DNA of 64,000 nt from Chitinophagales bacterium (lineage in GTDB: Bacteria; Bacteroidota; Bacteroidia; Chitinophagales; CAIOSU01). The stretch covers positions 921,363 to 985,362 of the forward strand of contig BPHB01000002.1 of assembly GCA_026003335.1 (NCBI GenBank), in the 5' to 3' direction. The notes under the pieces are model-generated. The model was not told the origin of the DNA, ran no database searches, and saw only the letters and a program-made list of their open reading frames with translations. Both the position numbers and the translations under genes were made by a program. This document shows positions 1 to 64,000 of the stretch, piece by piece; the stretch's first letter is position 1; each line of letters starts with the position of its first letter.

Positions 1-100
1 CCCGCTGGGCAAAATCGGTGATACCTACATAAGCGAACTCGCCCTCCTGGCGTAACCACTCATGCTCTTTGGTGTACTTCAATTCCTCCGGAAAACGCAT
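1..100 (-). CDS. gcvH: Glycine cleavage system H protein, N-terminal part (cut by window edge)
   Basis: Reading the minus strand from an ATG at 98-100 gives 33 residues beginning [15 protein letters not shown] and continuing into YVGITDFAQ, the typical N-terminus of GcvH. GcvH is the lipoyl carrier that shuttles the aminomethyl group between the P, T and L proteins of the glycine cleavage complex. The lipoyl-lysine region lies beyond the window. gcvT sits on the same strand at 4095-5195, so two glycine-cleavage genes are close but not adjacent. A TAnnTTTG-type -7 element lies 17 bases upstream. Family assignment is confident despite the short length; the gene is partial only because the window ends. 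Confidence 0.85.
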
Positions 101-116
101 TGTTTTTTTCTTTGGC

Positions 117-124
117 CAAAAATA
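117..124 (-). promoter_or_regulatory. Candidate -7 promoter element for gcvH
   Basis: The minus strand reads TATTTTTG, matching the Bacteroidota TAnnTTTG -7 element, 17 bases before the gcvH ATG. No clear -33 TTTG is present at the usual 19-21 base spacing, so this is a half-site match. Confidence 0.35.
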
Positions 125-173
125 CAGGTTTTATCTTTTCATAAAAGTGATAGTTTAGCATGCATCGTAAATT

Positions 174-668
174 ATGCATTCGCAAATGACAAACTTCAAG
201 ACTGCCGATCTATGTGATGCCCACACCGGAGTATCGGTGGTACAACCTGTTTTCCGTATTTATGGAAACAAGACGGTCTTTTATGGCCAAATCGTTACGG
301 TAAAGGTTTTTGAAGATAATATATTGGTGCGCAAGGTGCTCGGCAAAGATGGAGATGGGAAAGTGCTGGTAGTGGACGGAGGAGGCTCTCTGCGCTGCGC
401 ATTATTGGGTGATCAGCTTGCAGCCATGGCCGTCAGCAACAAATGGAGTGGCATCATTATCTACGGCTGTATCAGGGATTCTTCAGCAATCAATCAGATG
501 CCCATAGGCGTCAGGGCCCTGCATACTCATCCTCTGAAAAGCAATAAAGAAGGAAATGGCAATATAAATATCCCGGTGGAGTTTGCTGGGACACTCTTCA
601 ACCCGGGAGAATTTCTTTACGCAGATGAAGACGGGATTGTGGTTTCTCCGCACCCCCTCATAGATTAG
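174..668 (+). CDS. RraA-family protein (HMG/CHA aldolase or RNase E regulator-like)
   Basis: A 164-residue protein with the RraA fold signature: a TADLCDAH start, the VVDGGGSLRCALLGDQLA loop, a GIIIYGCIRDS motif carrying the conserved Arg-Asp pair, and a C-terminal ADEDGIVV. In Proteobacteria RraA binds RNase E; many homologues elsewhere are divalent-metal 4-hydroxy-4-methyl-2-oxoglutarate/oxaloacetate aldolases that use the GxxxR-D site. Both signatures are present here, so I give no symbol. Length is normal for the family (about 160). A second in-frame ATG at 186 could be the start. Its end overlaps the convergent ABC permease gene by 11 bases. Confidence 0.85.
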   Translation: MHSQMTNFKTADLCDAHTGVSVVQPVFRIYGNKTVFYGQIVTVKVFEDNILVRKVLGKDGDGKVLVVDGGGSLRCALLGDQLAAMAVSNKWSGIIIYGCIRDSSAINQMPIGVRALHTHPLKSNKEGNGNINIPVEFAGTLFNPGEFLYADEDGIVVSPHPLID

Positions 669-1428
669 CTCTCCTCATCAGGAGTAGCGAGCCTCCATAG
701 AACAATACGATATAAACCACTGCCAGCAAAGCTGCTGTTTCTGTACCGAGGTGCAGCGTTGTGTCCGCAGAAAACGGTACTACAGCATTGACAGGAAAAG
801 GCACTAGTTGCGACAGGACCTTAAGCGGCAGATATCTGGCAGCAGTTTCCGGCAAGCGCATACCGATAAACCCCTCAGCAAGCAGCAGATAAGTAAGGAA
901 ACCCACTATGGCCAGCGCAGCTTTTTTAAACACGAATCCGAACAGTGCCGCCAGCGCCATGTACCCGGCTAATTGCAGCAGCAATCGGGGCATATAATAC
1001 ACCTGCTCAAAAATCTGCCCGGCATGATCAAACTCTCCATCAGCTAGCCCCCTTATGAGACCATAAACAGCAATCATGCTCATACTGGCAATAGAGAAAA
1101 ACCCTATCAAGACGAATTTGGCACTTACAGCCTCTCCCCGCGACATACCGTCAATCACATTCTGGCGAAACGTTTTGAAGCTAAACTCATTTGATATCAG
1201 CATAATAATGAGGATACAGGGCAATGCATGCAGATAGCTGACCAGATAAGCCAGGTTATGCCACACTTGCGGAAAACTAAACGGATTTATTCCGGCATCT
1301 GCCACAGCCAGCAGTCCTTTGACACTATTGGTAAGCAACAGGATCAACATTGCATACAACAGCACAAACACCCAGAATGTGCGGTAGTATGCTACTTTCA
1401 GAAGCTCTATTTTCAGCAGTTTAATCAT
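658..1428 (-). CDS. ABC-2 type transporter permease
   Basis: A 256-residue integral membrane protein with about six hydrophobic segments, starting MIKLLKIELLKVAYYRTFWVF, the usual cytoplasmic-helix-plus-TM1 opening of ABC-2 permeases. A segment with NEFSFKTFRQNVIDG after TM2 matches the coupling-helix region of this family. The start overlaps the end of the upstream ATPase gene by 8 bases, so the two are translationally coupled and form one exporter. Substrate cannot be told from sequence. Its 3' end overlaps the convergent RraA-like gene. Confidence 0.85.
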   Translation of the reverse strand: MIKLLKIELLKVAYYRTFWVFVLLYAMLILLLTNSVKGLLAVADAGINPFSFPQVWHNLAYLVSYLHALPCILIIMLISNEFSFKTFRQNVIDGMSRGEAVSAKFVLIGFFSIASMSMIAVYGLIRGLADGEFDHAGQIFEQVYYMPRLLLQLAGYMALAALFGFVFKKAALAIVGFLTYLLLAEGFIGMRLPETAARYLPLKVLSQLVPFPVNAVVPFSADTTLHLGTETAALLAVVYIVLFYGGSLLLMRRANL

Positions 1429-2317
1429 GCGAGGTAAGTTCCATGAACTGGCTCTCCAGTGTTTTCTTTTTCAGATTCAACAGAGACAGTGTGATGCCAC
1501 GATCAAAAAAGTAACGGTTGAGGGCAGCGGTATCAGCCTTATCCTGAAACCGCAGAGTCAATACCTCACCTTCCTTTTCTAAGGACACCAGCCCTGACAA
1601 TTGCCGGGCTACCTCCTCCAGCGTGACCATATCGGGGGCTGCCACTTGCACCTCATTTTCTGAACCAATCACCTCCCGCACTTTGCCTGCAGCCAGCAGT
1701 TGTCCGGATTTAAGAATAGCCACATGGGTACATACCTTTTCCACCTCATCCAGCAGGTGACTGGCCATGATAATTGTTTTCCCTTCATTTCTGATTTCCG
1801 TAATCAGCTCTCTGATTTCCTTAATTCCCTGCGGATCCAGCCCATTGGTAGGTTCGTCAAGAACAAGCACTTCAGGGTTTCCCAGTAAAGCTGCAGCAAC
1901 AGCAAGGCGCTGTCGCATACCGAGTGAGTAGGTGCTATATTTTGCATTTCTTCTTTTAGAAAGACCCGCTACTTGCAGAGCTGCCATTATTTTGTGTTCT
2001 CCCCTTCTTTTAATGGTAGCTATAAGTTTTAGATTCTGGACAGCTGTCAGATAAGGATAAAAATTCGGAGTTTCCAGCAGGGCGCCTATCCTGCGCCTGC
2101 GGATAGAAGCTGAAGGCACTTCCCCAAACCAGAAATAACTTCCGCCTTCTGGCTTCACAACATCCAGCAGAATGCTCAGGCAGGTAGTCTTTCCACTTCC
2201 GTTGGGTCCCAATATGCCATAAATGCTGCCGGGTTCCACCTTTATGCTGAAATCGGTCAGCGCTCTCACACTGCCATAGCTTTTGGAAAGATGCCGTGCT
2301 TCAAGTATAAGGGACAC
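1421..2317 (-). CDS. ABC transporter ATP-binding protein
   Basis: A 298-residue ATPase with Walker A GPNGSGKTT near residue 40, the ABC signature YSLGMRQRLAVA, Walker B VLVLDEPTNGLDPQG and the switch MASHLLDEVEKV. After about residue 215 comes a C-terminal extension of the kind found in ABC-2 drug or antibiotic exporters (DUF4162-like region). It energises the membrane partner encoded immediately downstream with an 8-base overlap. The family is certain; the substrate is unknown. Confidence 0.92.
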   Translation of the reverse strand: MSLILEARHLSKSYGSVRALTDFSIKVEPGSIYGILGPNGSGKTTCLSILLDVVKPEGGSYFWFGEVPSASIRRRRIGALLETPNFYPYLTAVQNLKLIATIKRRGEHKIMAALQVAGLSKRRNAKYSTYSLGMRQRLAVAAALLGNPEVLVLDEPTNGLDPQGIKEIRELITEIRNEGKTIIMASHLLDEVEKVCTHVAILKSGQLLAAGKVREVIGSENEVQVAAPDMVTLEEVARQLSGLVSLEKEGEVLTLRFQDKADTAALNRYFFDRGITLSLLNLKKKTLESQFMELTSHD

Positions 2318-2381
2318 TGTGCATAAATTTTTTTCAAAAACCGGCTAAAAATAGATTATTTAAAGCTTCTGATTGTAACTA

Positions 2382-3020
2382 TTGGTGCCCGACAGAAAAC
2401 GCTCGCTAAGAAAATATCTGAACAAATACCTGCTGGAAGCGGGTTGCGATGAAGCCGGACGGGGATGCCTTGCCGGTCCGGTGTTCGCTGCTGCGGTGAT
2501 TCTCCCGGAAAAATTCAGTCATCCTTTATTACGGGACTCCAAAGAACTATCCTCTCGCCAACGCTATGCCTTACGGGAAGTCATTCAGTCCAATGCACTG
2601 AGCTGGGCCGTTGCTCGCGCAGAAGTAGAGGAAATTGACCGACTGAATATTCTTCAGGCTTCGTTTCTGGCGATGCACCGTGCAATAGCAGGACTTTCTC
2701 TTGCCCCTGAAGCGCTGCTCATTGACGGCAATCGTTTTAACCCCTATCAAAATATCCCCTTTACCTGTGTTGTTAAGGGGGATGCGAAGTTTCAGAGCGT
2801 AGCTGCTGCTTCCATCCTGGCAAAAACCTATCGCGATGATTTTATGATGTCCCTGCACCGCAGATACCCGGTTTACGGATGGAATGCAAACAAAGGCTAC
2901 CCCACCGCAGCCCACCGTGAGGCCATTATCCATCACGGTGTTTCAGAGCACCATCGCAAGTCTTTTCAGCTCTATCCCCTGCCTGGACAACTCACACTGT
3001 TTACGGATTCGGCCCCGTGA
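2382..3020 (+). CDS. rnhB: Ribonuclease HII
   Basis: A 212-residue RNase HII, which cleaves the RNA strand of RNA-DNA hybrids, including single ribonucleotides in DNA. The catalytic N-terminal motif [14 protein letters not shown] supplies the first Asp-Glu pair; further family motifs are [20 protein letters not shown] and [22 protein letters not shown], the last with the second and third acidic residues. There is no ATG at the front: the reading frame opens with TTG at 2382 followed directly by GTG at 2385, and either could be used. It is followed after 58 bases by the homocysteine methyltransferase gene on the same strand. Confidence 0.93.
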
Positions 3021-3044
3021 AAAGAAGAAGCCACCGGATAAGAT

Positions 3045-3052
3045 TACCTTTG
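3045..3052 (+). promoter_or_regulatory. Candidate -7 element before the homocysteine methyltransferase gene
   Basis: TACCTTTG matches TAnnTTTG and lies 26 bases before the ATG at 3079. No -33 TTTG is visible at the right spacing. Weak on its own. Confidence 0.3.
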
Positions 3053-3078
3053 TGGGGCATTTTATATGTAAAGCCCTT

Positions 3079-4098
3079 ATGCAGCGGGAAGATCAATTAC
3101 GCCAGCTTCTTCAACAGCGCATTCTTGTTCTGGATGGTGCGATGGGTACTTTGCTGCAGGCTTTTAAGCTTCAGGAAGATGACTTCCGCGGTGAGCAGTT
3201 CCGAAGTCATCGGCATCCGCTGAAGGGAGATTTTGATATCCTATCGCTCACACGTCCTGATATCATAAAAGACATTCATCGCAAATACCTGGAGGCGGGA
3301 GCTGACATTATAGAAACCAACACCTTTAATGCTACAGCAATTTCGCAAGCTGACTATCAGATGCAGGATTACATTTATGAAATCAATAAAACCGCTGCTC
3401 GCCTTGCCCGGGAAGTGGCCGATGAGTTCACAGCCCGTCAGCCAAAACAGCCGCGCTTTGTAGCAGGTGCCATAGGTCCCACAAATAAAACTCTATCCAT
3501 CTCTCCGGATGTCAATGATCCGGGATACCGGGCGATAACCTTTGATGAACTCAAAGATGCCTATAAAGAACAGGTACGTGGCCTCACAGACGGAGGTGCT
3601 GACATCTTGCTGATAGAGACCGTTTTTGACACCCTCAATGCGAAAGCAGCGCTGTTTGCTATCATGGAATTATTTGACGAAACAGGAAATCGTCTGCCTA
3701 TCATGGTTTCTGGCACCATAACGGATGCCAGCGGCCGTACGCTCTCCGGCCAGACTCCTGAGGCCTTTCTGATTTCCCTTTCACATGCCCCGTTGCTCAG
3801 CATAGGCTTAAATTGTGCCCTGGGCGCCCGGCAACTGCGACCCTATTTGCAGACACTGGCAAAGGAGGCCCCGTTTTATATCAGCGTGCACCCGAATGCG
3901 GGTCTGCCTAATGCCTTTGGGCAATATGACGAAAGCGCTGAAGAAATGGCCCGGCATATTGAATCCTTTATGCAGGAAGGCCTTGTAAACATCGTGGGGG
4001 GATGCTGTGGCACTACTCCGGAACACATTCGCAAAATCGCTGAGCTGGCACGACAATACAAGCCACGACCTCTACCTCAGCCTGCAGATATGCCTTAA
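3079..4098 (+). CDS. Homocysteine S-methyltransferase module (stand-alone MetH N-terminal domain)
   Basis: A 339-residue (beta/alpha)8 homocysteine-binding domain corresponding to residues 1-340 of cobalamin-dependent methionine synthase. It opens [14 protein letters not shown], has TNTFNAT, and carries the three zinc ligands at Cys246 (GLNCALG) and Cys309-Cys310 (GGCCGTT), almost exactly the E. coli MetH positions 247, 310 and 311. The open frame extends upstream inside rnhB, but the ATG at 3079 is the natural start because homology begins immediately after it. The folate, B12 and reactivation domains are absent: the gene stops after the first domain. A separate gene for the rest of MetH is expected elsewhere, as many Bacteroidota split the enzyme. 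The 3' end overlaps convergent gcvT through a shared TTAA. Confidence 0.9.
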
Positions 4099-5195
4099 GC
4101 ATTTGCGGGGGCAGTAGTTTTCAGAAACGGCAACTGTACTACCCGTGCAGGCTGGTAATTGTTTCTTATCTGAATATGTATTTCCGTGTCAGGCCTGGCA
4201 AAGTCAACCGCTACGTACCCCAAGCCAATAGGCTTCTTCAACACTGGCGACATGGTGCCGGAAGTTACTTTCCCGATGCGGTTGCCCGCAGGGTCAAAAA
4301 CAGCATACCCCGGACGGGGAATTGCCTTATCCTGCATCTCAAAGCCGATAAGCTTTTTTGTCAAGCCCGCTTGCTTTTGTTTTAATAATACCTCTTTACC
4401 GATAAAGTCTTTTGTGAACTTGGTAATCCATCCCAAACCTGCTTCCAGTGGAGAGGTTGTCTCATCTATATCATTCCCGTATAAACAATATCCCATTTCC
4501 AGGCGCAAGGTATCCCGCGCTCCCAGGCCGGCAGGGCGAATGCCGAGGGGATAGCCGGCTTCAAGGACAGCCTCCCAGACCTTAAGCGCATGTTGACGGT
4601 CAAAATACAGTTCAAAGCCACCGGCTCCCGTGTATCCTGTGGCTGAAATGATTACATCCTTCACCCCGGCCAGGGCACCACGAACGAAACTATAGTAAGG
4701 TACCTTATCCAGCTTTACATCAGTGAGTTTCTGAAGTGTTACTGCGGCACGCGGTCCCTGCACCGCCAGCAGGGTTATGGTATCAGAAATGTCGGTCATT
4801 TCAGCACCCTGCTTGTTATGGGAAGTAATCCAATCCCAGTCTTTCTGTATGTTGGAAGCATTCACCACCAGCATATACTCTTGCTCTCCCAGACAATACA
4901 CCAGCAGATCATCTACAATACCACCACCAGCGTTGGGAAGACAGGAATATTGCGCTTTGCCCGGAGCTAAACGGGAAACATCATTGGAGGTAACCCACTG
5001 AATAAGCTCCAGGGCATGGGGGCCGCGGACGATGAACTCACCCATATGGGAGACGTCAAAAATACCCACAGCATTTCTAACCGCCAGATGCTCGTCATTT
5101 ATACCGGTGTAGTAAATAGGCATATTGTACCCGGCAAATTCCCCCATGCGGGCACCCAAACGGATATGCTCCGGTGTAAGAGCAGTTTCTTTCAT
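4095..5195 (-). CDS. gcvT: Aminomethyltransferase (glycine cleavage system T protein)
   Basis: A 366-residue T protein that transfers the aminomethyl group from lipoylated GcvH to tetrahydrofolate, releasing ammonia. It has the family landmarks [20 protein letters not shown]-type [17 protein letters not shown], the folate-binding [13 protein letters not shown] stretch and [22 protein letters not shown], followed by a C-terminal barrel domain ([18 protein letters not shown]). Length is normal. gcvH lies at the left edge on the same strand, separated by six genes, so they are not one operon. The stop overlaps the convergent homocysteine methyltransferase stop. Confidence 0.95.
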
Positions 5196-5319
5196 CTTTC
5201 TGAATAATTTCCCGGCAAATTACAAAAAGGAAATCACGGCTATGCACCTTCTGCTAAAAGACCTTGGTGAATGTGATAATTTTAAACCTGCATAATGCAA
5301 CTACCGCTTCCTTCATTAT

Positions 5320-6270
5320 ATGCAATTAAAGGAACCTGTACTATTGGGAGACATCGCCCGCCTGCTGAAAGCCAGGCTTGTCGGCAATCCGGAACTGCTT
5401 GTAACAGGCATTAATGAAATACATAAAGTGCAGCCTGGTGATATCACATTTGTGGACAAGGAAAAATATTTACCTGTTGCCCTGCGCTCCCCCGCATCTT
5501 ACATTATTCTGAACAAAGAAATACCATCTGCTGACGGGAAAGCCTTTCTGATTAGCGATGATCCGTTTGCTGCGTTTAACCAGCTCACCCGACACTTCAG
5601 GCCCTTTGAGCCATGCCGTGACAGCATCAGTCCCACAGCCCAAATCGGTGAGGGCACTATCATACAACCGCATGTTTTTATAGGCAACCATGTAATCATC
5701 GGTAAGAACTGTATTATTCACGCCAACGTGAGCATTTGCGATTACACTGTAATAGGTAACAATGTGGTGATTCAACCTAACACAACCATAGGCGGAGATG
5801 CATTTTATTTTAAGCTGCGCAACGGCTCTGAAAAACACTATGACAAGCTGCACAGTTGCGGTAGGGTGATTATTGAAGATGATGTGGAAATCGGGGCAGG
5901 CTGCACCATTGACCGAGGCGTTTCTGGAGACACCATTATCGGCAGAGGCACCAAAATAGATAACCAGGTAATGATTGGGCATGGTGTTGTTATAGGAAAG
6001 AATTGCCTGATTGCTGCTCAGGCAGGAATAGCCGGCAAAACCATTGTAGAGGATGAGGTGATCATCTGGGGACAGGTAGGTATATCCAAAGACTTACGTA
6101 TCGGAAAAGGTGCTGTTATTCTCGCAAAATCCGGTGTAAGCAAGTCTTTGGAGGGAGGCAAGATTTATTTTGGCATACCTGCCGAAGAGGCTCGCATCCG
6201 GTGGAGGGAGTTATCGCTGCTGAGAAAGCTGCCCCATCTATGGCATAAGCTCAAAGAGCTGGATATGTAA
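5320..6270 (+). CDS. LpxD-type UDP-3-O-acyl-glucosamine N-acyltransferase
   Basis: A 316-residue left-handed beta-helix acyltransferase. Residues 1-105 form the LpxD N-terminal uridine-binding-like domain ([21 protein letters not shown]), followed by hexapeptide repeats (for example [31 protein letters not shown]) and a helical C-terminus. His221 in MIGHGVVIG aligns with the catalytic His of LpxD. LpxD adds the second 3-hydroxyacyl chain to UDP-acyl-GlcN in lipid A synthesis. The protein is somewhat shorter than classical LpxD (about 340). Bacteroidota often carry two LpxD-like genes, so this may be the accessory paralogue rather than lpxD itself; I therefore leave the symbol blank. Confidence 0.82.
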
Positions 6271-6349
6271 TTTTTTTCTTCCGTATTTTAGCGGCTGTTC
6301 TTGCAAGCCGGGCGCTGCGGATGTGCAGGGCATTAACCTAAAGTAAACC

Positions 6350-6790
6350 ATGAGCGACAAACCCAAAAAGCTATACGATAAGATTGACAAGTCACTGCTG
6401 AAGTCCATTCCCAATCCCTCTCCGGAAGCCTATGAGGTGAAGATAAAAATTCCGGAGTGTACCTTTCTGGGTGTGCATGAGCAGCCTGACTTTGCTACCA
6501 TTTATCTTACCTTTTATCCGAAGAAAAAGGTCATTGAGCTCAAATCCCTGAAGCACTACATTTATCAGTTACGCGATGTAGTGGTTTCTTATGAGCGGCT
6601 CATCAACATTATCTACAACCATCTGATGGAGGTGTATGAGCCTGAGCGGTTACGCATTGTAATGATCTGTAATCCGCGCGGAGGCATCAGCTCACGCCTC
6701 ACCATTGACTCCGACTGGAAGGTGCGCGGGGGAGAAGAAAAATTCAAAGACTGGATCGGTCATGAAGATACGTGGGATGTGGTGATGTAG
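6350..6790 (+). CDS. QueF-like (preQ1 synthase family, T-fold) protein lacking the catalytic Cys
   Basis: A 146-residue protein of the small QueF type: QPDFATIYLTF, the QueF signature IELKSLKHYIYQLRD, and NPRGGISSRL all match. QueF reduces preQ0 to preQ1 with NADPH in queuosine synthesis through a thioimide on a Cys seven residues before the Asp of QPD. Here that Asp is residue 47, and position 40 is Leu (PECTFLG); the only nearby Cys is residue 37. The substrate-binding Glu is retained (Glu82 in SYERL) but the preceding His is Tyr81. The fold is clear, but standard reductase chemistry is doubtful. It follows the lpxD-like gene after 79 bases and converges on the aldehyde dehydrogenase gene. 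Confidence 0.75.
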   Translation: MSDKPKKLYDKIDKSLLKSIPNPSPEAYEVKIKIPECTFLGVHEQPDFATIYLTFYPKKKVIELKSLKHYIYQLRDVVVSYERLINIIYNHLMEVYEPERLRIVMICNPRGGISSRLTIDSDWKVRGGEEKFKDWIGHEDTWDVVM

Positions 6791-6832
6791 CAGCACGTTT
6801 GCCTGTATGTTATTTGTTCCTTCCGTAGCACC

Positions 6833-8305
6833 TTACAGGTATTTCAGCATGAACTCTATTATCCTGAGCTTGGGGCCCTTGTAAGGAGGATAGAGCGTTT
6901 TCATTACCATTCTCTTCAGATGCTGGCGTAGCACTGCTTTCTCGTTGGAAAAGGTTTTGAATCCATAAAAGCCATGCGCTTTACCCATGCCGCTATGGTT
7001 CACACCGCCAAAGGGGAGGTGCACATGAGAAAACTGAATCATAGTTTCATTTACGCAAGCTCCTCCGGAAGAGGTGTTTTGCAGCACATAGTCAATATGC
7101 TTTTGCTTGCTGCTAAAGACATACAGAGCCAAGGGTTTCTCCTTGGCGTTGACATAATCCACTGCTTCGCGGATATCTGTAAATTTCCGGATGGGGAACA
7201 CGGGTCCAAAAATTTCCTCGTGCATGATTTCAGCATTGTCCGGAACATCGGTCAGCAGCGTGGGTGCAATAAAATTTTCTGCGTCATCCATGGCACCACC
7301 AAAAGCCACATGCGCCCCTTTTTCAATGGCTTCCATTATCAGGTTCTTTATCCGTGTATAATGGCGTCTGTTCACGATACGGCAATAATCGGGGTTGTTT
7401 TTTAATTCCTCACCTGCAGCCCCATACATGGCTAATACACTTTTTTTAAATTCCTCCACAAACCGCTCCTGCAGGCTTTCATGAATAAGAAGATAATCGG
7501 GTGAAACACAGGTTTGTCCGCTATTAACGCACTTGCCCCAGGCAACAGAGCGTGCGCAGTCTTCAATATTGGCTGATGCATCCACTATAACAGGGGATTT
7601 GCCGCCCAGTTCAAGGGTCACGGATGTAAGGTGGTCGGCCGCGGCCTTCATTACGAGTTTCCCCACCGAAGGGCTGCCAGTAAAAAAGATATGATCAAAC
7701 TTCAGCTTGAGCAGCTCCTGCGATACGGTGTGATCGCCTTCTACCACAGATACTTCACTTGCATCAAATACTTCAGAAACGATTTCCCTGATTATCGCTG
7801 AAGTGTGGGGTGTGTATTCGGATGGTTTGATGATAGCCGTGCAGCCTGCTGCCACAGCAGAGACCAACGGAATGAAAGAAAGATTAATCGGATAATTCCA
7901 TGGGGAGATGATGAGGGCACAGCCTTTAGGTTCATACATCACGCGCGCGCTGGTGCCAAAAAATACCAGGGGTGTTTCTACCTCCTGAGGCTGCATCCAC
8001 TCCTGAAGATGCTCCACTGCATGGCGTATCTCCAGCAGCAGGGTATAGATTTCGGTAAGATCAGTTTCGGTAGCTGCTTTACGGAAGTCGTTATACATGG
8101 CCTGCCGGATAGCCTGCCTTTTACTGAAAAGGGTCTTCTCCAGCTTCTTCAGCTTATTCCTGCGCTCTTTGGCGGTGGTATTGCGCACCCGCTGTTTATT
8201 TTTTTGCTGCAGCTCAAAAAGACGGTGTATTTCGCTTACGGGCGTATTCACGCCCACCTGGGCGCGGACGTTGGATGATGATACCTGTGTGGTGGTTGTT
8301 TCCAA
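6833..8305 (-). CDS. Aldehyde dehydrogenase (ALDH3-like)
   Basis: A 490-residue NAD(P)-dependent aldehyde dehydrogenase. It has IISPWNYPINLS, the Rossmann FTGSPSVGK, the general base Glu232 in TLELGGKSP and nucleophile Cys266 in NSGQTCVSPDY, plus EEIFGPVFPI and the C-terminal LPFGGVNHSGMGKAHGFYGFKTFS typical of the class 3/fatty-aldehyde branch. The last residues (IIEFMLKYL) form a short hydrophobic tail that could associate with membrane. About 35 residues at the N-terminus (Ser/Thr/Val-rich) are not conserved; an internal start is possible. Substrate is not predictable. It lies 55 bases after recG on the same strand. Confidence 0.92.
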   Translation of the reverse strand: METTTTQVSSSNVRAQVGVNTPVSEIHRLFELQQKNKQRVRNTTAKERRNKLKKLEKTLFSKRQAIRQAMYNDFRKAATETDLTEIYTLLLEIRHAVEHLQEWMQPQEVETPLVFFGTSARVMYEPKGCALIISPWNYPINLSFIPLVSAVAAGCTAIIKPSEYTPHTSAIIREIVSEVFDASEVSVVEGDHTVSQELLKLKFDHIFFTGSPSVGKLVMKAAADHLTSVTLELGGKSPVIVDASANIEDCARSVAWGKCVNSGQTCVSPDYLLIHESLQERFVEEFKKSVLAMYGAAGEELKNNPDYCRIVNRRHYTRIKNLIMEAIEKGAHVAFGGAMDDAENFIAPTLLTDVPDNAEIMHEEIFGPVFPIRKFTDIREAVDYVNAKEKPLALYVFSSKQKHIDYVLQNTSSGGACVNETMIQFSHVHLPFGGVNHSGMGKAHGFYGFKTFSNEKAVLRQHLKRMVMKTLYPPYKGPKLRIIEFMLKYL

Positions 8306-8360
8306 GGATTCTATTTTTTGCTGAAGTTAGGATAATTCACGGACAAAGCCGCATGCCATC

Positions 8361-10463
8361 TCAGGATATCTTACTCCATTTTCTGGCTTTTTGCTGCCGG
8401 GATGCAAGGAAATTTTTTAATGCAGCATGCCGGGGCAGCAACAGGTGGGGGTCAATCTCCAAAATGGCCTGTGCCGCTTTGCGTGCTTCGGTGAGCATGG
8501 CTGCGTCTTTGGTTATGTCGGCTATCCGGAAGTTCATTATCCCACTCTGGCGGGTTCCTTCAATGTCACCCGGGCCGCGCATGTGCATATCGGTTTCCGC
8601 AATCAGAAATCCGTCTTGCGTTTCCACCATGGTTTGCAATCTCTTTTTTGCTTCGGAGGATAGTTTATTGCCACTGACAAGAATACAATAAGACTGGCTC
8701 GCTCCCCGACCCACGCGGCCACGAAGCTGGTGGAGCTGAGAAAGTCCAAAGCGTTCTGCATTTTCTATGACCATCACCGTGGCGTTGGGCACATCCACGC
8801 CCACTTCAATCACTGTGGTGGAAACCATAATCTGGGTTTCTCCCTTAACAAAGCGTTGCATCTCCAGCTCTTTATCTTCCGGTTTCATTCTGCCATGCAA
8901 TACTCCTACACTATATGCAGGAGGAGGAAACTGCCTGATGATCGCTTCATAGCCTTCCATAAGGTTTTTTAAATCCAGCTTTTCAGACTCGTCTATAAGG
9001 GGATACACCACATACACCTGACGCCCCTGCCTAATCTGGTCGCGGAGAAAGCCAAACAAAGCCAGCCGCCTGGATTCATAGATATGCCGTGTGATCACCG
9101 GAGTTCGTCCCGGGGGCAGTTCATCAATGACGGAAACATCCAGATCGCCATATAAGGTCATGGCCAACGTACGGGGGATGGGTGTGGCCGTCATCACCAG
9201 AATATGGGGAGGGTGCTCGCTTTTCTCCCAGAGAGCTGCCCGCTGGGCTACCCCAAAGCGGTGCTGTTCATCAATAACCACCAGCCCGAGATTGTCAAAC
9301 TGAACGGCCTCTTCTATTAGGGCATGCGTGCCAACAGCTATATGTACCTCTCCGGTTTGTAAACCCTGAAGAATGAACTTGCGGGCTTTTCCTTTGACGG
9401 AGCTGGTGATCAGTTCGGTCTTCACCGGCAAGCCAGCAAGCATGGAAGTGATGTTGCGATAATGCTGCTGGGCAAGAATCTCGGTGGGTGCCATCATACA
9501 GCATTGATAGCCGTTGTCCACTGCCATTAACATGGACATGAGAGCAACAATAGTCTTACCACTGCCCACATCGCCCTGTAAGAGACGATTCATTTGCTTG
9601 CCTGAAAGCACATCCTGACGGATTTCTCGCAACACCCGCTTCTGCGCAGCAGTGAGCTCAAACTTAAGATGCTGGTGATAAAACTGATTAAACACATTGC
9701 TGATATTCTGAAAGATATATCCGCTGGCGTGCTGCCTGCGCCCTACTTTCAGTTGCAGGATGCTGACCTGAGATAAAAACAACTCTTCAAACTTCAATCG
9801 TCTGATGGCTTCATTAGCCTCCTTCTCCCCTGGCGGATGATGAATGTATCTTATCGCTTCATACCTGGGTATTAACCTATACTGCTTTCTGACTTCGTCA
9901 GGAAGATTCTCTTTTATTTCATAGGCGGGCAGATCTTCCAGTACCTTCAGCATCATTCGCATGATGCCCTTGCTATCAAGCCCTTTGGCTTTCAGCTTTT
10001 CGGTGCTGGGATATACCGGCTGAAAACCCTGCATTTTTTCAGCTATAGGGGTAGAAGCCGGCTCTATCTCCGGATGCACCAGATTGAGGCGGTTCTGAAA
10101 GTAGGATGGTTTTCCAAAAACGATATATTCGTCACCAACGGAGAGCGCCCGGGTAATCCAGCGAAATCCCTTAAACCACACCAGCTCAATCATTCCCGAA
10201 GAGTCCTGCAATATTCCGCTGAGGCGTTTGCCGGATGCGCCCCCTACTTCACCCAAAGTGATGAGCCGTCCCCGGAGCTGTACGTACTGGGTGTCAGCGG
10301 GTATGTCGCGAATGAGAGTAAACCGTGTACGATCCACATAGCGGAAAGGATAGTGTTGCAACAGGTCTGCTACTGTGAAAATTTGCAATTCCTTTTTCAG
10401 CAGGTCAGCGCGCTGCGGCCCAACTCCTTTTACATACTCTATAGGTCGGTCAAGATAAGCCAA
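8361..10463 (-). CDS. recG: ATP-dependent DNA helicase RecG
   Basis: A 700-residue RecG, the superfamily 2 translocase that remodels stalled forks and branched DNA. It has an N-terminal helix and wedge/OB domain (VQLRGRLITLGE at about 85-95), Walker A GDVGSGKT near residues 297-304, DEQH at 398-401, MTATPIPRTLAMTLYGD, and the C-terminal helicase motifs VSTTVIEVGVDVPNA, QLHQLRGRVGRG and the TRB-like RMRGPGDIEGTRQSG. Length is normal. It lies downstream of gldD on the same strand with a 73-base gap. Confidence 0.96.
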   Translation of the reverse strand: MAYLDRPIEYVKGVGPQRADLLKKELQIFTVADLLQHYPFRYVDRTRFTLIRDIPADTQYVQLRGRLITLGEVGGASGKRLSGILQDSSGMIELVWFKGFRWITRALSVGDEYIVFGKPSYFQNRLNLVHPEIEPASTPIAEKMQGFQPVYPSTEKLKAKGLDSKGIMRMMLKVLEDLPAYEIKENLPDEVRKQYRLIPRYEAIRYIHHPPGEKEANEAIRRLKFEELFLSQVSILQLKVGRRQHASGYIFQNISNVFNQFYHQHLKFELTAAQKRVLREIRQDVLSGKQMNRLLQGDVGSGKTIVALMSMLMAVDNGYQCCMMAPTEILAQQHYRNITSMLAGLPVKTELITSSVKGKARKFILQGLQTGEVHIAVGTHALIEEAVQFDNLGLVVIDEQHRFGVAQRAALWEKSEHPPHILVMTATPIPRTLAMTLYGDLDVSVIDELPPGRTPVITRHIYESRRLALFGFLRDQIRQGRQVYVVYPLIDESEKLDLKNLMEGYEAIIRQFPPPAYSVGVLHGRMKPEDKELEMQRFVKGETQIMVSTTVIEVGVDVPNATVMVIENAERFGLSQLHQLRGRVGRGASQSYCILVSGNKLSSEAKKRLQTMVETQDGFLIAETDMHMRGPGDIEGTRQSGIMNFRIADITKDAAMLTEARKAAQAILEIDPHLLLPRHAALKNFLASRQQKARKWSKIS

Positions 10464-10536
10464 ACCAGAAACTGTTTCATCTAAAATTAGCGCAGGGAAC
10501 TATTACAGAGCAGGCCATATACACTCTGGGGCTGTT

Positions 10537-11157
10537 TCATTTTCCGGATGGCGCTTTTTCCACCCACTGAAAGGTTTCTATCATCACCTGCAGGTCTTGT
10601 TTGATAAACTGAATAACCGGAGCCAATGAGTCTTCATTGGGAATAGCATTGAAATACAAAGCTCCTCGCAAATAATGGTGCACACTATCCGTAAGAAAAA
10701 ACTGCACATTGGATGCGGCATCGCCCCCGATTTCGTAAAGCAGGCCGGAAACACCATGTGTGTTTTTTATCAGGCTTTCGTCAATATATTGTGCTTTGCC
10801 GGTATGCTTGAATGACAACTTATGCGCGTCTTCCAACAGTTTGTAGAGGTTGTTCTGATCGTTAATCGGCTTATAGCTCAAATGCACTTTTGCCCCCAAC
10901 TCCGGAAAGTGGATATCCATCCAGCAGGGGTTTTCCACAGGCTCTCCAAAAAAAAGAGAATCTCTGACAATTTCAGCATATACCGGATATTTAAATGTAA
11001 AAGGGCAACTATCTGAAACATACTGCGAGTATGCTTTCTGAGGCAAATCAATGCGGAAATAACCTCGCGGGCGTGGTGTAGTAGGCTCGTCACATCCATG
11101 CAGCAAGAGCAGCAGGCAAAGCAGGAATAACGTTTTACGTAACGTTCTTTTTATCAT
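10537..11157 (-). CDS. gldD: Gliding motility lipoprotein GldD
   Basis: A 206-residue lipoprotein with signal peptide and lipobox (LLLLHGC, Cys22), followed by the GldD hallmark PRPRGYFRIDLPQKAY and FTFKYPVYAEI. In Flavobacterium johnsoniae GldD is required for gliding and is linked to the type IX secretion/motility machinery. The order ssb-gldE-gldD on one strand is the conserved arrangement known from that organism, which strengthens the call. The start overlaps the end of gldE by 23 bases, consistent with coupled translation. Biochemical role is unknown in the family. Confidence 0.92.
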   Translation of the reverse strand: MIKRTLRKTLFLLCLLLLLHGCDEPTTPRPRGYFRIDLPQKAYSQYVSDSCPFTFKYPVYAEIVRDSLFFGEPVENPCWMDIHFPELGAKVHLSYKPINDQNNLYKLLEDAHKLSFKHTGKAQYIDESLIKNTHGVSGLLYEIGGDAASNVQFFLTDSVHHYLRGALYFNAIPNEDSLAPVIQFIKQDLQVMIETFQWVEKAPSGK

Positions 11158-12493
11158 CTGTACGGGTGATTAATACCTGTTTGACGCGATTTTCTCCGGT
11201 TGAAACTACTTGCAGCGTGAGGTTACCAAAGGTAAAAATTTCATTTTTTGCCGGCATTTTACCGGATAATTCAAGAACAAGTCCTGCTATGGAATCGGTT
11301 CCTGCACTTACCCCTTTAAAAGCGTTTTCCGGCAGCCCCATTATTGTCTGCACGGATATCAGAGGAACCCTCGCGTCAAAGAGATACGTCTTCTCATTAA
11401 TTTTTTCGACTTTACCCTCTTCGGGGACATCATACTCGTCACGGATGTCACCGATAATTTCTTCCAGAATATCTTCCAAGGTGATGAGTCCTGAAACCCC
11501 TCCATATTCATCAACGGCAATAAGCAGGTGTACGCCTTTCTGCTGGATTTCCTTAAGCAGGGCATCAATTTTTTTCGTTTCCGGAGTAAAGACTGGCGTT
11601 CTCAACAAACGATGCCATTTAAAGTCAGCAGGTTCTTCGAGATAGTTAAGCAGGTCCTTTACGTAAAGAATGCCGATGATATTATCCAGATTATCGCGGT
11701 AAACCGGAATGCGTGAGTAGCCGGCTTCTTTGACCATTTGCAGTAATTCTTGGTAATTAATACTGTCATCTATGGCAAAGATATCCACACGGGGGCGCAT
11801 GATTTGTTTCACTGTGATGTCTCCGAAGCGCACAATGCTCTTGAGGATTTTTACTTCGTGTCCGGACGTGGTAGAGTCGGAAGTCAGGTCAATAGCCTGC
11901 TCCAGCTCCTGCTGGCTAAAGGCAGTGTAGCCCCGGTTTTTAAGTCGCTTTTCAATAAATGCCGTGGAGGAACTCAGTAAAAAACTGAAGGGATACAACA
12001 ATCGCCCGGCTATGGTCAGCGGTACAGCCATCAACCGTGCAATTTGCATATTGGCTTTGGTAGCATATACCTTGGGCAACACCTCTCCAAAAAGCACAAT
12101 GAAAAAGGTTACGCCCAGTACATTGATTAAAAACCCCAGCAAGGGACGCTGTGAAAAATCAAATGTATGTTGAAACAGATAATATGATAAAATTACTATG
12201 GCCACATTGATCAGGCTATTGCAGATCAGAATTGTAGATAGCAACTGCTGAGGGTTGGACAACAGTACAAGTATCATACGTGCAAAGCGGTCTTTTCTCT
12301 GGCGCAATTGCCTTATTTCTTTTTCGCTGAGAGAAAAGTAAGATACCTCTGAAGCGGATACCAGGCCTGAAGCGAGAATAAGTATAAAAAAGAAAATACT
12401 GGCGATAATAATCGGCATAGGATCACCTGCCGTTATTACTGCTGCCACACTGATTATCTGGTGCGTACTGTCACCGCAACTTTCCTCTTCCAA
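11135..12493 (-). CDS. gldE: Gliding motility-associated protein GldE (CorC/CNNM-type)
   Basis: A 452-residue membrane protein with a DUF21/CNNM transmembrane domain (about residues 25-200), a pair of CBS domains (about 215-345, starting IMRPRVDIFAID) and a C-terminal CorC/HlyC transporter-associated domain (about 355-440). CorC relatives take part in magnesium/cobalt transport; in Bacteroidota the version beside gldD is GldE, which in F. johnsoniae partly compensates for gldD defects. It lies 25 bases after ssb and overlaps gldD. The first 25 residues before the hydrophobic PMPIIIASIFFFILIL may be non-native; an internal ATG of PMPII could be the start. Confidence 0.9.
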   Translation of the reverse strand: MEEESCGDSTHQIISVAAVITAGDPMPIIIASIFFFILILASGLVSASEVSYFSLSEKEIRQLRQRKDRFARMILVLLSNPQQLLSTILICNSLINVAIVILSYYLFQHTFDFSQRPLLGFLINVLGVTFFIVLFGEVLPKVYATKANMQIARLMAVPLTIAGRLLYPFSFLLSSSTAFIEKRLKNRGYTAFSQQELEQAIDLTSDSTTSGHEVKILKSIVRFGDITVKQIMRPRVDIFAIDDSINYQELLQMVKEAGYSRIPVYRDNLDNIIGILYVKDLLNYLEEPADFKWHRLLRTPVFTPETKKIDALLKEIQQKGVHLLIAVDEYGGVSGLITLEDILEEIIGDIRDEYDVPEEGKVEKINEKTYLFDARVPLISVQTIMGLPENAFKGVSAGTDSIAGLVLELSGKMPAKNEIFTFGNLTLQVVSTGENRVKQVLITRTDDKKNVT

Positions 12494-12518
12494 AGCGGCA
12501 AAACTTAATCTGCATTAC

Positions 12519-12950
12519 TCAGAAGGGAAGGTCATCGCCCTGCGAGTCATCCGGCTCAACGACTTCCTCAGCAGGCGACACATTGGCTGAGCTCACATTA
12601 CTATTGCTGTTGTCTTCCTTCTTGTCCAGCATAATGAAATTGTCCGCAACAATTTCAGTTGTGTACTTTTTCTCTCCTGTTTGCTTGTCTTCCCATGAGC
12701 GGGTGCGAATCTTACCCTCCAGGTAGATTCGGCTGCCTTTCTTCAGATAGTCCTCGGCAATTTTAGCCAAACCTCTCCAGGCTACGATATTGTGCCATTC
12801 GGTCTGGTCAATCCGTTTGCCGTCTTTATCTTTATAGGAGTCATTCGTTGCAAGGGTAAAGCGGGCTACACTGACATTATTGTCCAGATACTGGATATCA
12901 GGGTCCTTGCCCAGATTTCCAACTAGAATCACTTTGTTTACACCTCTCAT
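12519..12950 (-). CDS. ssb: Single-stranded DNA-binding protein
   Basis: A 143-residue SSB with an OB fold at residues 1-105 (MRGVNKVILVGNLGKDPDI, FTLATND, TEWHNIVAWRGLAKIAEDYLKKGS, YLEGKIRTRSW) and an acidic tail ending DDSQGDDLPF, the classical protein-interaction tip. It coats ssDNA in replication and repair. It is the first gene of ssb-gldE-gldD. A TAnnTTTG promoter element precedes it by 34 bases, and a structured inverted repeat lies between it and batA. Confidence 0.97.
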   Translation of the reverse strand: MRGVNKVILVGNLGKDPDIQYLDNNVSVARFTLATNDSYKDKDGKRIDQTEWHNIVAWRGLAKIAEDYLKKGSRIYLEGKIRTRSWEDKQTGEKKYTTEIVADNFIMLDKKEDNSNSNVSSANVSPAEEVVEPDDSQGDDLPF

Positions 12951-12984
12951 GATTGTATTTTTTAGTTGTTCCTGTATTGAAAAG

Positions 12985-12992
12985 CAAAACTA
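12985..12992 (-). promoter_or_regulatory. Candidate -7 promoter element for ssb-gldE-gldD
   Basis: The minus strand reads TAGTTTTG, 34 bases before the ssb ATG. At 19 bases upstream the -33 position reads TTTT, one base from TTTG. This would start ssb transcription downstream of the inverted repeat at 13015-13085. Confidence 0.42.
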
Positions 12993-13011
12993 AATATCGT
13001 TTTTTTTCATT

Positions 13012-13085
13012 AAAAACCCAAACCATAAACTTTGGCTTTCAGGAGCCGGATGGGCGAGCGATCCTCATCAGGAAAAGTTTGGGTT
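13012..13085 (-). terminator. Branched inverted repeat with T-run after batA (possible terminator or structured RNA)
   Basis: On the minus strand AACCCAAAC (13077-13085) pairs perfectly over 9 bases with GTTTGGGTT (13015-13023), followed at once by T residues. The 53-base interior can form two further small hairpins, TCCT-GATG-AGGA and GGCT-N6-AGCC, giving a three-way-junction shape. It begins at the batA stop codon. The long closing loop is unusual for an intrinsic terminator, so I rate function as uncertain. Confidence 0.4.
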
Positions 13086-14086
13086 CAGGGTAAACTACGC
13101 AAAAACACATAGCGGAGAGTAAGCTCCAACAGCAACAGAATCAAAGCAGCCAGGGCAAAAGGGTAAAACTCTTCTGAAACGCGCTGTATAGATGCAACCT
13201 GAATAATGGAGCGCTCCAGCTGATCAATTTCCTGAAAAATCTTGCGCAGGCTTTGGTTGTCGGTTGCCCGGAAATATTTGCCTCCGGTTCGGACAGCAAT
13301 TTCCCTGAGTAGTTTTTCGTCAATGCGTACTTCAACGTTCTGATAGATGGTGCGCCCTCCATATTGAAAGGGGAAGGGTGCTGTGCCGATAGTACCTACA
13401 CCTATAGTGTACACCCGTACCCCGAATTGCTGAGCCAACTCGGTTGCCGTCAACGGGTCAATAAAACCGGCATTATTTTCTCCATCGGTAATCAGGATAA
13501 TCACCTTGCTTTTTGCTTCGCTTTCACGAAGCCTGTTTACCGCATTGGCCAGTCCCATGCCTATAGCTGTGCCATCTTCCACCAGTCCTTCCTTCAGCTC
13601 GGTGATTAATTTTTTAAGCATGTTATGGTCGGTAGTCAGCGGACATTGAGTGAAACTTTCTCCGGCAAACACAACCAAACCCATGCGGTCATTAGGACGG
13701 CCGCTGATGAAGTCAGTTGCAAGCTTCTTGGCAGCCTCCAGGCGGTCGGGTTGCAGGTCGCGCGCTTTCATGCTGCCGGAAATATCCAGAGCAAGAATAA
13801 TGTCTATTCCTTCGGTGGAAATGTTCTCTTCCTTGAGGGTAGATTGCGGGCGTGCAAAGGCAACCACAATCATGGCAAAAGCCAGTGAGCGCAACAAGGG
13901 CAGCAGCAGCTTCAGCCGACCACGCAGGGATGAACCAAGCGTCAGAAATGCCTCAGCGGAGGAGAGCCTGAACTCCGGATATATTTTTTTATACCGCCAG
14001 GCATACCATATCCAGAACACAACCGGCACGGCCAGCAGCAGGAAAGCCTTCGGATTGGCAAACGTGATGTTGTTCCAGAATGTCAT
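13085..14086 (-). CDS. batA: BatA-type von Willebrand factor A membrane protein
   Basis: A 333-residue protein with two N-terminal hydrophobic helices, a VWA domain (about 90-290) with an intact MIDAS metal site (ALDISGSMK near residue 100 and ITDGENNAG), and a C-terminal membrane helix. This is the layout of BatA proteins of the Bacteroidota aerotolerance (Bat) locus, which act beside MoxR ATPases. It overlaps the upstream BatD-like gene by 4 bases. batB, batC and a full batD do not follow; the next gene is ssb, so the locus is short. Confidence 0.88.
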   Translation of the reverse strand: MTFWNNITFANPKAFLLLAVPVVFWIWYAWRYKKIYPEFRLSSAEAFLTLGSSLRGRLKLLLPLLRSLAFAMIVVAFARPQSTLKEENISTEGIDIILALDISGSMKARDLQPDRLEAAKKLATDFISGRPNDRMGLVVFAGESFTQCPLTTDHNMLKKLITELKEGLVEDGTAIGMGLANAVNRLRESEAKSKVIILITDGENNAGFIDPLTATELAQQFGVRVYTIGVGTIGTAPFPFQYGGRTIYQNVEVRIDEKLLREIAVRTGGKYFRATDNQSLRKIFQEIDQLERSIIQVASIQRVSEEFYPFALAALILLLLELTLRYVFLRSLP

Positions 14087-15054
14087 GAGACCTGTTCTTC
14101 AATAATCTGGTTTTCGGACTGCTGGTTTGTTTGCGTGCTTTTCACAAAATACACCATGCTGTCCATGATTTTTTTATGTTCATCAGGCAATGGACTTGCC
14201 TTGGCAAATTTTACAAAGTCAGCCGTTCTCAGGGCACGTGCAAGTTCTTCAAAAAGCTGTCTGTTCAGGGCAAACGAGGTCAACTGCTGCAGAATCTCTT
14301 CGGTTGTAGATTCCAGGGCAAGGATATTATAACGCCCTTCCAGATATTGGCGGATGATTTCGGAGAGCTCAGAGTAGTAGGCTTTCACTTCCCCTTGTTG
14401 CCATAATTTTTTTTCTTCCAGTTGCCGCAAACGCTCCAGAGCAATCACATGGGGCGGATCTTTTCTTACAAAACGTTTGATGACCGCAGGCTTCTTTTTG
14501 CGGTATTTGAAATAAAGCAGCACTCCGGCCAACAGCGCCAGGATGAGCGCCCCCAGGAACAATTCCATGATGATTTCCCGGATGATAAAGGGCATCTTCA
14601 GCGGCTCTTTGATGGGCTTAAATCCTGCCGTAGTATCAATGTCAATACCTCTGACGGTAAGCAGATAGGGCTCAGTATGCACTACCTGAAAAGAATCCAA
14701 GTTTTTGTCACGGTAGCGGATAGCCACTGGAGGAATGATGTAATACCCTGAATCAAAAGCCGTCAAAAGATAAGAGCGTGTTTCGTAGTACATACCTGAT
14801 TTCCTGACAGTATCTACAGGTGAAACCGATACAATCTCTATTTCCCTTATGCTATCTACTTTTATAGACTTGCCCAGCTCAGGCCAGATGACCTGTGTAC
14901 CCTCATCGTGCACCACGCGGATGGAGAAGTTTACCTGGTCACCCATGAGGATAATGCTGGTATCCAGCCTGGAGCTGACCGATATAGGAGAAGCGGCTCC
15001 GGTTTGTGATCGGAGGACCCACAGCAGAACGATAAATAGCATCATCCTCTTCAT
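14083..15054 (-). CDS. BatD-like membrane-anchored protein of the MoxR/Bat locus
   Basis: A 323-residue protein with a signal peptide (FIVLLWVLRSQTGAA), an all-beta periplasmic region (about 22-160) resembling the Ig-like repeats of BatD, one transmembrane helix near residues 170-188 (LFLGALILALLAGVLLYF), a basic stretch (KYRKKKPAVIKRF) and a cytoplasmic helical domain. This topology is that of the hypothetical protein usually found between DUF58 and batA genes. It overlaps both neighbours by 4 bases. Function is unknown; a role in presenting substrates to the MoxR-VWA pair is inference only. Confidence 0.7.
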   Translation of the reverse strand: MKRMMLFIVLLWVLRSQTGAASPISVSSRLDTSIILMGDQVNFSIRVVHDEGTQVIWPELGKSIKVDSIREIEIVSVSPVDTVRKSGMYYETRSYLLTAFDSGYYIIPPVAIRYRDKNLDSFQVVHTEPYLLTVRGIDIDTTAGFKPIKEPLKMPFIIREIIMELFLGALILALLAGVLLYFKYRKKKPAVIKRFVRKDPPHVIALERLRQLEEKKLWQQGEVKAYYSELSEIIRQYLEGRYNILALESTTEEILQQLTSFALNRQLFEELARALRTADFVKFAKASPLPDEHKKIMDSMVYFVKSTQTNQQSENQIIEEQVS

Positions 15055-15926
15055 CTGCGGAGTTCCCTTTTGCGGAAAAATTTTATTAAAGCATTTACAT
15101 ACGATTCATCGGTGCGGATATGAATCAGGTCAGCTCCGCTTTTGAGGAAAGCCTGTCGGCACTTTTCGGTGACGGCTTCGTAGTGCTGCTGATAATGTTT
15201 TCGCACCTTTGCGGATGCGGTGTCTATCCATAACAAATTCCCGCTCTCGGCATCTTTAACGCGGATTAGTCCTACATCAGGCAGCCGGGTTTCCAGAGGA
15301 TCGTATATCCTGATACCCACCACATCGTGCCTGCGATGGGCAATGCTCAGCGCATCCTGAAAATCCGGAGCAAAAAAGTCTGAAAGGATAAATGAAATGC
15401 TCCGCTTCTTCATCACATTGTTCAGATAGCGCAATGCCTCGGTTATGTTAGTGCCAGTGCCTGATGCAGGAAAATTGATAAGCTCACGAATGATTCTCAG
15501 GATATGGAAACGTCCCTTTTTAGGCGGTATAAATTTTTCGATTGTATTGCTGAAGAAGATTACGCCTACCTTATCATTGTTGTTAATAGCCGAAAAAGCC
15601 AGCACAGCACAGATTTCCGTTATCATTTCATTTTTAAACCGGCCTGCTGTTCCGAAGAATGCAGAGCGGCTAACATCCACCAACAGCATCACGGTAAGCT
15701 CTCGCTCTTCTTCAAATACTTTGACAAAAGGATGATTGAACCGTGCGGTAACATTCCAGTCAATTGCCCGGATATCATCTCCGAACTGATACTCCCGCAC
15801 TTCACTGAATGACATGCCTCGTCCTTTGAAGACCGTGTGGTATTCTCCGGAAAAAATGTGATTGGAGAGACCTTTGGTCTTGATTTCAATTTTCCGTACT
15901 TTTTTGATTATCTCCTGAGGTTCCAT
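15051..15926 (-). CDS. DUF58 (VWA-like) protein of the MoxR/Bat locus
   Basis: A 291-residue soluble protein with the DUF58 signature GMSFSEVREYQFGDDIRAIDWNVTARF followed by a VWA-like domain with VDVSRSAFFG. DUF58 proteins are encoded next to MoxR AAA+ ATPases in nearly all Bacteroidota and are thought to serve as their VWA-type partner in complex maturation. It lies 93 bases after moxR and overlaps the BatD-like gene by 4 bases. The family is clear; the molecular target is unknown. Confidence 0.9.
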   Translation of the reverse strand: MEPQEIIKKVRKIEIKTKGLSNHIFSGEYHTVFKGRGMSFSEVREYQFGDDIRAIDWNVTARFNHPFVKVFEEERELTVMLLVDVSRSAFFGTAGRFKNEMITEICAVLAFSAINNNDKVGVIFFSNTIEKFIPPKKGRFHILRIIRELINFPASGTGTNITEALRYLNNVMKKRSISFILSDFFAPDFQDALSIAHRRHDVVGIRIYDPLETRLPDVGLIRVKDAESGNLLWIDTASAKVRKHYQQHYEAVTEKCRQAFLKSGADLIHIRTDESYVNALIKFFRKRELRR

Positions 15927-16019
15927 AAACGATACCGCGGATAAGCGCCTTCGCAGAAAGATATGCCTTTGCTGGCGATCATGCTGCCACTATACAGCAG
16001 GCTCTCCCATATATTTTTA

Positions 16020-17024
16020 TCATGGCACTTCCACTTTGTTCAATATCTCGCTGATGATTTCTTCACTGGTTATATTTTCAGCCTCGGCTTCATAAGTTAC
16101 TCCGATGCGATGGCGGAGCACATCATAGCACACCGCTCTTACGTCTTCGGGAATCACATAACCGCGGTGTTTGATAAAGGCAAAGGCTTTGGAGGCCAGG
16201 GCAAGGCTGATACTCGCCCGGGGAGATCCCCCGTAGCTTATAAGCGGTTTTAACTTTTCCAGTTTAAATTTCTCCGGGTAGCGGGTTGCAAACACTATGT
16301 CCAGGATGTAATGCTCTATCTTTTCATCCATGTATACTTCACGAATAACTTCGCGCGCACGCAGAATGCTTCTGGGATCCACCACCGGCTTGATTTCAAC
16401 GGGGGTTTCATTGACATTTCTGCGCATAATCAAACGTTCATCGTCCCGCTCGGGATAGGAAATAACCACTTTGAGCATGAAACGGTCAACCTGGGCCTCC
16501 GGGAGGGGATAGGTACCTTCCTGTTCAATGGGATTTTGCGTGGCTAACACCAAAAAAGGCTCATCAAGCCTGTAGGTATGGTCACCGATGGTTACCTGCC
16601 GCTCCTGCATAGCCTGCAGAAGAGCACTTTGCACTTTGGCGGGGGCACGGTTTATTTCATCGGCCAGAATGAAGTTGGCGAATATCGGACCCTTTTTCAC
16701 TGTGAACTCATGCGTCTGCGGATTATACACCATGGTACCGATGAGGTCGGCCGGCAACAAATCGGGAGTAAACTGAATACGGTTGAACTTTGCATGTATG
16801 GCCTGAGCCAAAGACTTTATGGCCAGAGTTTTTGCCAGGCCAGGCACCCCTTCCAACAGGATGTGTCCCTGGGCAAGCAGCCCCAGCAACAGTCTTTCCA
16901 GCATGTATTTCTGTCCAACAATCTGCTTACCCAGCTCCAGATGTAATAACTCTACAAATGCACTCTCTTTCTGAATCTTCTCATTCAACGCTCTGATATC
17001 GGTGCCCGTCATTATGGTTTCCAT
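16020..17024 (-). CDS. MoxR-family AAA+ ATPase
   Basis: A 334-residue MoxR ATPase with Walker A GVPGLAKT near residue 60, Walker B FILADEINRAPAKVQSALLQAMQE, sensor 1 FLVLATQNPIEQEGTYPLPEAQVDRF and a C-terminal lid with GGSPRASI (sensor 2). MoxR ATPases act as chaperones that mature protein complexes with VWA partners, here DUF58 and BatA encoded downstream. It heads the moxR-DUF58-batD-like-batA operon and has a promoter match 53 bases upstream. A second ATG five codons in is an alternative start. Confidence 0.95.
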   Translation of the reverse strand: METIMTGTDIRALNEKIQKESAFVELLHLELGKQIVGQKYMLERLLLGLLAQGHILLEGVPGLAKTLAIKSLAQAIHAKFNRIQFTPDLLPADLIGTMVYNPQTHEFTVKKGPIFANFILADEINRAPAKVQSALLQAMQERQVTIGDHTYRLDEPFLVLATQNPIEQEGTYPLPEAQVDRFMLKVVISYPERDDERLIMRRNVNETPVEIKPVVDPRSILRAREVIREVYMDEKIEHYILDIVFATRYPEKFKLEKLKPLISYGGSPRASISLALASKAFAFIKHRGYVIPEDVRAVCYDVLRHRIGVTYEAEAENITSEEIISEILNKVEVP

Positions 17025-17076
17025 AGAAGTGTGTATTTACTTACTTATTTTATTATTATAAGATTTACAGCGCTTT

Positions 17077-17107
17077 CAAAGTTAATTGCCCCTTGTAGGG
17101 ATGCAAG
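17077..17107 (-). promoter_or_regulatory. Promoter of the moxR-bat operon
   Basis: Minus strand: TAACTTTG (17077-17084) as -7 element, with CTTG (17104-17107), one base from TTTG, at a 19-base spacing. Lies 53 bases before the moxR ATG. Confidence 0.52.
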
Positions 17108-17140
17108 TTAATTAATGTTAAGCTCCCGATATGTAAGTGG

Positions 17141-18658
17141 TTAGCTAGTTGTGTTAAACCGGGCTGGTTTTTTTTCCATCCACCAGATTATGACAACAAA
17201 AAAAACAAGGAATGCCACCGCGGACACATACTCCCAGAATCGGTTTTCTCCTCCGTCAAGGGTGCTGCGCACCAACACATGTCCGCCATATATTACCAGA
17301 GCCAGGGCGATATAACCCAATATGCGGGGTATATCGTAAGGCACCGGATACACTCTTTGCCCCACCAGATACGAGGCAATAGTCATAAGCGCATAGCAAC
17401 ATAAAGTAGCCCAGGCTGCTCCCGCATATCCCATGCGCGGAATAAGCAACCAATTAAGTACAATGGTTATAACTGCTCCCCCCACCGCTATAGCTGCCCC
17501 CATAGCTGTTTTATCATTCAGTTTGTACCATATAGAAAGATTATAATACACCCCCAGGGCCAGATTAGCCATCAGCAGAATGGGCACCACGTGCAGCCCC
17601 CCGTGATATTCTTTTCCAATGAAGTGCTTCACCACGTCTATAAACAACATCACTCCCAGAAAGATGAGGCAGCCGGCTACTATGAAATATTTCATCACAT
17701 TGGCATACGTTGCCCGGTCATTCTTCTGGCCATACTGGGCAAAATAAAACGGCTCGGCAGCATAGCGATAAGCCTGAGTAAAAAGGGTCATCAGGATAGA
17801 CAGTTTGTAGCAGGCTCCATAAATACCCAGAGCAGCCATATTTTCCTCATACGTGTAAGGCAACAGATACTTCAGCAGGATACGGTCAAGCATTTCATTT
17901 ACGGCCCCTGCAAGGCCCACGATGACCAGCGGCAAAGCGTAGCGTATCATCTTTTTCCAAAGATGCGTATCAAAAGCCCAAGGCTGGCGCAGCATACCGG
18001 GGACAAGCAGTATCAGCGTAAAGCCACTGGCTATCAAATTGGAAATAAACACATAATCTACATGCGGAGAAGCCGGCATCCAGAGGTTAGGCTGCATAGC
18101 ATGTGCGGAAACCAGCTTTGGAGCAATTACAATAAAATAAATATTCAGACCCACATTGATGAGGATGTTCAGCAATTTAATGCCCGCAAATACAAAAGGT
18201 CGGTTTTCTGCTCTCAGCCGGGCAAACGGGACCGCGGCAACTGCATCAAAAAACAAGATAAGGGCAAACCAGTCAATATATTTCCGATACGCTTGCGGCC
18301 CCAAAAAGGAAGCTGATGCACCATTCATCGTCAGTAATGCAGCAAGGCCGGACGAGCTGAAGAGCAATAGAGCGGAGAAAAGCAGTGAGCTGAAAAAAAC
18401 CGAAAGGAATGAAGTGGATAAAACCGTTAATTTGTTGGTGTCTTTCTGAAAACGGAAAAATGCGGTTTCCATGCCGTAGGTATATACCACAATAAAAAAA
18501 CCCGCGTAGGCATACATTTCTGTGACAATGCCATACTCGGCTGTGTCCACAAATACACGGGTATAAATCGGAACAAGGAGATAATTCAGCAGCCTGCCGA
18601 CAATGCTGCTGAGACCATACACAGCCGTTTGCCCCGCTAATTTTTTCAGTGCAGACAA
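17141..18658 (-). CDS. Wzx-type polysaccharide flippase (MOP superfamily)
   Basis: A 505-residue integral membrane protein with about 14 hydrophobic segments, opening LAGQTAVYGLSSIVGRLLNYLLVPIYTRVF as in polysaccharide-biosynthesis (Wzx/RfbX/MATE-like) flippases. These move undecaprenyl-linked glycan units across the inner membrane. No other glycan-cluster genes flank it (sprA on one side, moxR on the other), so it is an isolated flippase; its glycan could be made by unlinked genes. In-frame, complete and of normal length. Confidence 0.88.
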   Translation of the reverse strand: MSALKKLAGQTAVYGLSSIVGRLLNYLLVPIYTRVFVDTAEYGIVTEMYAYAGFFIVVYTYGMETAFFRFQKDTNKLTVLSTSFLSVFFSSLLFSALLLFSSSGLAALLTMNGASASFLGPQAYRKYIDWFALILFFDAVAAVPFARLRAENRPFVFAGIKLLNILINVGLNIYFIVIAPKLVSAHAMQPNLWMPASPHVDYVFISNLIASGFTLILLVPGMLRQPWAFDTHLWKKMIRYALPLVIVGLAGAVNEMLDRILLKYLLPYTYEENMAALGIYGACYKLSILMTLFTQAYRYAAEPFYFAQYGQKNDRATYANVMKYFIVAGCLIFLGVMLFIDVVKHFIGKEYHGGLHVVPILLMANLALGVYYNLSIWYKLNDKTAMGAAIAVGGAVITIVLNWLLIPRMGYAGAAWATLCCYALMTIASYLVGQRVYPVPYDIPRILGYIALALVIYGGHVLVRSTLDGGENRFWEYVSAVAFLVFFVVIIWWMEKKPARFNTTS

Positions 18659-18809
18659 AGCAAGAATGGATGCATTATAAGTAAAGGTATAGCAGTAAAG
18701 TTTGTAAAAGTATGTTTAAACAGCCTTGTAACAACCAGATAACCGGAAATCATTGATTGAGCATTGTGCATCATATTCTGACTAACAGCACTCATGACAA
18801 TCATCCCGT

Positions 18810-21800
18810 TCAGGGGGTCAGGGAGAAACGAATAGTTACGCCCCCTCTGTGGCTTGTAATGGGATAAGATGCCGAGGTAGCCGGAATGCTGCGGTTGTAT
18901 TCATAAAAAAGGCGAACATTCAGGCGCTTGTTTATTTCATAACTTATCTCCGGCAGGAACTTGTAGGTTTTGGTGCCGCGAGTGGGCTCGCTTATTTCCT
19001 GATCCAGCCGTTGGTTAAAAGTGATATTGTCGCGTAATGAGAAGTCCACTTTGAAATTGATATCATTGGGCAATTTTCTTTTTTGACCGCGCCATTTAAA
19101 TGGCAGGGTAAGCCCCTTGAGCTTATAGCCGAGCCCTACTGTGATTTCGGTAGTTTTGGATTCGCTGACCTGATAATCCACAAGACCCAGGCTCACGTTT
19201 CGGCTTTTGCGATATTCAAATTTGGAAGTCACATTCTTTTCCCAAGTAATATCAATTCCCAGCAGGGGTGACAACTGTTCGGTAATGACCACCTGCTGGA
19301 TGCTGTACTGGGGAATGAAGTTAAACGAGCGGGGGGTGTCAATTTTTGAAGGATGGAAATAGCCGTCACCTTCAAAATCAAGATTGGTAGTAAAGCTGTT
19401 TATTGTATAAGTTGAGCTGTAACCATGACTGAGAGTAAAACTCTTAATGATTTTGTTGACCCCCGGCAAATTGGTCAGACCGTTATAGGTTATACGCCAG
19501 TTGGGTAGCGGAAAGACACTAAACGGATCCAGGTTGATGGCTTTAGGGTCTTTGCCGGAATAAGCAGCTACGAAGGCGGGAATAAGCACTTCCTGGCTAT
19601 AGCGGCCATATCCATAACTATAGGCTGCATCCGGCAGCGTGTCATTTTCAAATAGCAGCAAAGCTGGTTGCCCTATCGGAGAATGTGCACGATTGCCTTC
19701 GCCCAGTCTTTTTGAAACTTCCACGCGATTTACATCCTGCAGGGCACGGAATGCCGCTGTAAATCCGCGGGCATCGCTTTTCTGAAACAGGGTTTTTATC
19801 GCCACGTAAGAAACGGAATAATTCCCTGTGGTGAGGGGGGAGAGATGTTCATGAAAAGGATTGGGATTTTCCGGATCAGAAAGGGTCTTCACTTTAAAAT
19901 ATTCCGAATAATTATGTGCAATGCTGCGGTCAAGGGTCAGATCTACCCGTAAATCACGGAAAGGTTCCACTACTGCTTTAATGTTAAGATTGCGCACCTT
20001 TGATTGCAACACCTGATAGTTGAGGTTTGTATCGCGGGTAATCCAGCCTTTGCGGGCTGCTTCATCGAGCCATTGACGATCGGGCTGGTAACCGAAAATA
20101 AAGCCCCACCCCGGGCTGCCAAAACCATCTGAAAGCCCGAGAATCTGTGTGCGGGGTGTATAACCCGGTATTGTTGTGCCGCTATTAATGCTGTAAGAGG
20201 CAGATACCCGTTTGAGCGCAATAAACGGCCGCACAAAAGGCGAAACAATCGGATTTTCGGGAACCTGTAGCTTATATCGGTCAGACTTCAGCTTGCGGAT
20301 TTGCTTTTTCTTGTTCTTGCGGTCCGTCTTCAGCTTACGGATTTGCTCCCGTTTATTGGAGACAGTGTCCTGTTTTATCTGTTTTATGTTTTCATTGATT
20401 TTTTCAATATCCTTTTTAAGCTGACTTATGTCTTTGTCAATCTTCTCTTCACGTTTTTTGATTTCGCTTTTCTTTTTCTGCACGGTTTCCATTTTCCAGT
20501 CCTGCGGCATACGGGAGCGGGAAGTATTATAGGGCTTGAGTCTTTTGAACTTATCGTAAAGGTTTTTGAAGTTCAGCTCTCCGTTTAAACGAATGTCTTG
20601 AGTATTGGTAATCGTGTTACCCAAAGGATTGGGGCCCACCTGGTCGGTTTCGGGATTGCGATACAAGGGGCCGGTAATCCATGTATAGCTGGAACTGTAA
20701 GCCGCTCTTGCGGTGATCCAGTCGGTGAGGGGAATTTGGTTAATAGGGATATTGTAATTGACACTGAGGTTGTGCTGATATCGGGTGGTACGGCCCCAGG
20801 ATAGAATATTACTCCACAGCGAATCTTTGCCGGCTGAACCAAAAGGGCCGAGGTCACCGGGAGGCTCATCAATAGCCGCATTATTGATAGCCGTAAAATC
20901 CAGTGAAAGAGAGCGGGTCGGATTATACTTCAGTCCGTAAATGCGATCCCAAGTAAAGGATTTTTCATAAGTGGCCTGATCGGTCATGTAGTGAATACGA
21001 CCATTAAATACCCGTGGACCGGAGGGATTCACAAAGGTGCCAGCAAGCTCAATGCCCTCGTAGAAAGCCAGAATGCCATCAGATTTAAACAATGCCCCTT
21101 CACTGGTACCTGCTGAAAATGCGAGATTGGTGCCATTGGTTGTAGTAATATAAAAAGCATAGCGTTGGCCTGGCGGAATGGTCACATTAATCGGAATAGG
21201 AACGGGCGTAGCCGTTCCGGTGGGATTTGGAGTAATACCTGTGGCTGTGCCGAGCAACGTCCACTGGCTGGGGTTTGTTTCGACTCCCGAATAAGGACCC
21301 GAGCGATAGTAGATAGCTATGTCTGTTCCGGAACTGGGATTGAGATTGACATCAAAGCTGGTAATGGTCACCTGTTCATTGGGGCGCAATTCAAACATCA
21401 CCCCCTGCCCGCCAAAGCCTCCGGTAAAGGTGGTAAGAAAAATTTCCCCGGTGTACACATCATCTCCTGGTAATGTGCGCAGCTGAGTTTTACCAAATTG
21501 GCGGTTAAAATCCGTGGAGAAGCTTAGACTGCTGGGGATAAAGTTGATGTTCACATTGCGGAAAATATCCAAGTATTTGCTTTTTGATTTGATCGCCTTG
21601 CTCAGAGGCGAAAAATACTTCGGTTGAGGAGAAAAATTATATCCCAAAGATGCCTTATAGCGTTTCACCAGATCGCTTTCTATAAAGGGGTCGCTTTTTT
21701 CAGTGCTTGTATAGGCAAATGTGAAATTGAGATTAGCCGGATGATAAAATCTGATTTTCTTATCCTGGCGTTCCGGCACTACGCGGACATTCGTGAAATT

Positions 21801-24800
21801 AATACTGCGTATAGTTTGCAGTGTTTGCACCTGCCGCTTATAGGAGGTAGTGCTGATACCTTCCTCCTGCATCTGGCGGATCTTCTCTTCAAGAGGCACA
21901 TCCAGCTGATAGGGATCAAACTCCGGAGTGCTGAATGATTGAGATATGCCTCCGTACATGGGAATACGCAGACCTATTTTTTTTGGGAAAAACTTACCCA
22001 GATCAATATTACCGGCTAGGTCATACTGCCAGAAGTCATCTTTGTAGCGCTCCTGTACTTTTTGATCAATCTGGCCATAGCCGCGCGTATGCATCAGGGT
22101 GGAAAATGTAAGGCCACCAAGGTCAGCCAGACGCGTTTCCAGGCGTGTAGTAGCAGCCCATCCTCCTTTTTCATCCAATCCTGTAAGGCGAAATTCGTTA
22201 AACCATACTTCCACGCATTTGGGCCGGCCATCATCCGGTCCGCCCAGCACCTCAGCCTTTGGGTTGCGAATACCCAACATGGCCGTACGCACCACGCCTA
22301 AATCCGGATTGCCCACAATGGTATAGCGGTTGCCCCTGGCATCTACCACCGAAAAGGGAGTAATATAATCACCCGGTTGGGCAGCATCACGAGCCAGCTT
22401 CATCAGGTAAAAACTATCAAGTGGTATGTCAATAGTGTTTTCTACCGGCCAGATGGCTTTTCGGTCATTGTCGCTGAGGGGATCATAAGCTATCCCGTCC
22501 GGGGTGATTTTCAGCGGGAGTTCATATTCATAATAATTGTTTTTAAAGTCAGAGCCCAGCCGCAGAAAAACAGTCACATCCCCATCGCGCAGCCTGTTGC
22601 GCAGATCATAGGATTCTCCGTGCACATAAAGTTTCAGGCGCTCATAGGTGCGCAAATCCAGATTAAGTGTTTTGTAAACGGCTCTGGAATCACCATCCTG
22701 CAGGTCGCACACGATCACCTGCAGTGCCTGTTCGTTCTGCAAAGCTGATATGTTGGTGCTGCTGATGTTTTGTTCACGCTCAATGCCGGGGGGTAATGCA
22801 TAGGGTATGGGCGACTTTTCTGAATTTTCTTCCACGTTCACGGCTGAAACGTTAAAGGTGGTTTTATTCAGTTCATCATTAGGGCTTACCAGATCCGGAG
22901 CGCTCAGGTCAAACAAATAGCGCCTCCATTGATTTCTTACCAGATCCAGAGTTGCAAAACGCAGAATGATAGAATCCTGAAAACCGGTCAGATACATCCG
23001 AATAAACCGAATAGATTTAAAATCGGAAATGTTTCCCACCTTGCGCTGGTATTCTTCAATAGGCACCTTAAACTGATACCATGTTACCGTTTGGGGCACG
23101 CCATTGACCGGAGTGACCGTAGAGGTTACCTTATCGGCAATAAAATTCTCTCCTACATTCATTCTCTGAGGGTCAAGCCGGATGTGGTATTGAAAATATT
23201 CTTCGGTTTTATTGAGAGTAAAATCGCGGTTAAGGTCTTCGGAGTCCGGAATATTGGTTGCGGCATTGGAGTAGCTGGCCCCTGACTGCTGCAGCGGAGA
23301 GTTGCCCTGTGGATTATTGTAATATTTGTATCGTTCTAAAATGGGTGCTTTTATATTGTCATAATAATCATCCCTGAAATGCCGGTAATTATCGGATGCC
23401 GGATCATTCACGGCATTCTGATAGGCAACAGCATTCAGAAAAGACAGCTTTTGCAGATAGATGGAATCAAAATGTATCTGTTCTTCCTGATCATTAAGCC
23501 CATCCAGCCCTACATCCTGATATTGGCGTTTGTTCTGGTCGTTGTCAAAAGCGTTGGTGATGGGCTGGTTTCTGGGAATTTTTCCCCATACAGTGGTATC
23601 ATAAGGGATAGAGGCGGAAGGCTCCTGCAATCCGTTTTCATAAAACTTTTGATTATCACGTAGAATGTCTTCAGAAACATAGCCAAGGTTAATGTATAAA
23701 TCACCGGGATTGTTGTCATTGAAAATAAAGGGATCTAACACCCAGAATTCAATATATTCAGTGTTGGTAGCTTCAAAGTCGCTATTGTCAATACTGCGCA
23801 TGATGCCTCCCCAGCGGCTTTCGGGAAAACGCAGCGTGCCGTCCGGATTAACCCGCGCGGGGTCTACCTCTAAATTGTAAGGCCCGCGCTGATTGGGATA
23901 ATAGGCAAGATCAAAGGTGAGAATATTGGTGGTGAAGCCGGAAATGTCTTCTGTTCTGTTAGGGAAGACCTCTTTTTGCTGTACCTCTCTCACATAAGGA
24001 TTAGATTTATCGTCTTTGGTCAGGTAACCCGGGGCATTAGGGCTGTCTTCACGCACAAAGAGCGGATCAATATTGTACCAGGCAACACGAGCACGGTTGT
24101 AGCCGTAGGCAGGGTCGTTGATCAGGTCGGCTTCCGGAAACATAAGTATACCCCTGGAGTTAAAGGCGTTTCTGGGGGTGCTGGCTAACACCCAGCTAGT
24201 GGCCGGAAACTTTAAATCGTAACTGCTGCGTGTTCCTTCAAAATCATCTATATATACTGTACCGGATTTGCCGATGGCTTTTTGGTGACCGGGCCTCAGA
24301 TTGGCCATCTCTGCACTGAAGGTGAATGAAGAGGGTTCCTTGGTTTCATAAAGGGGTAGTTTATCAACCAGCCAGGTAAGAAACTGTGATTCAGTATTGT
24401 AATTGACATCCAGCCCCCAGATAAAGTTTTTTATGGGATCCTCTCCAATGTTTACTTTTTCTGTAAAAGGTTTTTCTTTCAAGTGCATCATAGTGCCGCC
24501 CAGGCTCAGCTTATCGCTGATTTTGTAATCCAGCCGCATGCCGAAGAGGGTCTTGGTCTGAAACCCAAAAAGGGCATTATTTTCATAAGATACATTAATG
24601 GGCACACCGGCATTGAGGATGCCTTCATTGAGTATTTTGACGCGTCCCAGATTATAATCTACGGTAAAATCTCTTCCTTCCACCAGCTTCTGACCACCGG
24701 CCGTAACGGTTACCGAACCGGCAGGAATGTTGAATGCCCCCAGAGATATTTCATTCGTGACGCTGGATTTGTAGGTGCCTTTCAGTACGAAGCGGTTGAA

Positions 24801-26696
24801 GTTAGGAAACTGCTGGGCAATCACTTTGGTAGAATCATAGAGTTGATGATACACATATCGTTCGTAAAGGGAAGGAGGATCGCCCGCTGCTTTAAAGCGA
24901 TCTTCCAGATCCTGGCCGAAGGGTTCGAGTACCGGAAAAATGATTCTGCCGTTAGATGGTATAATGGTGATGCCTGGCACGAAGTCAAATACTCCGTCAG
25001 GTTGGGGATCAAGCTGGGAGTTGAGGCGGTCCAGAGAGAGCACACGTATCAGAGGAATACCGCTGAGATTGCCTTCGGGCAGATATCTTTTAACTCCTCC
25101 ACCCGGATCTTCATACATTACATTGAGCTTGAAATCTTCCGTGTTGATTTGAAAAGCTCCGAGAGGATATATGTTCTTCATCATCAGGTCCCACACCGGC
25201 AACTTCGGGCGGGCTGAGGTGCCTTTAAGCATTTTGAGAAAAACGATACGCTGAGTAGCTATGGCATTCGCGGAGGTATCTATCTCCTGCTGCACATCCT
25301 GGGCAAACTCGCCCACCTGAAAGGTTTCTCCGTTGAGGGTGTATTCAAAGGCTACCGCAAGTACTTCATCGGCATACAATGCCTGATTCAGGGAAAGGAA
25401 CCCCAGCTGTGCATTATAAGTATATTCTGAAGGGCTGAGTTTGCGCATATAGGTAACCTCAAAATCCTGCACAGAGACCAAACCCATAGCCTGTAATGCT
25501 GCATCCACCTGATCGTCCGACCGTGTGCGAGGATCAGCTATAAGGCGGTTGTATAAGGTGTTGGCGTTATTGTCAGGAGCTGTTTTGCCTGGATAAGGCT
25601 GTATGACTGCCGTATTGTAAATTTTGTCTGTCTCTCCGAGGTCCATAAAGGCAGCCACATCACGGGCATTCTCGGTGGCCCCGGTGCGGTTGGTTACCCA
25701 TACTTCCAAACGGGTGATATTAACCAGCGAGGAGATATTGGGTAAGGTGGAAAGGGCTTTATTATAGTTGTCGCGGAAATACTGAGCAAGAAAGAAGTGC
25801 CGGTTTTCATCATACTGGTCTGCATAAATAGCAAACTCGGAAGTCTGGGCTCCCTGACTTATGGTGATGGATTCGGCTTGCGATTTCTGCTGCGAATAGA
25901 CATTGGTCATCGTGAGGCGACCAAACTGGAGTTTGGTTTTCACGCCAAAGAGGCTTTGTGAGCCCGAAATCAGCGTAGTAGGCAGCGGAAAGCTGACGTT
26001 TCCTCCTTCAATAAGTTTAATAATCTCGTCTTCCTCCCCCTCGTATTGCAGCTTTATCTGGTTTTCAAAATCAAAGTTGGCTTCCGTATTGTAGCTCAGA
26101 TTGATTTTAACTTTATCTCCGATTTTACCAATGACATTCATGTTAATCTTCATATCAAAATCAAATCCTCCGTTGGTGCGCGCAGCCTCCGTCAGACTGG
26201 GGTTATCAATGGTTTGGGAATATCCCCCCAGGGTGAGGTCAATATTTCCGGAGGGGCGGATATCAATCACATTGCTGCCGAAAATCTCACCGAATTTTTT
26301 TTTGGTCACATACAGACGGGGAATCACCCCTTTTTGTTCAATGAGTGTAATGGACTGTGCCCGCTCTTTCCAGTATTGTCTTTTAGACTGCTCCCGTTCA
26401 TAGGCAAGATATTCTTTAAAGGTCATATAGGTGGGAGGGCGCACATTGCGTCCGTCAATGGTTTCGGTAATAATGTAGCGGTCGGTTTCAGGGTCATAGG
26501 TAACTTCCTTTTTTATGAGTGAGGGGTCGTTCAACAGAAAAGGGCTTTGCTGGTCGTCAGTGAGAAAATCACCCTGGCGGTCTTTCAAAGGAAACGGCAG
26601 GCCGGTATCGGCTTTTTTGAGTGTGTCCTGTGCCCAGCAGGAGGCCGCGCACAGCATGACGAGTAACAATACCGGCAATCTATCAGGGCGTGGCAA
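18810..26696 (-). CDS. sprA: Gliding/T9SS outer-membrane translocon protein SprA
   Basis: A 2628-residue SprA, the giant beta-barrel through which type IX cargo crosses the outer membrane. It has a signal peptide ending SCWAQ, the SprA_N landmarks (GNIDLTLGGYSQTIDNP, GKIGDKVKINLSYNTEANFDFENQIKL, IRLLDRxx-type repeats, FSFSAEMANLRPGHQKAI, YIDDFEGTRSSYDL) and barrel-like strands to the end (GGVTIRFSLTP). It is about 200 residues longer than typical SprA. Two parts stand out: residues about 1751-1904 look like a separate extracellular beta-sandwich domain, and about 2069-2143 is a Lys/Glu-rich coiled coil. The frame starts with TTG, 3 bases after the ruvA stop, so sprA is coupled to ruvA, the order also known in Flavobacterium. 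Confidence 0.96.
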   Translation of the reverse strand: MPRPDRLPVLLLVMLCAASCWAQDTLKKADTGLPFPLKDRQGDFLTDDQQSPFLLNDPSLIKKEVTYDPETDRYIITETIDGRNVRPPTYMTFKEYLAYEREQSKRQYWKERAQSITLIEQKGVIPRLYVTKKKFGEIFGSNVIDIRPSGNIDLTLGGYSQTIDNPSLTEAARTNGGFDFDMKINMNVIGKIGDKVKINLSYNTEANFDFENQIKLQYEGEEDEIIKLIEGGNVSFPLPTTLISGSQSLFGVKTKLQFGRLTMTNVYSQQKSQAESITISQGAQTSEFAIYADQYDENRHFFLAQYFRDNYNKALSTLPNISSLVNITRLEVWVTNRTGATENARDVAAFMDLGETDKIYNTAVIQPYPGKTAPDNNANTLYNRLIADPRTRSDDQVDAALQAMGLVSVQDFEVTYMRKLSPSEYTYNAQLGFLSLNQALYADEVLAVAFEYTLNGETFQVGEFAQDVQQEIDTSANAIATQRIVFLKMLKGTSARPKLPVWDLMMKNIYPLGAFQINTEDFKLNVMYEDPGGGVKRYLPEGNLSGIPLIRVLSLDRLNSQLDPQPDGVFDFVPGITIIPSNGRIIFPVLEPFGQDLEDRFKAAGDPPSLYERYVYHQLYDSTKVIAQQFPNFNRFVLKGTYKSSVTNEISLGAFNIPAGSVTVTAGGQKLVEGRDFTVDYNLGRVKILNEGILNAGVPINVSYENNALFGFQTKTLFGMRLDYKISDKLSLGGTMMHLKEKPFTEKVNIGEDPIKNFIWGLDVNYNTESQFLTWLVDKLPLYETKEPSSFTFSAEMANLRPGHQKAIGKSGTVYIDDFEGTRSSYDLKFPATSWVLASTPRNAFNSRGILMFPEADLINDPAYGYNRARVAWYNIDPLFVREDSPNAPGYLTKDDKSNPYVREVQQKEVFPNRTEDISGFTTNILTFDLAYYPNQRGPYNLEVDPARVNPDGTLRFPESRWGGIMRSIDNSDFEATNTEYIEFWVLDPFIFNDNNPGDLYINLGYVSEDILRDNQKFYENGLQEPSASIPYDTTVWGKIPRNQPITNAFDNDQNKRQYQDVGLDGLNDQEEQIHFDSIYLQKLSFLNAVAYQNAVNDPASDNYRHFRDDYYDNIKAPILERYKYYNNPQGNSPLQQSGASYSNAATNIPDSEDLNRDFTLNKTEEYFQYHIRLDPQRMNVGENFIADKVTSTVTPVNGVPQTVTWYQFKVPIEEYQRKVGNISDFKSIRFIRMYLTGFQDSIILRFATLDLVRNQWRRYLFDLSAPDLVSPNDELNKTTFNVSAVNVEENSEKSPIPYALPPGIEREQNISSTNISALQNEQALQVIVCDLQDGDSRAVYKTLNLDLRTYERLKLYVHGESYDLRNRLRDGDVTVFLRLGSDFKNNYYEYELPLKITPDGIAYDPLSDNDRKAIWPVENTIDIPLDSFYLMKLARDAAQPGDYITPFSVVDARGNRYTIVGNPDLGVVRTAMLGIRNPKAEVLGGPDDGRPKCVEVWFNEFRLTGLDEKGGWAATTRLETRLADLGGLTFSTLMHTRGYGQIDQKVQERYKDDFWQYDLAGNIDLGKFFPKKIGLRIPMYGGISQSFSTPEFDPYQLDVPLEEKIRQMQEEGISTTSYKRQVQTLQTIRSINFTNVRVVPERQDKKIRFYHPANLNFTFAYTSTEKSDPFIESDLVKRYKASLGYNFSPQPKYFSPLSKAIKSKSKYLDIFRNVNINFIPSSLSFSTDFNRQFGKTQLRTLPGDDVYTGEIFLTTFTGGFGGQGVMFELRPNEQVTITSFDVNLNPSSGTDIAIYYRSGPYSGVETNPSQWTLLGTATGITPNPTGTATPVPIPINVTIPPGQRYAFYITTTNGTNLAFSAGTSEGALFKSDGILAFYEGIELAGTFVNPSGPRVFNGRIHYMTDQATYEKSFTWDRIYGLKYNPTRSLSLDFTAINNAAIDEPPGDLGPFGSAGKDSLWSNILSWGRTTRYQHNLSVNYNIPINQIPLTDWITARAAYSSSYTWITGPLYRNPETDQVGPNPLGNTITNTQDIRLNGELNFKNLYDKFKRLKPYNTSRSRMPQDWKMETVQKKKSEIKKREEKIDKDISQLKKDIEKINENIKQIKQDTVSNKREQIRKLKTDRKNKKKQIRKLKSDRYKLQVPENPIVSPFVRPFIALKRVSASYSINSGTTIPGYTPRTQILGLSDGFGSPGWGFIFGYQPDRQWLDEAARKGWITRDTNLNYQVLQSKVRNLNIKAVVEPFRDLRVDLTLDRSIAHNYSEYFKVKTLSDPENPNPFHEHLSPLTTGNYSVSYVAIKTLFQKSDARGFTAAFRALQDVNRVEVSKRLGEGNRAHSPIGQPALLLFENDTLPDAAYSYGYGRYSQEVLIPAFVAAYSGKDPKAINLDPFSVFPLPNWRITYNGLTNLPGVNKIIKSFTLSHGYSSTYTINSFTTNLDFEGDGYFHPSKIDTPRSFNFIPQYSIQQVVITEQLSPLLGIDITWEKNVTSKFEYRKSRNVSLGLVDYQVSESKTTEITVGLGYKLKGLTLPFKWRGQKRKLPNDINFKVDFSLRDNITFNQRLDQEISEPTRGTKTYKFLPEISYEINKRLNVRLFYEYNRSIPATSASYPITSHRGGVTIRFSLTP

Positions 26697-26699
26697 AGG

Positions 26700-27284
26700 C
26701 TAAAGTAATTTGAGGGCTTTTTTAATTAAATCTTCCACACCGGAAAACTCCTTGTCCGTGCGAAGCAGGTCATCAATAGCTTTTTCTGCCTGGCTTTTGT
26801 TAAATCCCAGAGTGACCAGGGCCGATAACGCCTCCTGGCTCAAACTATTGCCTGAAGGTATCTGAATTTTTATCTCATCGGTCATTTTAACCAGTTTGTC
26901 TTTCAACTCAAGGATAATCCGTTTTGCGGTTTTGGGACCTATGCCTTTAATGCCTTGAATTACCCGTTCATTGCCCTGCACAATTGCCTTGTGCAACTCT
27001 TCCGGAGAAAGAGAAGAAAGAGCCAGTCGCGCTGTGGAGGGACCAACCCCCGACACCGTGATAAGTTGGGTGAAAAGATATTTTTCTACCTCGTCAGCAA
27101 AACCATAAAGGGTATGGGCTGAATCGGTAATATGCAGATAGGTCAGCAGTTTACACTGTTCGGTATGCTGAATGCGGGTAAAGGTGTGCAGGCTGATAAA
27201 GATGTGATAACCAATGCCTCCGCTTTCAAGCAGAACATAGGCTGGACTTTTAAACGTCAGTGTTCCCTTAATGTAGCCAATCAT
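26700..27284 (-). CDS. ruvA: Holliday junction branch migration protein RuvA
   Basis: A 194-residue RuvA that binds four-way junctions and loads RuvB. Domain I is the OB fold (MIGYIKGTLTFKSPAYVLLESGGIGYHIFIS), domain II has two helix-hairpin-helix motifs (LITVSGVGPSTARLALS and IKGIGPKTAKRIILELKDK), and domain III is the C-terminal RuvB-contacting bundle (ALSALVTLGFNKSQAEKAID). Normal length. It is followed by sprA after three bases. A TACATTTG -7 element lies 60 bases upstream. Confidence 0.96.
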   Translation of the reverse strand: MIGYIKGTLTFKSPAYVLLESGGIGYHIFISLHTFTRIQHTEQCKLLTYLHITDSAHTLYGFADEVEKYLFTQLITVSGVGPSTARLALSSLSPEELHKAIVQGNERVIQGIKGIGPKTAKRIILELKDKLVKMTDEIKIQIPSGNSLSQEALSALVTLGFNKSQAEKAIDDLLRTDKEFSGVEDLIKKALKLL

Positions 27285-27344
27285 ACTGCCAGAAGTGGTT
27301 TATAGCTCCTTTGAATCTTTTCCAGCACGACTTTGGTTTACCCG

Positions 27345-27352
27345 CAAATGTA
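27345..27352 (-). promoter_or_regulatory. Candidate -7 element for ruvA-sprA
   Basis: Minus strand TACATTTG, 60 bases before the ruvA ATG. The nearest TTTG upstream is 26 bases away, longer than the usual 19-21. A 5-bp inverted repeat (ACCCG/CGGGT) overlaps it. Confidence 0.38.
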
Positions 27353-27437
27353 TCCGAACGGGTTTGAATTTCAGACGTCAAAGCTAACGGTAATGAGCAA
27401 GAAAAACAGAAATGTGGACACTCCACCTGCTGACGCC

Positions 27438-27812
27438 TCAGCTAAACATACCCTCATCGCGAATTACCAGCAAAATAGCGGAATGTGGCACTATCACATA
27501 CTTTTGGTTATTAAATTCAATTTCATAGGCATGCTTTTGTAAATATATCGCCAAGTCGCCCTCACGGGCCTGCAGGGGGATATACTTTGCCGCTTCCGTT
27601 TTTTGTTTCCACGGCTCATCTTCTTCCGGACTTCCGATAGGATAGCCCGGACCTACCTTAATGACATAGCCGCTGTATATTTTTTCGTTTTCATGCACTC
27701 CGGGTGGCAGGTAAAGTCCTGATTTTGTGCGCGTATTGGCTTCTGAGGGTTGAATCAGCACGCGATCACCAATGACAATGAACTTGGAAAAGTCGTCAAT
27801 TTCTAATTTCAT
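27438..27812 (-). CDS. GroES-like co-chaperonin family protein
   Basis: A 124-residue GroES-fold protein: VIGDRVLIQPSEANTRTKSGLYLPPGV matches the GroES roof-strand and mobile-loop region, and GYVIKVGPGYPIG and the C-terminal YVIVPHSAILLVI match the later strands. It is longer than canonical GroES (about 92-97) because of an insert of about 30 residues between the two halves (SPEEDEPWKQKTEAAKYIPLQ), and no groEL follows. It is likely an additional, divergent GroES relative rather than the main co-chaperonin. Function is inferred from fold only. Confidence 0.78.
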   Translation of the reverse strand: MKLEIDDFSKFIVIGDRVLIQPSEANTRTKSGLYLPPGVHENEKIYSGYVIKVGPGYPIGSPEEDEPWKQKTEAAKYIPLQAREGDLAIYLQKHAYEIEFNNQKYVIVPHSAILLVIRDEGMFS

Positions 27813-27943
27813 ATTTCGCTGTTATTCCGCATTTTTCCTGCAACCAGCCGAACTGCAGAATGGATGTATAAACTTTTTCATCCCGTGAGGTGGACCGCAA
27901 TTTTACACTGATTTTGGAGATTATGTAAGCTACCCCTGTAAAA

Positions 27944-28978
27944 TCAGGGTTTGCCGAATTCAGAAAAAATCGCTTCAAGTGTTCTTATTTGAGGTTTGTT
28001 TTTTTCTCCGGGAGCGAACACAAAGCCATCCAGCAGTATGATACGGTCATTGTCCGGGTCAAAGATAAGGTAATTAATAAACGGCCCTCCCATGAAATCG
28101 TTTACCATTTTCCATAACCCCCGGGTTTCTATCACCCGATAGTTCTGGATTATTTTTTCTGATATGACAAAAGGCAGCAGAGTATCGGTGGTCATATACG
28201 AGCCTTCTATTTTGGACGAGATATATTTTCGTCCCAATGCGTTGCGCCAGGCAACAGCATCGGGCTTATCGGAGAGCCTGCGCTGGTCAATCAAGATATG
28301 ATTATCGTACTTATCCGCTATTTTGCGTATCCAGAAAAATTGATCTTCATTCAGCGCCAGCACATAATCTGCAGGTATTTTAAAATTGAGGTTGCCCTGG
28401 TTTTTCAGTTGTCGGACAAGCCCGGTGTTGATGCCATTGAAGTAGGCATTGTTTTTATATTTTTCCAGTTCGCTCTGACTGGCTATTTCCAGAATCTTTC
28501 CTGATCTGGATGAGAGGGTGTGCAGCAATTCTTTGGCTGAGGGGGCAAAAATAAAGATGACCGTCTGAGGTTGTGCCCATATATTTTTTTTTACTGCGTA
28601 GCAGAAATCCGGGTTATTCAGGGCCCGCATGAGGTTGTCTTCTCCCAGTTGGTCGGTTACCAGGCGGGTAACCGGAGTATTATCACTCAGGTCTGCCGCA
28701 AAAATAATGGTGCGGAAACGAGGAAATACTTTATCAAAATCTTCATAGGAAATGACTCTGGCATCAAAAAGCGGTTCATCCTGAGGCAGGACTTCATAAG
28801 GGGCACGAAAAATTTCCAGCAGCGGCTGTTTCAGGTATTTATCCAGGTGGGACTTGTCAGCCACAATTACAATTTCATCAAAGCCCCCCAGAGAGTTGCT
28901 GACAGGAGCAGAGCGCTGGCAGGCACTTATGAGGAATAATGCCGCCAAAAGCAGCAAACGGGCAATACTCGGAAACAC
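27944..28978 (-). CDS. DUF4837 lipoprotein
   Basis: A Bacteroidota-specific lipoprotein of about 344 residues. I chose the GTG at 28976-28978 because it places a short basic n-region before the hydrophobic LLLLAALFLISAC lipobox and has AGGGAG 6 bases upstream; the frame also opens at TTG 29026, adding 16 unconserved residues. The body matches DUF4837 (EIVIVADKSHLDKYLKQPLLEIF, and a C-terminal GLWKMVNDFMGGPFINYLIFDPDNDRIILLDGFVFAP-type stretch). It probably sits in the periplasm or outer membrane. It lies just after the LysM transglycosylase gene, suggesting a shared transcript. Function is unknown. Confidence 0.82.
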   Translation of the reverse strand: MFPSIARLLLLAALFLISACQRSAPVSNSLGGFDEIVIVADKSHLDKYLKQPLLEIFRAPYEVLPQDEPLFDARVISYEDFDKVFPRFRTIIFAADLSDNTPVTRLVTDQLGEDNLMRALNNPDFCYAVKKNIWAQPQTVIFIFAPSAKELLHTLSSRSGKILEIASQSELEKYKNNAYFNGINTGLVRQLKNQGNLNFKIPADYVLALNEDQFFWIRKIADKYDNHILIDQRRLSDKPDAVAWRNALGRKYISSKIEGSYMTTDTLLPFVISEKIIQNYRVIETRGLWKMVNDFMGGPFINYLIFDPDNDRIILLDGFVFAPGEKNKPQIRTLEAIFSEFGKP

Positions 28979-29032
28979 GTTCAGCTCCCTGAGAATAAAG
29001 AATGTTCTGTAATTGTCAGGCTGCAAAATGCT

Positions 29033-30577
29033 TTAAATCAGCACAATCTTTAAAACCATCCCTGGTTTGATATCATTGTTGCTGATGTTGTTATGCTTTT
29101 TTATCTCTTCTACAGATACACGATATTTCTGGGATATATCCCAAAGAGTATCTCCCGGACGCACCTTATAATAAATGCAATTGCATTCATCATCACTCCG
29201 CATGGGCATTTTTGTCACACCTCCTGAGGCTTCCAGGTTTTGCTTTTCTTTTAAGGTCATGTGGTTGAGTTCGGCATAATTATCTTTCATATTGCGATCT
29301 ACATAAACAGCCAGTTTTTGTCCGGCACGGATGTAGTTGCTGTAAAGGCCATTCCAGCTTTTAAGCTGTTGTACACTGCAATCAAACCATTCGGCTATAT
29401 AGCCCAGGTTATCGCCTGATTTAACCGTGTAATATATCTTCACTTTATCTTCTGATGGGGTATAGTCGAAGCGGGCGCTGATTTCGGAGCGGGATAACAG
29501 CTCAGTCTCAGGATCAGGCAGGTTTTGAAAGAGTGAATCTTTTATAGCCTCAAACCGGCCGATTTTATTCAGCGGAAGGATAAGGGGATAGCCTTCGGCA
29601 GTCACGGGGACGAATTTCTTCTTCAGAGCCGGATTAAGCCAGGCAAGCTCATCCGCATCCACATTCAGGTTTTCAGCGATATGGGATAAGGCAATGCCTT
29701 TATGCACAACAACCGTATCAGTAGGATACAGGGCAAATGCGGGCCTGCGGGCACGCAGTTTATAGTCCTGATAATGCATAAATACGTACATGGCTCCCAG
29801 AAAAGCCGGCACATACCCTTTGGTTTCGGCCGGCAGCAGGTGCTGTATCTTCCAGAAATTTCTTTCTCCTCCTGCTCTTGCAATAGCCTTATTGACATTT
29901 CCCGGACCACAGTTGTAGGCAGCAATTGCAAGCAGCCAGTCTCCGTAGGTTTGATAGAGCTTCTCCAGATAGTCCAACGCAGCTTCCGTAGATTTAACCG
30001 GATCTCTTCTTTCATCCAGATAGCTGTTGATGGTGAGTCCCTGCATGCGGCCGGTAGAATACATCAGCTGCCATAGCCCCGTAGCACCTGCTCGAGACAC
30101 GGCATTAGGATTTAAAGCCGACTCCACAATGGCCAGATACTTGAGGTGATGCGGCAGGTCTCTGCGGTCAAGAGCTTCCTCAAAGATGGGAAAATACACT
30201 TCTGTGAGCCCTAATATCATCTCTGCCTTATCGCGCTTTTCTACAGAATATACTTCTATGTAGCGTTTTACCCGTTCGTTAAAGGCAAGGGGTATTTCGG
30301 ATTCAATGGCCAGGATATTTTTCAGAACCACCGAATCACTGAAGCGGGGAATTTGAGCTTCAGGCAAGGGCAGGGTGTCGTCTGGTGAAGCAAACTGTAC
30401 CCTAAAACGTTTTGAAAAAATTTCAGCAGTAAGGCTATCCAGAGTACTTAAAATTGCCAGTTCATCCATAGGTTTGTTGCGCTCATTGGCTGCCGCCAGA
30501 GATATCCCGGCAGCCCAGATAAAAATAACCAGCCCAGGAAGTTTGAAGCCTGATTGCATTGCATTGCGGATTATCAC
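29033..30577 (-). CDS. LysM-containing lytic transglycosylase (MltD-like)
   Basis: A 514-residue exported enzyme. After a signal peptide and a linker comes an SLT domain (about 125-270) with catalytic Glu152 in IVESALNPNAVSRAGATGLWQLM and AAYNCGPGNVNKAI. The C-terminus has two clear LysM repeats (YYTVKSGDNLGYIAEWF and YYKVRPGDTLWDISQKY) and one degenerate one before them (VVHKGIALSHIAENLNVD). It cleaves peptidoglycan glycan strands with 1,6-anhydro products. Architecture matches MltD. Followed within 55 bases by the DUF4837 lipoprotein gene. Confidence 0.93.
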   Translation of the reverse strand: MIIRNAMQSGFKLPGLVIFIWAAGISLAAANERNKPMDELAILSTLDSLTAEIFSKRFRVQFASPDDTLPLPEAQIPRFSDSVVLKNILAIESEIPLAFNERVKRYIEVYSVEKRDKAEMILGLTEVYFPIFEEALDRRDLPHHLKYLAIVESALNPNAVSRAGATGLWQLMYSTGRMQGLTINSYLDERRDPVKSTEAALDYLEKLYQTYGDWLLAIAAYNCGPGNVNKAIARAGGERNFWKIQHLLPAETKGYVPAFLGAMYVFMHYQDYKLRARRPAFALYPTDTVVVHKGIALSHIAENLNVDADELAWLNPALKKKFVPVTAEGYPLILPLNKIGRFEAIKDSLFQNLPDPETELLSRSEISARFDYTPSEDKVKIYYTVKSGDNLGYIAEWFDCSVQQLKSWNGLYSNYIRAGQKLAVYVDRNMKDNYAELNHMTLKEKQNLEASGGVTKMPMRSDDECNCIYYKVRPGDTLWDISQKYRVSVEEIKKHNNISNNDIKPGMVLKIVLI

Positions 30578-30853
30578 GGGAAAAAGGTTCTACAGTGCCT
30601 TATGTACTGTATAATGTTGAGCAATTTCCTTTAACCGCCTACGCATAACCGGCAACTAAGTTACGCTTCTTCTATGACGAGTGCTGTGCATTTCACCCAC
30701 AAACTAATGATTGACGCCTACAAAAGCAAACACTATTCGCCCCACCTGCACACTGTATTTGGTTTTTTTAACGTGTGAAAATTTTTCTCATTGCCTTATA
30801 CCCACCTACCCAACGAGGTGGTGCATTAAAAAAAATACCCCCTGGCCCATGAT

Positions 30854-32191
30854 TCAGTTAAACACCGGCACCACCAGCCCTTCACTTGCCGAGCGCCAGT
30901 TGCGTACATGAAGCTGTCTGCCATTAAAGTTTAAAGGGATAGTAGCCGGAGGATTGGCGGGCAGATACACATCTACGCCAGCCAGAAAAGGAAAGGAGCC
31001 AAACAGGCCTCCTAAAGAGTTGCCACTGGTTTGTCCATCGCCATTATCATAGAGAAAAAATGCTATTGCAGTCTCACTGGCCGGTGCATGTTGTGGTGTA
31101 GAAAGTGCCACACTGTCCACAAACAGCACGTCTCTGCCATGAATTACTGCCTGGCTGGAAGAAAAAACGGCCATAACGGCCTGGTCATCATCTCGGGGCA
31201 ATGAAGACAGCAGAAGTGAGGCGAGCGATCCTGCAGGGGGCACCGTTCGCAGGTAAACCATCCAGTTGGAGCGCAAAAAAGGCTCCCGGTAATAATGCAC
31301 CACCCGGTCGCCTGCATTTGTTGTAGACACCTCAAACTCGTAATAACTACCGGCCTTTACAACTACAGGACCCCATTCTCCTTCTGTACCGGCAATGATA
31401 GTAGTATCTGCATTACTGGATAGCCTTTCACCGGTGGCCGGATTCAGTTCATATATCTTAATGGTAGCTCCCGCAGAGGGACTATTTTCACCAAAAGTGA
31501 GAGCTTTACCTGCAATACAGGGAACACTTTCTGGCTGTATTTCAGCGTAGGGAGGAGTGGTTGCATGGATGAAAAGATATATTTCCCTGAATGATTCTGC
31601 ACTGGTAGCAACCTGGTAATGATCCAGACCGGAAAGCATGACATTGGTAGCTCCGGTGATGGCCGCTCCGCTGACTACCTGATCATCGTCCGAATAGAGA
31701 TTGAGGGTGGGAATTTCCCCTGAAGGACCAGCCGGTGCCGATTGCGGTGAGCTGGCTATGTGAATATATTTTTCCACTTTTGCTGCCCTGCCGTGGTCAG
31801 CCAGGTAATTATATCCCAGACCTCCTCCGGCAGAATGACCCATGAGGATTATTTTCTGCGCTCCGGTTGCAGCCAACACTGCATCCACAAAAGCATCCAG
31901 TCGGCTTACGTCACCGCCTCCCGGTGTGAGCGAATTCCAGTCGTAGGTAAACAGCCGATCAGGGCAATACCCATTGGAAGCGAAGTGCATGAAGAAGTTG
32001 GCATAGGTGTCTCCGGACCCCAGAAAGCCATGTATCATTACCACCGGCAGCCAGGAACGATGGCAGGTATCCGCAACAGGATTGTTTTCAGGAATAGGAT
32101 ATATATCATCTGAAAGGGGCTGTTTCTTACAGGCAAAAAGCATGATAAGTGCTATCAGCCCTAAAAGGTATCGCAGGGTACCTATAAACAT
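30854..32191 (-). CDS. Lipase-like alpha/beta hydrolase lipoprotein with C-terminal beta domain
   Basis: A 445-residue lipoprotein (lipobox LIALIMLFAC, Cys21). Residues 45-215 are an alpha/beta hydrolase: PVVMIHGFLGSGDTY supplies the oxyanion region and Ser120 in GHSAGGG is the nucleophile; Asp in LNLYSDDDQVV and His in SGLDHYQVA are the likely triad partners. Residues 215-445 are beta-rich (ATIKIYELNPATGERL, GSYYEFEVSTT), a two-domain plan reminiscent of the Archaeoglobus fulgidus lipase. It lies downstream of susC-susD on the same strand but is separated from them by a strong terminator, so co-transcription is unlikely. The substrate (lipid or polyester) is not determinable. Confidence 0.82.
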   Translation of the reverse strand: MFIGTLRYLLGLIALIMLFACKKQPLSDDIYPIPENNPVADTCHRSWLPVVMIHGFLGSGDTYANFFMHFASNGYCPDRLFTYDWNSLTPGGGDVSRLDAFVDAVLAATGAQKIILMGHSAGGGLGYNYLADHGRAAKVEKYIHIASSPQSAPAGPSGEIPTLNLYSDDDQVVSGAAITGATNVMLSGLDHYQVATSAESFREIYLFIHATTPPYAEIQPESVPCIAGKALTFGENSPSAGATIKIYELNPATGERLSSNADTTIIAGTEGEWGPVVVKAGSYYEFEVSTTNAGDRVVHYYREPFLRSNWMVYLRTVPPAGSLASLLLSSLPRDDDQAVMAVFSSSQAVIHGRDVLFVDSVALSTPQHAPASETAIAFFLYDNGDGQTSGNSLGGLFGSFPFLAGVDVYLPANPPATIPLNFNGRQLHVRNWRSASEGLVVPVFN

Positions 32192-32258
32192 TGGAAAAGC
32201 TTTGCATTAAAATACTATGAAAAACCCAACGCTCAAATTTTTTTGCCATGCACCCGGT

Positions 32259-32299
32259 AAAAAATACAGAAGGTCACCCCTGCAGGCAACCTCCTGTAT
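32259..32299 (-). terminator. Rho-independent terminator of the susC-susD operon
   Basis: On the minus strand, 27 bases after the susD stop, ATACAGGAGGT pairs with ACCTTCTGTAT (11-bp stem with one G-U pair), with a CCTGCAGG-containing loop, and is followed directly by six T residues. This is a textbook intrinsic terminator and the clearest in the window. Confidence 0.85.
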
Positions 32300-32325
32300 C
32301 TAAAAAAAATGTTAACCTTCAGCGT

Positions 32326-33714
32326 CTACTGATCCCACCACACACGAGGGGTATAAAGACTACCGATTTTGGGTGAATTGGTATTATTGGCATTTTCTAC
32401 CAATGGCGTAACCAGTCTGCGCGGGATGGGCTTGCCGTCCGGACCGGTAAGAGCCGGGATTTCTGTTCTTCTCCAGTCATTCCAGGGTTCGTATTGCAAA
32501 AACAGAGCGATGTATTTCTGGGTCATAATTTTTTCCAGAGAAATGGTAGAGGCGGTTTCGCTGGCATGCGCAGCTTCAAAGGTGGGGTCTGAACTGCCTG
32601 TAATTTTGAGCACGCTGGCTTTTACGGCTTCGTTATGTGCATCAGCGGCACCCGCTGCATCCCCTGCGCGGAGCTTGGCTTCTGCTTCAATAAATTTCGC
32701 TTCCACATAAGTAACCAGCGGCATCGGGGCGTTGCTGGATGCATAAAAGGTCCCAATATCAGAGGTTCCTGTTGCATTATCACCTGCTTGCGTACCGGAA
32801 TAGGTGCCATTGGCATCTTCGGTAGCATAGAACGGTAATCTGGGATCATTGATACTGAGCATCAGGTCAACCAGTGTTTTACCCATTTTAATATAGTTGG
32901 CCCGGTCATTCTGAAAGGCATACCACTGATTGAGTTCATTTCCATTGGTACCGTGAATAGCATGCATATCATCAGCGGAAGAGGACAAGCCGGCTGCATA
33001 GGCGCTGTTCAGATAACTAATGGCATTGGAAGCCGAACCTCCGGGGTCGCGCTTGCTGAGATGATTGGCATATCTGGCTTTCAATACCCAAGCGATTCTT
33101 ATCCACGCATCCGGATTGCCGCCAAAAATCAAATCATCGGGGCCCGGAAACAGTGTATTCTCATCTGCCGGCTTGCTGAGTTCGGCAATAGCCTCGTCCA
33201 ATAATGTTTGAATGGCATTGTACACACTTTCCTGCGCATCGTAGCGGGGGTTCAGATTATTGGTGCCCTGTAGAGCTTCAGTCCATGGAATATCGCCCCA
33301 GCTATCGGTGGTAATCCCCAGGTTGAGGGCTATAATTACTTTTGCCATGCCGCTATACCAGGGGTTTTCTGCACCAAATTCATCCAGCAATTGCTTCATA
33401 TTGATGAGGCAATCAGAATAGATCTGATTCCATTCGTTTTCAAAATCACTATCGGTGATATTGTAATTGGCAAACTCATAATATTGAAAATCCGTACCTG
33501 CCAGATGCTGAGTGAATATCTGAGACATCCTGACAATGTTCCCCTCATAAGTTGAAAAGGTTGCTACCTGTCCTATGGTAAGCAACAGGGCAGGAGTAGT
33601 TATGGTCGGGCTATTCGGGTTTTCTTTACAATCTGTGCAATCCAGATATTTTTCACATGAACTCCACATCAGAATCAGGGGAGTCATGATTGCTGCGATA
33701 AATAGCTTTTTCAT
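32326..33714 (-). CDS. SusD/RagB-like outer-membrane nutrient-binding lipoprotein
   Basis: A 462-residue lipoprotein (signal peptide with lipobox LILMWSSC, Cys20) of the SusD-like superfamily, the branch often labelled Starch-binding associating with outer membrane. Helical TPR-type segments and the C-terminal EKIMTQKYIALFLQYEPWNDWRRTEIP motif are characteristic. It forms the lid of the SusCD import complex with the protein encoded 23 bases upstream. No glycosidase or peptidase is next to it except the lipase-like gene across the terminator, so the ligand is unknown. Confidence 0.92.
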   Translation of the reverse strand: MKKLFIAAIMTPLILMWSSCEKYLDCTDCKENPNSPTITTPALLLTIGQVATFSTYEGNIVRMSQIFTQHLAGTDFQYYEFANYNITDSDFENEWNQIYSDCLINMKQLLDEFGAENPWYSGMAKVIIALNLGITTDSWGDIPWTEALQGTNNLNPRYDAQESVYNAIQTLLDEAIAELSKPADENTLFPGPDDLIFGGNPDAWIRIAWVLKARYANHLSKRDPGGSASNAISYLNSAYAAGLSSSADDMHAIHGTNGNELNQWYAFQNDRANYIKMGKTLVDLMLSINDPRLPFYATEDANGTYSGTQAGDNATGTSDIGTFYASSNAPMPLVTYVEAKFIEAEAKLRAGDAAGAADAHNEAVKASVLKITGSSDPTFEAAHASETASTISLEKIMTQKYIALFLQYEPWNDWRRTEIPALTGPDGKPIPRRLVTPLVENANNTNSPKIGSLYTPRVWWDQ

Positions 33715-33737
33715 TGTTATAGTTTTTATTTGTTTTA

Positions 33738-36700
33738 TTAATTCAAATACAGCTTAACTCCCAGGTGATAGGAGCGAGTGTTGGGCATATTGAAATAGTC
33801 ATAGCCATTGACGTTGGAGCCGGCACCCAACAGGCTGGTTTCCGGATCAACTCCCGGATAGTCAGTGATGAGAAATACGTTTCTGGCCGTAAAGCTTATG
33901 TCAAAGGCTCTGAAAAACTTTATTTTCTGCGGTAGTTCATAATGATAGCTTAATCCGAGTTCACGCATTCTTACCCAGGAAGCATCTGCAATTTGTTCTT
34001 CCAGAGCACCGGCATCTCCTTTGAAGAAGGTGAAATATTCAAAGGCGGAAATTTCAATGTTGTTGGGTGTGCTGGAAGCCACCGGATTGCCATCGGCATC
34101 ATACACAGGGTTGCCTCCGCCATCCACCTCCTGCAGGACACCTTCAATCACATAAAACCTGCCTCTGTCTTCGGATGCGGCACTTCTTCCAAGTAAATGC
34201 AGGCGTGCTACAGTGCCTGCCCAGCCCTCATTGCCCTGCATAATATCAAACAACATCCGCAGACTCACTCCTTTGTAGGAAAGGGTGGTCCCCAGCCCAA
34301 TCTGATAGTCGGGATAAGGATTCCCCACTGCGGTGGAGACAGCATTTTCAATAGGTAAACCCGTTGTGGGATCAATGATCAGGTTGCCATTAGCGTCACG
34401 ATACCAGGTGGTACCATAAAAGGTGCCGTAAGGCTGCCCCACGATGGCATAGGAGCCGATGGATGAGAAGGTGGGTTCCAGGTCAATCTGATCAACTCCT
34501 TCGGCAAGTTTGGTTACTTCATTCTTGTTGCGGGTGAAGTTCATATTTACATTCCAGATGAACCCTTTCTTCCTTACTACATCGGCATCCAGCACCAGCT
34601 CATGTCCTTTATTGACCATTTCCCCTGCATTGTTAAACACATAGCGGAAACCGGAGCTGGTGGAGATAGGTTGCTGGAGAATGATATCCTTGGTTTTTTG
34701 GTGATAGAACGTGTAATCCACATGGATGCGGCCTTTCCAGAAGCGCAGATCTAAGCCTACTTCATGGCCATTGGTTCTTTCAGGCTTCAGGTCAGGATTG
34801 CCCAGAATATTGAGGCTGGAGTGTCCTATACCGTTTTGATCCAGATACGGGAAGGTGAGCCCATCGGTGAAACCATCGGTAAATATCGGAGTGGTATAGG
34901 TGGTAACGGAGCTGTAAGCAGGGGGAGAAAGACCCGCCTGCGCAAAGCCGTAACGCAATTTACCAAAGGGCAGAATATTGTTTTGAGGGAGCAACTCGCT
35001 GAAGACAAAGGCAATGTTGGCTGATGGGAAAGTAAAATTGTTTTTGTTGCTGCCAAAGGTAGAAGACCACTCCGTTCTGGAAGTTACCTGCAGGTAGAGC
35101 ATATTTCTGAAGCCCACATTCAAATCAATAAAAAAGGCCGAACTGCGCACGTGAGCGTGGTTTTCATCTGTATACAGGTTAATGGTGTTGGAGAGGTTGT
35201 AGTATCCAAACGGAATACTGAAATTGCGCCCCCGTGAATAAACATCCTTGCTTTGCTGATCGGTGACATTTACCCCGAAAGTCAGCGAGCCGTCAAAATC
35301 TTTTCCGAATTCATGCTGTAAAGAGGCCAGCAGGTCAGCATACACATCTTTTACGGTGATGGTGTTTTCTTCAATTTGTCCAACGGGCTCGGGAGGTTCA
35401 TTGGAACTATAAGAATAGATTTGCTTTCGTTGGTCCGTATAGTAATCCAAACCTCCTTTACCGGTAATATGGAGCCATTTTGCGGGTTTGTACGTAATGT
35501 ATCCACTTCCTATAATACGGTTGATATTATCGGTGAAGGGGTTTTCATACACGGTCCAGTAGGAGTTGTCATAAGCCATGAAATACTGATGCTGCGTAAT
35601 GTTGTTTTCTTTGGTATATCCCTTTTCTTTTCCCTCTCCCAGCAGTCCTTCACTGGTGCCTCCTCCGCCCAGCAGGTCAAAACTGTCGGGTGTGCGAAAC
35701 AGGCCAAGAGCTACACCCGAGAGATTGCTCCCGTTTTGTGCTTTTGTTCCGCCCGAGTTGATATAGTTGGCTGTGGCGCCCATGTCAAATTTCGGAGAGA
35801 TAACCGCATCGGTAGTAACACGGAAAGAGTTTCTGGCATAGCTGGTGTTCGGCACAATGCCGGTTTCGTAAGTGCGGTTGAAAGACAAACGAAAAGTAGC
35901 ATTTTCGCCTCCGCCTGAAACGGACAGATTATGATCGTGCACGACTCCTGTCTGGAAAAAACGCTCTACATTATCAACCGGCTTTCGGTATACGATATTG
36001 CCGGAGTTATCTCTTACGGTATCGCCCCCGGGCAACAACACCGGAATATTGGTAATCTTCGGACCCCATGTCCTGGATGTGCCAATAGAGCCGTCATCTG
36101 GTGTGCCCCAAACCAGGTCAGCGCCCGGGTCGGCTTCATCAAAAATGCCTTCATCAATAGGGTTGCCGTCTGCATCGGTGCTTAATCCGCCTCCGCCAAT
36201 GCCTTGCCCGTAGGTGTGCTGAAATTCAGGCAGCTTATTGACCTGCGAAAAGCCTACATTATAGCTGTACGTTACTTTGTATCCTCTCTGGTCGGTGGTC
36301 TTTCCCCGTTTGGTGGTGATGACGATGGCACCGTTAGCTGCCCGTACGCCATATAGTGCCGCTGCTGCCGGACCTTTGAGGATCTGATAGGATTCAATGT
36401 CTTCCGGATTCAGATCTATGGCGCGGTTGGAGTTGTTGACCCCCGTTAAATTGGGACTGAAAGGATAATCTCCGGCTACTGTGCTGCTGGTGGAATTGTC
36501 AATTGGCACCCCATCTACAATAATCAGTGGTTGATTTTCACCTGTAAAAGTATGATTGCCGCGAATCAGAATTTTGGAGGAAGCCCCGGGTACACCCGCA
36601 GAACTAATAACCTGCACCCCGGCAGACTTAGCCGCCAGACCCTGAATAACATTAATCTCACCACTTTCTGCCACGCGGTCTCCGGCTATCTGTTGAGAAG

Positions 36701-37064
36701 AATAGCCCAGTGATTTTTCTTCTCGGGGGATACCCAGGGCCGTGATGACGATCTGATTTATTTTCAGCAGGTCGGGCTCCAGCTCTACAACCACATTGTC
36801 TGAAGCACTGATATCCACTTCCTTGACTGCCATGCCCAGCGAGCGAACCTCCAGAACAGAGTATCCTGCGGGCACCTGAATACTGAATGCTCCGGAGAAA
36901 TCTGTGCTGGTAGCAATTTCTGTACCTTTAACCAACACGGTAGCCCCGAAAATCGGCTCCTTTTCTTCTTTGGATTTGACCGTCCCCGTTACGGTTTTTT
37001 GCGCCATAAGCATATTGCTTAAGCACAGAATAAAAATCATCGAGAATAACAGCATCCTTTTCAT
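33738..37064 (-). CDS. SusC/RagA-family TonB-linked outer-membrane transporter
   Basis: An 1108-residue TonB-dependent transporter. I take the start at the ATG 37062-37064, which begins a good signal peptide (MKRMLLFSMIFILCLSNMLMAQ); the frame extends 17 codons further without support. Residues 22-100 are a carboxypeptidase-regulatory-like beta domain (TVTGTVKSKEEKEPIFGATVLVKG), then the plug with GNHTFTGENQPLIIVDGVPID and GVRAANGAIVITTKRG (SusC hallmarks), then a 22-strand barrel ending in YHLGVKLYLN. It imports nutrients together with the SusD-like lipoprotein encoded next. Complete and of normal length. Confidence 0.95.
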   Translation of the reverse strand: MKRMLLFSMIFILCLSNMLMAQKTVTGTVKSKEEKEPIFGATVLVKGTEIATSTDFSGAFSIQVPAGYSVLEVRSLGMAVKEVDISASDNVVVELEPDLLKINQIVITALGIPREEKSLGYSSQQIAGDRVAESGEINVIQGLAAKSAGVQVISSAGVPGASSKILIRGNHTFTGENQPLIIVDGVPIDNSTSSTVAGDYPFSPNLTGVNNSNRAIDLNPEDIESYQILKGPAAAALYGVRAANGAIVITTKRGKTTDQRGYKVTYSYNVGFSQVNKLPEFQHTYGQGIGGGGLSTDADGNPIDEGIFDEADPGADLVWGTPDDGSIGTSRTWGPKITNIPVLLPGGDTVRDNSGNIVYRKPVDNVERFFQTGVVHDHNLSVSGGGENATFRLSFNRTYETGIVPNTSYARNSFRVTTDAVISPKFDMGATANYINSGGTKAQNGSNLSGVALGLFRTPDSFDLLGGGGTSEGLLGEGKEKGYTKENNITQHQYFMAYDNSYWTVYENPFTDNINRIIGSGYITYKPAKWLHITGKGGLDYYTDQRKQIYSYSSNEPPEPVGQIEENTITVKDVYADLLASLQHEFGKDFDGSLTFGVNVTDQQSKDVYSRGRNFSIPFGYYNLSNTINLYTDENHAHVRSSAFFIDLNVGFRNMLYLQVTSRTEWSSTFGSNKNNFTFPSANIAFVFSELLPQNNILPFGKLRYGFAQAGLSPPAYSSVTTYTTPIFTDGFTDGLTFPYLDQNGIGHSSLNILGNPDLKPERTNGHEVGLDLRFWKGRIHVDYTFYHQKTKDIILQQPISTSSGFRYVFNNAGEMVNKGHELVLDADVVRKKGFIWNVNMNFTRNKNEVTKLAEGVDQIDLEPTFSSIGSYAIVGQPYGTFYGTTWYRDANGNLIIDPTTGLPIENAVSTAVGNPYPDYQIGLGTTLSYKGVSLRMLFDIMQGNEGWAGTVARLHLLGRSAASEDRGRFYVIEGVLQEVDGGGNPVYDADGNPVASSTPNNIEISAFEYFTFFKGDAGALEEQIADASWVRMRELGLSYHYELPQKIKFFRAFDISFTARNVFLITDYPGVDPETSLLGAGSNVNGYDYFNMPNTRSYHLGVKLYLN

Positions 37065-37391
37065 AACCTTAATTTTTAAGTAATAATAAAAAAGATGAGA
37101 ATCCTTATAACCCATAATTAAAGAACAATGGCATTGGCACGTTACGGGCCTTTACCCGAATTTTAAAATTTCTTTTAAAAAATCATAGCATTCTCTTAAT
37201 AATTTTTTTTTGCCTGCAGGCAGGCATGTTACCGAATCACGCAACAAATTGACCGGATAGGATCAGCGCCATCTCCACAGTTTCTCGCTCGGGTGTGCTC
37301 CCGCTGGCATTTGCCCAATATTTATTGTTAAATGTGTGGTCTTAAGCTGAAAACTCAGAGTGCTGTTAAGGTCACAGCCGGTTTGATCTGC
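37065..37391. other. Intergenic region between divergent susC and mfd
   Basis: About 350 bases without a gene, holding the control regions for susC (minus) and mfd (plus). It is A/T-rich near susC. It contains a perfect 12-base palindrome TGCCTGCAGGCA at 37211-37222, extended by a further GGCA, next to a run of ten T. I see no tRNA, no open frame with coding character and no clear promoter for susC. Confidence 0.5.
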
Positions 37392-37399
37392 TAATTTTG
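37392..37399 (+). promoter_or_regulatory. Candidate -7 element for mfd
   Basis: TAATTTTG lies 13 bases before the mfd ATG at 37413, so the transcript would have a very short leader. No good -33 TTTG at 19-21 bases. Confidence 0.42.
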
Positions 37400-37412
37400 C
37401 TTTTCTGAACGC

Positions 37413-40400
37413 ATGAACCTGGAGTCTCTGCTAAGTCTCTACCGCCACGACCCGCGCATAGAGCAACTTAGCGCATACCTTCGCCAAAACATTCCTTCGG
37501 GCATTCATCTGTCCGGCCTGGCAGGGTCTGCTGATGCCTTTGTAGCTGCCGGCTTATTGGGGAAAACAACCTGCCCCCACATTTTTATTTTGACAGACAA
37601 AGAAGAAGCCGCTTACTTCCACAATAACCTTTCTTCGCTACTGGAGAATAAGGACGTCCTCTTTTTTCCGGACTCGTTCAAGAGGCCGGGTAAATTGGAG
37701 GAAATACATAATAATAATATCCTCTTGCGCACCGAGGTTATCCATAAGCTAAGCGGTAGCAATGCCCTCAACGAGCTGATAGTAACTTACCCTGAAGCAA
37801 TAGCGGAAAAAATAGTTCAACAGAGCATTCTCCGGCAAAATACGCTTGCTATACACCTCGGAGAAGGTTTTGATGCGGATAAAGCCATTGCCCTGCTTGC
37901 CGGTCATGGCTTTGAGCGGGTAGATTTTGTGTATGAACCCGGGCAGTTCAGCGTTCGTGGAGGAATCATTGACGTGTATTCCTTTGGCTATGAATTTCCC
38001 TACCGTATAGAGCTATTTGGTGAAAAGGTTGAATCCATACGGGCGTTTGACCCCTCCACCCAGCTATCACAGAAAAATTTATCGCAGGTAACTATTATCC
38101 CCAACATTCAAACACAGTTTTCTGCCGAACAGAAAGCTTCCTTTTTCCATCTGCTGCCCCTCCATACTGCTATCTGGGTGAAGGACCTGGGCTATATGAT
38201 AGAAGTGGTTGACCAATGCCTTGACCAGGCAGTGCACCTGCAGGAGATCATACAATCCGGCTCAATCAGTCTGGACGAGCAACATCCTTTTTTCAGCTCT
38301 GAACCTTCAAAGGCTTTTGAGCCATCCGGTGATATTCTGCAATCCCTGAAAAACTTTCCGCTGATTGAATTCGGGTCCAGAGGACATCTCAGCACCCACT
38401 CTATCCCCTTTCATACCCAGCCCCAGCCGGCTTTCAATAAAAATTTTAATCTGCTTATTCGAAACCTGCAGGAGCACACAAAAAAAGGCATTGTCAATTT
38501 TCTGTTTTCTGAAAACCCCAAGCAACTCAAGCGTTTTCATCACATTTTTGAAGATCTGCAGACCAACGTACAAATACACCCTATAGCCCGGAGTATCCAT
38601 GAGGGGTTCATTGATACAGACCTGAAAATAGCTTGCTATACAGACCATCAGATTTTTGAGCGCTACCACAAGTATCATATTAAAACCGGCTTTTCCAAAA
38701 GCCAGGCTTTGCTGATGAAAATGCTGCGAGAGCTGAAGCCGGGTGATTATGTAACACACATTGACCACGGAGTAGGTATCTTCTCGGGCCTGGAAAAAAT
38801 TGAAGTAAACGGACAGCAACAGGAAGCCGTACGACTCATCTATCGTGACAACGACCTGCTCTACGTGAGCATTGGAGCCCTGCATAAACTATCCCGCTAC
38901 ATCGGTAAAGACGGAACCCCTCCGAAAATCAACAAGCTCGGCAGTGACGCCTGGGAGCAGGTAAAGCGCAGAACACAGAAAAAAATTAAGGATATTGCCG
39001 AAGAGCTCATTCGCCTCTATGCCAGAAGAAAAGCGCAAAAGGGATATGCCTTTAAAAAAGACACTTACCTGCAAACCGAACTGGAAGCATCATTCATCTA
39101 TGAAGACACTCCGGACCAGATAAAAGCAACCCGGGATTTCAAAAAAGATATGGAAGCCGACTACCCCATGGATCGCCTGGTTTGCGGAGATGTGGGCTTC
39201 GGAAAAACCGAAATTGCCATTCGTGCTGCATTTAAATGCGTTGCCGACAGCAAACAGGTGGCCGTATTGGCTCCGACTACGATTTTGACGCTGCAGCATT
39301 ATCAAACCATTAAAAACCGACTCAAAGGCTTCCCCTGTACGGTGGATTATCTGAACCGTTTTAAAACAACCGCCCAAAGATCCGAAACTCTCCGCAAGCT
39401 GGAAAGCGGAGAAACCGATATCATCATCGGCACCCACGCATTGCTGAATAAAAAAGTAAAATTCAAAGACCTGGGACTACTGATTATTGACGAAGAACAA
39501 AAATTTGGAGTAGCAGCCAAAGAACGCCTGCGCGAACTGAAGGTGAATGTGGATACCCTCACGCTCACCGCTACGCCCATTCCCCGCACCTTGCAGTTCT
39601 CCCTGTTGGGCGCCCGTGACCTTTCTATCATCAACACGCCTCCCCCCAACCGGCAACCTATACAAACCGAACTCCATGTGTTCAACGAAGACATCGTCCG
39701 GGATGCCATTTATTATGAAATACACCGGGGCGGACAGGTGTTTTTCATTCATAACCGGGTCAAAGACCTAGACGAGGTAGCAGGCATGCTCAAAAAACTC
39801 TGTCCTGACGTGGATTTCGCAATAGCCCATGGCCAGATGAAAAGCCATAAATTGGAAGAGGCCATGATGCGGTTTATACAGCACGATGTGGACGTACTTG
39901 TTTGCACCAACATAGTGGAATCAGGCCTGGACATTCCCAATGCCAACACCATCATCATTCATAACGCCCACCACTTTGGGCTGAGCGACCTGCATCAACT
40001 GCGCGGACGCGTAGGCCGCTCCAACAAAAAGGCTTTTTGTTATTTGCTCACCCCTCCTCTGTCAACCCTGCCCGATGATGCCCGCAAACGGCTCAAAACC
40101 ATTGAAGAATTTTCCGAACTGGGCAGCGGATTCAATATTGCTCTGCGTGACCTGGACATACGGGGCGCGGGTAATCTGTTGGGCGCTGAGCAAAGCGGGT
40201 TCATTGCCGAAATTGGCTATGAAACCTATCATAAAATACTGGATGAAACCATCCGCGAACTCAAACAAACCGAATTCAAAGAATTGTACAAAGAGGAGCT
40301 GGAACAGAAACAGGATTTTGTTCGCGACTGTCAGGTGGATACCGATACAGAAATGCTTATTCCCGATGCCTACGTTACCAATACCAACGAGCGCCTGCAT

Positions 40401-40793
40401 ATATATACGGAGTTGAGCAGGGTGAATGACGAGCAGGGACTGGCAAAAATCAGAGAGGAATTGCGCGATCGCTTCGGACCGCTGCCTCCGCCAGTTGATG
40501 AACTATTGCATGCCGTGCGCCTCAGCTGGCTGGGCAAACAGCTGGGATTTGAGAAAATTACCCTCCGCAGTGGATGGATGCGCTGCTACTTCCCCGAAAA
40601 CCAGCAATCCTTCTATTACCAAACCGAAGTGTTCGGGAACATCCTCAGATATGTGCAGCAATTTCCACGGCAATGCCGGCTCAAGCAGACGGACAAGCAT
40701 TTGATTCTTATTATCCATGACATTCACTCTACTGAACAGGCCCGCACGAAACTGATGGATATTCTGCAGGTGGCTACTACACTATCGGTTTAA
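37413..40793 (+). CDS. mfd: Transcription-repair coupling factor Mfd
   Basis: An 1126-residue SF2 translocase that removes RNA polymerase stalled at lesions and recruits UvrA. Order: UvrB-homology region (about 1-350, with VYEPGQFSVRGGIIDVYSFGYEFPYRIELFG), CarD-like RNA-polymerase interaction domain (about 440-510, LKPGDYVTHIDHGVGIFSGLEKI), helicase domains with Walker A GDVGFGKTE near 592-600, DEEQ near 691 and LTATPIPRTLQFSLLGARDLS, then QLRGRVGRS, RDLDIRGAGNLLGAEQSG and a C-terminal TRCF domain. Normal length and no damaged motifs. Confidence 0.97.
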   Translation: MNLESLLSLYRHDPRIEQLSAYLRQNIPSGIHLSGLAGSADAFVAAGLLGKTTCPHIFILTDKEEAAYFHNNLSSLLENKDVLFFPDSFKRPGKLEEIHNNNILLRTEVIHKLSGSNALNELIVTYPEAIAEKIVQQSILRQNTLAIHLGEGFDADKAIALLAGHGFERVDFVYEPGQFSVRGGIIDVYSFGYEFPYRIELFGEKVESIRAFDPSTQLSQKNLSQVTIIPNIQTQFSAEQKASFFHLLPLHTAIWVKDLGYMIEVVDQCLDQAVHLQEIIQSGSISLDEQHPFFSSEPSKAFEPSGDILQSLKNFPLIEFGSRGHLSTHSIPFHTQPQPAFNKNFNLLIRNLQEHTKKGIVNFLFSENPKQLKRFHHIFEDLQTNVQIHPIARSIHEGFIDTDLKIACYTDHQIFERYHKYHIKTGFSKSQALLMKMLRELKPGDYVTHIDHGVGIFSGLEKIEVNGQQQEAVRLIYRDNDLLYVSIGALHKLSRYIGKDGTPPKINKLGSDAWEQVKRRTQKKIKDIAEELIRLYARRKAQKGYAFKKDTYLQTELEASFIYEDTPDQIKATRDFKKDMEADYPMDRLVCGDVGFGKTEIAIRAAFKCVADSKQVAVLAPTTILTLQHYQTIKNRLKGFPCTVDYLNRFKTTAQRSETLRKLESGETDIIIGTHALLNKKVKFKDLGLLIIDEEQKFGVAAKERLRELKVNVDTLTLTATPIPRTLQFSLLGARDLSIINTPPPNRQPIQTELHVFNEDIVRDAIYYEIHRGGQVFFIHNRVKDLDEVAGMLKKLCPDVDFAIAHGQMKSHKLEEAMMRFIQHDVDVLVCTNIVESGLDIPNANTIIIHNAHHFGLSDLHQLRGRVGRSNKKAFCYLLTPPLSTLPDDARKRLKTIEEFSELGSGFNIALRDLDIRGAGNLLGAEQSGFIAEIGYETYHKILDETIRELKQTEFKELYKEELEQKQDFVRDCQVDTDTEMLIPDAYVTNTNERLHIYTELSRVNDEQGLAKIREELRDRFGPLPPPVDELLHAVRLSWLGKQLGFEKITLRSGWMRCYFPENQQSFYYQTEVFGNILRYVQQFPRQCRLKQTDKHLILIIHDIHSTEQARTKLMDILQVATTLSV

Positions 40794-41073
40794 AACTCTT
40801 TGATTATCAATATTCCATTGCAATGCTCCTTTGTCTGCCAGGGGGCAAAATACCCTTAAATTGTCTGGTTCTGAATTTTCTGCATTATTTTCGCTCCGGC
40901 AACTGTAACAGGTCCACCCGATCGTGAAGGATGCATGCACACCCTTCCGTGGCCCAATAAGACTTGCCGAGGAGCAAACGTGTGCACCAGTTGCTAGGTG
41001 TTATAAAGTATCCTGTGGATAATCAACTGTTTGTTGAGATTGATTTTAAAAATCAAAAAATAAAACCTGAACC

Positions 41074-42510
41074 ATGACCAAAATAACTGTAGCCAGAGGA
41101 GACGGTATAGGGCCGGAAATAATGGATGCCACCCTGGAGATTATCACTGCAGCCGGAGCTCAAATAGACATAGAGGAAATTGAGGTAGGGGAAAAGGTCT
41201 ATCTGGCGGGCAACACTTCCGGCATTGCTCCTGAATCATGGGAAATCATCAGGCGCAACAAAATATTACTCAAAGCCCCCATCACCACTCCTCAGGGGGG
41301 TGGCTATAAAAGCCTCAATGTTACTATCCGGAAGTTTCTGGGACTGTATGCCAATGTACGTCCGTGTATGAGCTTACACCCGTTTGTACGCACTAACCAT
41401 CCCGAAATGGACGTGGTGATCATTCGGGAAAACGAAGAAGATCTGTATGCCGGCATTGAGCACCAGCAAACCGATGAAGTGGTACAATGCCTGAAACTCA
41501 TCAGCCGTCCGGGATCAGAAAAAATCATCCGCTACGCCTTTGAATATGCCCGCCAGCAAAACCGCAAAAAGGTAACCTGCTTCACCAAAGACAACATCAT
41601 GAAACAAACCGATGGCTTGTTTCACCAGGTTTTTGATGAAATAGCCCGCCAATACCCTGACCTGGAGAACGAACACTGGATCATTGATATTGGGGCAGCC
41701 AAAATGGTAGATACTCCCGAAGCTTTTGATGTGATTGTATTACCTAACCTTTACGGGGATGTGCTGAGTGATGTGGCTGCACAGATGGCCGGATCCGTTG
41801 GACTTGCCGGCTCGGCTAATATTGGGGAAGAATGTGCCATGTTTGAAGCCATACACGGCTCAGCTCCCCGGAGAGCCGGACAAAATCTGGCCAACCCGTC
41901 AGGACTGCTGCAGGGAGCTATCATGATGCTCAATCATATCGGGCAAACCGAAGTTGCAGAAAAGGTGCAGAATGCCTGGCTCAAAACGCTGGAAGATGGC
42001 ATTCACACGTATGACATTTACAAGGATGGGGTGAGCAAAAAAAAGGTAGGCACGAAGGAATTCGCTCAGGCCGTAATTGCCAACCTGGGGCAGAAGCCTT
42101 CCTTGCTGAAGGCGGTGCATTATTCAGGAAGCAAATCCCTGAATCTGAAAAAATATCAGCGCCCGCCTGCTGCAAAAAAAGAACTGGCCGGAGTGGATGT
42201 ATTTGTGCATTGGAACGGCCGCAATCCTGACGAGCTTGCCGGCAAACTAAAACAAATTGAAACGCCCCATGTGAAATTGACCATGATCACCAACCGCGGA
42301 ATTAAAGTGTGGCCGGAAGGTTTTGAAGAAACTTTCTGTACCGACCATTGGAGATGCCGATTTAAGCCCGAAAATGGCCACTCCATTACCAAACAGGATA
42401 TTGTGCAAATATTATCCAGGGCCATTGAAGAAGGTATTGACACCATTAAAACCGAAAATCTGTATCTGTTTGACGGGAAGCCGGGGTTTTCTCTGGGTCA
42501 GGGACAATAA
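41074..42510 (+). CDS. icd: NADP-dependent isocitrate dehydrogenase with C-terminal extension
   Basis: A 478-residue isocitrate/isopropylmalate dehydrogenase-family enzyme that decarboxylates isocitrate to 2-oxoglutarate in the TCA cycle. The catalytic core (1-335) has GDGIGPEI, VRPC-type NVRPCMSLHPF, REN-EEDLYAGIEH, CFTKDNIMKQTDG and VLPNLYGDVLSDVAAQ-AGSVGLAGSANIG. Beyond residue 340 is a separate C-terminal domain of about 140 residues (GVDVFVHWNGRNPDELAGKL), the layout described for the Thermus thermophilus enzyme. NADP use is inferred from that subfamily. A 280-base spacer separates it from mfd. Confidence 0.9.
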   Translation: MTKITVARGDGIGPEIMDATLEIITAAGAQIDIEEIEVGEKVYLAGNTSGIAPESWEIIRRNKILLKAPITTPQGGGYKSLNVTIRKFLGLYANVRPCMSLHPFVRTNHPEMDVVIIRENEEDLYAGIEHQQTDEVVQCLKLISRPGSEKIIRYAFEYARQQNRKKVTCFTKDNIMKQTDGLFHQVFDEIARQYPDLENEHWIIDIGAAKMVDTPEAFDVIVLPNLYGDVLSDVAAQMAGSVGLAGSANIGEECAMFEAIHGSAPRRAGQNLANPSGLLQGAIMMLNHIGQTEVAEKVQNAWLKTLEDGIHTYDIYKDGVSKKKVGTKEFAQAVIANLGQKPSLLKAVHYSGSKSLNLKKYQRPPAAKKELAGVDVFVHWNGRNPDELAGKLKQIETPHVKLTMITNRGIKVWPEGFEETFCTDHWRCRFKPENGHSITKQDIVQILSRAIEEGIDTIKTENLYLFDGKPGFSLGQGQ

Positions 42511-42540
42511 AAACCACTTTCTGCAACCGAGAGCATAATC

Positions 42541-43950
42541 TTAATCCTGCATCATCAGGCGGGCAAACTCCAGAAGATGCAAATCTGCATACCGGGCCGC
42601 CATGAGTTGAACACCAAAGGGCATTCCGGTGGAGTGCGTTCCCATAGGAAGAGAAACAGCCGGCAGACCCGCAAGATTAGCATGCACCGTGTATACATCC
42701 GAAAGATACATCTCCACCGGATGGTGCACCATTTCTCCCAAACGCCATGCTATGGTTGGTGTTGCCGGTGATAGGATAAAATCATACTCCGAAAAAATTT
42801 TTCGTGTGTGTGAAAAGATGAGCTGACGCACTTTTTGGGCGCGCGCATAGTAAGCATCCTGATAACCTGCACTCAGCACAAAAGTCCCCAGCATAATTCT
42901 GCGTTTGACTTCCCGGCCAAAGCCTTCGGAGCGCGAGCGGGTAAACAAGGTTTCCAGCTGATCAGCCGCAGCACTGCGATAGCCATAACGCACCCCGTCA
43001 TAGCGGGATAAATTGCTGGAAGCCTCTGCCGTGGTGAGGATATAATATGACGGCACCAGGTAGTCAAGCAAAGGAAAATCCAGTTCATCCACTACGTGGC
43101 CGCAGTCTCTCAGCTGTGCTATCTGGTGCTGCAGTGCACTTTTTATTTCAGTATCGAGGCCTTGATGCTCCAGAGCCTGCCTGAAATAAGCTATCCTTGG
43201 AAAAGGGTTTCCCGCGGGTTCGGGTCGGGAAAGGCCGCGGGGAATCAGTGTGCTATCATATTCATCCGGTCCGGCTATGACATTCAGCACCGCAATTACT
43301 GCATCCACTCCGGAGGCAAGAATGCCGATTTGATCAAATGAGGAAGCATAGGCAATCAAGCCATGGCGGGAAACCACACCATAGGAAGGCTTAAAGCCCA
43401 CCACCCCACAGAAGGATGCCGGGGTACGGACCGAGCCTCCTGTATCTGAGCCCAGCGCAACATGGCAAAGGCCCGCCTGCACAGCCACTGCGCACCCTCC
43501 CGATGAGCCACCGGCAACCCTTGAGGGGTCCAGGAAGTTACATACCGGCCCATACACTGAATTCTCATTGGTAGAGCCCATGCCAAACTCATCACAGTTA
43601 AGCCGCCCGATAAGAATGGCATCTTCCTGCAACATCCGTTCTACGGCTGTGGCTGTAATCAGCGATTCAAAGTTCTGCAGCATGTTTGATGCGGCTGTGG
43701 CCTTGTGCCCTTTGTAGCAAATATTGTCTTTGATACCCGCTACAAGCCCATAGAGACGGCCGGCTTTACCCTGCCTGATTTTTTCTTGCACGTGCTCAGC
43801 ACGGGTAATGGCCTCTGTTTCAAAAACCTCAATGAATGCATTGAGATGGCGATGGGCTGCAATTTTATGCAGGAACTGCTCTACTACCGAGATTAGAGAG
43901 AGGTCTCCTGAGGCAAGCTTTTGTTGTAATTCGGAAAGACGGAAATCCAA
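42541..43950 (-). CDS. gatA: Asp-tRNA(Asn)/Glu-tRNA(Gln) amidotransferase subunit A
   Basis: A 469-residue amidase-signature enzyme, the glutaminase subunit of GatCAB. The Ser-cisSer-Lys triad is visible: Lys in GIKDNICYKG near residue 72, the cis-Ser in GGSSGGCAVAV near 147, and the nucleophile in GSDTGGSVRTPASFCG near 172. GatA makes ammonia for converting Glu-tRNA(Gln) or Asp-tRNA(Asn). It is a little shorter than the usual 475-485. gatB and gatC are not adjacent. It follows tatA by 12 bases and probably shares its promoter. Confidence 0.95.
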   Translation of the reverse strand: MDFRLSELQQKLASGDLSLISVVEQFLHKIAAHRHLNAFIEVFETEAITRAEHVQEKIRQGKAGRLYGLVAGIKDNICYKGHKATAASNMLQNFESLITATAVERMLQEDAILIGRLNCDEFGMGSTNENSVYGPVCNFLDPSRVAGGSSGGCAVAVQAGLCHVALGSDTGGSVRTPASFCGVVGFKPSYGVVSRHGLIAYASSFDQIGILASGVDAVIAVLNVIAGPDEYDSTLIPRGLSRPEPAGNPFPRIAYFRQALEHQGLDTEIKSALQHQIAQLRDCGHVVDELDFPLLDYLVPSYYILTTAEASSNLSRYDGVRYGYRSAAADQLETLFTRSRSEGFGREVKRRIMLGTFVLSAGYQDAYYARAQKVRQLIFSHTRKIFSEYDFILSPATPTIAWRLGEMVHHPVEMYLSDVYTVHANLAGLPAVSLPMGTHSTGMPFGVQLMAARYADLHLLEFARLMMQD

Positions 43951-43962
43951 CGAGGCCGCTAA

Positions 43963-44181
43963 TTAATTTGACTTTTTTTGTTCCAGCTTGGTCTTTTCCT
44001 GTGACTCTTCTTCCTCACGCATACCTTCGCGAATTTCCGATTCAATATTGGATTTTGCAGCATTGAATTCCCGTATGCCTTTGCCTATGCCTCTCATCAG
44101 TTCAGGAATTTTTTTTCCTCCGAAAAGCAACACAATAGCCAGCACAATAAGAACAATCTCTGGCGTACCTAATCCGAACAT
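43963..44181 (-). CDS. tatA: Sec-independent protein translocase subunit TatA
   Basis: A 72-residue TatA: one N-terminal transmembrane helix (GTPEIVLIVLAIVLLFGGKKIPEL), the Phe-Gly hinge, an amphipathic helix (MRGIGKGIREFNAAKSNI) and a charged tail. TatA polymerises to form the twin-arginine export pore together with TatC, which is not in the window. A full -33/-7 promoter match lies just upstream inside the end of the envC-like gene. Confidence 0.94.
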   Translation of the reverse strand: MFGLGTPEIVLIVLAIVLLFGGKKIPELMRGIGKGIREFNAAKSNIESEIREGMREEEESQEKTKLEQKKSN

Positions 44182-44197
44182 GTGTTTGGGTTTATAA

Positions 44198-44230
44198 CAA
44201 AGTTACTGATTGTTCGGATAAATCCACAAA
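44198..44230 (-). promoter_or_regulatory. Promoter of tatA-gatA inside the end of the envC-like gene
   Basis: Minus strand: TTTG (44227-44230), 21 bases, TAACTTTG (44198-44205), matching the Bacteroidota -33/-7 consensus with correct spacing. It ends 16 bases before the tatA ATG and overlaps the last codons of the upstream gene. Best promoter match in the window. Confidence 0.62.
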
Positions 44231-45447
44231 GCCGGATTCAGCGGCTGTTGACCACGCCAGATTTCCAGATGCACTTTTGATTCGCCATCCTTGCTATCTG
44301 TATATACCAAACCCAGCGGTTGCTTGATGGATACTTCATCTCCGGAGCGGACAAAGACTTCTTTCAAATTAGAATATACCGTGAAGAATTCTCCATGCCG
44401 CAGCATTACTGCTCTCTGGAAGCCCGGATTGTACATTACCGTCACCACGGTGCCCGTAAAAATGCTGCGTACCTGGGCATTTTCATGCGTACGGATGTCA
44501 ATGCCGTTATTTTTAATTTCCACGTGCTTCAGTAACGGATGGGTGTGCTTGCCAAAGCCCTGTGATATGATACCCTTTTCAACGGGCCAGGGCAGGCGCC
44601 CCTGGTTGCTGGCAAAGTCGGCTGAGAGCCGTGCTGCCTCGGGAGTAAGCGAAAGGGCATCAGCGGCAGTGGCTTTTTTTCTGGCTGCCTCAGCCTTTTT
44701 GCGCTCTTCCTCGGCTATGCGCGCAATGATTTCATTAATTTTTTTATTCAGGTTTTCCATGTCGCGCTGTTTTCGTGCAATCTCCTCCTTCAGCGAGGCT
44801 TCCTGCTGCTGGAGGCTGGCAATGAGCCGATCTTTTTCCTGTATTTCTTCCTGCAGCTTTTCCCTTTGTTTCTGTTCATCTTCAAGCAGCTTCTGTTTGT
44901 CCCGAATGCGGTTTTCCTGCTCTTGTTTTTTGCGTTCCAGAGCCTGCCGGGTTTCTTCAATCAGTTCGGCCTGGCGCCTGCGGAACCGGCTAAACTGCTG
45001 CAGGTATCTTATCCGCATGAAAGCATCATTAAAACTCTCGGCATTGAAAATGAAAATAAGCTGATTGATGGAGGAGCGGTTCTTATAGATGTTATACAGC
45101 ATGCCGGCATATTCCGTTTTCAGCTCTTCCAGGTCATTTTCCAGTGCATCAATGATGGCACTGGTTTCGCCCAGTTGTTCATCCAGCAATTGTTTTTCCT
45201 GCATGATATTGCCGATAACCTTTTCGCGCAGGGCAATTTGCTGTTTAAGCGCCTCCAGCTGGCTGTAGGAAATCTTTTTGTTCTCCTTGGTTTCTTCCAG
45301 CAGTTTTTTGGTAAATTCTATTTCCTTCTCCAGTTTTTTACGCTCCCGCTCCAGTTTCTCGCGGTCCTGTGCAAGAGCCGGAACAGCCTGCATCAGCGTC
45401 ACGAAAACAAGGAGGAGCACATAAGCATATTCACTAAAATTTTTCAT
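44203..45447 (-). CDS. EnvC-like murein hydrolase activator (degenerate LytM/M23)
   Basis: A 414-residue exported protein from the ATG at 45445-45447 (MKNFSEYAYVLLLVFVTLMQAVPALAQ as signal peptide); the frame extends 13 codons further upstream without support. Residues 25-270 are an almost unbroken coiled coil (Glu/Lys/Gln-rich); residues 295-414 are a LytM/M23 domain. The zinc site is degenerate: the first metal His is Asn (NNGIDI in place of HxGID) and the HxH motif reads KVHLEI. This pattern fits EnvC-type activators of amidases rather than active peptidases. It overlaps the DUF4292 gene by 14 bases in an envelope operon. Confidence 0.88.
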   Translation of the reverse strand: MKNFSEYAYVLLLVFVTLMQAVPALAQDREKLERERKKLEKEIEFTKKLLEETKENKKISYSQLEALKQQIALREKVIGNIMQEKQLLDEQLGETSAIIDALENDLEELKTEYAGMLYNIYKNRSSINQLIFIFNAESFNDAFMRIRYLQQFSRFRRRQAELIEETRQALERKKQEQENRIRDKQKLLEDEQKQREKLQEEIQEKDRLIASLQQQEASLKEEIARKQRDMENLNKKINEIIARIAEEERKKAEAARKKATAADALSLTPEAARLSADFASNQGRLPWPVEKGIISQGFGKHTHPLLKHVEIKNNGIDIRTHENAQVRSIFTGTVVTVMYNPGFQRAVMLRHGEFFTVYSNLKEVFVRSGDEVSIKQPLGLVYTDSKDGESKVHLEIWRGQQPLNPALWIYPNNQ

Positions 45448-46195
45448 ATGCTTCACTGATATGAAATGGAAACTGCTGCGGTTCATCCCAGTTTACCTTA
45501 GAAAATTTAATCAGCAGGGTAATAGGGGCGGGGTTGGTTATTTTTACTTTTCTTGAAAATGAAAATAGCCTGTCGGTAGCAACCTGGTAGTCGTCAAATA
45601 CCAACTCCAGGCTTCTACCTGTTTGTTTTTCAATAAGATACTGTGTGGATATCCAAAGATTGGAGGGGGAGATAAGCGCTCTCTGCATGATGTCTGAATC
45701 AGCAGCTTCCAGAATAAGGTGATTGGGTGATGCTTTCAGGTGGGGTGGCGCCTGGAATGGCATCAGACCACCGGTGATAATCCTCTCTAGCCAGGACATA
45801 TTAAAATTAAAAGGAACGATTGCTATGTGTTCCGGCAGGCGGGGTGCTCCTGTGTAGTAGGTTTTATTAAACCGATCAAGGAAAAAAACGGAGTCTGGTC
45901 GTATCATGAGCCGCGCGGCTTCCAACCCCAGCATGGTAGTAGCCGAAACCCAGATGATGCTGTCTTTGCGCATGCGTATATGTGCGGTAAAGTTTTTGGT
46001 GCCCGATTCGTCTATATAGGTGACGCGGGCTTTGGCAGCAAACCATACATAAGCAGGTTGGTTGCTCAGTACGGCAAGAACAGAGTCCAGTGCAGGCAGG
46101 CTGCCGGAGCGTACTGTGGCTTTTCGGGTGGTTTTGCAGGAGGAGCCGGCCAGCACCACTGATAGCAGGAGCATGAGCCGGATTGCTCTATTCAT
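45434..46195 (-). CDS. DUF4292 lipoprotein
   Basis: A 253-residue lipoprotein from the ATG at 46193-46195, which begins a compact signal peptide with lipobox LLSVVLAGSSC; the frame opens ten codons earlier. The body matches DUF4292 (FTAHIRMRKDSIIWVSATTMLGLEAARLMIRPDSVFFLDRFNKTYY), which resembles the LolA/LolB/Lpp-binding beta fold, so a role in carrying or inserting lipidated molecules is plausible but unproven. It overlaps both the TPR lipoprotein gene and the envC-like gene, indicating tight coupling in the operon. Confidence 0.85.
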   Translation of the reverse strand: MNRAIRLMLLLSVVLAGSSCKTTRKATVRSGSLPALDSVLAVLSNQPAYVWFAAKARVTYIDESGTKNFTAHIRMRKDSIIWVSATTMLGLEAARLMIRPDSVFFLDRFNKTYYTGAPRLPEHIAIVPFNFNMSWLERIITGGLMPFQAPPHLKASPNHLILEAADSDIMQRALISPSNLWISTQYLIEKQTGRSLELVFDDYQVATDRLFSFSRKVKITNPAPITLLIKFSKVNWDEPQQFPFHISEAYEKF

Positions 46196-47957
46196 ACATT
46201 TTTCTGTCGGCAATCTTTTTGCCAATCAGCTCAGAATCAGATCCCAGAGCTTTAGCTTTCTGCCAGTAGGCTACGGCTTTATCCGTTTGTCCCAGCTTAA
46301 AGAGAATATCTCCGTAGTGTTCCAGGATGACCGGATTTTGATCGCCTCCATTATGGAGGGCCTTTTCCATCCATTGCCGGGCTTCTTCATATCTGCCCAT
46401 TTTATAGAGTATCCAGGCGTAGGTGTCTTCAAATGAAGGGTTATCGGGCACGAGCTTATTGGATTTTTCGGACATCTTAAGCGCCTCTTCCAGCTTTTCG
46501 CCCCGCAGGGACAGATAGTAGCTATAGTTGTTGAGTGTGTAGGCGTTGTCCGGATCCAGTTGCAAAGATTTTTCATAGGCGCTGTCCGAGCGGGCATAGT
46601 TGCCGAGATTGTTATATACTTCACCGAGGGTGGAAAGCATCTGTGCCTTCAGAAGGGGATTATTCACCACAATGGCTTCCCCGGTGGTAAGGACATCTGC
46701 TGCTTCGGCATATTTCTTCAGACTGTTTTTTGCAATACCGTTAAAAAGATACACCGCAGGCTGATTGGGAAACAATTCCATTGCAGATTCGGTCATTTTT
46801 TCCAGCTCGGCATAATTCTTTAAATCAGAATAAATAAAGAATATCTGTTGCCATACTTCATACACACTGCTGTCAAGTTCCAAAGCCTGTAAATATTGGG
46901 CAAGAGCGTCTTCGTTTTGCTTGTCCTGATACAGGAGGTCCCCATAAATAGCGTGCGCCTTGGCTTCTCCCGGATGGGCTTCAATGAGCAGCTGTGCCAG
47001 CGTGAAAGCTTCTTCTTTCTTTTCCGTATTGCCTGCCATGATCTGCTGCAGGTAAGGTAAAAGAATACGCACTTTCACATCAATATGCAGGGAAGGATTT
47101 GCAAAAGCTTTCTTTAAATATTCGGTTGCTGTAGCCGCATCTCCTTTTATTCGGTACATCTCTGCCAAATAAAGCAGGGCGTTAGGGTTGTTTTTATCTA
47201 TCTGCAGCAGTTCTTCATATACTTTAGCCGCCTTTTCAGATTGATTATTGGTTTCGTAAAGGTCAGCCAGCATTTTGTAGTAACGCGGTTCTCCGGGATA
47301 GGCATTAATGAGTTTTCTTATCTCGGCAGCAGCCTTTTCGAGTTTTCCCATTCTGAGATAGAGTCTCTCTTTCTGAATAATCACATTTTCATCCAGTCCG
47401 ACTTGCTGTTCGTAGGTATCATATATCCGGATGGCTTCTTCGGGCTTGTTGGCTTTTATGAGCATGTACGCCCAGTCAAAATACAGCTCTACCTCGGTGG
47501 GATTCTGTTTTAAAATCTTTTCGTATACTGCAGCGGCCTCCATGTAGAGTCCTTTATAGGACAATACTTCCGCATACAACAATAAATACCACTTGTTGTC
47601 GGGATTTAATCTTACGGCTTCTTTTATGTTTTTAAGTGCCTGATCGTATTCCCCCCTGCGGAAATAAATCACTGCCAATTCGTAATAGGCTCCATCACTC
47701 TGAGGGTCAAACTTCAGGCACTTCTGAAACATCCTTACCGCCTCGTCATAATCTTCAAAAAGCTTAGCCTTAACGCCATCAATAAACGCCTCCTGGGCAG
47801 CCTGCTTATCCACCGACAAGCTGGGCGGACCAGACGACTGTAAAGGCTCTTTAGGCTCTTTAGCCCCTTCTCCCAACTGGCGAGAGGCTGAGCATCCTGT
47901 AAGAAAGGTGAATGTCAGGATACCGCTGAGTAGAAACAGGATGTGTGTGTGTTTCAT
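46188..47957 (-). CDS. Tetratricopeptide-repeat lipoprotein
   Basis: A 589-residue lipoprotein (signal peptide with lipobox TFLTGC, Cys22) containing about 13-14 TPR units from residue 50 to the end, for example AYYELAVIYFRRGEYDQALKNI and AYTLNNYSYYLSLRGEKLEEAL. TPR arrays act as protein-binding scaffolds. It lies between the sugar nucleotidyltransferase (4-base overlap) and DUF4292, a gene order I recognise as common in Bacteroidota. It probably sits at the inner face of the outer membrane; partner unknown. Confidence 0.9.
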   Translation of the reverse strand: MKHTHILFLLSGILTFTFLTGCSASRQLGEGAKEPKEPLQSSGPPSLSVDKQAAQEAFIDGVKAKLFEDYDEAVRMFQKCLKFDPQSDGAYYELAVIYFRRGEYDQALKNIKEAVRLNPDNKWYLLLYAEVLSYKGLYMEAAAVYEKILKQNPTEVELYFDWAYMLIKANKPEEAIRIYDTYEQQVGLDENVIIQKERLYLRMGKLEKAAAEIRKLINAYPGEPRYYKMLADLYETNNQSEKAAKVYEELLQIDKNNPNALLYLAEMYRIKGDAATATEYLKKAFANPSLHIDVKVRILLPYLQQIMAGNTEKKEEAFTLAQLLIEAHPGEAKAHAIYGDLLYQDKQNEDALAQYLQALELDSSVYEVWQQIFFIYSDLKNYAELEKMTESAMELFPNQPAVYLFNGIAKNSLKKYAEAADVLTTGEAIVVNNPLLKAQMLSTLGEVYNNLGNYARSDSAYEKSLQLDPDNAYTLNNYSYYLSLRGEKLEEALKMSEKSNKLVPDNPSFEDTYAWILYKMGRYEEARQWMEKALHNGGDQNPVILEHYGDILFKLGQTDKAVAYWQKAKALGSDSELIGKKIADRKMYE

Positions 47958-48955
47958 TTTACAGTAGTATAATCTCCAATGCTAACATCTTCCATTTTGC
48001 CCTTGCAGTGGACATGGCTGCCTATCATGGAGTTGGTAATGATTTTGTCTTCCACCACGGTATGGTTCTGGATGATGCTGTTGCTGATTACCGAATTCCG
48101 AACCCGTGAATGGTCGCCAATGGAAACGTAAGGCCCGATAACTGAATTTTGGATGTGCACATTGCGTCCGATATAGCAGGGTGGTTTAATAACTGAATCT
48201 TCAGATACTAAGTTGTCGGCAAGCAAATTTTCATGTTTGTGCAGCTCAAGCACGCGCTGATGGGTGAATACCGTAGCGTCCTTATTGCCACAGTCCAGCC
48301 ACTCTTCCACTTTTCCGGGTTTGAATTTTACTCCTTTGTTTTTCATGTGCTCCAGCGCGCTGGTTAGTTGATATTCTCCTTTGTCTTTTATGTCATGCTC
48401 TATGAGAAACTGCAGTTCCCGTTTCAGGTACGCTCCATCCCGGAAATAATAAATACCGATAATAGCCAGATCAGAAATAAACTGCTCGGGCTTTTCCACA
48501 AATCCGTTAATGTATCCTTCCGGGCTGAGCTGCACTACTCCGAATGAAGAGGGATTGTCCACTTTATGTACCCAGATCACTCCTTCTTCGTCCGGATTAA
48601 TTTTGAAGTTAGCCCGGAACAAGGTATCGGCAAATGCCACAATGAGGTTGCCGGAAAGGGATTCTGACGCACAGAGAATGGCATGAGCCGTACCCAAAGG
48701 CTCATCCTGATAGTAAAGGGTGCCCTTCGCCCCCAGTTTCCGGGCAATGCCAACCAGCTGTTTTTCTACTTGGCTTCCAAAATCACCGATGACGAAAGCA
48801 ATTTCCTCAATGCGGGCTTCGCTCATGCGGCTGATATCTTCAACCAGCCACTGCACGATAGGTTTTCCCGCCAGAGGAATGAGGGGCTTAGGAATAGTCA
48901 GGGTATGGGGGCGCATCCGTTTACCCATGCCCGCCATTGGTACAATGATCTTCAT
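47954..48955 (-). CDS. Sugar-phosphate nucleotidyltransferase with C-terminal beta-helix
   Basis: A 333-residue protein. Residues 1-235 are the nucleotidyltransferase fold with IVPMAGMGKRMRPHTLTIPKPLIPLAGKPI (nucleotide-binding G-x-G-x-R loop and Lys) and YYQDEPLGTAHAI; residues 245-333 are a left-handed beta-helix of hexapeptide repeats (VHIQNSVIGPYVSIGDHSRV). Such enzymes make NDP-sugars from sugar-1-phosphates (glucose-, mannose- or GlcNAc-1-P type). The specificity cannot be fixed from sequence. It lies between dut and the TPR lipoprotein gene and overlaps the latter by 4 bases. Confidence 0.88.
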   Translation of the reverse strand: MKIIVPMAGMGKRMRPHTLTIPKPLIPLAGKPIVQWLVEDISRMSEARIEEIAFVIGDFGSQVEKQLVGIARKLGAKGTLYYQDEPLGTAHAILCASESLSGNLIVAFADTLFRANFKINPDEEGVIWVHKVDNPSSFGVVQLSPEGYINGFVEKPEQFISDLAIIGIYYFRDGAYLKRELQFLIEHDIKDKGEYQLTSALEHMKNKGVKFKPGKVEEWLDCGNKDATVFTHQRVLELHKHENLLADNLVSEDSVIKPPCYIGRNVHIQNSVIGPYVSIGDHSRVRNSVISNSIIQNHTVVEDKIITNSMIGSHVHCKGKMEDVSIGDYTTVK

Positions 48956-49025
48956 GCATTCCGATTTCTTAAATGTTGTCTTAGTGCTGTCTTTATTAAT
49001 AAATTCTTACCAGTCCATTGCAGGT

Positions 49026-49469
49026 TTATTGTACTCCGGTATGGCCAAAACCACCGGTTCCTCTTTCGGTGGGTGCAAGCTCTTGTGTCTCGGCAAACTG
49101 CGCTTTTTCGCATCGGGCGAAAACAAGTTGTGCAATTCTGTCTCCTGAATGAATCGTAAACTCTTCATGAGAAAGGTTAATCAGAATGACCTTCACCTCG
49201 CCCCGGTAGTCCGCATCAATGGTGCCGGGTGCATTGAGCACAGTGATTCCGCTGCCGGCAGCCAGGCCGCTGCGCGGTCGCACCTGCCCTTCATAGCCCT
49301 GCGGCATCTCCAGAAACAACCCTGTGGGGACCACCGCCCTTTCCATAGGTTTCAGCACAACCGTTTGGCCTTCGGGCAAATAAGCCCGCAGGTCAACACC
49401 TGCCGAGCCAGATGTTTTGTATTCCGGCAACGGATTGTCAGACTTATTGATAACCTTTACCACCATCAT
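49026..49469 (-). CDS. dut: Deoxyuridine 5'-triphosphate nucleotidohydrolase (dUTPase)
   Basis: A 147-residue trimeric dUTPase that hydrolyses dUTP to dUMP, keeping uracil out of DNA and feeding dTMP synthesis. All five motifs are present: [50 protein letters not shown] and the C-terminal [10 protein letters not shown]. The frame opens six codons earlier, but a TATCTTTG -7 element at 49473-49480 lies between that point and the ATG at 49467-49469, so the later ATG (or the next one) is preferred. Located in the envelope operon, a position frequent in Bacteroidota. Confidence 0.94.
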
Positions 49470-49472
49470 TGA

Positions 49473-49480
49473 CAAAGATA
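49473..49480 (-). promoter_or_regulatory. Candidate -7 element for dut and downstream envelope operon
   Basis: Minus strand TATCTTTG, only 3 bases before the preferred dut ATG, so transcripts would be leaderless or nearly so. No -33 TTTG at standard spacing. Confidence 0.4.
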
Positions 49481-49515
49481 CAATCAAGTTTATAGTCGTG
49501 CCGAGCTATCGGATT

Positions 49516-50172
49516 TCAAAAACCCTTTAACCGGTAATATATGATTTTGATATACTCGTTATTAACAAATATTAAGCCTTCTTCTTTCTCCCACCAGCGG
49601 TTTTCATCATACACCGAACTGGGTGCGCCCCGGATTATCAGATGAATACCCGTATTCTGAAACACCTTCCGAAACGTATTGCGCATGCGCCTGGTATGAA
49701 ATAATGAAGATACTATAATCGCTTTTTTTACATTGTGCTCCCGGCAATAGTGAAGGATATGCTCTGCCTCTTCGCGGGTGCTTGTACCCAAGCACAGCAG
49801 TTCGGCATCTTCAGCCGCCACACCGCTTGCAAGAAGATGCATCCACGTAAGCTCACTTTCCGCATAATCAATGCCGGCTATTTTAAACAAAGTGGGTACG
49901 TTTTCGCCCGTACAGATTATCTTCTCTGCATAGCCGCTTTTATAAAGTCTGATTGCTTCATTACCACGATCCCACGGATCTCCGGACAATATAAACAGGG
50001 CAGGAGCATGCTCCAGAGGGTCTTCACAAATCAGGTAATTGCCCGCGGCACGGAGTATAGGATACCGTATTGCCCAAAAAAGAATAGCTGTAAGTAGTAC
50101 CCCCGCGCCTGTCCATAAAATGGCGTACAGAAGCTTCTTCATCAACCAGAAGACCTTTTTGCGTTGACCCAT
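49516..50172 (-). CDS. DUF218 (SanA/YdcF/ElyC-like) membrane protein
   Basis: A 218-residue protein with one N-terminal membrane helix (LLYAILWTGAGVLLTAILFWAI) and a DUF218 domain: PALFILSGDPWDRGNEAIRLY, GYAEKIICTGENVP, LGTSTREEAEHIL and IIVSSLFHTRRMRNTF. Members such as SanA, YdcF and ElyC affect envelope integrity and undecaprenyl-phosphate handling in E. coli, but no catalytic reaction is established. The ATG at 50140-50142 (ten codons in) is a good alternative start. It is 46 bases upstream of dut and divergent from the GT2 gene. Confidence 0.82.
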   Translation of the reverse strand: MGQRKKVFWLMKKLLYAILWTGAGVLLTAILFWAIRYPILRAAGNYLICEDPLEHAPALFILSGDPWDRGNEAIRLYKSGYAEKIICTGENVPTLFKIAGIDYAESELTWMHLLASGVAAEDAELLCLGTSTREEAEHILHYCREHNVKKAIIVSSLFHTRRMRNTFRKVFQNTGIHLIIRGAPSSVYDENRWWEKEEGLIFVNNEYIKIIYYRLKGF

Positions 50173-50212
50173 CTCATATCCCGGTTTTGAGCCTGCCGAT
50201 ATTATTCTCGCC

Positions 50213-50220
50213 TATATTTG
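50213..50220 (+). promoter_or_regulatory. Promoter of the GT2-GT-C-like module
   Basis: TATATTTG, with TTTG at 50186-50189 (23-base spacing), lies 8 bases before the ATG at 50229. It argues for that ATG rather than the upstream TTG at 50187 as the GT2 start. Confidence 0.5.
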
Positions 50221-50228
50221 CCGCGCTC

Positions 50229-50954
50229 ATGTCTTCGCACTCCCTGGATATTATCCTGCCCTGCTATAATCCAAGCCCTCGCTGGGTGCAGCAGGTGGCA
50301 GATGCCTATACAAAAGTATGCAATGCCCTGCCGGATACAAAAGTGCAGCTGATTATTGTCAATGACGGCTCGGATAAAGACCTTGCCCCTGACTTTGATT
50401 TGCTGAGGAAAATGGTTCCGCATCTGATTATAGAAAGCTACCCGGTCAACCGGGGTAAAGGATTTGCCTTGCGCAGAGGCGTTGCAATGAGTACCGGTGA
50501 GCTGATCATTTATACGGATATTGATTTCCCTTATAAGGAAGAAGGTCTTATTCATCTTTACCATGCACTGGCAGACGGAAAATTTGACGTAGCCTTGGCT
50601 GTGCGCAATGCGCATTACTACCGGCAAGTGCCTTTTATGCGGAAAATCATGTCCAGAGTGTTGAAAGCCATTATCCGGCAAACGCTGCGGTTACCTACCA
50701 GTGATACGCAGGCCGGATTAAAGGGATTTAATCTGCGTGGGAAAGATGTATTTCTGCAAACCACAATTCATCGCTATCTTTTTGACCTTGAGTTTATTTG
50801 TCTCGTTACGGAATCAAAGCTGAATGTAGTATGCGTTCCGGTGGAGCTGAAAAGCCAGGTGCATTTTACGCGCATGAATATGAAAATTGCCTTACGGGAA
50901 TCGCTGAACCTGATTAAGATCATTTTCAGGCGAGGACGATTTTTCCCAGCATGA
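50229..50954 (+). CDS. Family 2 glycosyltransferase (polyprenyl-phosphate sugar synthase type)
   Basis: A 241-residue GT2 enzyme: LDIILPCYNPSPRW start, IIVNDGSDKD nucleotide-binding motif, NRGKGFALRRG, IYTDIDFPY as the DxD-like metal site, and SDTQAGLKGFN, typical of dolichyl/undecaprenyl-phosphate mannosyl- or glucosyltransferases (DPM1/GtrB-like). It lacks C-terminal membrane helices. The product would be a lipid-linked monosaccharide used as donor by GT-C enzymes; the next gene overlaps it by 4 bases (ATGA) and encodes such a candidate. Donor sugar unknown. Confidence 0.86.
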   Translation: MSSHSLDIILPCYNPSPRWVQQVADAYTKVCNALPDTKVQLIIVNDGSDKDLAPDFDLLRKMVPHLIIESYPVNRGKGFALRRGVAMSTGELIIYTDIDFPYKEEGLIHLYHALADGKFDVALAVRNAHYYRQVPFMRKIMSRVLKAIIRQTLRLPTSDTQAGLKGFNLRGKDVFLQTTIHRYLFDLEFICLVTESKLNVVCVPVELKSQVHFTRMNMKIALRESLNLIKIIFRRGRFFPA

Positions 50955-52606
50955 ACCTGACAACCACCATTAATCTGAAAAAGCCCGCAGGAAATATTTT
51001 GCTGCTGCTTACCTGCTGGGCATTCTCGCTGCTCATATATGCGGGACACTCCCATGCCCGCTTCCTGGATTATCTGGACCGATGGGCCTTTTTTTATGCA
51101 CAATATGGCTTCAAAGGTATTTTGGATGAATACCAGAATGTTTCCCTGCTCTATGTTTATCATTTTTTTCAATATCTGCTCTTTAGGCTTGCCGGCTTCC
51201 ATGGCGTGGTGTGGAATGCGGTTTTTACTCTGCTGCACGCACTGAATGCGTTGATGGCTGCACGGTTGTTTTCCTTTTATGGACAAAAGCTTTACCCTGG
51301 AAATGCGCTTGTTGGGGCATGGCTGGTAGCTGCACTGGTTGTCATAAGTCCTTATCAGACCGAAGTGCTTGCCTGGGGTCCCACCATCCACTATCTGCTC
51401 ACTGGATTTCTTGTGCTCTTAGCTGTGGAGATGACACTACGCTTTGCAGTCACCGGCAAAATGCGGTTTGCCGCACTGAGTGCCTACGCTTTTTTTATCG
51501 GTTTGTTTACGCATGAAATGATGCTCATGCTGCCTCTATTATTGTTTATCGTTCTGACGGTCAGCCCTAGAATACTACAGATGCCTGAACGCTGGTGGCT
51601 GCTTTATACACGCCTGGGCAGCCTGCTTATTCTACCAGTAATCATATTTTTTGTATCAAATAAATACCTCCTGGGGAAGTGGATTGGGCATTATGGTGCA
51701 TCAACACATTTGCACTTTTCTGTTTCAGGCATGGGCAGTTCTGCTTTGAAATATGTTGCAAAATATCTTACGCTTGCCTCCTGCTGGCCTGAGGAGCTGA
51801 AAAATCCGTTTTATCAATTCCTTGATACTACAAGGGCCGGATATTTGTTTGCCGCATTTTGCATGATTCTCTTTGCAATTATTATGCTCCGTTTATTGTG
51901 GCCAAAAGTGCAGCTGATGCTGCTTTTCTTTCTGCTGTTCCTTAGCTCACTGCTTCCGGTGCTGAACTTATACTTTCCTTACTGGATACCTATCATGGGT
52001 GACAGGCTGGGCTATGTGGCATCCCTGTTTTTTTCACCGTTCCTGGTTACGCTTTTATTTCTCCTTCCCCGATTTGTGCGTTGGATTCTTGTAGTTCTTT
52101 TCTACGCTGCTGCAGGCTGTTGTCTGCACACCCATGTGTATGCGTGGAAAAAAGCCGGAGCCATAGCTACAGCGCTGGAGCAAAATTTTCCGTACACGGA
52201 AGCTTCTGCAATATTCATTCTTGCTTTGCCTGAAAATTATAAAGGGGCTCCCATGTATCGTCTTACGGAAGAAAAAACCCAACCGCTGGCTGAAAATATT
52301 AAAAAACGCACAGGCAAAGATTTAAACGGAGTGGTTTATGAGGTTGTAAAATACAATATGATGGCCCCCGATGATTCCGTATCCGTGGAGATAGTGAATG
52401 ATTCAACCCTAAAGGTAACTCTGAGCGCCTGGGGGCGTTGGTTCTGGCGCTACAATGCAGGCGCATCAGATTATGATACGGACGAATATTCTGTAGATGT
52501 AGATGACCTGGCTCATTCGTATACGATCCGCTTTAAAAATAAAAAGCCAGATGCTCTTTATATTTACCAAACCGGAAACACCTGGCGCAAGGTAACCGGA
52601 TTCTGA
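50951..52606 (+). CDS. Multi-spanning membrane protein, GT-C-like, with C-terminal soluble domain (copy 1)
   Basis: A 551-residue protein I do not recognise as a named family. Residues 15-400 contain about 11 hydrophobic helices; the first external loop holds acidic residues (FLDYLDRW), and a later loop has VISPYQTEVLAWGPTIHYL, similar in style to GT-C glycosyltransferases. Residues about 415-551 form a soluble beta-rich domain (EVVKYNMMAPDDSV, LSAWGRWFWRYNAG, YIYQTGNTWRKV). The following gene is a full-length paralogue. Start overlaps the GT2 stop, so a lipid-linked sugar donor from GT2 may be its substrate. That is inference from context. Confidence 0.72.
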   Translation: MNLTTTINLKKPAGNILLLLTCWAFSLLIYAGHSHARFLDYLDRWAFFYAQYGFKGILDEYQNVSLLYVYHFFQYLLFRLAGFHGVVWNAVFTLLHALNALMAARLFSFYGQKLYPGNALVGAWLVAALVVISPYQTEVLAWGPTIHYLLTGFLVLLAVEMTLRFAVTGKMRFAALSAYAFFIGLFTHEMMLMLPLLLFIVLTVSPRILQMPERWWLLYTRLGSLLILPVIIFFVSNKYLLGKWIGHYGASTHLHFSVSGMGSSALKYVAKYLTLASCWPEELKNPFYQFLDTTRAGYLFAAFCMILFAIIMLRLLWPKVQLMLLFFLLFLSSLLPVLNLYFPYWIPIMGDRLGYVASLFFSPFLVTLLFLLPRFVRWILVVLFYAAAGCCLHTHVYAWKKAGAIATALEQNFPYTEASAIFILALPENYKGAPMYRLTEEKTQPLAENIKKRTGKDLNGVVYEVVKYNMMAPDDSVSVEIVNDSTLKVTLSAWGRWFWRYNAGASDYDTDEYSVDVDDLAHSYTIRFKNKKPDALYIYQTGNTWRKVTGF

Positions 52607-52716
52607 TAATTCCTCTATGAAGCTGCCCATTACTGTACTGCACCTTTATCCTTTCAGGCCTGGTAGGCCAGAAATATGCTGGTTCACCTTTGCATAGTAT
52701 CTGCCCTGTGAGGTTG

Positions 52717-54330
52717 ATGGCAAACATCTTTCTGTTAATTCTATGCTGGGGCATTACCGTTCTTTTCTATGCAGATACCGGTGGTGGCGGACTGGTTACA
52801 GATGCTCTTGGTTGGTTCATGCAATATGAAAAGATGGGGTGGCAGGGGCTGGTTTACTCGTTTGACGACAAAGCGTTGCACCATGTGTATCATCTTGTTT
52901 TTTTTTCGCTTTACAAGCTTATGGCATTTCATGCCAGCGGCTGGATGCTGGTGATGACATTTCTCCATGCCCTCAATGGGCTTGCGTTGTATCATGTATG
53001 TGCTGTTCTGTTTCGTCCGTTGTTGCCGGCTGGTTTTCGTTTAGCCGCCCTTGCCGGAAGTATCCTGTTTCTGGTATCACCCTACCAGACTGAAGCCGTG
53101 GTATGGAATGCGTGCATACATTATCTGATAGCTACTGCTCTGTTACTTACCTCATTGTATGCGGCACTTCAATTTTTAAGAAGGCCTCTCAAGAGGTATC
53201 TCCTTATTTTTTATCTATGTTTTCTGCTGAGCCTGTTTACTCTTGAAATTGCGTTCGCCCTGCCGTTGATGCTTGTGTTCTTAATTCTGCTGAAGCCTTT
53301 CCCTCAACTAAACGCCCTAAGCCGGAGCAAAGCCTGTATGCTGCTCATTGTGCCTCTGCTGATGTTCCTGGCCGGTTATTTTATACTTAACCAGATTTTC
53401 CTTGGTGCATGGGTCGGACACTACGGAGCAGATACGCATCTGAATTTTTCTCCTCAACTGCTGAGTTCAAACTTTGGAAAGTATCTGGCTAAATATCTCT
53501 TACTGATACAGTTTTTCCCATATGATATCCGGCAGCACATCTATACCATTCTTGAAAAGTACTGGTGGTTGCTGTTTTTAATATCGTTGGGAATATTCAT
53601 GATGATATTTTTCAAACCTTCCTGCCCTGCTTCCGGGAAAGCACTCACTGCCTGGCTGGTATTGTTCGCCATTGGTCTCAGCCCTGTTCTTAACCTGTAT
53701 TTCACAGACGTTGTTCTTATAGAGGGTGATCGGCTAGGGTATTTTGCCTCTGCCTTTTTTTACCCGTTCATCGTCCTGTGTGTATGGACATTTCTGCCCA
53801 GGATAAAATATGTTTTGCTGCTGCTGGTGGTTGGTGTCTCCGCGTGGTGTTTGAACCGAAACACTTCCAGCTGGGCGCATGGGGCAAAAATTACTTCTTC
53901 ACTGACGGAGTCATTCCGTTGGTATAACGCTCCACATATTTATATACTCAACCTTCCGGATAATTTTAATGGGGCATACATGTTTCGTTCCTTTGACGGG
54001 ACCAGTGCCCTCGCTGAGCATTTACTGCTGAAAAAGAGAAAAGACCTGCGCGGCAAGATAACTGAGATAGTTAATTATAATATGGTGACCCCTTTTGATT
54101 CGGTTAGGGCTGAGGCGCTTTCTGAAAAGGCACTCAGAGTGGAATTGGCTCAGTGGGGCAACTGGTTCTGGAGAAATGGTATTGGAGCTACCGCTTACAG
54201 GGGTAATGGTTTTGAGTTTATCCCTGACGAGTGGCTGCATGCTTATACACTTGAGTTTGACAGTGTGCCGGATAGTGACATCCGGATTATCTACCAATGC
54301 GGGGCTGCATGGCGCGAGTTCAGGCGTTGA
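52717..54330 (+). CDS. Multi-spanning membrane protein, GT-C-like, with C-terminal soluble domain (copy 2)
   Basis: A 537-residue paralogue of the preceding protein, taken from the ATG at 52717 (a TTG at 52690 would add nine residues). Matching landmarks include FLHALNGLALYHV, LVSPYQTEAVVWNACIHYL, GAWVGHYGADTHLNFSPQ, LSPVLNLYF-GDRLGYFAS and, in the C-terminal domain, IVNYNMVTPFDSV, LAQWGNWFWRNGIGA and YQCGAAWREF. The tandem copies share full-length order but are clearly diverged, so the duplication is old. The 3' end stops 5 bases from convergent recO. Confidence 0.72.
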   Translation: MANIFLLILCWGITVLFYADTGGGGLVTDALGWFMQYEKMGWQGLVYSFDDKALHHVYHLVFFSLYKLMAFHASGWMLVMTFLHALNGLALYHVCAVLFRPLLPAGFRLAALAGSILFLVSPYQTEAVVWNACIHYLIATALLLTSLYAALQFLRRPLKRYLLIFYLCFLLSLFTLEIAFALPLMLVFLILLKPFPQLNALSRSKACMLLIVPLLMFLAGYFILNQIFLGAWVGHYGADTHLNFSPQLLSSNFGKYLAKYLLLIQFFPYDIRQHIYTILEKYWWLLFLISLGIFMMIFFKPSCPASGKALTAWLVLFAIGLSPVLNLYFTDVVLIEGDRLGYFASAFFYPFIVLCVWTFLPRIKYVLLLLVVGVSAWCLNRNTSSWAHGAKITSSLTESFRWYNAPHIYILNLPDNFNGAYMFRSFDGTSALAEHLLLKKRKDLRGKITEIVNYNMVTPFDSVRAEALSEKALRVELAQWGNWFWRNGIGATAYRGNGFEFIPDEWLHAYTLEFDSVPDSDIRIIYQCGAAWREFRR

Positions 54331-54335
54331 ACAAA

Positions 54336-55043
54336 TTATCTTGCCGCTAGCACTTCACTGAGCACACGATGCGACCGTACAGTGCCAAAGCCGGGGATAT
54401 GGAGCCGGTAAAACTCCAGCAGCTTGTCCAGCAGCAGGGAGCGCTCGGTTGAAGATAGTGCTACCTTTTCTGCTTGCATAATCTCTCTCAACTTTGCACA
54501 TAGCTCAGGAGACATCACATGCCGATGCTCAGGTAACTTCATTGTAAAACTTCCTTCCCTCAAATCAAAAAAGTACTCTCCCTGCGGCATACTGCCGGGA
54601 TAAAAACCCAGATACTGCGTCAGCTCCATCATAAAGCGGAAGTGAAAGCACATATCTGCAGGAGCGGTGTCCAGGCTTATCAACCGGCTCTCAAGGAAAT
54701 TATACAACAGGGCATTAGGCTCTTCTTCCTTGATAGCTGCATGCATAACCTCCAGCAGGAATAGCATAATGGCGCCCTTGCGCATATCGCTGCGCAAGCT
54801 GCCGTAAACATGGTGCAGACTGCATTCCTTTACAAAAGCCAGACCTCTGCTTTCACGATGATACACTTCCATACTCAGAATATTACCCGGCTGGAATAGT
54901 ACCGCCCTTTTACTTTTCCCTGCCCGCGCTCCCTTCACGATATAAGACTGCAGACCAAAGACGCTGGTATATGTTTTTGTAATCAGACTAGTCTCTGAAT
55001 ATTTAATGGCAGAGAGAACGATGCCCCGTGTTTTGGCGAGCAC
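54336..55043 (-). CDS. recO: DNA repair protein RecO
   Basis: A 235-residue RecO, which with RecF/RecR displaces SSB and loads RecA. The N-terminal OB fold (TRGIVLSAIKYSETSLITKTYTS) and the helical C-terminal part (YLGFYPG) match the family. The usual zinc-finger cysteines of some RecO proteins are not obvious, as in many Bacteroidota versions. It starts 1 base after the porZ stop, so the two genes are coupled; porZ-recO adjacency is common in the phylum. Confidence 0.9.
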   Translation of the reverse strand: MLAKTRGIVLSAIKYSETSLITKTYTSVFGLQSYIVKGARAGKSKRAVLFQPGNILSMEVYHRESRGLAFVKECSLHHVYGSLRSDMRKGAIMLFLLEVMHAAIKEEEPNALLYNFLESRLISLDTAPADMCFHFRFMMELTQYLGFYPGSMPQGEYFFDLREGSFTMKLPEHRHVMSPELCAKLREIMQAEKVALSSTERSLLLDKLLEFYRLHIPGFGTVRSHRVLSEVLAAR

Positions 55044-55044
55044 T

Positions 55045-57348
55045 TCAGTTGATAATTAAAAATTTGGTTACGTAGCTGGACGAGCCGTCTTCCCCTGAGC
55101 TGAAAATAAGATACACTCCTGTTTTGGCTTTCTCACCATGATAGTTTCTTCCATTCCACACAGCCTGACCGCCCAGGGCTTTTGTTTCATAAAAAAGACG
55201 GCCGGCCGTATCGGTTATTTTTACGGTAGCATTATTGGCCAGTCCTTTAATTGCAATGGGCCCCTCATAATCAGCCCGCACCGGATTAGGGAAAACCATC
55301 ACCTGCGTATGTTGCGCCCCTCCTTCAGTGGCCTCTCCTCTGATGGAGACAATGCCGCGGCTGGTGCCAATGAATACTTCGCCCGTAGAGTGGTCAATAG
55401 CTATATCGGTTATCACATTGCTCAGCAAAGGGCTGTTGTCAACCGTGTAGTAGGCAATCTGGCGGGTTCCGTCAGGTGAGAGGAGAAATACCCCGTTGGA
55501 GGTTCCGACCCATTTTCTGTTGCCCCCGTCCACGGCAATGGCCGAAACTCTTTCGGTCTCCAGCAAATATCCTGCTACTCCATTCTGCGTCACTATTATC
55601 TGCTGTGCCTCACACCCCGACTGGGAAAATACCGCACCCGGACAATAAAAAACAGCTATACCCTGAGCTGTGCCCACCCAAATTTCCCCATCCAGATCCT
55701 TTGCCAGTGCATACACTTCATTGCTGGGCAGATTGCCATTACCCTGACCGGTACCATATATCTTATACTGATCATCCGTTGTGGAAGTCAGGTCTTGTCC
55801 GTGATTAAACACCAGCAGGCTTTGATTGGAAACACGGGGAATCACAATCCATTTCTGGTCATAATCATCTACCAAGAGACGCTCAAGCTGATTACCTTTC
55901 ACTCCCGGTGCCGTGAAAGAAAACCAGGTGCCGTCATCCTGCAAGGCAATAATTGGACGGTTGGTTCCGTAGCTGGTCATCCACAAGGTTCCCCTGTCAT
56001 CAAAAGTCAACCCGCTTATAACCGTTCGTGCCTCAAAGCCTGGTAGTCCCTCCAGAATAGAATTATATTGGTTGAACACAGTAAAGTTGCCGTCCCGATA
56101 TTCCAGCAGGCCGCCCCACCAGGATCCGAAATAAACCCGATCCCTCTCCGGGTGAACGGCTACTTTCCAGAAGTTGTAAATGGTATCAAAGGCTGCGTGT
56201 GTGTACACATTATAGTTTCTCCATTCGTTAGAAACAAACTGAAATACTCCGTCAATGTTGTAGCCGTCAAAGCTGTAGCTTTGATCCACACTGCCGGGAG
56301 CAACCCAGAGTTGTCCCCTCTGCACATCCATGCTTTGGACATTTACGGAGCCCGGGCCTGTGGGATAAATGGCATCGGCATTATCTTCTGACAGTTTGAT
56401 GAGCCCTTCCAGAAAGTCAGCTATCCACCATGTTCCGTTGGAATCCATAACGGCATCTGTCGGATATCGTATTCTGAAGGGATTCACCAGGTAGTTACAA
56501 CAGAGGAAGGAAGAGTCTATGAGACCTATTCTACCCTGATAGGTTAAAGGTTCGGCTGTTTCACAAAGAACAAGGTGTTTGGCTGTGGACAATACATTTT
56601 CCAACCTCCAGGCAGGCTGGGCATAAAAGAAAGACCAGATGTTGCCGTCATACACATACAGAGTGTCCTGCACATTGGCAAACAGTCTTCCCTGAAAGCG
56701 GACTATATTCTTTGCCAAGCGGGCAGGCAATCCGACAATCGGCTGCCATTCGGAGAAGTTCAGCAGGTTGGGTGAATTCCGGGAAGCCACTTTTATCCCT
56801 TCTGCAGTGGCAGCATAAAAGGAGCTGGTGTCTGCTGCAAAGTCAAACACCTCCAGGTTTGCTCCCTGGTTGCCAATGCGATAGGTGTCTTTAATTTCTT
56901 TTCTGACCATGTCCAGCACCACAATGCCAAAACTGCACGACAGATAGGCAAGGTCTCCCATAAAGGTTACGCGGTTAATTTGCTTTTTGCCTACAATCTG
57001 TTTACGCTTGATATCGGAAATGTTAAAAATCGTGTTCCCCTCCAGGATATCCAGATTCGTGTTATCATACACTATCAAAAGCATGTTGTTATGCGGATTA
57101 ACTTTCACCAGCGTTACCCCCACATCACTCAGGCCGGAAGCTTTGTCAAAGGACTGCAACTGTCCGGTTTCTTTATCATAGGAAAAGAAAAAAACATCGG
57201 TAGCCACATACACTTTATTACCGGCATCAGTTACGCTGGTAGCATTCCGATAAGGGACATGCGTGCGCCATTGCCCTATGCCCAGAGGCACCTGTGCCAC
57301 CAGCACTGCCGGAGTAAACAATAATAGGAGGCGAACTAAATTCATCAT
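55045..57348 (-). CDS. porZ: Type IX secretion system protein PorZ
   Basis: A 767-residue surface protein: signal peptide (LLLLFTPAVLVAQ), two seven-bladed beta-propellers made of two-component-regulator-like repeats (for example YALAKDLDGEIWVGTAQGIAVF, AIAVDGGNRKWVGTSNGVFLL), and a C-terminal T9SS-type beta-sandwich domain (VFPNPVRADYEGPIAIKGL to VYLIFSSGEDGSS). The start GIGQWRTHVPYRNATSVTDAGNKVYVATD is distinctive for PorZ. In Porphyromonas gingivalis PorZ belongs to the cell-surface attachment complex and delivers anionic LPS to the sortase PorU. Length equals the family norm. Confidence 0.9.
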   Translation of the reverse strand: MMNLVRLLLLFTPAVLVAQVPLGIGQWRTHVPYRNATSVTDAGNKVYVATDVFFFSYDKETGQLQSFDKASGLSDVGVTLVKVNPHNNMLLIVYDNTNLDILEGNTIFNISDIKRKQIVGKKQINRVTFMGDLAYLSCSFGIVVLDMVRKEIKDTYRIGNQGANLEVFDFAADTSSFYAATAEGIKVASRNSPNLLNFSEWQPIVGLPARLAKNIVRFQGRLFANVQDTLYVYDGNIWSFFYAQPAWRLENVLSTAKHLVLCETAEPLTYQGRIGLIDSSFLCCNYLVNPFRIRYPTDAVMDSNGTWWIADFLEGLIKLSEDNADAIYPTGPGSVNVQSMDVQRGQLWVAPGSVDQSYSFDGYNIDGVFQFVSNEWRNYNVYTHAAFDTIYNFWKVAVHPERDRVYFGSWWGGLLEYRDGNFTVFNQYNSILEGLPGFEARTVISGLTFDDRGTLWMTSYGTNRPIIALQDDGTWFSFTAPGVKGNQLERLLVDDYDQKWIVIPRVSNQSLLVFNHGQDLTSTTDDQYKIYGTGQGNGNLPSNEVYALAKDLDGEIWVGTAQGIAVFYCPGAVFSQSGCEAQQIIVTQNGVAGYLLETERVSAIAVDGGNRKWVGTSNGVFLLSPDGTRQIAYYTVDNSPLLSNVITDIAIDHSTGEVFIGTSRGIVSIRGEATEGGAQHTQVMVFPNPVRADYEGPIAIKGLANNATVKITDTAGRLFYETKALGGQAVWNGRNYHGEKAKTGVYLIFSSGEDGSSSYVTKFLIIN

Positions 57349-57424
57349 GCAGGTGTGGCTACAACGCTTTGTTTATATAGCTATTGCAAAAATGCGAAAC
57401 TCCCCCCGAATAGGCATGATTTGT

Positions 57425-57432
57425 TAGCTTTG
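57425..57432 (+). promoter_or_regulatory. Candidate -7 element for ileS operon (near-leaderless start)
   Basis: TAGCTTTG ends 10 bases before the first ileS ATG, so the transcript would be leaderless or have only a few leader bases. No -33 TTTG at standard spacing. Confidence 0.45.
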
Positions 57433-57442
57433 CGCCCTCAGC

Positions 57443-60400
57443 ATGCCTATGTTATACAGGGAATTTAAAACGCTGGACCTTCCGGCCATTGAACGGGAGA
57501 TATCTGCCTTCTGGGACAAGGAAGGCATCTTTGAGAAAAGTGTTAATCAACGCAATCCGGAAAAGGCTTTCATCTTTTATGAAGGGCCTCCCTCGGCCAA
57601 TGGCATGCCCGGCATACACCATGTCATGTCGCGGACGATCAAAGACCTGTTCTGCCGTTATAAAACCTTGCAGGGCTTCCGGGTTGAACGCAAAGGAGGT
57701 TGGGATACGCATGGCCTCCCGGTAGAGCTGGCCGTAGAGAAGGAACTAGGCATTAAAAAAGAAGATATCGGCACCAAAATCAGTGTGGCCGATTATAATA
57801 AAAAATGCCGCAGTGAAGTCCTGAAATATAAAGACGCGTGGGATCATCTTACACGCCTCATGGGTTTCTGGGTTGACCTGCAGCACCCCTACATCACCTT
57901 TGAAAATGAGTACATTGAATCCCTCTGGTGGCTGCTCAAGCAACTTTATCAGAAGGGATACCTCTATAAAGGGCTTACCATTCAACCTTATTCACCTGCT
58001 GCAGGCACCGGATTGAGCTCCCATGAGCTAAACTATGCCGGAAGCTATCGCATGGTAAAAGATACTTCCGTCACCGCTCAGTTTAAAATCATTTATGATG
58101 CGCGGTCTGCCTTTCTTTTCGATACAGAAGATGAGGAAGTGTTCTTTCTGGCATGGACCACTACTCCATGGACGCTGCCATCCAACACTGCTCTGGCTGT
58201 TGGCGCAGATATTACTTACAGAAAAGTAAAAACTGAAAACCCTTATACGCATCAGAAAATCAGTGTAATCCTTGCTGAAGACCTGATGCCTAAATACTTT
58301 GGCGACAATCAGCCTGTATATGACTCATCAAAAGCCTGGAAAGGCAAAGAGCTGGAAAACATCCGCTATGAACAATTGCTGCCTTATGTGAAGCCCGATA
58401 CGGGTGAAGCCTTTAAAGTAATTATCGGTGATTTTGTCACTACCGATGAAGGAACGGGTATTGTACACATTGCTCCAAGTTTTGGAGCCGATGATATGCG
58501 AATGGCAAAAATGTATGGCCTGGCTACACTGACCCTGGTGGATAAGCAAGGAAAATTTGTAGATGAAATGGGTGAGTTTGCCGGACGATACGTGAAAAAT
58601 TACAAGGACGAGCCGGATTACCAGGATGTGAATGTAGATATTGCCGTCAAGCTGAAAAAAGAAAATCGTGCCTTCCGCATTGAAAAGTATGAGCACAGCT
58701 ATCCCCACTGCTGGCGCACCGACAAGCCGGTAATCTATTATCCGCTTGACAGCTGGTTTATCAAAACCACAGCCGTCAAGCAACGCATGATAGAACTCAA
58801 TAACACCATTAACTGGAAGCCCCCGTTCACAGGTAGCGGACGCTTTGGCAACTGGTTGGAAAACCTCGTTGACTGGAACCTGTCCCGCTCGCGTTACTGG
58901 GGCACCCCCTTGCCTATATGGCGCAGCGAAGACGGCACCGAGGAGGTATGCATCGGCTCGGTTGAAGAACTGAAGGAACAGGTTTCCAGGTCGGTGAAGG
59001 CAGGGATATTGGACCCTTTGTATCTGGAACGTCTCAACACGGGAGACTATGACCTCCATAAGCCCTTTGTGGATGAGCTGGTGCTGGTTTCGCCTTCAGG
59101 CAAAAAGATGTTCCGCGAGCCGGACCTGGTGGATGTATGGTTTGATAGTGGTGCCATGCCCTACGCCCAGTGGCATTACCCGTTTGAAAATACAGATAAA
59201 ATTGACCGTGGCCTGGCTTTTCCGGCAGACTTCATATCCGAAGGCGTGGATCAAACGCGAGGATGGTTTTTCACCCTGCATGCTCTGGCTGTTTTGCTGT
59301 TTGATTCGGTAGCATTTAAAAACGTGCTCTCTCACGGTTTGCTGCTGGACAAAAACGGCAACAAAATGTCCAAGCGCCTGGGAAATACCATTGACCCCTT
59401 CCAGGCCATCACCACCTATGGAGCCGATGCCGTACGCTGGTATATGATCAGCAACAGCGACCCATGGGAAAATCTGAAATTTAATCTGGACGGTGTAGCC
59501 GAAGTGCAGCGCAAGCTATTTGCTACCTTATATAACACCTATGCTTTTTTCAGCCTCTATGCCAATATTGACGGTTATGTGCCGGATGAAGCATCCACCA
59601 TACCGCTGTCGGCACGCACCGACATGGACCGCTGGATTATAAGCAAGCTACATAACCTTGCACGCTTCGTACAGGAAAGGCTGGATGATTATGACCCTAC
59701 CCCGGCTGCCCGGGCCATAGAGGAATTTGTAAATGACCATCTTTCCAACTGGTACGTACGCCTGTCACGCAGGCGTTTCTGGAAAGGTGAAATGCATGCC
59801 GACAAGCAGGCTGCCTATGATACCCTGCATCAGTGCCTGTATGTTACCGCACAACTGATGAGTCCATTTGCTCCCTTTTTTGCAGAGTGGCTGTACCGCA
59901 ACCTGATGGCTCCCATTAAAAACTTCAGTGGGAGCAAGGAGTCCGTTCATCTTACAGATTTGTTTCGCCCGGATGAAACCTGCATCAATGCGACACTGGA
60001 GGAACAAATGGACTATGCACAACGCATCACCTCTCTGGTATTATCTCTGCGGAAAAAAGTAAACATCAAGGTGCGCCAGCCCCTGAATAAAATCCTTGTG
60101 CCTGTGTTGAATGAAAGTATCATAGAAAAGATTGAGCCGGTACGGGACCTTATATTATCCGAAGTCAATGTAAAACAACTGGAGTATGTTTATGATACCT
60201 CAGGGGTAATCCGGAAAAAAATAAAACCCGATTTTAAAAAGCTTGGAGCCAGGCTGGGACCCAGGATGAAAGCCGTCACCAACGCCCTGGCGTCCTTTTC
60301 CCAAGAAGATATCCGCAAGCTGGAAAGAGAAGGTGTTTATGAGCTTGCTATTGACGGGGAAATTATTACTCTGAAGGCTGAGGAGGTGGAAATAACTTCC

Positions 60401-60745
60401 GAAGACATCCCCGGCTGGACGGTGGCTACCCGCGGCAACCTCACTGTTGCCCTGGATATTCAGATTACCGATGCGCTTATGGCCGAAGGCATTGCCCGCG
60501 AGCTGATTAACCGTATTCAAAACCTGCGCAAAGAAAGCGATTTTAAGGTGACTGACCGCATCGTGGTGGAGATTGAAAACCGCCCGGAAATAAAACCCGC
60601 TTTGATAAATTTTAAAGGGTATATTTGCAGCGAAATTTTAGCCGAACAACTGAATGTCGTAGATTCTGTTGCCAACGGTACCCGCATTGAAGTGAATGAC
60701 ATTCCGGTAAAGGTTAATATAAAAAAGGCTGAAACATGGCAGTGA
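57443..60745 (+). CDS. ileS: Isoleucyl-tRNA synthetase
   Basis: An 1100-residue class I synthetase charging tRNA(Ile). The HIGH-type signature is GPPSANGMPGIHHVMSR near residue 55, as in other Bacteroidota; the CP1 editing domain spans about 190-420 (AWTTTPWTLPSNTALAVG, DEGTGIVHIAPSFGADD); KMSKS is KMSKRLGN at 641; anticodon-binding domain from about 720. The C-terminus lacks a zinc-binding Cys cluster, consistent with the long eukaryote-like (IleS2) branch. Two candidate start ATGs are two codons apart. It overlaps the next gene by 10 bases. Confidence 0.97.
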   Translation: MPMLYREFKTLDLPAIEREISAFWDKEGIFEKSVNQRNPEKAFIFYEGPPSANGMPGIHHVMSRTIKDLFCRYKTLQGFRVERKGGWDTHGLPVELAVEKELGIKKEDIGTKISVADYNKKCRSEVLKYKDAWDHLTRLMGFWVDLQHPYITFENEYIESLWWLLKQLYQKGYLYKGLTIQPYSPAAGTGLSSHELNYAGSYRMVKDTSVTAQFKIIYDARSAFLFDTEDEEVFFLAWTTTPWTLPSNTALAVGADITYRKVKTENPYTHQKISVILAEDLMPKYFGDNQPVYDSSKAWKGKELENIRYEQLLPYVKPDTGEAFKVIIGDFVTTDEGTGIVHIAPSFGADDMRMAKMYGLATLTLVDKQGKFVDEMGEFAGRYVKNYKDEPDYQDVNVDIAVKLKKENRAFRIEKYEHSYPHCWRTDKPVIYYPLDSWFIKTTAVKQRMIELNNTINWKPPFTGSGRFGNWLENLVDWNLSRSRYWGTPLPIWRSEDGTEEVCIGSVEELKEQVSRSVKAGILDPLYLERLNTGDYDLHKPFVDELVLVSPSGKKMFREPDLVDVWFDSGAMPYAQWHYPFENTDKIDRGLAFPADFISEGVDQTRGWFFTLHALAVLLFDSVAFKNVLSHGLLLDKNGNKMSKRLGNTIDPFQAITTYGADAVRWYMISNSDPWENLKFNLDGVAEVQRKLFATLYNTYAFFSLYANIDGYVPDEASTIPLSARTDMDRWIISKLHNLARFVQERLDDYDPTPAARAIEEFVNDHLSNWYVRLSRRRFWKGEMHADKQAAYDTLHQCLYVTAQLMSPFAPFFAEWLYRNLMAPIKNFSGSKESVHLTDLFRPDETCINATLEEQMDYAQRITSLVLSLRKKVNIKVRQPLNKILVPVLNESIIEKIEPVRDLILSEVNVKQLEYVYDTSGVIRKKIKPDFKKLGARLGPRMKAVTNALASFSQEDIRKLEREGVYELAIDGEIITLKAEEVEITSEDIPGWTVATRGNLTVALDIQITDALMAEGIARELINRIQNLRKESDFKVTDRIVVEIENRPEIKPALINFKGYICSEILAEQLNVVDSVANGTRIEVNDIPVKVNIKKAETWQ

Positions 60746-61458
60746 AGAAAAAAAAGGGGGCAATGCAAAAAAAAGAAGCCTCAAACGCCCAATCCCGGAA
60801 ACCCAAGGGTGGGGTAAAAGCCCACTCGGCTACAAAAGCTGCAGCAAAGAAAACCGCCCCCGGGAAAACTACGGCAAAGAAAACGGCTGCGCAGAAAGCT
60901 GCTCCTAAAAATAAAAAAGCGGCCCAGAAGAAAACCACTGCCTCCGCGTCATCAGCACAGAAGAGTAAGACAAAAGCTCAGGCAACTGCAGGAAAAAAGA
61001 AAACCGGGAAAGCCCCAAAAACTATCGCTTCATCAAAGGCTCAGGCAACAACCAGAACCCCAAAAAAGGAAGAAACTCCGGTTAAAACACGTTACAGTGA
61101 TGCCGAACTGGAAGAATTCAAGAGTCTTATTATGGAGAAGCTGGAGGCTGCCCGCAAGGAATTAAAATACCTGCACGAACAAATAAACCGCACAGCAGAA
61201 CTGGGAGGAGATGACTCTGACACCAAGTTTACCGGTCTGGAAGATGGCACCGGCACCTCGGAGAAGGAATATCTCAGCCAGATGGCCTCACGTCAAATCC
61301 AATATATCGACCATCTGGAAAAAGCACTGGTTCGTATCGCCAATAAAACCTATGGCATATGCAGGGAAACCGGTAAGCTCATCTCCAAGGAGCGGCTTCG
61401 TGCTGTGCCGCATGCTACCCTTAGTATTGAAGCAAAGAAGGCAAAAGGTGCCTCATAA
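60736..61458 (+). CDS. TraR/DksA-family protein with histone H1-like N-terminal tail
   Basis: A 240-residue protein in two parts. Residues 1-115 are a Lys/Ala/Thr-rich, low-complexity basic tail (AAAKKTAPGKTTAKKTAAQKAA) like histone H1 or DNA-compaction tails. Residues 118-240 are DksA-like: a coiled coil (DAELEEFKSLIMEKLEAARKEL) and a zinc-finger region reading YGICRETGKLISKERL, where only the first Cys (209) of the usual four remains; VPHATLS replaces the last pair. A DxxDxA tip motif is not clear (GGDDSDTKF). It probably acts at RNA polymerase or on DNA. It is coupled to ileS (10-base overlap) and followed by lspA. Confidence 0.85.
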   Translation: MAVKKKKGAMQKKEASNAQSRKPKGGVKAHSATKAAAKKTAPGKTTAKKTAAQKAAPKNKKAAQKKTTASASSAQKSKTKAQATAGKKKTGKAPKTIASSKAQATTRTPKKEETPVKTRYSDAELEEFKSLIMEKLEAARKELKYLHEQINRTAELGGDDSDTKFTGLEDGTGTSEKEYLSQMASRQIQYIDHLEKALVRIANKTYGICRETGKLISKERLRAVPHATLSIEAKKAKGAS

Positions 61459-61471
61459 AAATTTCCGGTAG

Positions 61472-62155
61472 TTGAACAGAACAATTGCTACTGCCGCACT
61501 TATCTCTGCGGTGCTATTGGCTGACCAGATATTCAAAATCTGGGTAAAGCTGAACATGCGCCTGGGGCAGGAGTACTACATACTGGGCGATTGGTTCCGG
61601 CTGCATTTTACCGAAAACGAAGGTATGGCTTTCGGGATGACCCTGGGCGGGGAGTACGGAAAGCTCTTACTCAGTCTATTCCGGATAACAGCAGTAGTAT
61701 TTATAGGCTATTACCTATACAGCCTGCTCAAAAAAAAATCTACCCCTCCCGGCCTGATTGCCAGCATAGCCCTTATCCTTGCCGGAGCATTGGGGAATAT
61801 TATTGATAGCGTTTTTTACGGTGTTGTGTTTTCAGATAGCATTAACAGGGTAGCTGAATTTCTACCTGAAGAAGGCGGCTATGCTTCCTGGTTTCACGGC
61901 AAAGTGGTGGATATGCTATACTTTCCTATTTTCCAGGGCTACCTGCCCGACTGGATTCCATTTTGGGGCGGTAAGTACTTTATGTTTTTCAGACCCGTAT
62001 TTAATCTGGCAGATGTAGCTATAACCGTAGGGGTGTTCATGATTATTCTTTTCCAGCGCAGATATTTTCGGGCTGAAGATGAAGCCGATGACAAACAGGA
62101 AACCGCACATACCCCCTCAACCACAGACGTGCCTGCAGGCAGCAGCGCCTCTTAG
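61472..62155 (+). CDS. lspA: Lipoprotein signal peptidase (signal peptidase II)
   Basis: A 227-residue membrane aspartyl protease that cleaves prolipoprotein signal peptides after lipidation. Four membrane helices; catalytic Asp112 (GNIIDSVFYG) and Asp181 (FNLADVAIT). The frame starts with TTG 13 bases after the DksA-like gene. A long loop between the two catalytic Asp residues (about 50 residues with KVVDMLYFPIFQGYLPDW) is typical of Bacteroidota LspA. The polar C-terminal 30 residues are variable. The many lipoproteins in this window are its substrates. The end overlaps the convergent DUF4412 gene by 4 bases. Confidence 0.95.
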   Translation: MNRTIATAALISAVLLADQIFKIWVKLNMRLGQEYYILGDWFRLHFTENEGMAFGMTLGGEYGKLLLSLFRITAVVFIGYYLYSLLKKKSTPPGLIASIALILAGALGNIIDSVFYGVVFSDSINRVAEFLPEEGGYASWFHGKVVDMLYFPIFQGYLPDWIPFWGGKYFMFFRPVFNLADVAITVGVFMIILFQRRYFRAEDEADDKQETAHTPSTTDVPAGSSAS

Positions 62156-62883
62156 AATTTCATCATCTGATCCAGCATTGACCTTACCTGCTCGGGAGTA
62201 CTGTTCTGTAACATTTGTTCAATAAGCGGGGTCATATCCATTTCCATCAGTCCGGCCGGAAATTCAAACAACTTGTCCTCTACCGGCTTCTTTTCCACGC
62301 TGACCTGAAAAGCATTAACCTCGCCTGTGGTAAGATTTTTGGTTGTTGCCTGCATGGGGAAGGCTCCTTTTAGCTCCTTATCCAGATACTCTGTTTTCAC
62401 CAGCATATTCATCAACGGCTCCAGCGAGAGCGGCACATCATTGGTAACCCAAAGGGTAGTTTCCTCCTTCTTGTTTTTAATCAGGTATTTTTTGCAGGAA
62501 TAGCCGTTTATTGTTTGGGTTTCAGAAGTAGCGTGCACTTTAGTGTCACTGTCGTTGGCGTTACCCCAATAACTGCCAAACGGACCCAGGAAGGAAGGCA
62601 AATTGCCCAGGCTGCTGAATATGCCCAGATTCAGCTTTACAATTGTTTGCTGATTACCTTGCCGGATAATCGTTTTTAAGTCGCCATTGCTGATGTTAAG
62701 CAACAGAGGTTGTCCTTCAGGGCCGGCAAAAGCCATCTGGTCGTTCTTAACTACCATAGTGAGTTTGCCCGTATCTGCTCCGTTTTTGGTAGTGGATATA
62801 GTAATGTTGCCTGTAAAGCTATTGCCCGCAAAGGATGCAGTTGCAATGAAAAGGGTAAGGCTTAAGACAGATAGTTTTTTCAT
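62152..62883 (-). CDS. DUF4412 exported protein
   Basis: A 243-residue secreted protein from the ATG at 62881-62883 (signal peptide MKKLSVLSLTLFIATASFA); the open frame extends 12 codons upstream without support. The mature part matches DUF4412: an all-beta fold with SFTGNITISTT, INGYSCKKYLIKNKKEETTLWVTNDVPLSLEPL and a Met-rich helical end. Probably periplasmic or surface. No function is known. A TAAATTTG -7 element lies 116 bases upstream. Confidence 0.85.
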   Translation of the reverse strand: MKKLSVLSLTLFIATASFAGNSFTGNITISTTKNGADTGKLTMVVKNDQMAFAGPEGQPLLLNISNGDLKTIIRQGNQQTIVKLNLGIFSSLGNLPSFLGPFGSYWGNANDSDTKVHATSETQTINGYSCKKYLIKNKKEETTLWVTNDVPLSLEPLMNMLVKTEYLDKELKGAFPMQATTKNLTTGEVNAFQVSVEKKPVEDKLFEFPAGLMEMDMTPLIEQMLQNSTPEQVRSMLDQMMKF

Positions 62884-62999
62884 CGTGAATGATTTTACAG
62901 GTTGTAACTGAAAGAACACTCCCCGGAACGCCTCACGGAAAGCTTTTCTCTCCCACTGCCGGCTGATCTTTCCGTATTAATCGGGTTGTTTCTTTGCGT

Positions 63000-63007
63000 C
63001 AAATTTA
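63000..63007 (-). promoter_or_regulatory. Candidate -7 element for the DUF4412 gene
   Basis: Minus strand TAAATTTG, 116 bases before the preferred ATG, leaving a long leader. No -33 match. Confidence 0.3.
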
Positions 63008-63076
63008 GACAATAAACGCACACTCCGGCATATTTAATCTATGCCGGACAAGCGATCCAAACAAGAAGGAGCTTCT

Positions 63077-63328
63077 TTATCTTCCTTTGGAGGGGCGGGC
63101 TTCGTTCACTACGAGATTACGCTGCTGGAACTCTACCCCATTCAGCTTGGAAATGGCCTCACGAGCTTCCGCGTCATTAGGCATTTCCACAAAGCCGAAG
63201 CCGCGGCTTCTGCCTGTTTCGCGATCCGTAATGATTTTTACCGAAGTTACTTCTCCGTACTGCTGAAACAGTTCCTGAAGTTGTTCTTCCTTAGCCCGGA
63301 AGTTGATGTTAGCGATATAAATGTTCAT
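63077..63328 (-). CDS. Small RNA-binding protein with a single RRM
   Basis: An 83-residue RNA recognition motif protein from the ATG at 63326-63328; the frame opens eight codons earlier in A/T-rich sequence. RNP2 is IYIANI (residues 3-8) and RNP1 is RGFGFVEM (about 41-48), both with the RNA-stacking aromatics. Such stand-alone RRM proteins are common in Bacteroidota and are often cold- or stress-induced RNA chaperones. The tail VVNEARPSKGR is short and basic. A good -7 element lies 21 bases upstream. Confidence 0.93.
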   Translation of the reverse strand: MNIYIANINFRAKEEQLQELFQQYGEVTSVKIITDRETGRSRGFGFVEMPNDAEAREAISKLNGVEFQQRNLVVNEARPSKGR

Positions 63329-63349
63329 GAGAAAAAAAATAACAAAAAT

Positions 63350-63357
63350 CAAAGCTA
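63350..63357 (-). promoter_or_regulatory. Promoter of the RRM gene
   Basis: Minus strand TAGCTTTG, 21 bases before the RRM ATG, with TTTA 22 bases further upstream as a near-match to the -33 TTTG. Confidence 0.48.
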
Positions 63358-63428
63358 CCGAAAAGAGTTTGGATTATGGTAAAAATATTTCTCAGGCGGC
63401 AATTTCGTTGATAGGCATGAAAGGGCAC

Positions 63429-63800
63429 TCAGCTCCAGCCGAAGAAATATTTCCAGAAAACAATTGTTCCCGCAGCTGCAGCGGCAATAGCGGCAATCAA
63501 TACCGCTGCCGATGCCATATCTTTTATTTTGCCCGCCAGCGGATGATACTGAGGCTGTGCCAGATTGGTCAGCTGTTCCACCGCAGAGTTCATGGCTTCA
63601 AGGGATGTTACCATCCCCATGCAAATAATTACAATGCACCATTCTTCCTGCGTAATACGGAAATAAAAGCCTGCTGCCGTAACCAATATGGCGGCAAGTA
63701 CGTGCACGCGCATGTTTTGTTCATCCATAACCACCATCTTCAACCCTTTAAAGGCAGGCAGAAAGCTTCTCACCAGTTTTTTGATATTCAGAAATGGCAT
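63429..63800 (-). CDS. dgkA: Diacylglycerol kinase (prokaryotic DgkA family)
   Basis: A 123-residue three-helix membrane kinase from the ATG at 63798-63800; the longer frame adds 26 unconserved residues. It has the family start (FLPAFKGLKMVVMDEQNMRVHVLAAI), the catalytic signature SLEAMNSAVEQLTNL and a third helix (MASAAVLIAAIAAAAAGTIVFW). In Gram-positives and Bacteroidota this family phosphorylates diacylglycerol or undecaprenol; the choice cannot be made from sequence. Confidence 0.92.
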   Translation of the reverse strand: MPFLNIKKLVRSFLPAFKGLKMVVMDEQNMRVHVLAAILVTAAGFYFRITQEEWCIVIICMGMVTSLEAMNSAVEQLTNLAQPQYHPLAGKIKDMASAAVLIAAIAAAAAGTIVFWKYFFGWS

Positions 63801-63918
63801 ATCGGATAGTCGGTTTTTCAAATGCAATCTGCACTGAAAGACAACCTGAAGTTTCAGGCAGATTCCTGATGCATGCATAGCAGCCCCACAACTTTTGCAT
63901 CCTTATGCCGGAGGGGCT

Positions 63919-63999
63919 TTACAATCTTCCGGCCACTACACAGGTTTTTTTATACAGCCGTTTCTCTCCTTTCAGATTAAACAATTCTGCTACCACAAC
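63919..63999 (-). CDS. Possible C-terminal end of a gene entering from the right edge
   Basis: On the minus strand only one frame is open from the window end: 26 residues starting VVVAELFNLKGEKRLYKK and ending AGRL with TAA at 63919-63921. The alternating hydrophobic pattern with FNLKG resembles the last strands of T9SS C-terminal sorting domains (xxIFNLxG), but the piece is too short to be sure it is coding. Confidence 0.3.
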   Translation of the reverse strand, partial: VVVAELFNLKGEKRLYKKTCVVAGRL

Positions 64000-64000
64000 A

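What the first reader, a model, noticed from the sequence alone, without database searches (positions are those of the whole stretch)
50229..54330. GT2 plus two tandem GT-C-like membrane proteins: a possible undescribed glycan-transfer module
A polyprenyl-phosphate-sugar-type GT2 overlaps by ATGA with a membrane protein of unknown family, followed by a diverged full-length paralogue. Both have about 11 helices, a YQTExxxW loop and a C-terminal soluble domain with NYNM-type and W-x-x-WFWR motifs. The pairing of a lipid-linked sugar maker with multi-spanning proteins bearing a periplasmic domain is the logic of GtrB/GtrC or ArnT-like systems. The C-terminal domain is not one I know.
Basis: inference. 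Interest (0 to 1): 0.62.

Follow-up and report, generated by a model that had tools for sequence, protein, structure and literature searches.

The report
New GT-C sugar-transferase family in Bacteroidota
Next to a gene that probably loads a sugar onto a membrane lipid sit two members of an unnamed family of membrane proteins that look like outward-facing sugar transferases, distantly related to the animal TMTC enzymes but with a tail domain of unmatched shape, so they probably decorate the surface of these bacteria.

Summary
A soluble GT2 (50229-50954) overlaps by ATGA a polytopic protein, GTC1 (50951-52606), followed by GTC2 (52717-54330), 34% identical to it. Neither has a Pfam or NCBIfam match. 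An AlphaFold2 model of GTC1 (pLDDT 88.9) resembles GT-C glycosyltransferases (best Z 20.7). Profile comparison ties the family to bacterial TMTC-like proteins (probability 99.4; four unrelated membrane families at most 0.9). The 143-residue C-terminal domain models at pLDDT 94.8 but has no clear PDB match.

So the GT-C reading is supported; a fixed three-gene module is not. The family occurs in 22 of 99 relatives; the GT2 is adjacent in 3 of these and in one further named record. Elsewhere the same GT2 family sits beside other multi-spanning proteins, once in a GtrA/PMT_2-like/GT2 row. In 7 of the 22 the GTC gene lies near porZ, in a region where some relatives carry a YfhO-like GT-C instead.

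Likely function: transfer of a lipid-linked sugar onto a surface glycan. GTC1 lacks the loop-1 Asp at its usual column, so GTC2 is the likelier active enzyme. Sugar, acceptor and flippase are unknown.

The parts
50229..50954 (+). GT2, probable polyprenyl-phosphate sugar synthase (P0001)
   Evidence: PF00535 E 4e-14; best NCBIfam PpgS E 3.5e-12, 46 bits, far under its cut-off of 370; PDB: ArnC-type transferase and dolichol-phosphate-mannose synthase, E about 2e-6 to 6e-6; conserved NDGS, TDxDFP, DTQxGxK, FDxE
50951..52606 (+). GTC1, GT-C-fold membrane protein (P0002); loop-1 Asp displaced
   Evidence: model pLDDT 88.9; fold; Y at the Asp column, the only such row of 22
52717..54330 (+). GTC2, GT-C-fold membrane protein (P0003); alternative start TTG 52690
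   Evidence: 34% identity to GTC1; family profile E 4.2e-199; loop-1 D, E, R and Y positions kept
51062..51085 (+). GTC1 loop 1, residues 38-45 (FLDYLDRW): D40 and D43, none at column 41
52801..52803 (+). GTC2 loop-1 Asp (D38 counted from TTG 52690, D29 from ATG 52717)
52172..52606 (+). GTC1 C-terminal domain
   Evidence: sequence alignment A2; beta-rich in the full model
53899..54330 (+). GTC2 C-terminal domain
   Evidence: model pLDDT 94.8, pTM 0.89; no PDB match at E 0.001, best Z 3.4
54336..55043 (-). recO, neighbour
   Evidence: PF11967, PF02565
55045..57348 (-). porZ (type IX secretion), neighbour
   Evidence: PF21544 E 6.5e-38; same place found
49516..50172 (-). DUF218 gene, neighbour
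   Evidence: PF02698 E 7e-11; homologue also beside GTC in L044 and L046

Best explanation
A two-step extracytoplasmic glycosyl-transfer system. The cytosolic GT2 puts a sugar from a nucleotide sugar onto polyprenyl phosphate; an unidentified transporter flips it; GTC2, a GT-C enzyme of an unnamed TMTC-like family, transfers the sugar in the periplasm to an acceptor, most likely a surface polysaccharide or LPS chain, with the C-terminal beta domain perhaps holding the acceptor. GTC1 has the same fold but its loop-1 aspartate is displaced by one residue, so it is either a partner of GTC2 or an enzyme of altered activity. Shown here by computation: fold, homology, conserved residues, gene order. 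Inferred: donor, flipping, acceptor, coupling to the GT2 and the roles of the two paralogues.
For: GT-C fold; TMTC-like homology with controls and in the own genome; catalytic-type residues kept in the family at positions described for TMTC (PMC7801869, abstract and passages); GT2 homologues beside multi-spanning proteins in 14 of 23 loci and in one GtrA/PMT_2-like/GT2 row; ATGA overlap here, adjacent GT2 and GTC in G001, G023 and L174; glycan genes beside GTC in some relatives: NeuB (L052), GT4 (L178, L186) and MBOAT (L181), YfhO (L034, L158).
Against: The GT2 is not adjacent in 19 of 22 genomes and unmatched in 11; no GtrA flippase match in this genome; many relatives show no glycan gene next to GTC; the TMTC Lys before the Glu is absent; Foldseek TM-scores are modest, near 0.4; no activity is known.
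Confidence: 0.55

Rival explanations
1. The GTC proteins glycosylate proteins rather than polysaccharide: a TMTC-like protein O-glycosyltransferase that puts one sugar on periplasmic or secreted proteins, perhaps type IX cargo.
For: Nearest profile relatives are TMTC-like; human TMTCs act in protein O-mannosylation (PMC7801869, abstract); a 2025 review calls the Bacteroidota OTase and ligase undiscovered (PMC12871550, passages); porZ is near in 7 of 22 genomes.
Against: Found in 22 of 99 relatives and, full length, in 2 of 395 genomes over the phylum, too patchy for the general system; DUF1736 and TPR absent; polysaccharide-type neighbours in some loci.
Confidence: 0.2
2. The GTC proteins are GT-C enzymes but independent of the GT2 beside them, which serves another enzyme or another pathway.
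For: GT2 and GTC are unlinked in 8 and GT2 unmatched in 11 of 22 genomes; association p 0.067.
Against: ATGA overlap here and adjacency in G001, G023 and L174; the GT2 family habitually neighbours multi-spanning proteins.
Confidence: 0.2
3. Not a glycosyltransferase: GTC1 or both are non-catalytic GT-C-fold proteins or transporters.
For: GTC1 lacks the loop-1 Asp at its column; GPI-transamidase chains, which I recall to be non-catalytic PIG-U, are among the structural matches.
Against: No MFS, CNT, TatC or RND similarity, probabilities at most 0.9; GTC2 and nearly all relatives keep the acidic, Glu and Arg positions.
Confidence: 0.05

Closest known systems
TMTC O-mannosyltransferases (PF08409) and bacterial TMTC-like TPR proteins
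   Same: Homologous membrane part: probability 99.4, E 1.3e-21 over 380 columns; Asp in loop 1, Glu of the KE motif, Arg and Tyr of ERxxY in aligned places; C-terminal soluble part
   Different: No PF08409 and no TPR match in 22 members; beta-rich C-terminal domain instead; Lys of KE absent, Glu of ERxxY replaced
CsbB/YfhO-type LTA glycosylation (PF09586)
   Same: GT2 and a GT-C protein in one operon (PMC5836110, passages); YfhO-like genes occupy the same porZ/recO region in relatives
   Different: No YfhO match in 22 members
GtrA/GtrB/Gtr and GT136 three-component systems
   Same: Lipid-linked sugar maker plus GT-C enzyme (PMC11127046, passages); a homologous GT2 lies in a GtrA/PMT_2-like/GT2 row in L072
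   Different: No flippase gene beside the three genes and no PF04138 match in the genome
ArnT/PMT_2 (PF13231) enzymes
   Same: Fold: ArnT 5f15 Z 18.5, rmsd 5.1, 380 aligned; own-genome PMT_2 proteins at probability 94.3
   Different: PMT_2 matches 1 of 22 members, E 4.3e-4

Membership tests
GT-C superfamily | GT-C membrane fold | tested here: met
   Model of GTC1; Foldseek E 1.2e-4 to PglB, probability 1.00; the 50 structural rows shown are GT-C or GT-C-fold chains, some identified by recall of the chain
GT-C superfamily | Acidic residue in the first outer loop | tested here: met
   Asp in 21 of 22 rows of A1, GTC2 included and Asp 34, Glu 1, gap 1 in 36 further proteins; GTC1 is the exception, with D40 and D43 beside the column
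GT-C superfamily | Uses a polyprenyl-linked sugar donor | not testable with these tools
   needs an enzyme assay
TMTC (PF08409) | Homologous 11-helix GT-C/PMT core | tested here: met
   hhalign 99.4 against nine TMTC-like proteins, controls at most 0.9
TMTC (PF08409) | DUF1736 segment | tested here: not met
   no PF08409 match in 22 members at E 1
TMTC (PF08409) | C-terminal TPR repeats | tested here: not met
   no TPR match in 22 members; beta-rich domain
YfhO (PF09586) | Match to the Pfam model | tested here: not met
   none in 22 members at E 1
PMT_2 (PF13231) | Match to the Pfam model over its cut-off | tested here: not met
   GTC1 and GTC2 no match at E 1; 1 of 22 members at E 4.3e-4
Gtr-type three-component system | GtrA-type flippase | tested here: not met
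   PF04138 0 matches in the own genome; the same search rings in 7 of 14 control genomes
Gtr-type three-component system | GT2 that charges polyprenyl phosphate | tested here: inconclusive
   sequence resemblance only

The most novel reading that the evidence does not exclude
The porZ/recO region is a swap site for GT-C enzymes (this family, YfhO-like, or both) that tailor the glycolipid to which PorZ and the type IX sortase attach secreted proteins, so that lineages change the sugar on their protein anchor by changing one gene. In this genome the site carries its own donor maker and a pair of GTC paralogues, one with a displaced catalytic Asp.
Probability: 0.12. Interest if true: 0.75.

Novelty: new variant of a known kind. 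Interest (0 to 1): 0.47.

Why it matters
It gives a fold and a testable activity to a family that has no Pfam or NCBIfam name and no relative among PDB sequences, found in records named Chitinophagales, Saprospiraceae and related Bacteroidota. It adds a C-terminal domain without a clear PDB match to the GT-C superfamily. It shows two GT-C families in one gene region beside porZ, whose product in Porphyromonas gingivalis binds the anchoring A-LPS (PMC8545088, abstract and passages), which makes a link between surface-glycan tailoring and type IX secretion testable. It also bears on a phylum whose protein O-glycosylation OTase and ligase a 2025 review calls undiscovered (PMC12871550, passages).

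Tried and rejected
Transporter: rejected on the controls; none of the 12 places of the family profile in the own genome coincides with the 5 MFS places. General protein OTase of the phylum: disfavoured by the patchy distribution. Conserved three-gene module: rejected on linkage and co-occurrence. Recent tandem duplication: undecided; the tree puts GTC1 with L033 and L039 (81/95) and leaves GTC2 unresolved, but the two as one clade is not rejected, p-AU 0.373.

Led nowhere: genome-contig scan with GTC1 alone (none); family profile against PDB sequences (one chance match at E 2.7); hhalign with the 'KNYY' neighbours of the GT2 (probability 11.4, inconclusive); paper searches for PorZ with YfhO, PorZ with RecO, Saprospiraceae with glycosyltransferase and GT-C, and at least four of five TMTC/bacterial-homologue terms, 0 papers each, in a library of open-licence PMC papers only.

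Rows left out before counts: L045 and L051 are not in A1 (no start placed by my script; near-copy of L052), but are in the tree. TMTC set 9 of 20 loci, PMT_2 set 4 of 8, phylum hits 15 of 28 loci, the only ones that gave an ORF by my rule. GT2 neighbourhoods: 23 of 32 (20 fetched plus own, G001, G023). The 14 of 23 includes a sodium symporter (L068); without it 13 of 23, p 2.8e-6. My crude helix count also missed L038 (the GTC itself) and L059. The phylum scan scored only 3 candidates per genome. The 20 porZ loci were picked by me from those listed, and three of them (G001, G013, G073) are genomes with a GTC gene elsewhere. Of 39 family ORFs in the named records, 3 under 400 residues were left out of the residue count.
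Full report
What is there. The window lies in a 3.9-Mb genome (G000:C2:921363-985362); named records with the same gene family are Chitinophagales, Saprospiraceae and other Bacteroidota, with one labelled only 'bacterium'. Three genes run on the plus strand: GT2 50229-50954, GTC1 50951-52606 (ATGA overlap) and GTC2 from ATG 52717, or TTG 52690, to 54330. To the left on the minus strand lie a DUF218 gene, a gene I read as dut, and a sugar nucleotidyltransferase; to the right on the minus strand recO and porZ (PF21544, E 6.5e-38), then a plus-strand gene I read as ileS (dut and ileS by eye).

Family identity. GTC1 and GTC2 have no Pfam or NCBIfam match at E 1. tblastn with GTC1 found the family in 22 of 99 genomes, own included. 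Alignment A1 holds 22 proteins, two own and 20 from 19 other genomes. One of the 22 matches PMT_2 at E 4.3e-4; no TMTC, TPR or YfhO match was listed. Over the phylum, 37 of 395 genomes had a match at E 1e-10, but only G000 and G023 had full-length ones (E below 1e-180); the next, E 2.5e-39 and weaker, cover part of the profile, and those I could read include TPR-bearing TMTC-like proteins. A scan of named genomes gave 35 loci, two of them with short matches only (L188, L190), and three on contigs of the same length as those of G066, G023 and G055.

Fold. The AlphaFold2 model of GTC1 on A1 has pLDDT 88.9 and pTM 0.90. Foldseek's first matches are PglB and eukaryotic OST, five at E below 0.001, probability 1.00, with TM-scores near 0.4 and large rmsd. 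The 50 rows of the structural second look are GT-C enzymes or GT-C-fold chains: OST, AglB, PglB, ArnT (Z 18.5), PMT, AftD, ALG3/6/9/12 and others; for some multi-protein entries I name the chain from recall. The tool warns that helical bundles can reach Z 13 or 14 by chance; 47 of the 50 rows are at 13 or more, the best is 20.7, and they come from one superfamily.

Homology. hhalign of A1 with nine bacterial TMTC-like proteins gives probability 99.4, E 1.3e-21 over 380 columns; SPYQTE aligns with HPLHTE, LFTHE with LLSKE, GDRLGY with AERFLY. Controls: MFS 0.9, CNT 0.1, TatC 0.2, RND 0.1; own-genome PMT_2 proteins 94.3; the KNYY neighbours of the GT2 11.4. In the own genome the profile has 12 places; of the 10 beyond GTC1 and GTC2, four overlap PMT_2 places and three overlap or share a frame with TMTC places, and none coincides with the five MFS places.

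Catalytic residues. Published TMTC motifs are DD in loop 1, KE(T/Q)xxT in loop 3 and ERxxY (PMC7801869, abstract and passages). The family has Asp at the loop-1 column in 21 of 22 rows and E189, R352 and Y355 in 22 of 22, but no conserved Lys before the Glu, and D or N in place of the Glu of ERxxY. In 36 further proteins, three of them copies of A1 rows, the loop-1 column is D in 34, E in one and a gap in one; E189 and R352 are kept in all 36 and Y355 in 34. GTC1 is the one row of A1 without Asp there; it has D40 and D43. GTC2 has the full set, so it is the better candidate for an active enzyme.

C-terminal domain. The 143-residue domain of GTC2 folds confidently by itself (pLDDT 94.8, pTM 0.89) and is mostly beta. 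Foldseek's best PDB match has E 0.12, the second look's best Z is 3.4 over 68 residues, and only residues 64-143 are spanned by many rows. I call it unmatched, not new: no library of predicted cellular proteins was at hand.

The GT2. P0001 matches PF00535 and, among PDB sequences, ArnC-type transferases and dolichol-phosphate-mannose synthase. A homologue at E 1e-20 exists in 32 of 99 genomes. Of 23 GT2 loci examined, 14 have a protein of at least 400 residues and 8 predicted helices directly beside it, against 17 of 154 control ORFs, p 4.2e-7. Nine of the 20 fetched GT2 loci hold a polytopic protein with the motif G-x-D-x-x-KN(Y/F); the three I scanned (L054, L057, L066) have no Pfam match at E 0.01. 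In L072 the row is GtrA (PF04138, E 3.4e-15), a PMT_2-like protein (25.8 bits, just under the cut-off of 26.1), GT2. In some loci, such as L063, L064, L067, L071 and L073, no such protein is adjacent. The GT2 looks like a donor maker with changing partners.

Linkage of GT2 and GTC. Of 22 GTC genomes, 3 have the GT2 adjacent (own; G001, divergent; G023, same direction), 8 have it elsewhere and 11 have no match at E 1e-20. Over 98 other genomes: 10 both, 11 GTC only, 21 GT2 only, 56 neither, p 0.067. One more adjacent, same-direction pair is L174, a Saprospiraceae record.

Neighbourhood of GTC. In 7 of 22 genomes (own, L033, L034, L036, L037, L044, L046) the gene is near porZ, and in all of these but L037 near recO (porZ places confirmed). 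Among named records L158 has YfhO, GTC and porZ in a row, and L159 has recO beside GTC. Of 20 porZ loci without GTC beside porZ, six have a YfhO-like gene between recO and porZ (L140-L142) or on the far side of recO (L137-L139), three have porZ and recO side by side (L143, L153, L154), and in the other eleven recO is not among the nearest genes shown. The YfhO label rests on Pfam for L034 and L158 and on BLAST similarity to L034's protein for L137-L142. Within one genus, G002 and G006 have GTC where G003 and G004 have YfhO between recO and DUF218, and G005 has YfhO beside recO up to a contig end. PorZ is over the cut-off in 84 of 99 genomes, so its presence is not tied to GTC. In three genomes of family f19 GTC is near genes I read as porKLMN and uvrC (by eye). 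In L052 GTC starts one base after NeuB ends. L178 and L186 have a GT4 gene just upstream, L181 an MBOAT gene followed by several GTC ORFs. Many other loci show no glycan gene beside GTC.

Mechanism. The best reading is extracytoplasmic transfer of a single sugar from polyprenyl phosphate, as proposed for CsbB/YfhO (PMC5836110, passages) and for the Gtr and GT136 systems (PMC11127046, passages). The flippase is missing from the picture: this genome has no GtrA match. Sugar and acceptor are open.

Membership and novelty. It is GT-C by fold and homology. It is not filed under TMTC, YfhO, PMT_2 or Gtr because defining features tested here were not met. It works like a known kind with a new subfamily and an unmatched domain: a new variant of a known kind.

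Noticed in passing
L137-L142, L034, L158; window 54336-57348: The porZ/recO region carries GTC in some genomes, a YfhO-like GT-C in others, both in two, and nothing in three.
   Followed up: partly
L054:4762-7095, L057:4819-7137, L066:4610-6976: A polytopic family of about 770 residues with a G-x-D-x-x-KN(Y/F) motif, no Pfam match, is a frequent neighbour of the GT2 family.
   Followed up: partly
L181:5395-12964, L183:2084-11365: Several GTC ORFs in tandem near an MBOAT acyltransferase gene (Pfam for L181, by eye for L183); one L181 copy appears split.
   Followed up: no
L161, L162, L163, L168, L191: A Peptidase_M43-like gene lies next to GTC in five named records (Pfam for L161 and L162, clustering for the rest).
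   Followed up: no
L053:8306-11612: A second tandem pair of GTC genes, from distant branches of the tree, behind a NeuB-like gene.
   Followed up: no
L166, L171, L176, L177: Two genes that by eye look BatA- and BatD-like lie next to GTC in four named records.
   Followed up: no
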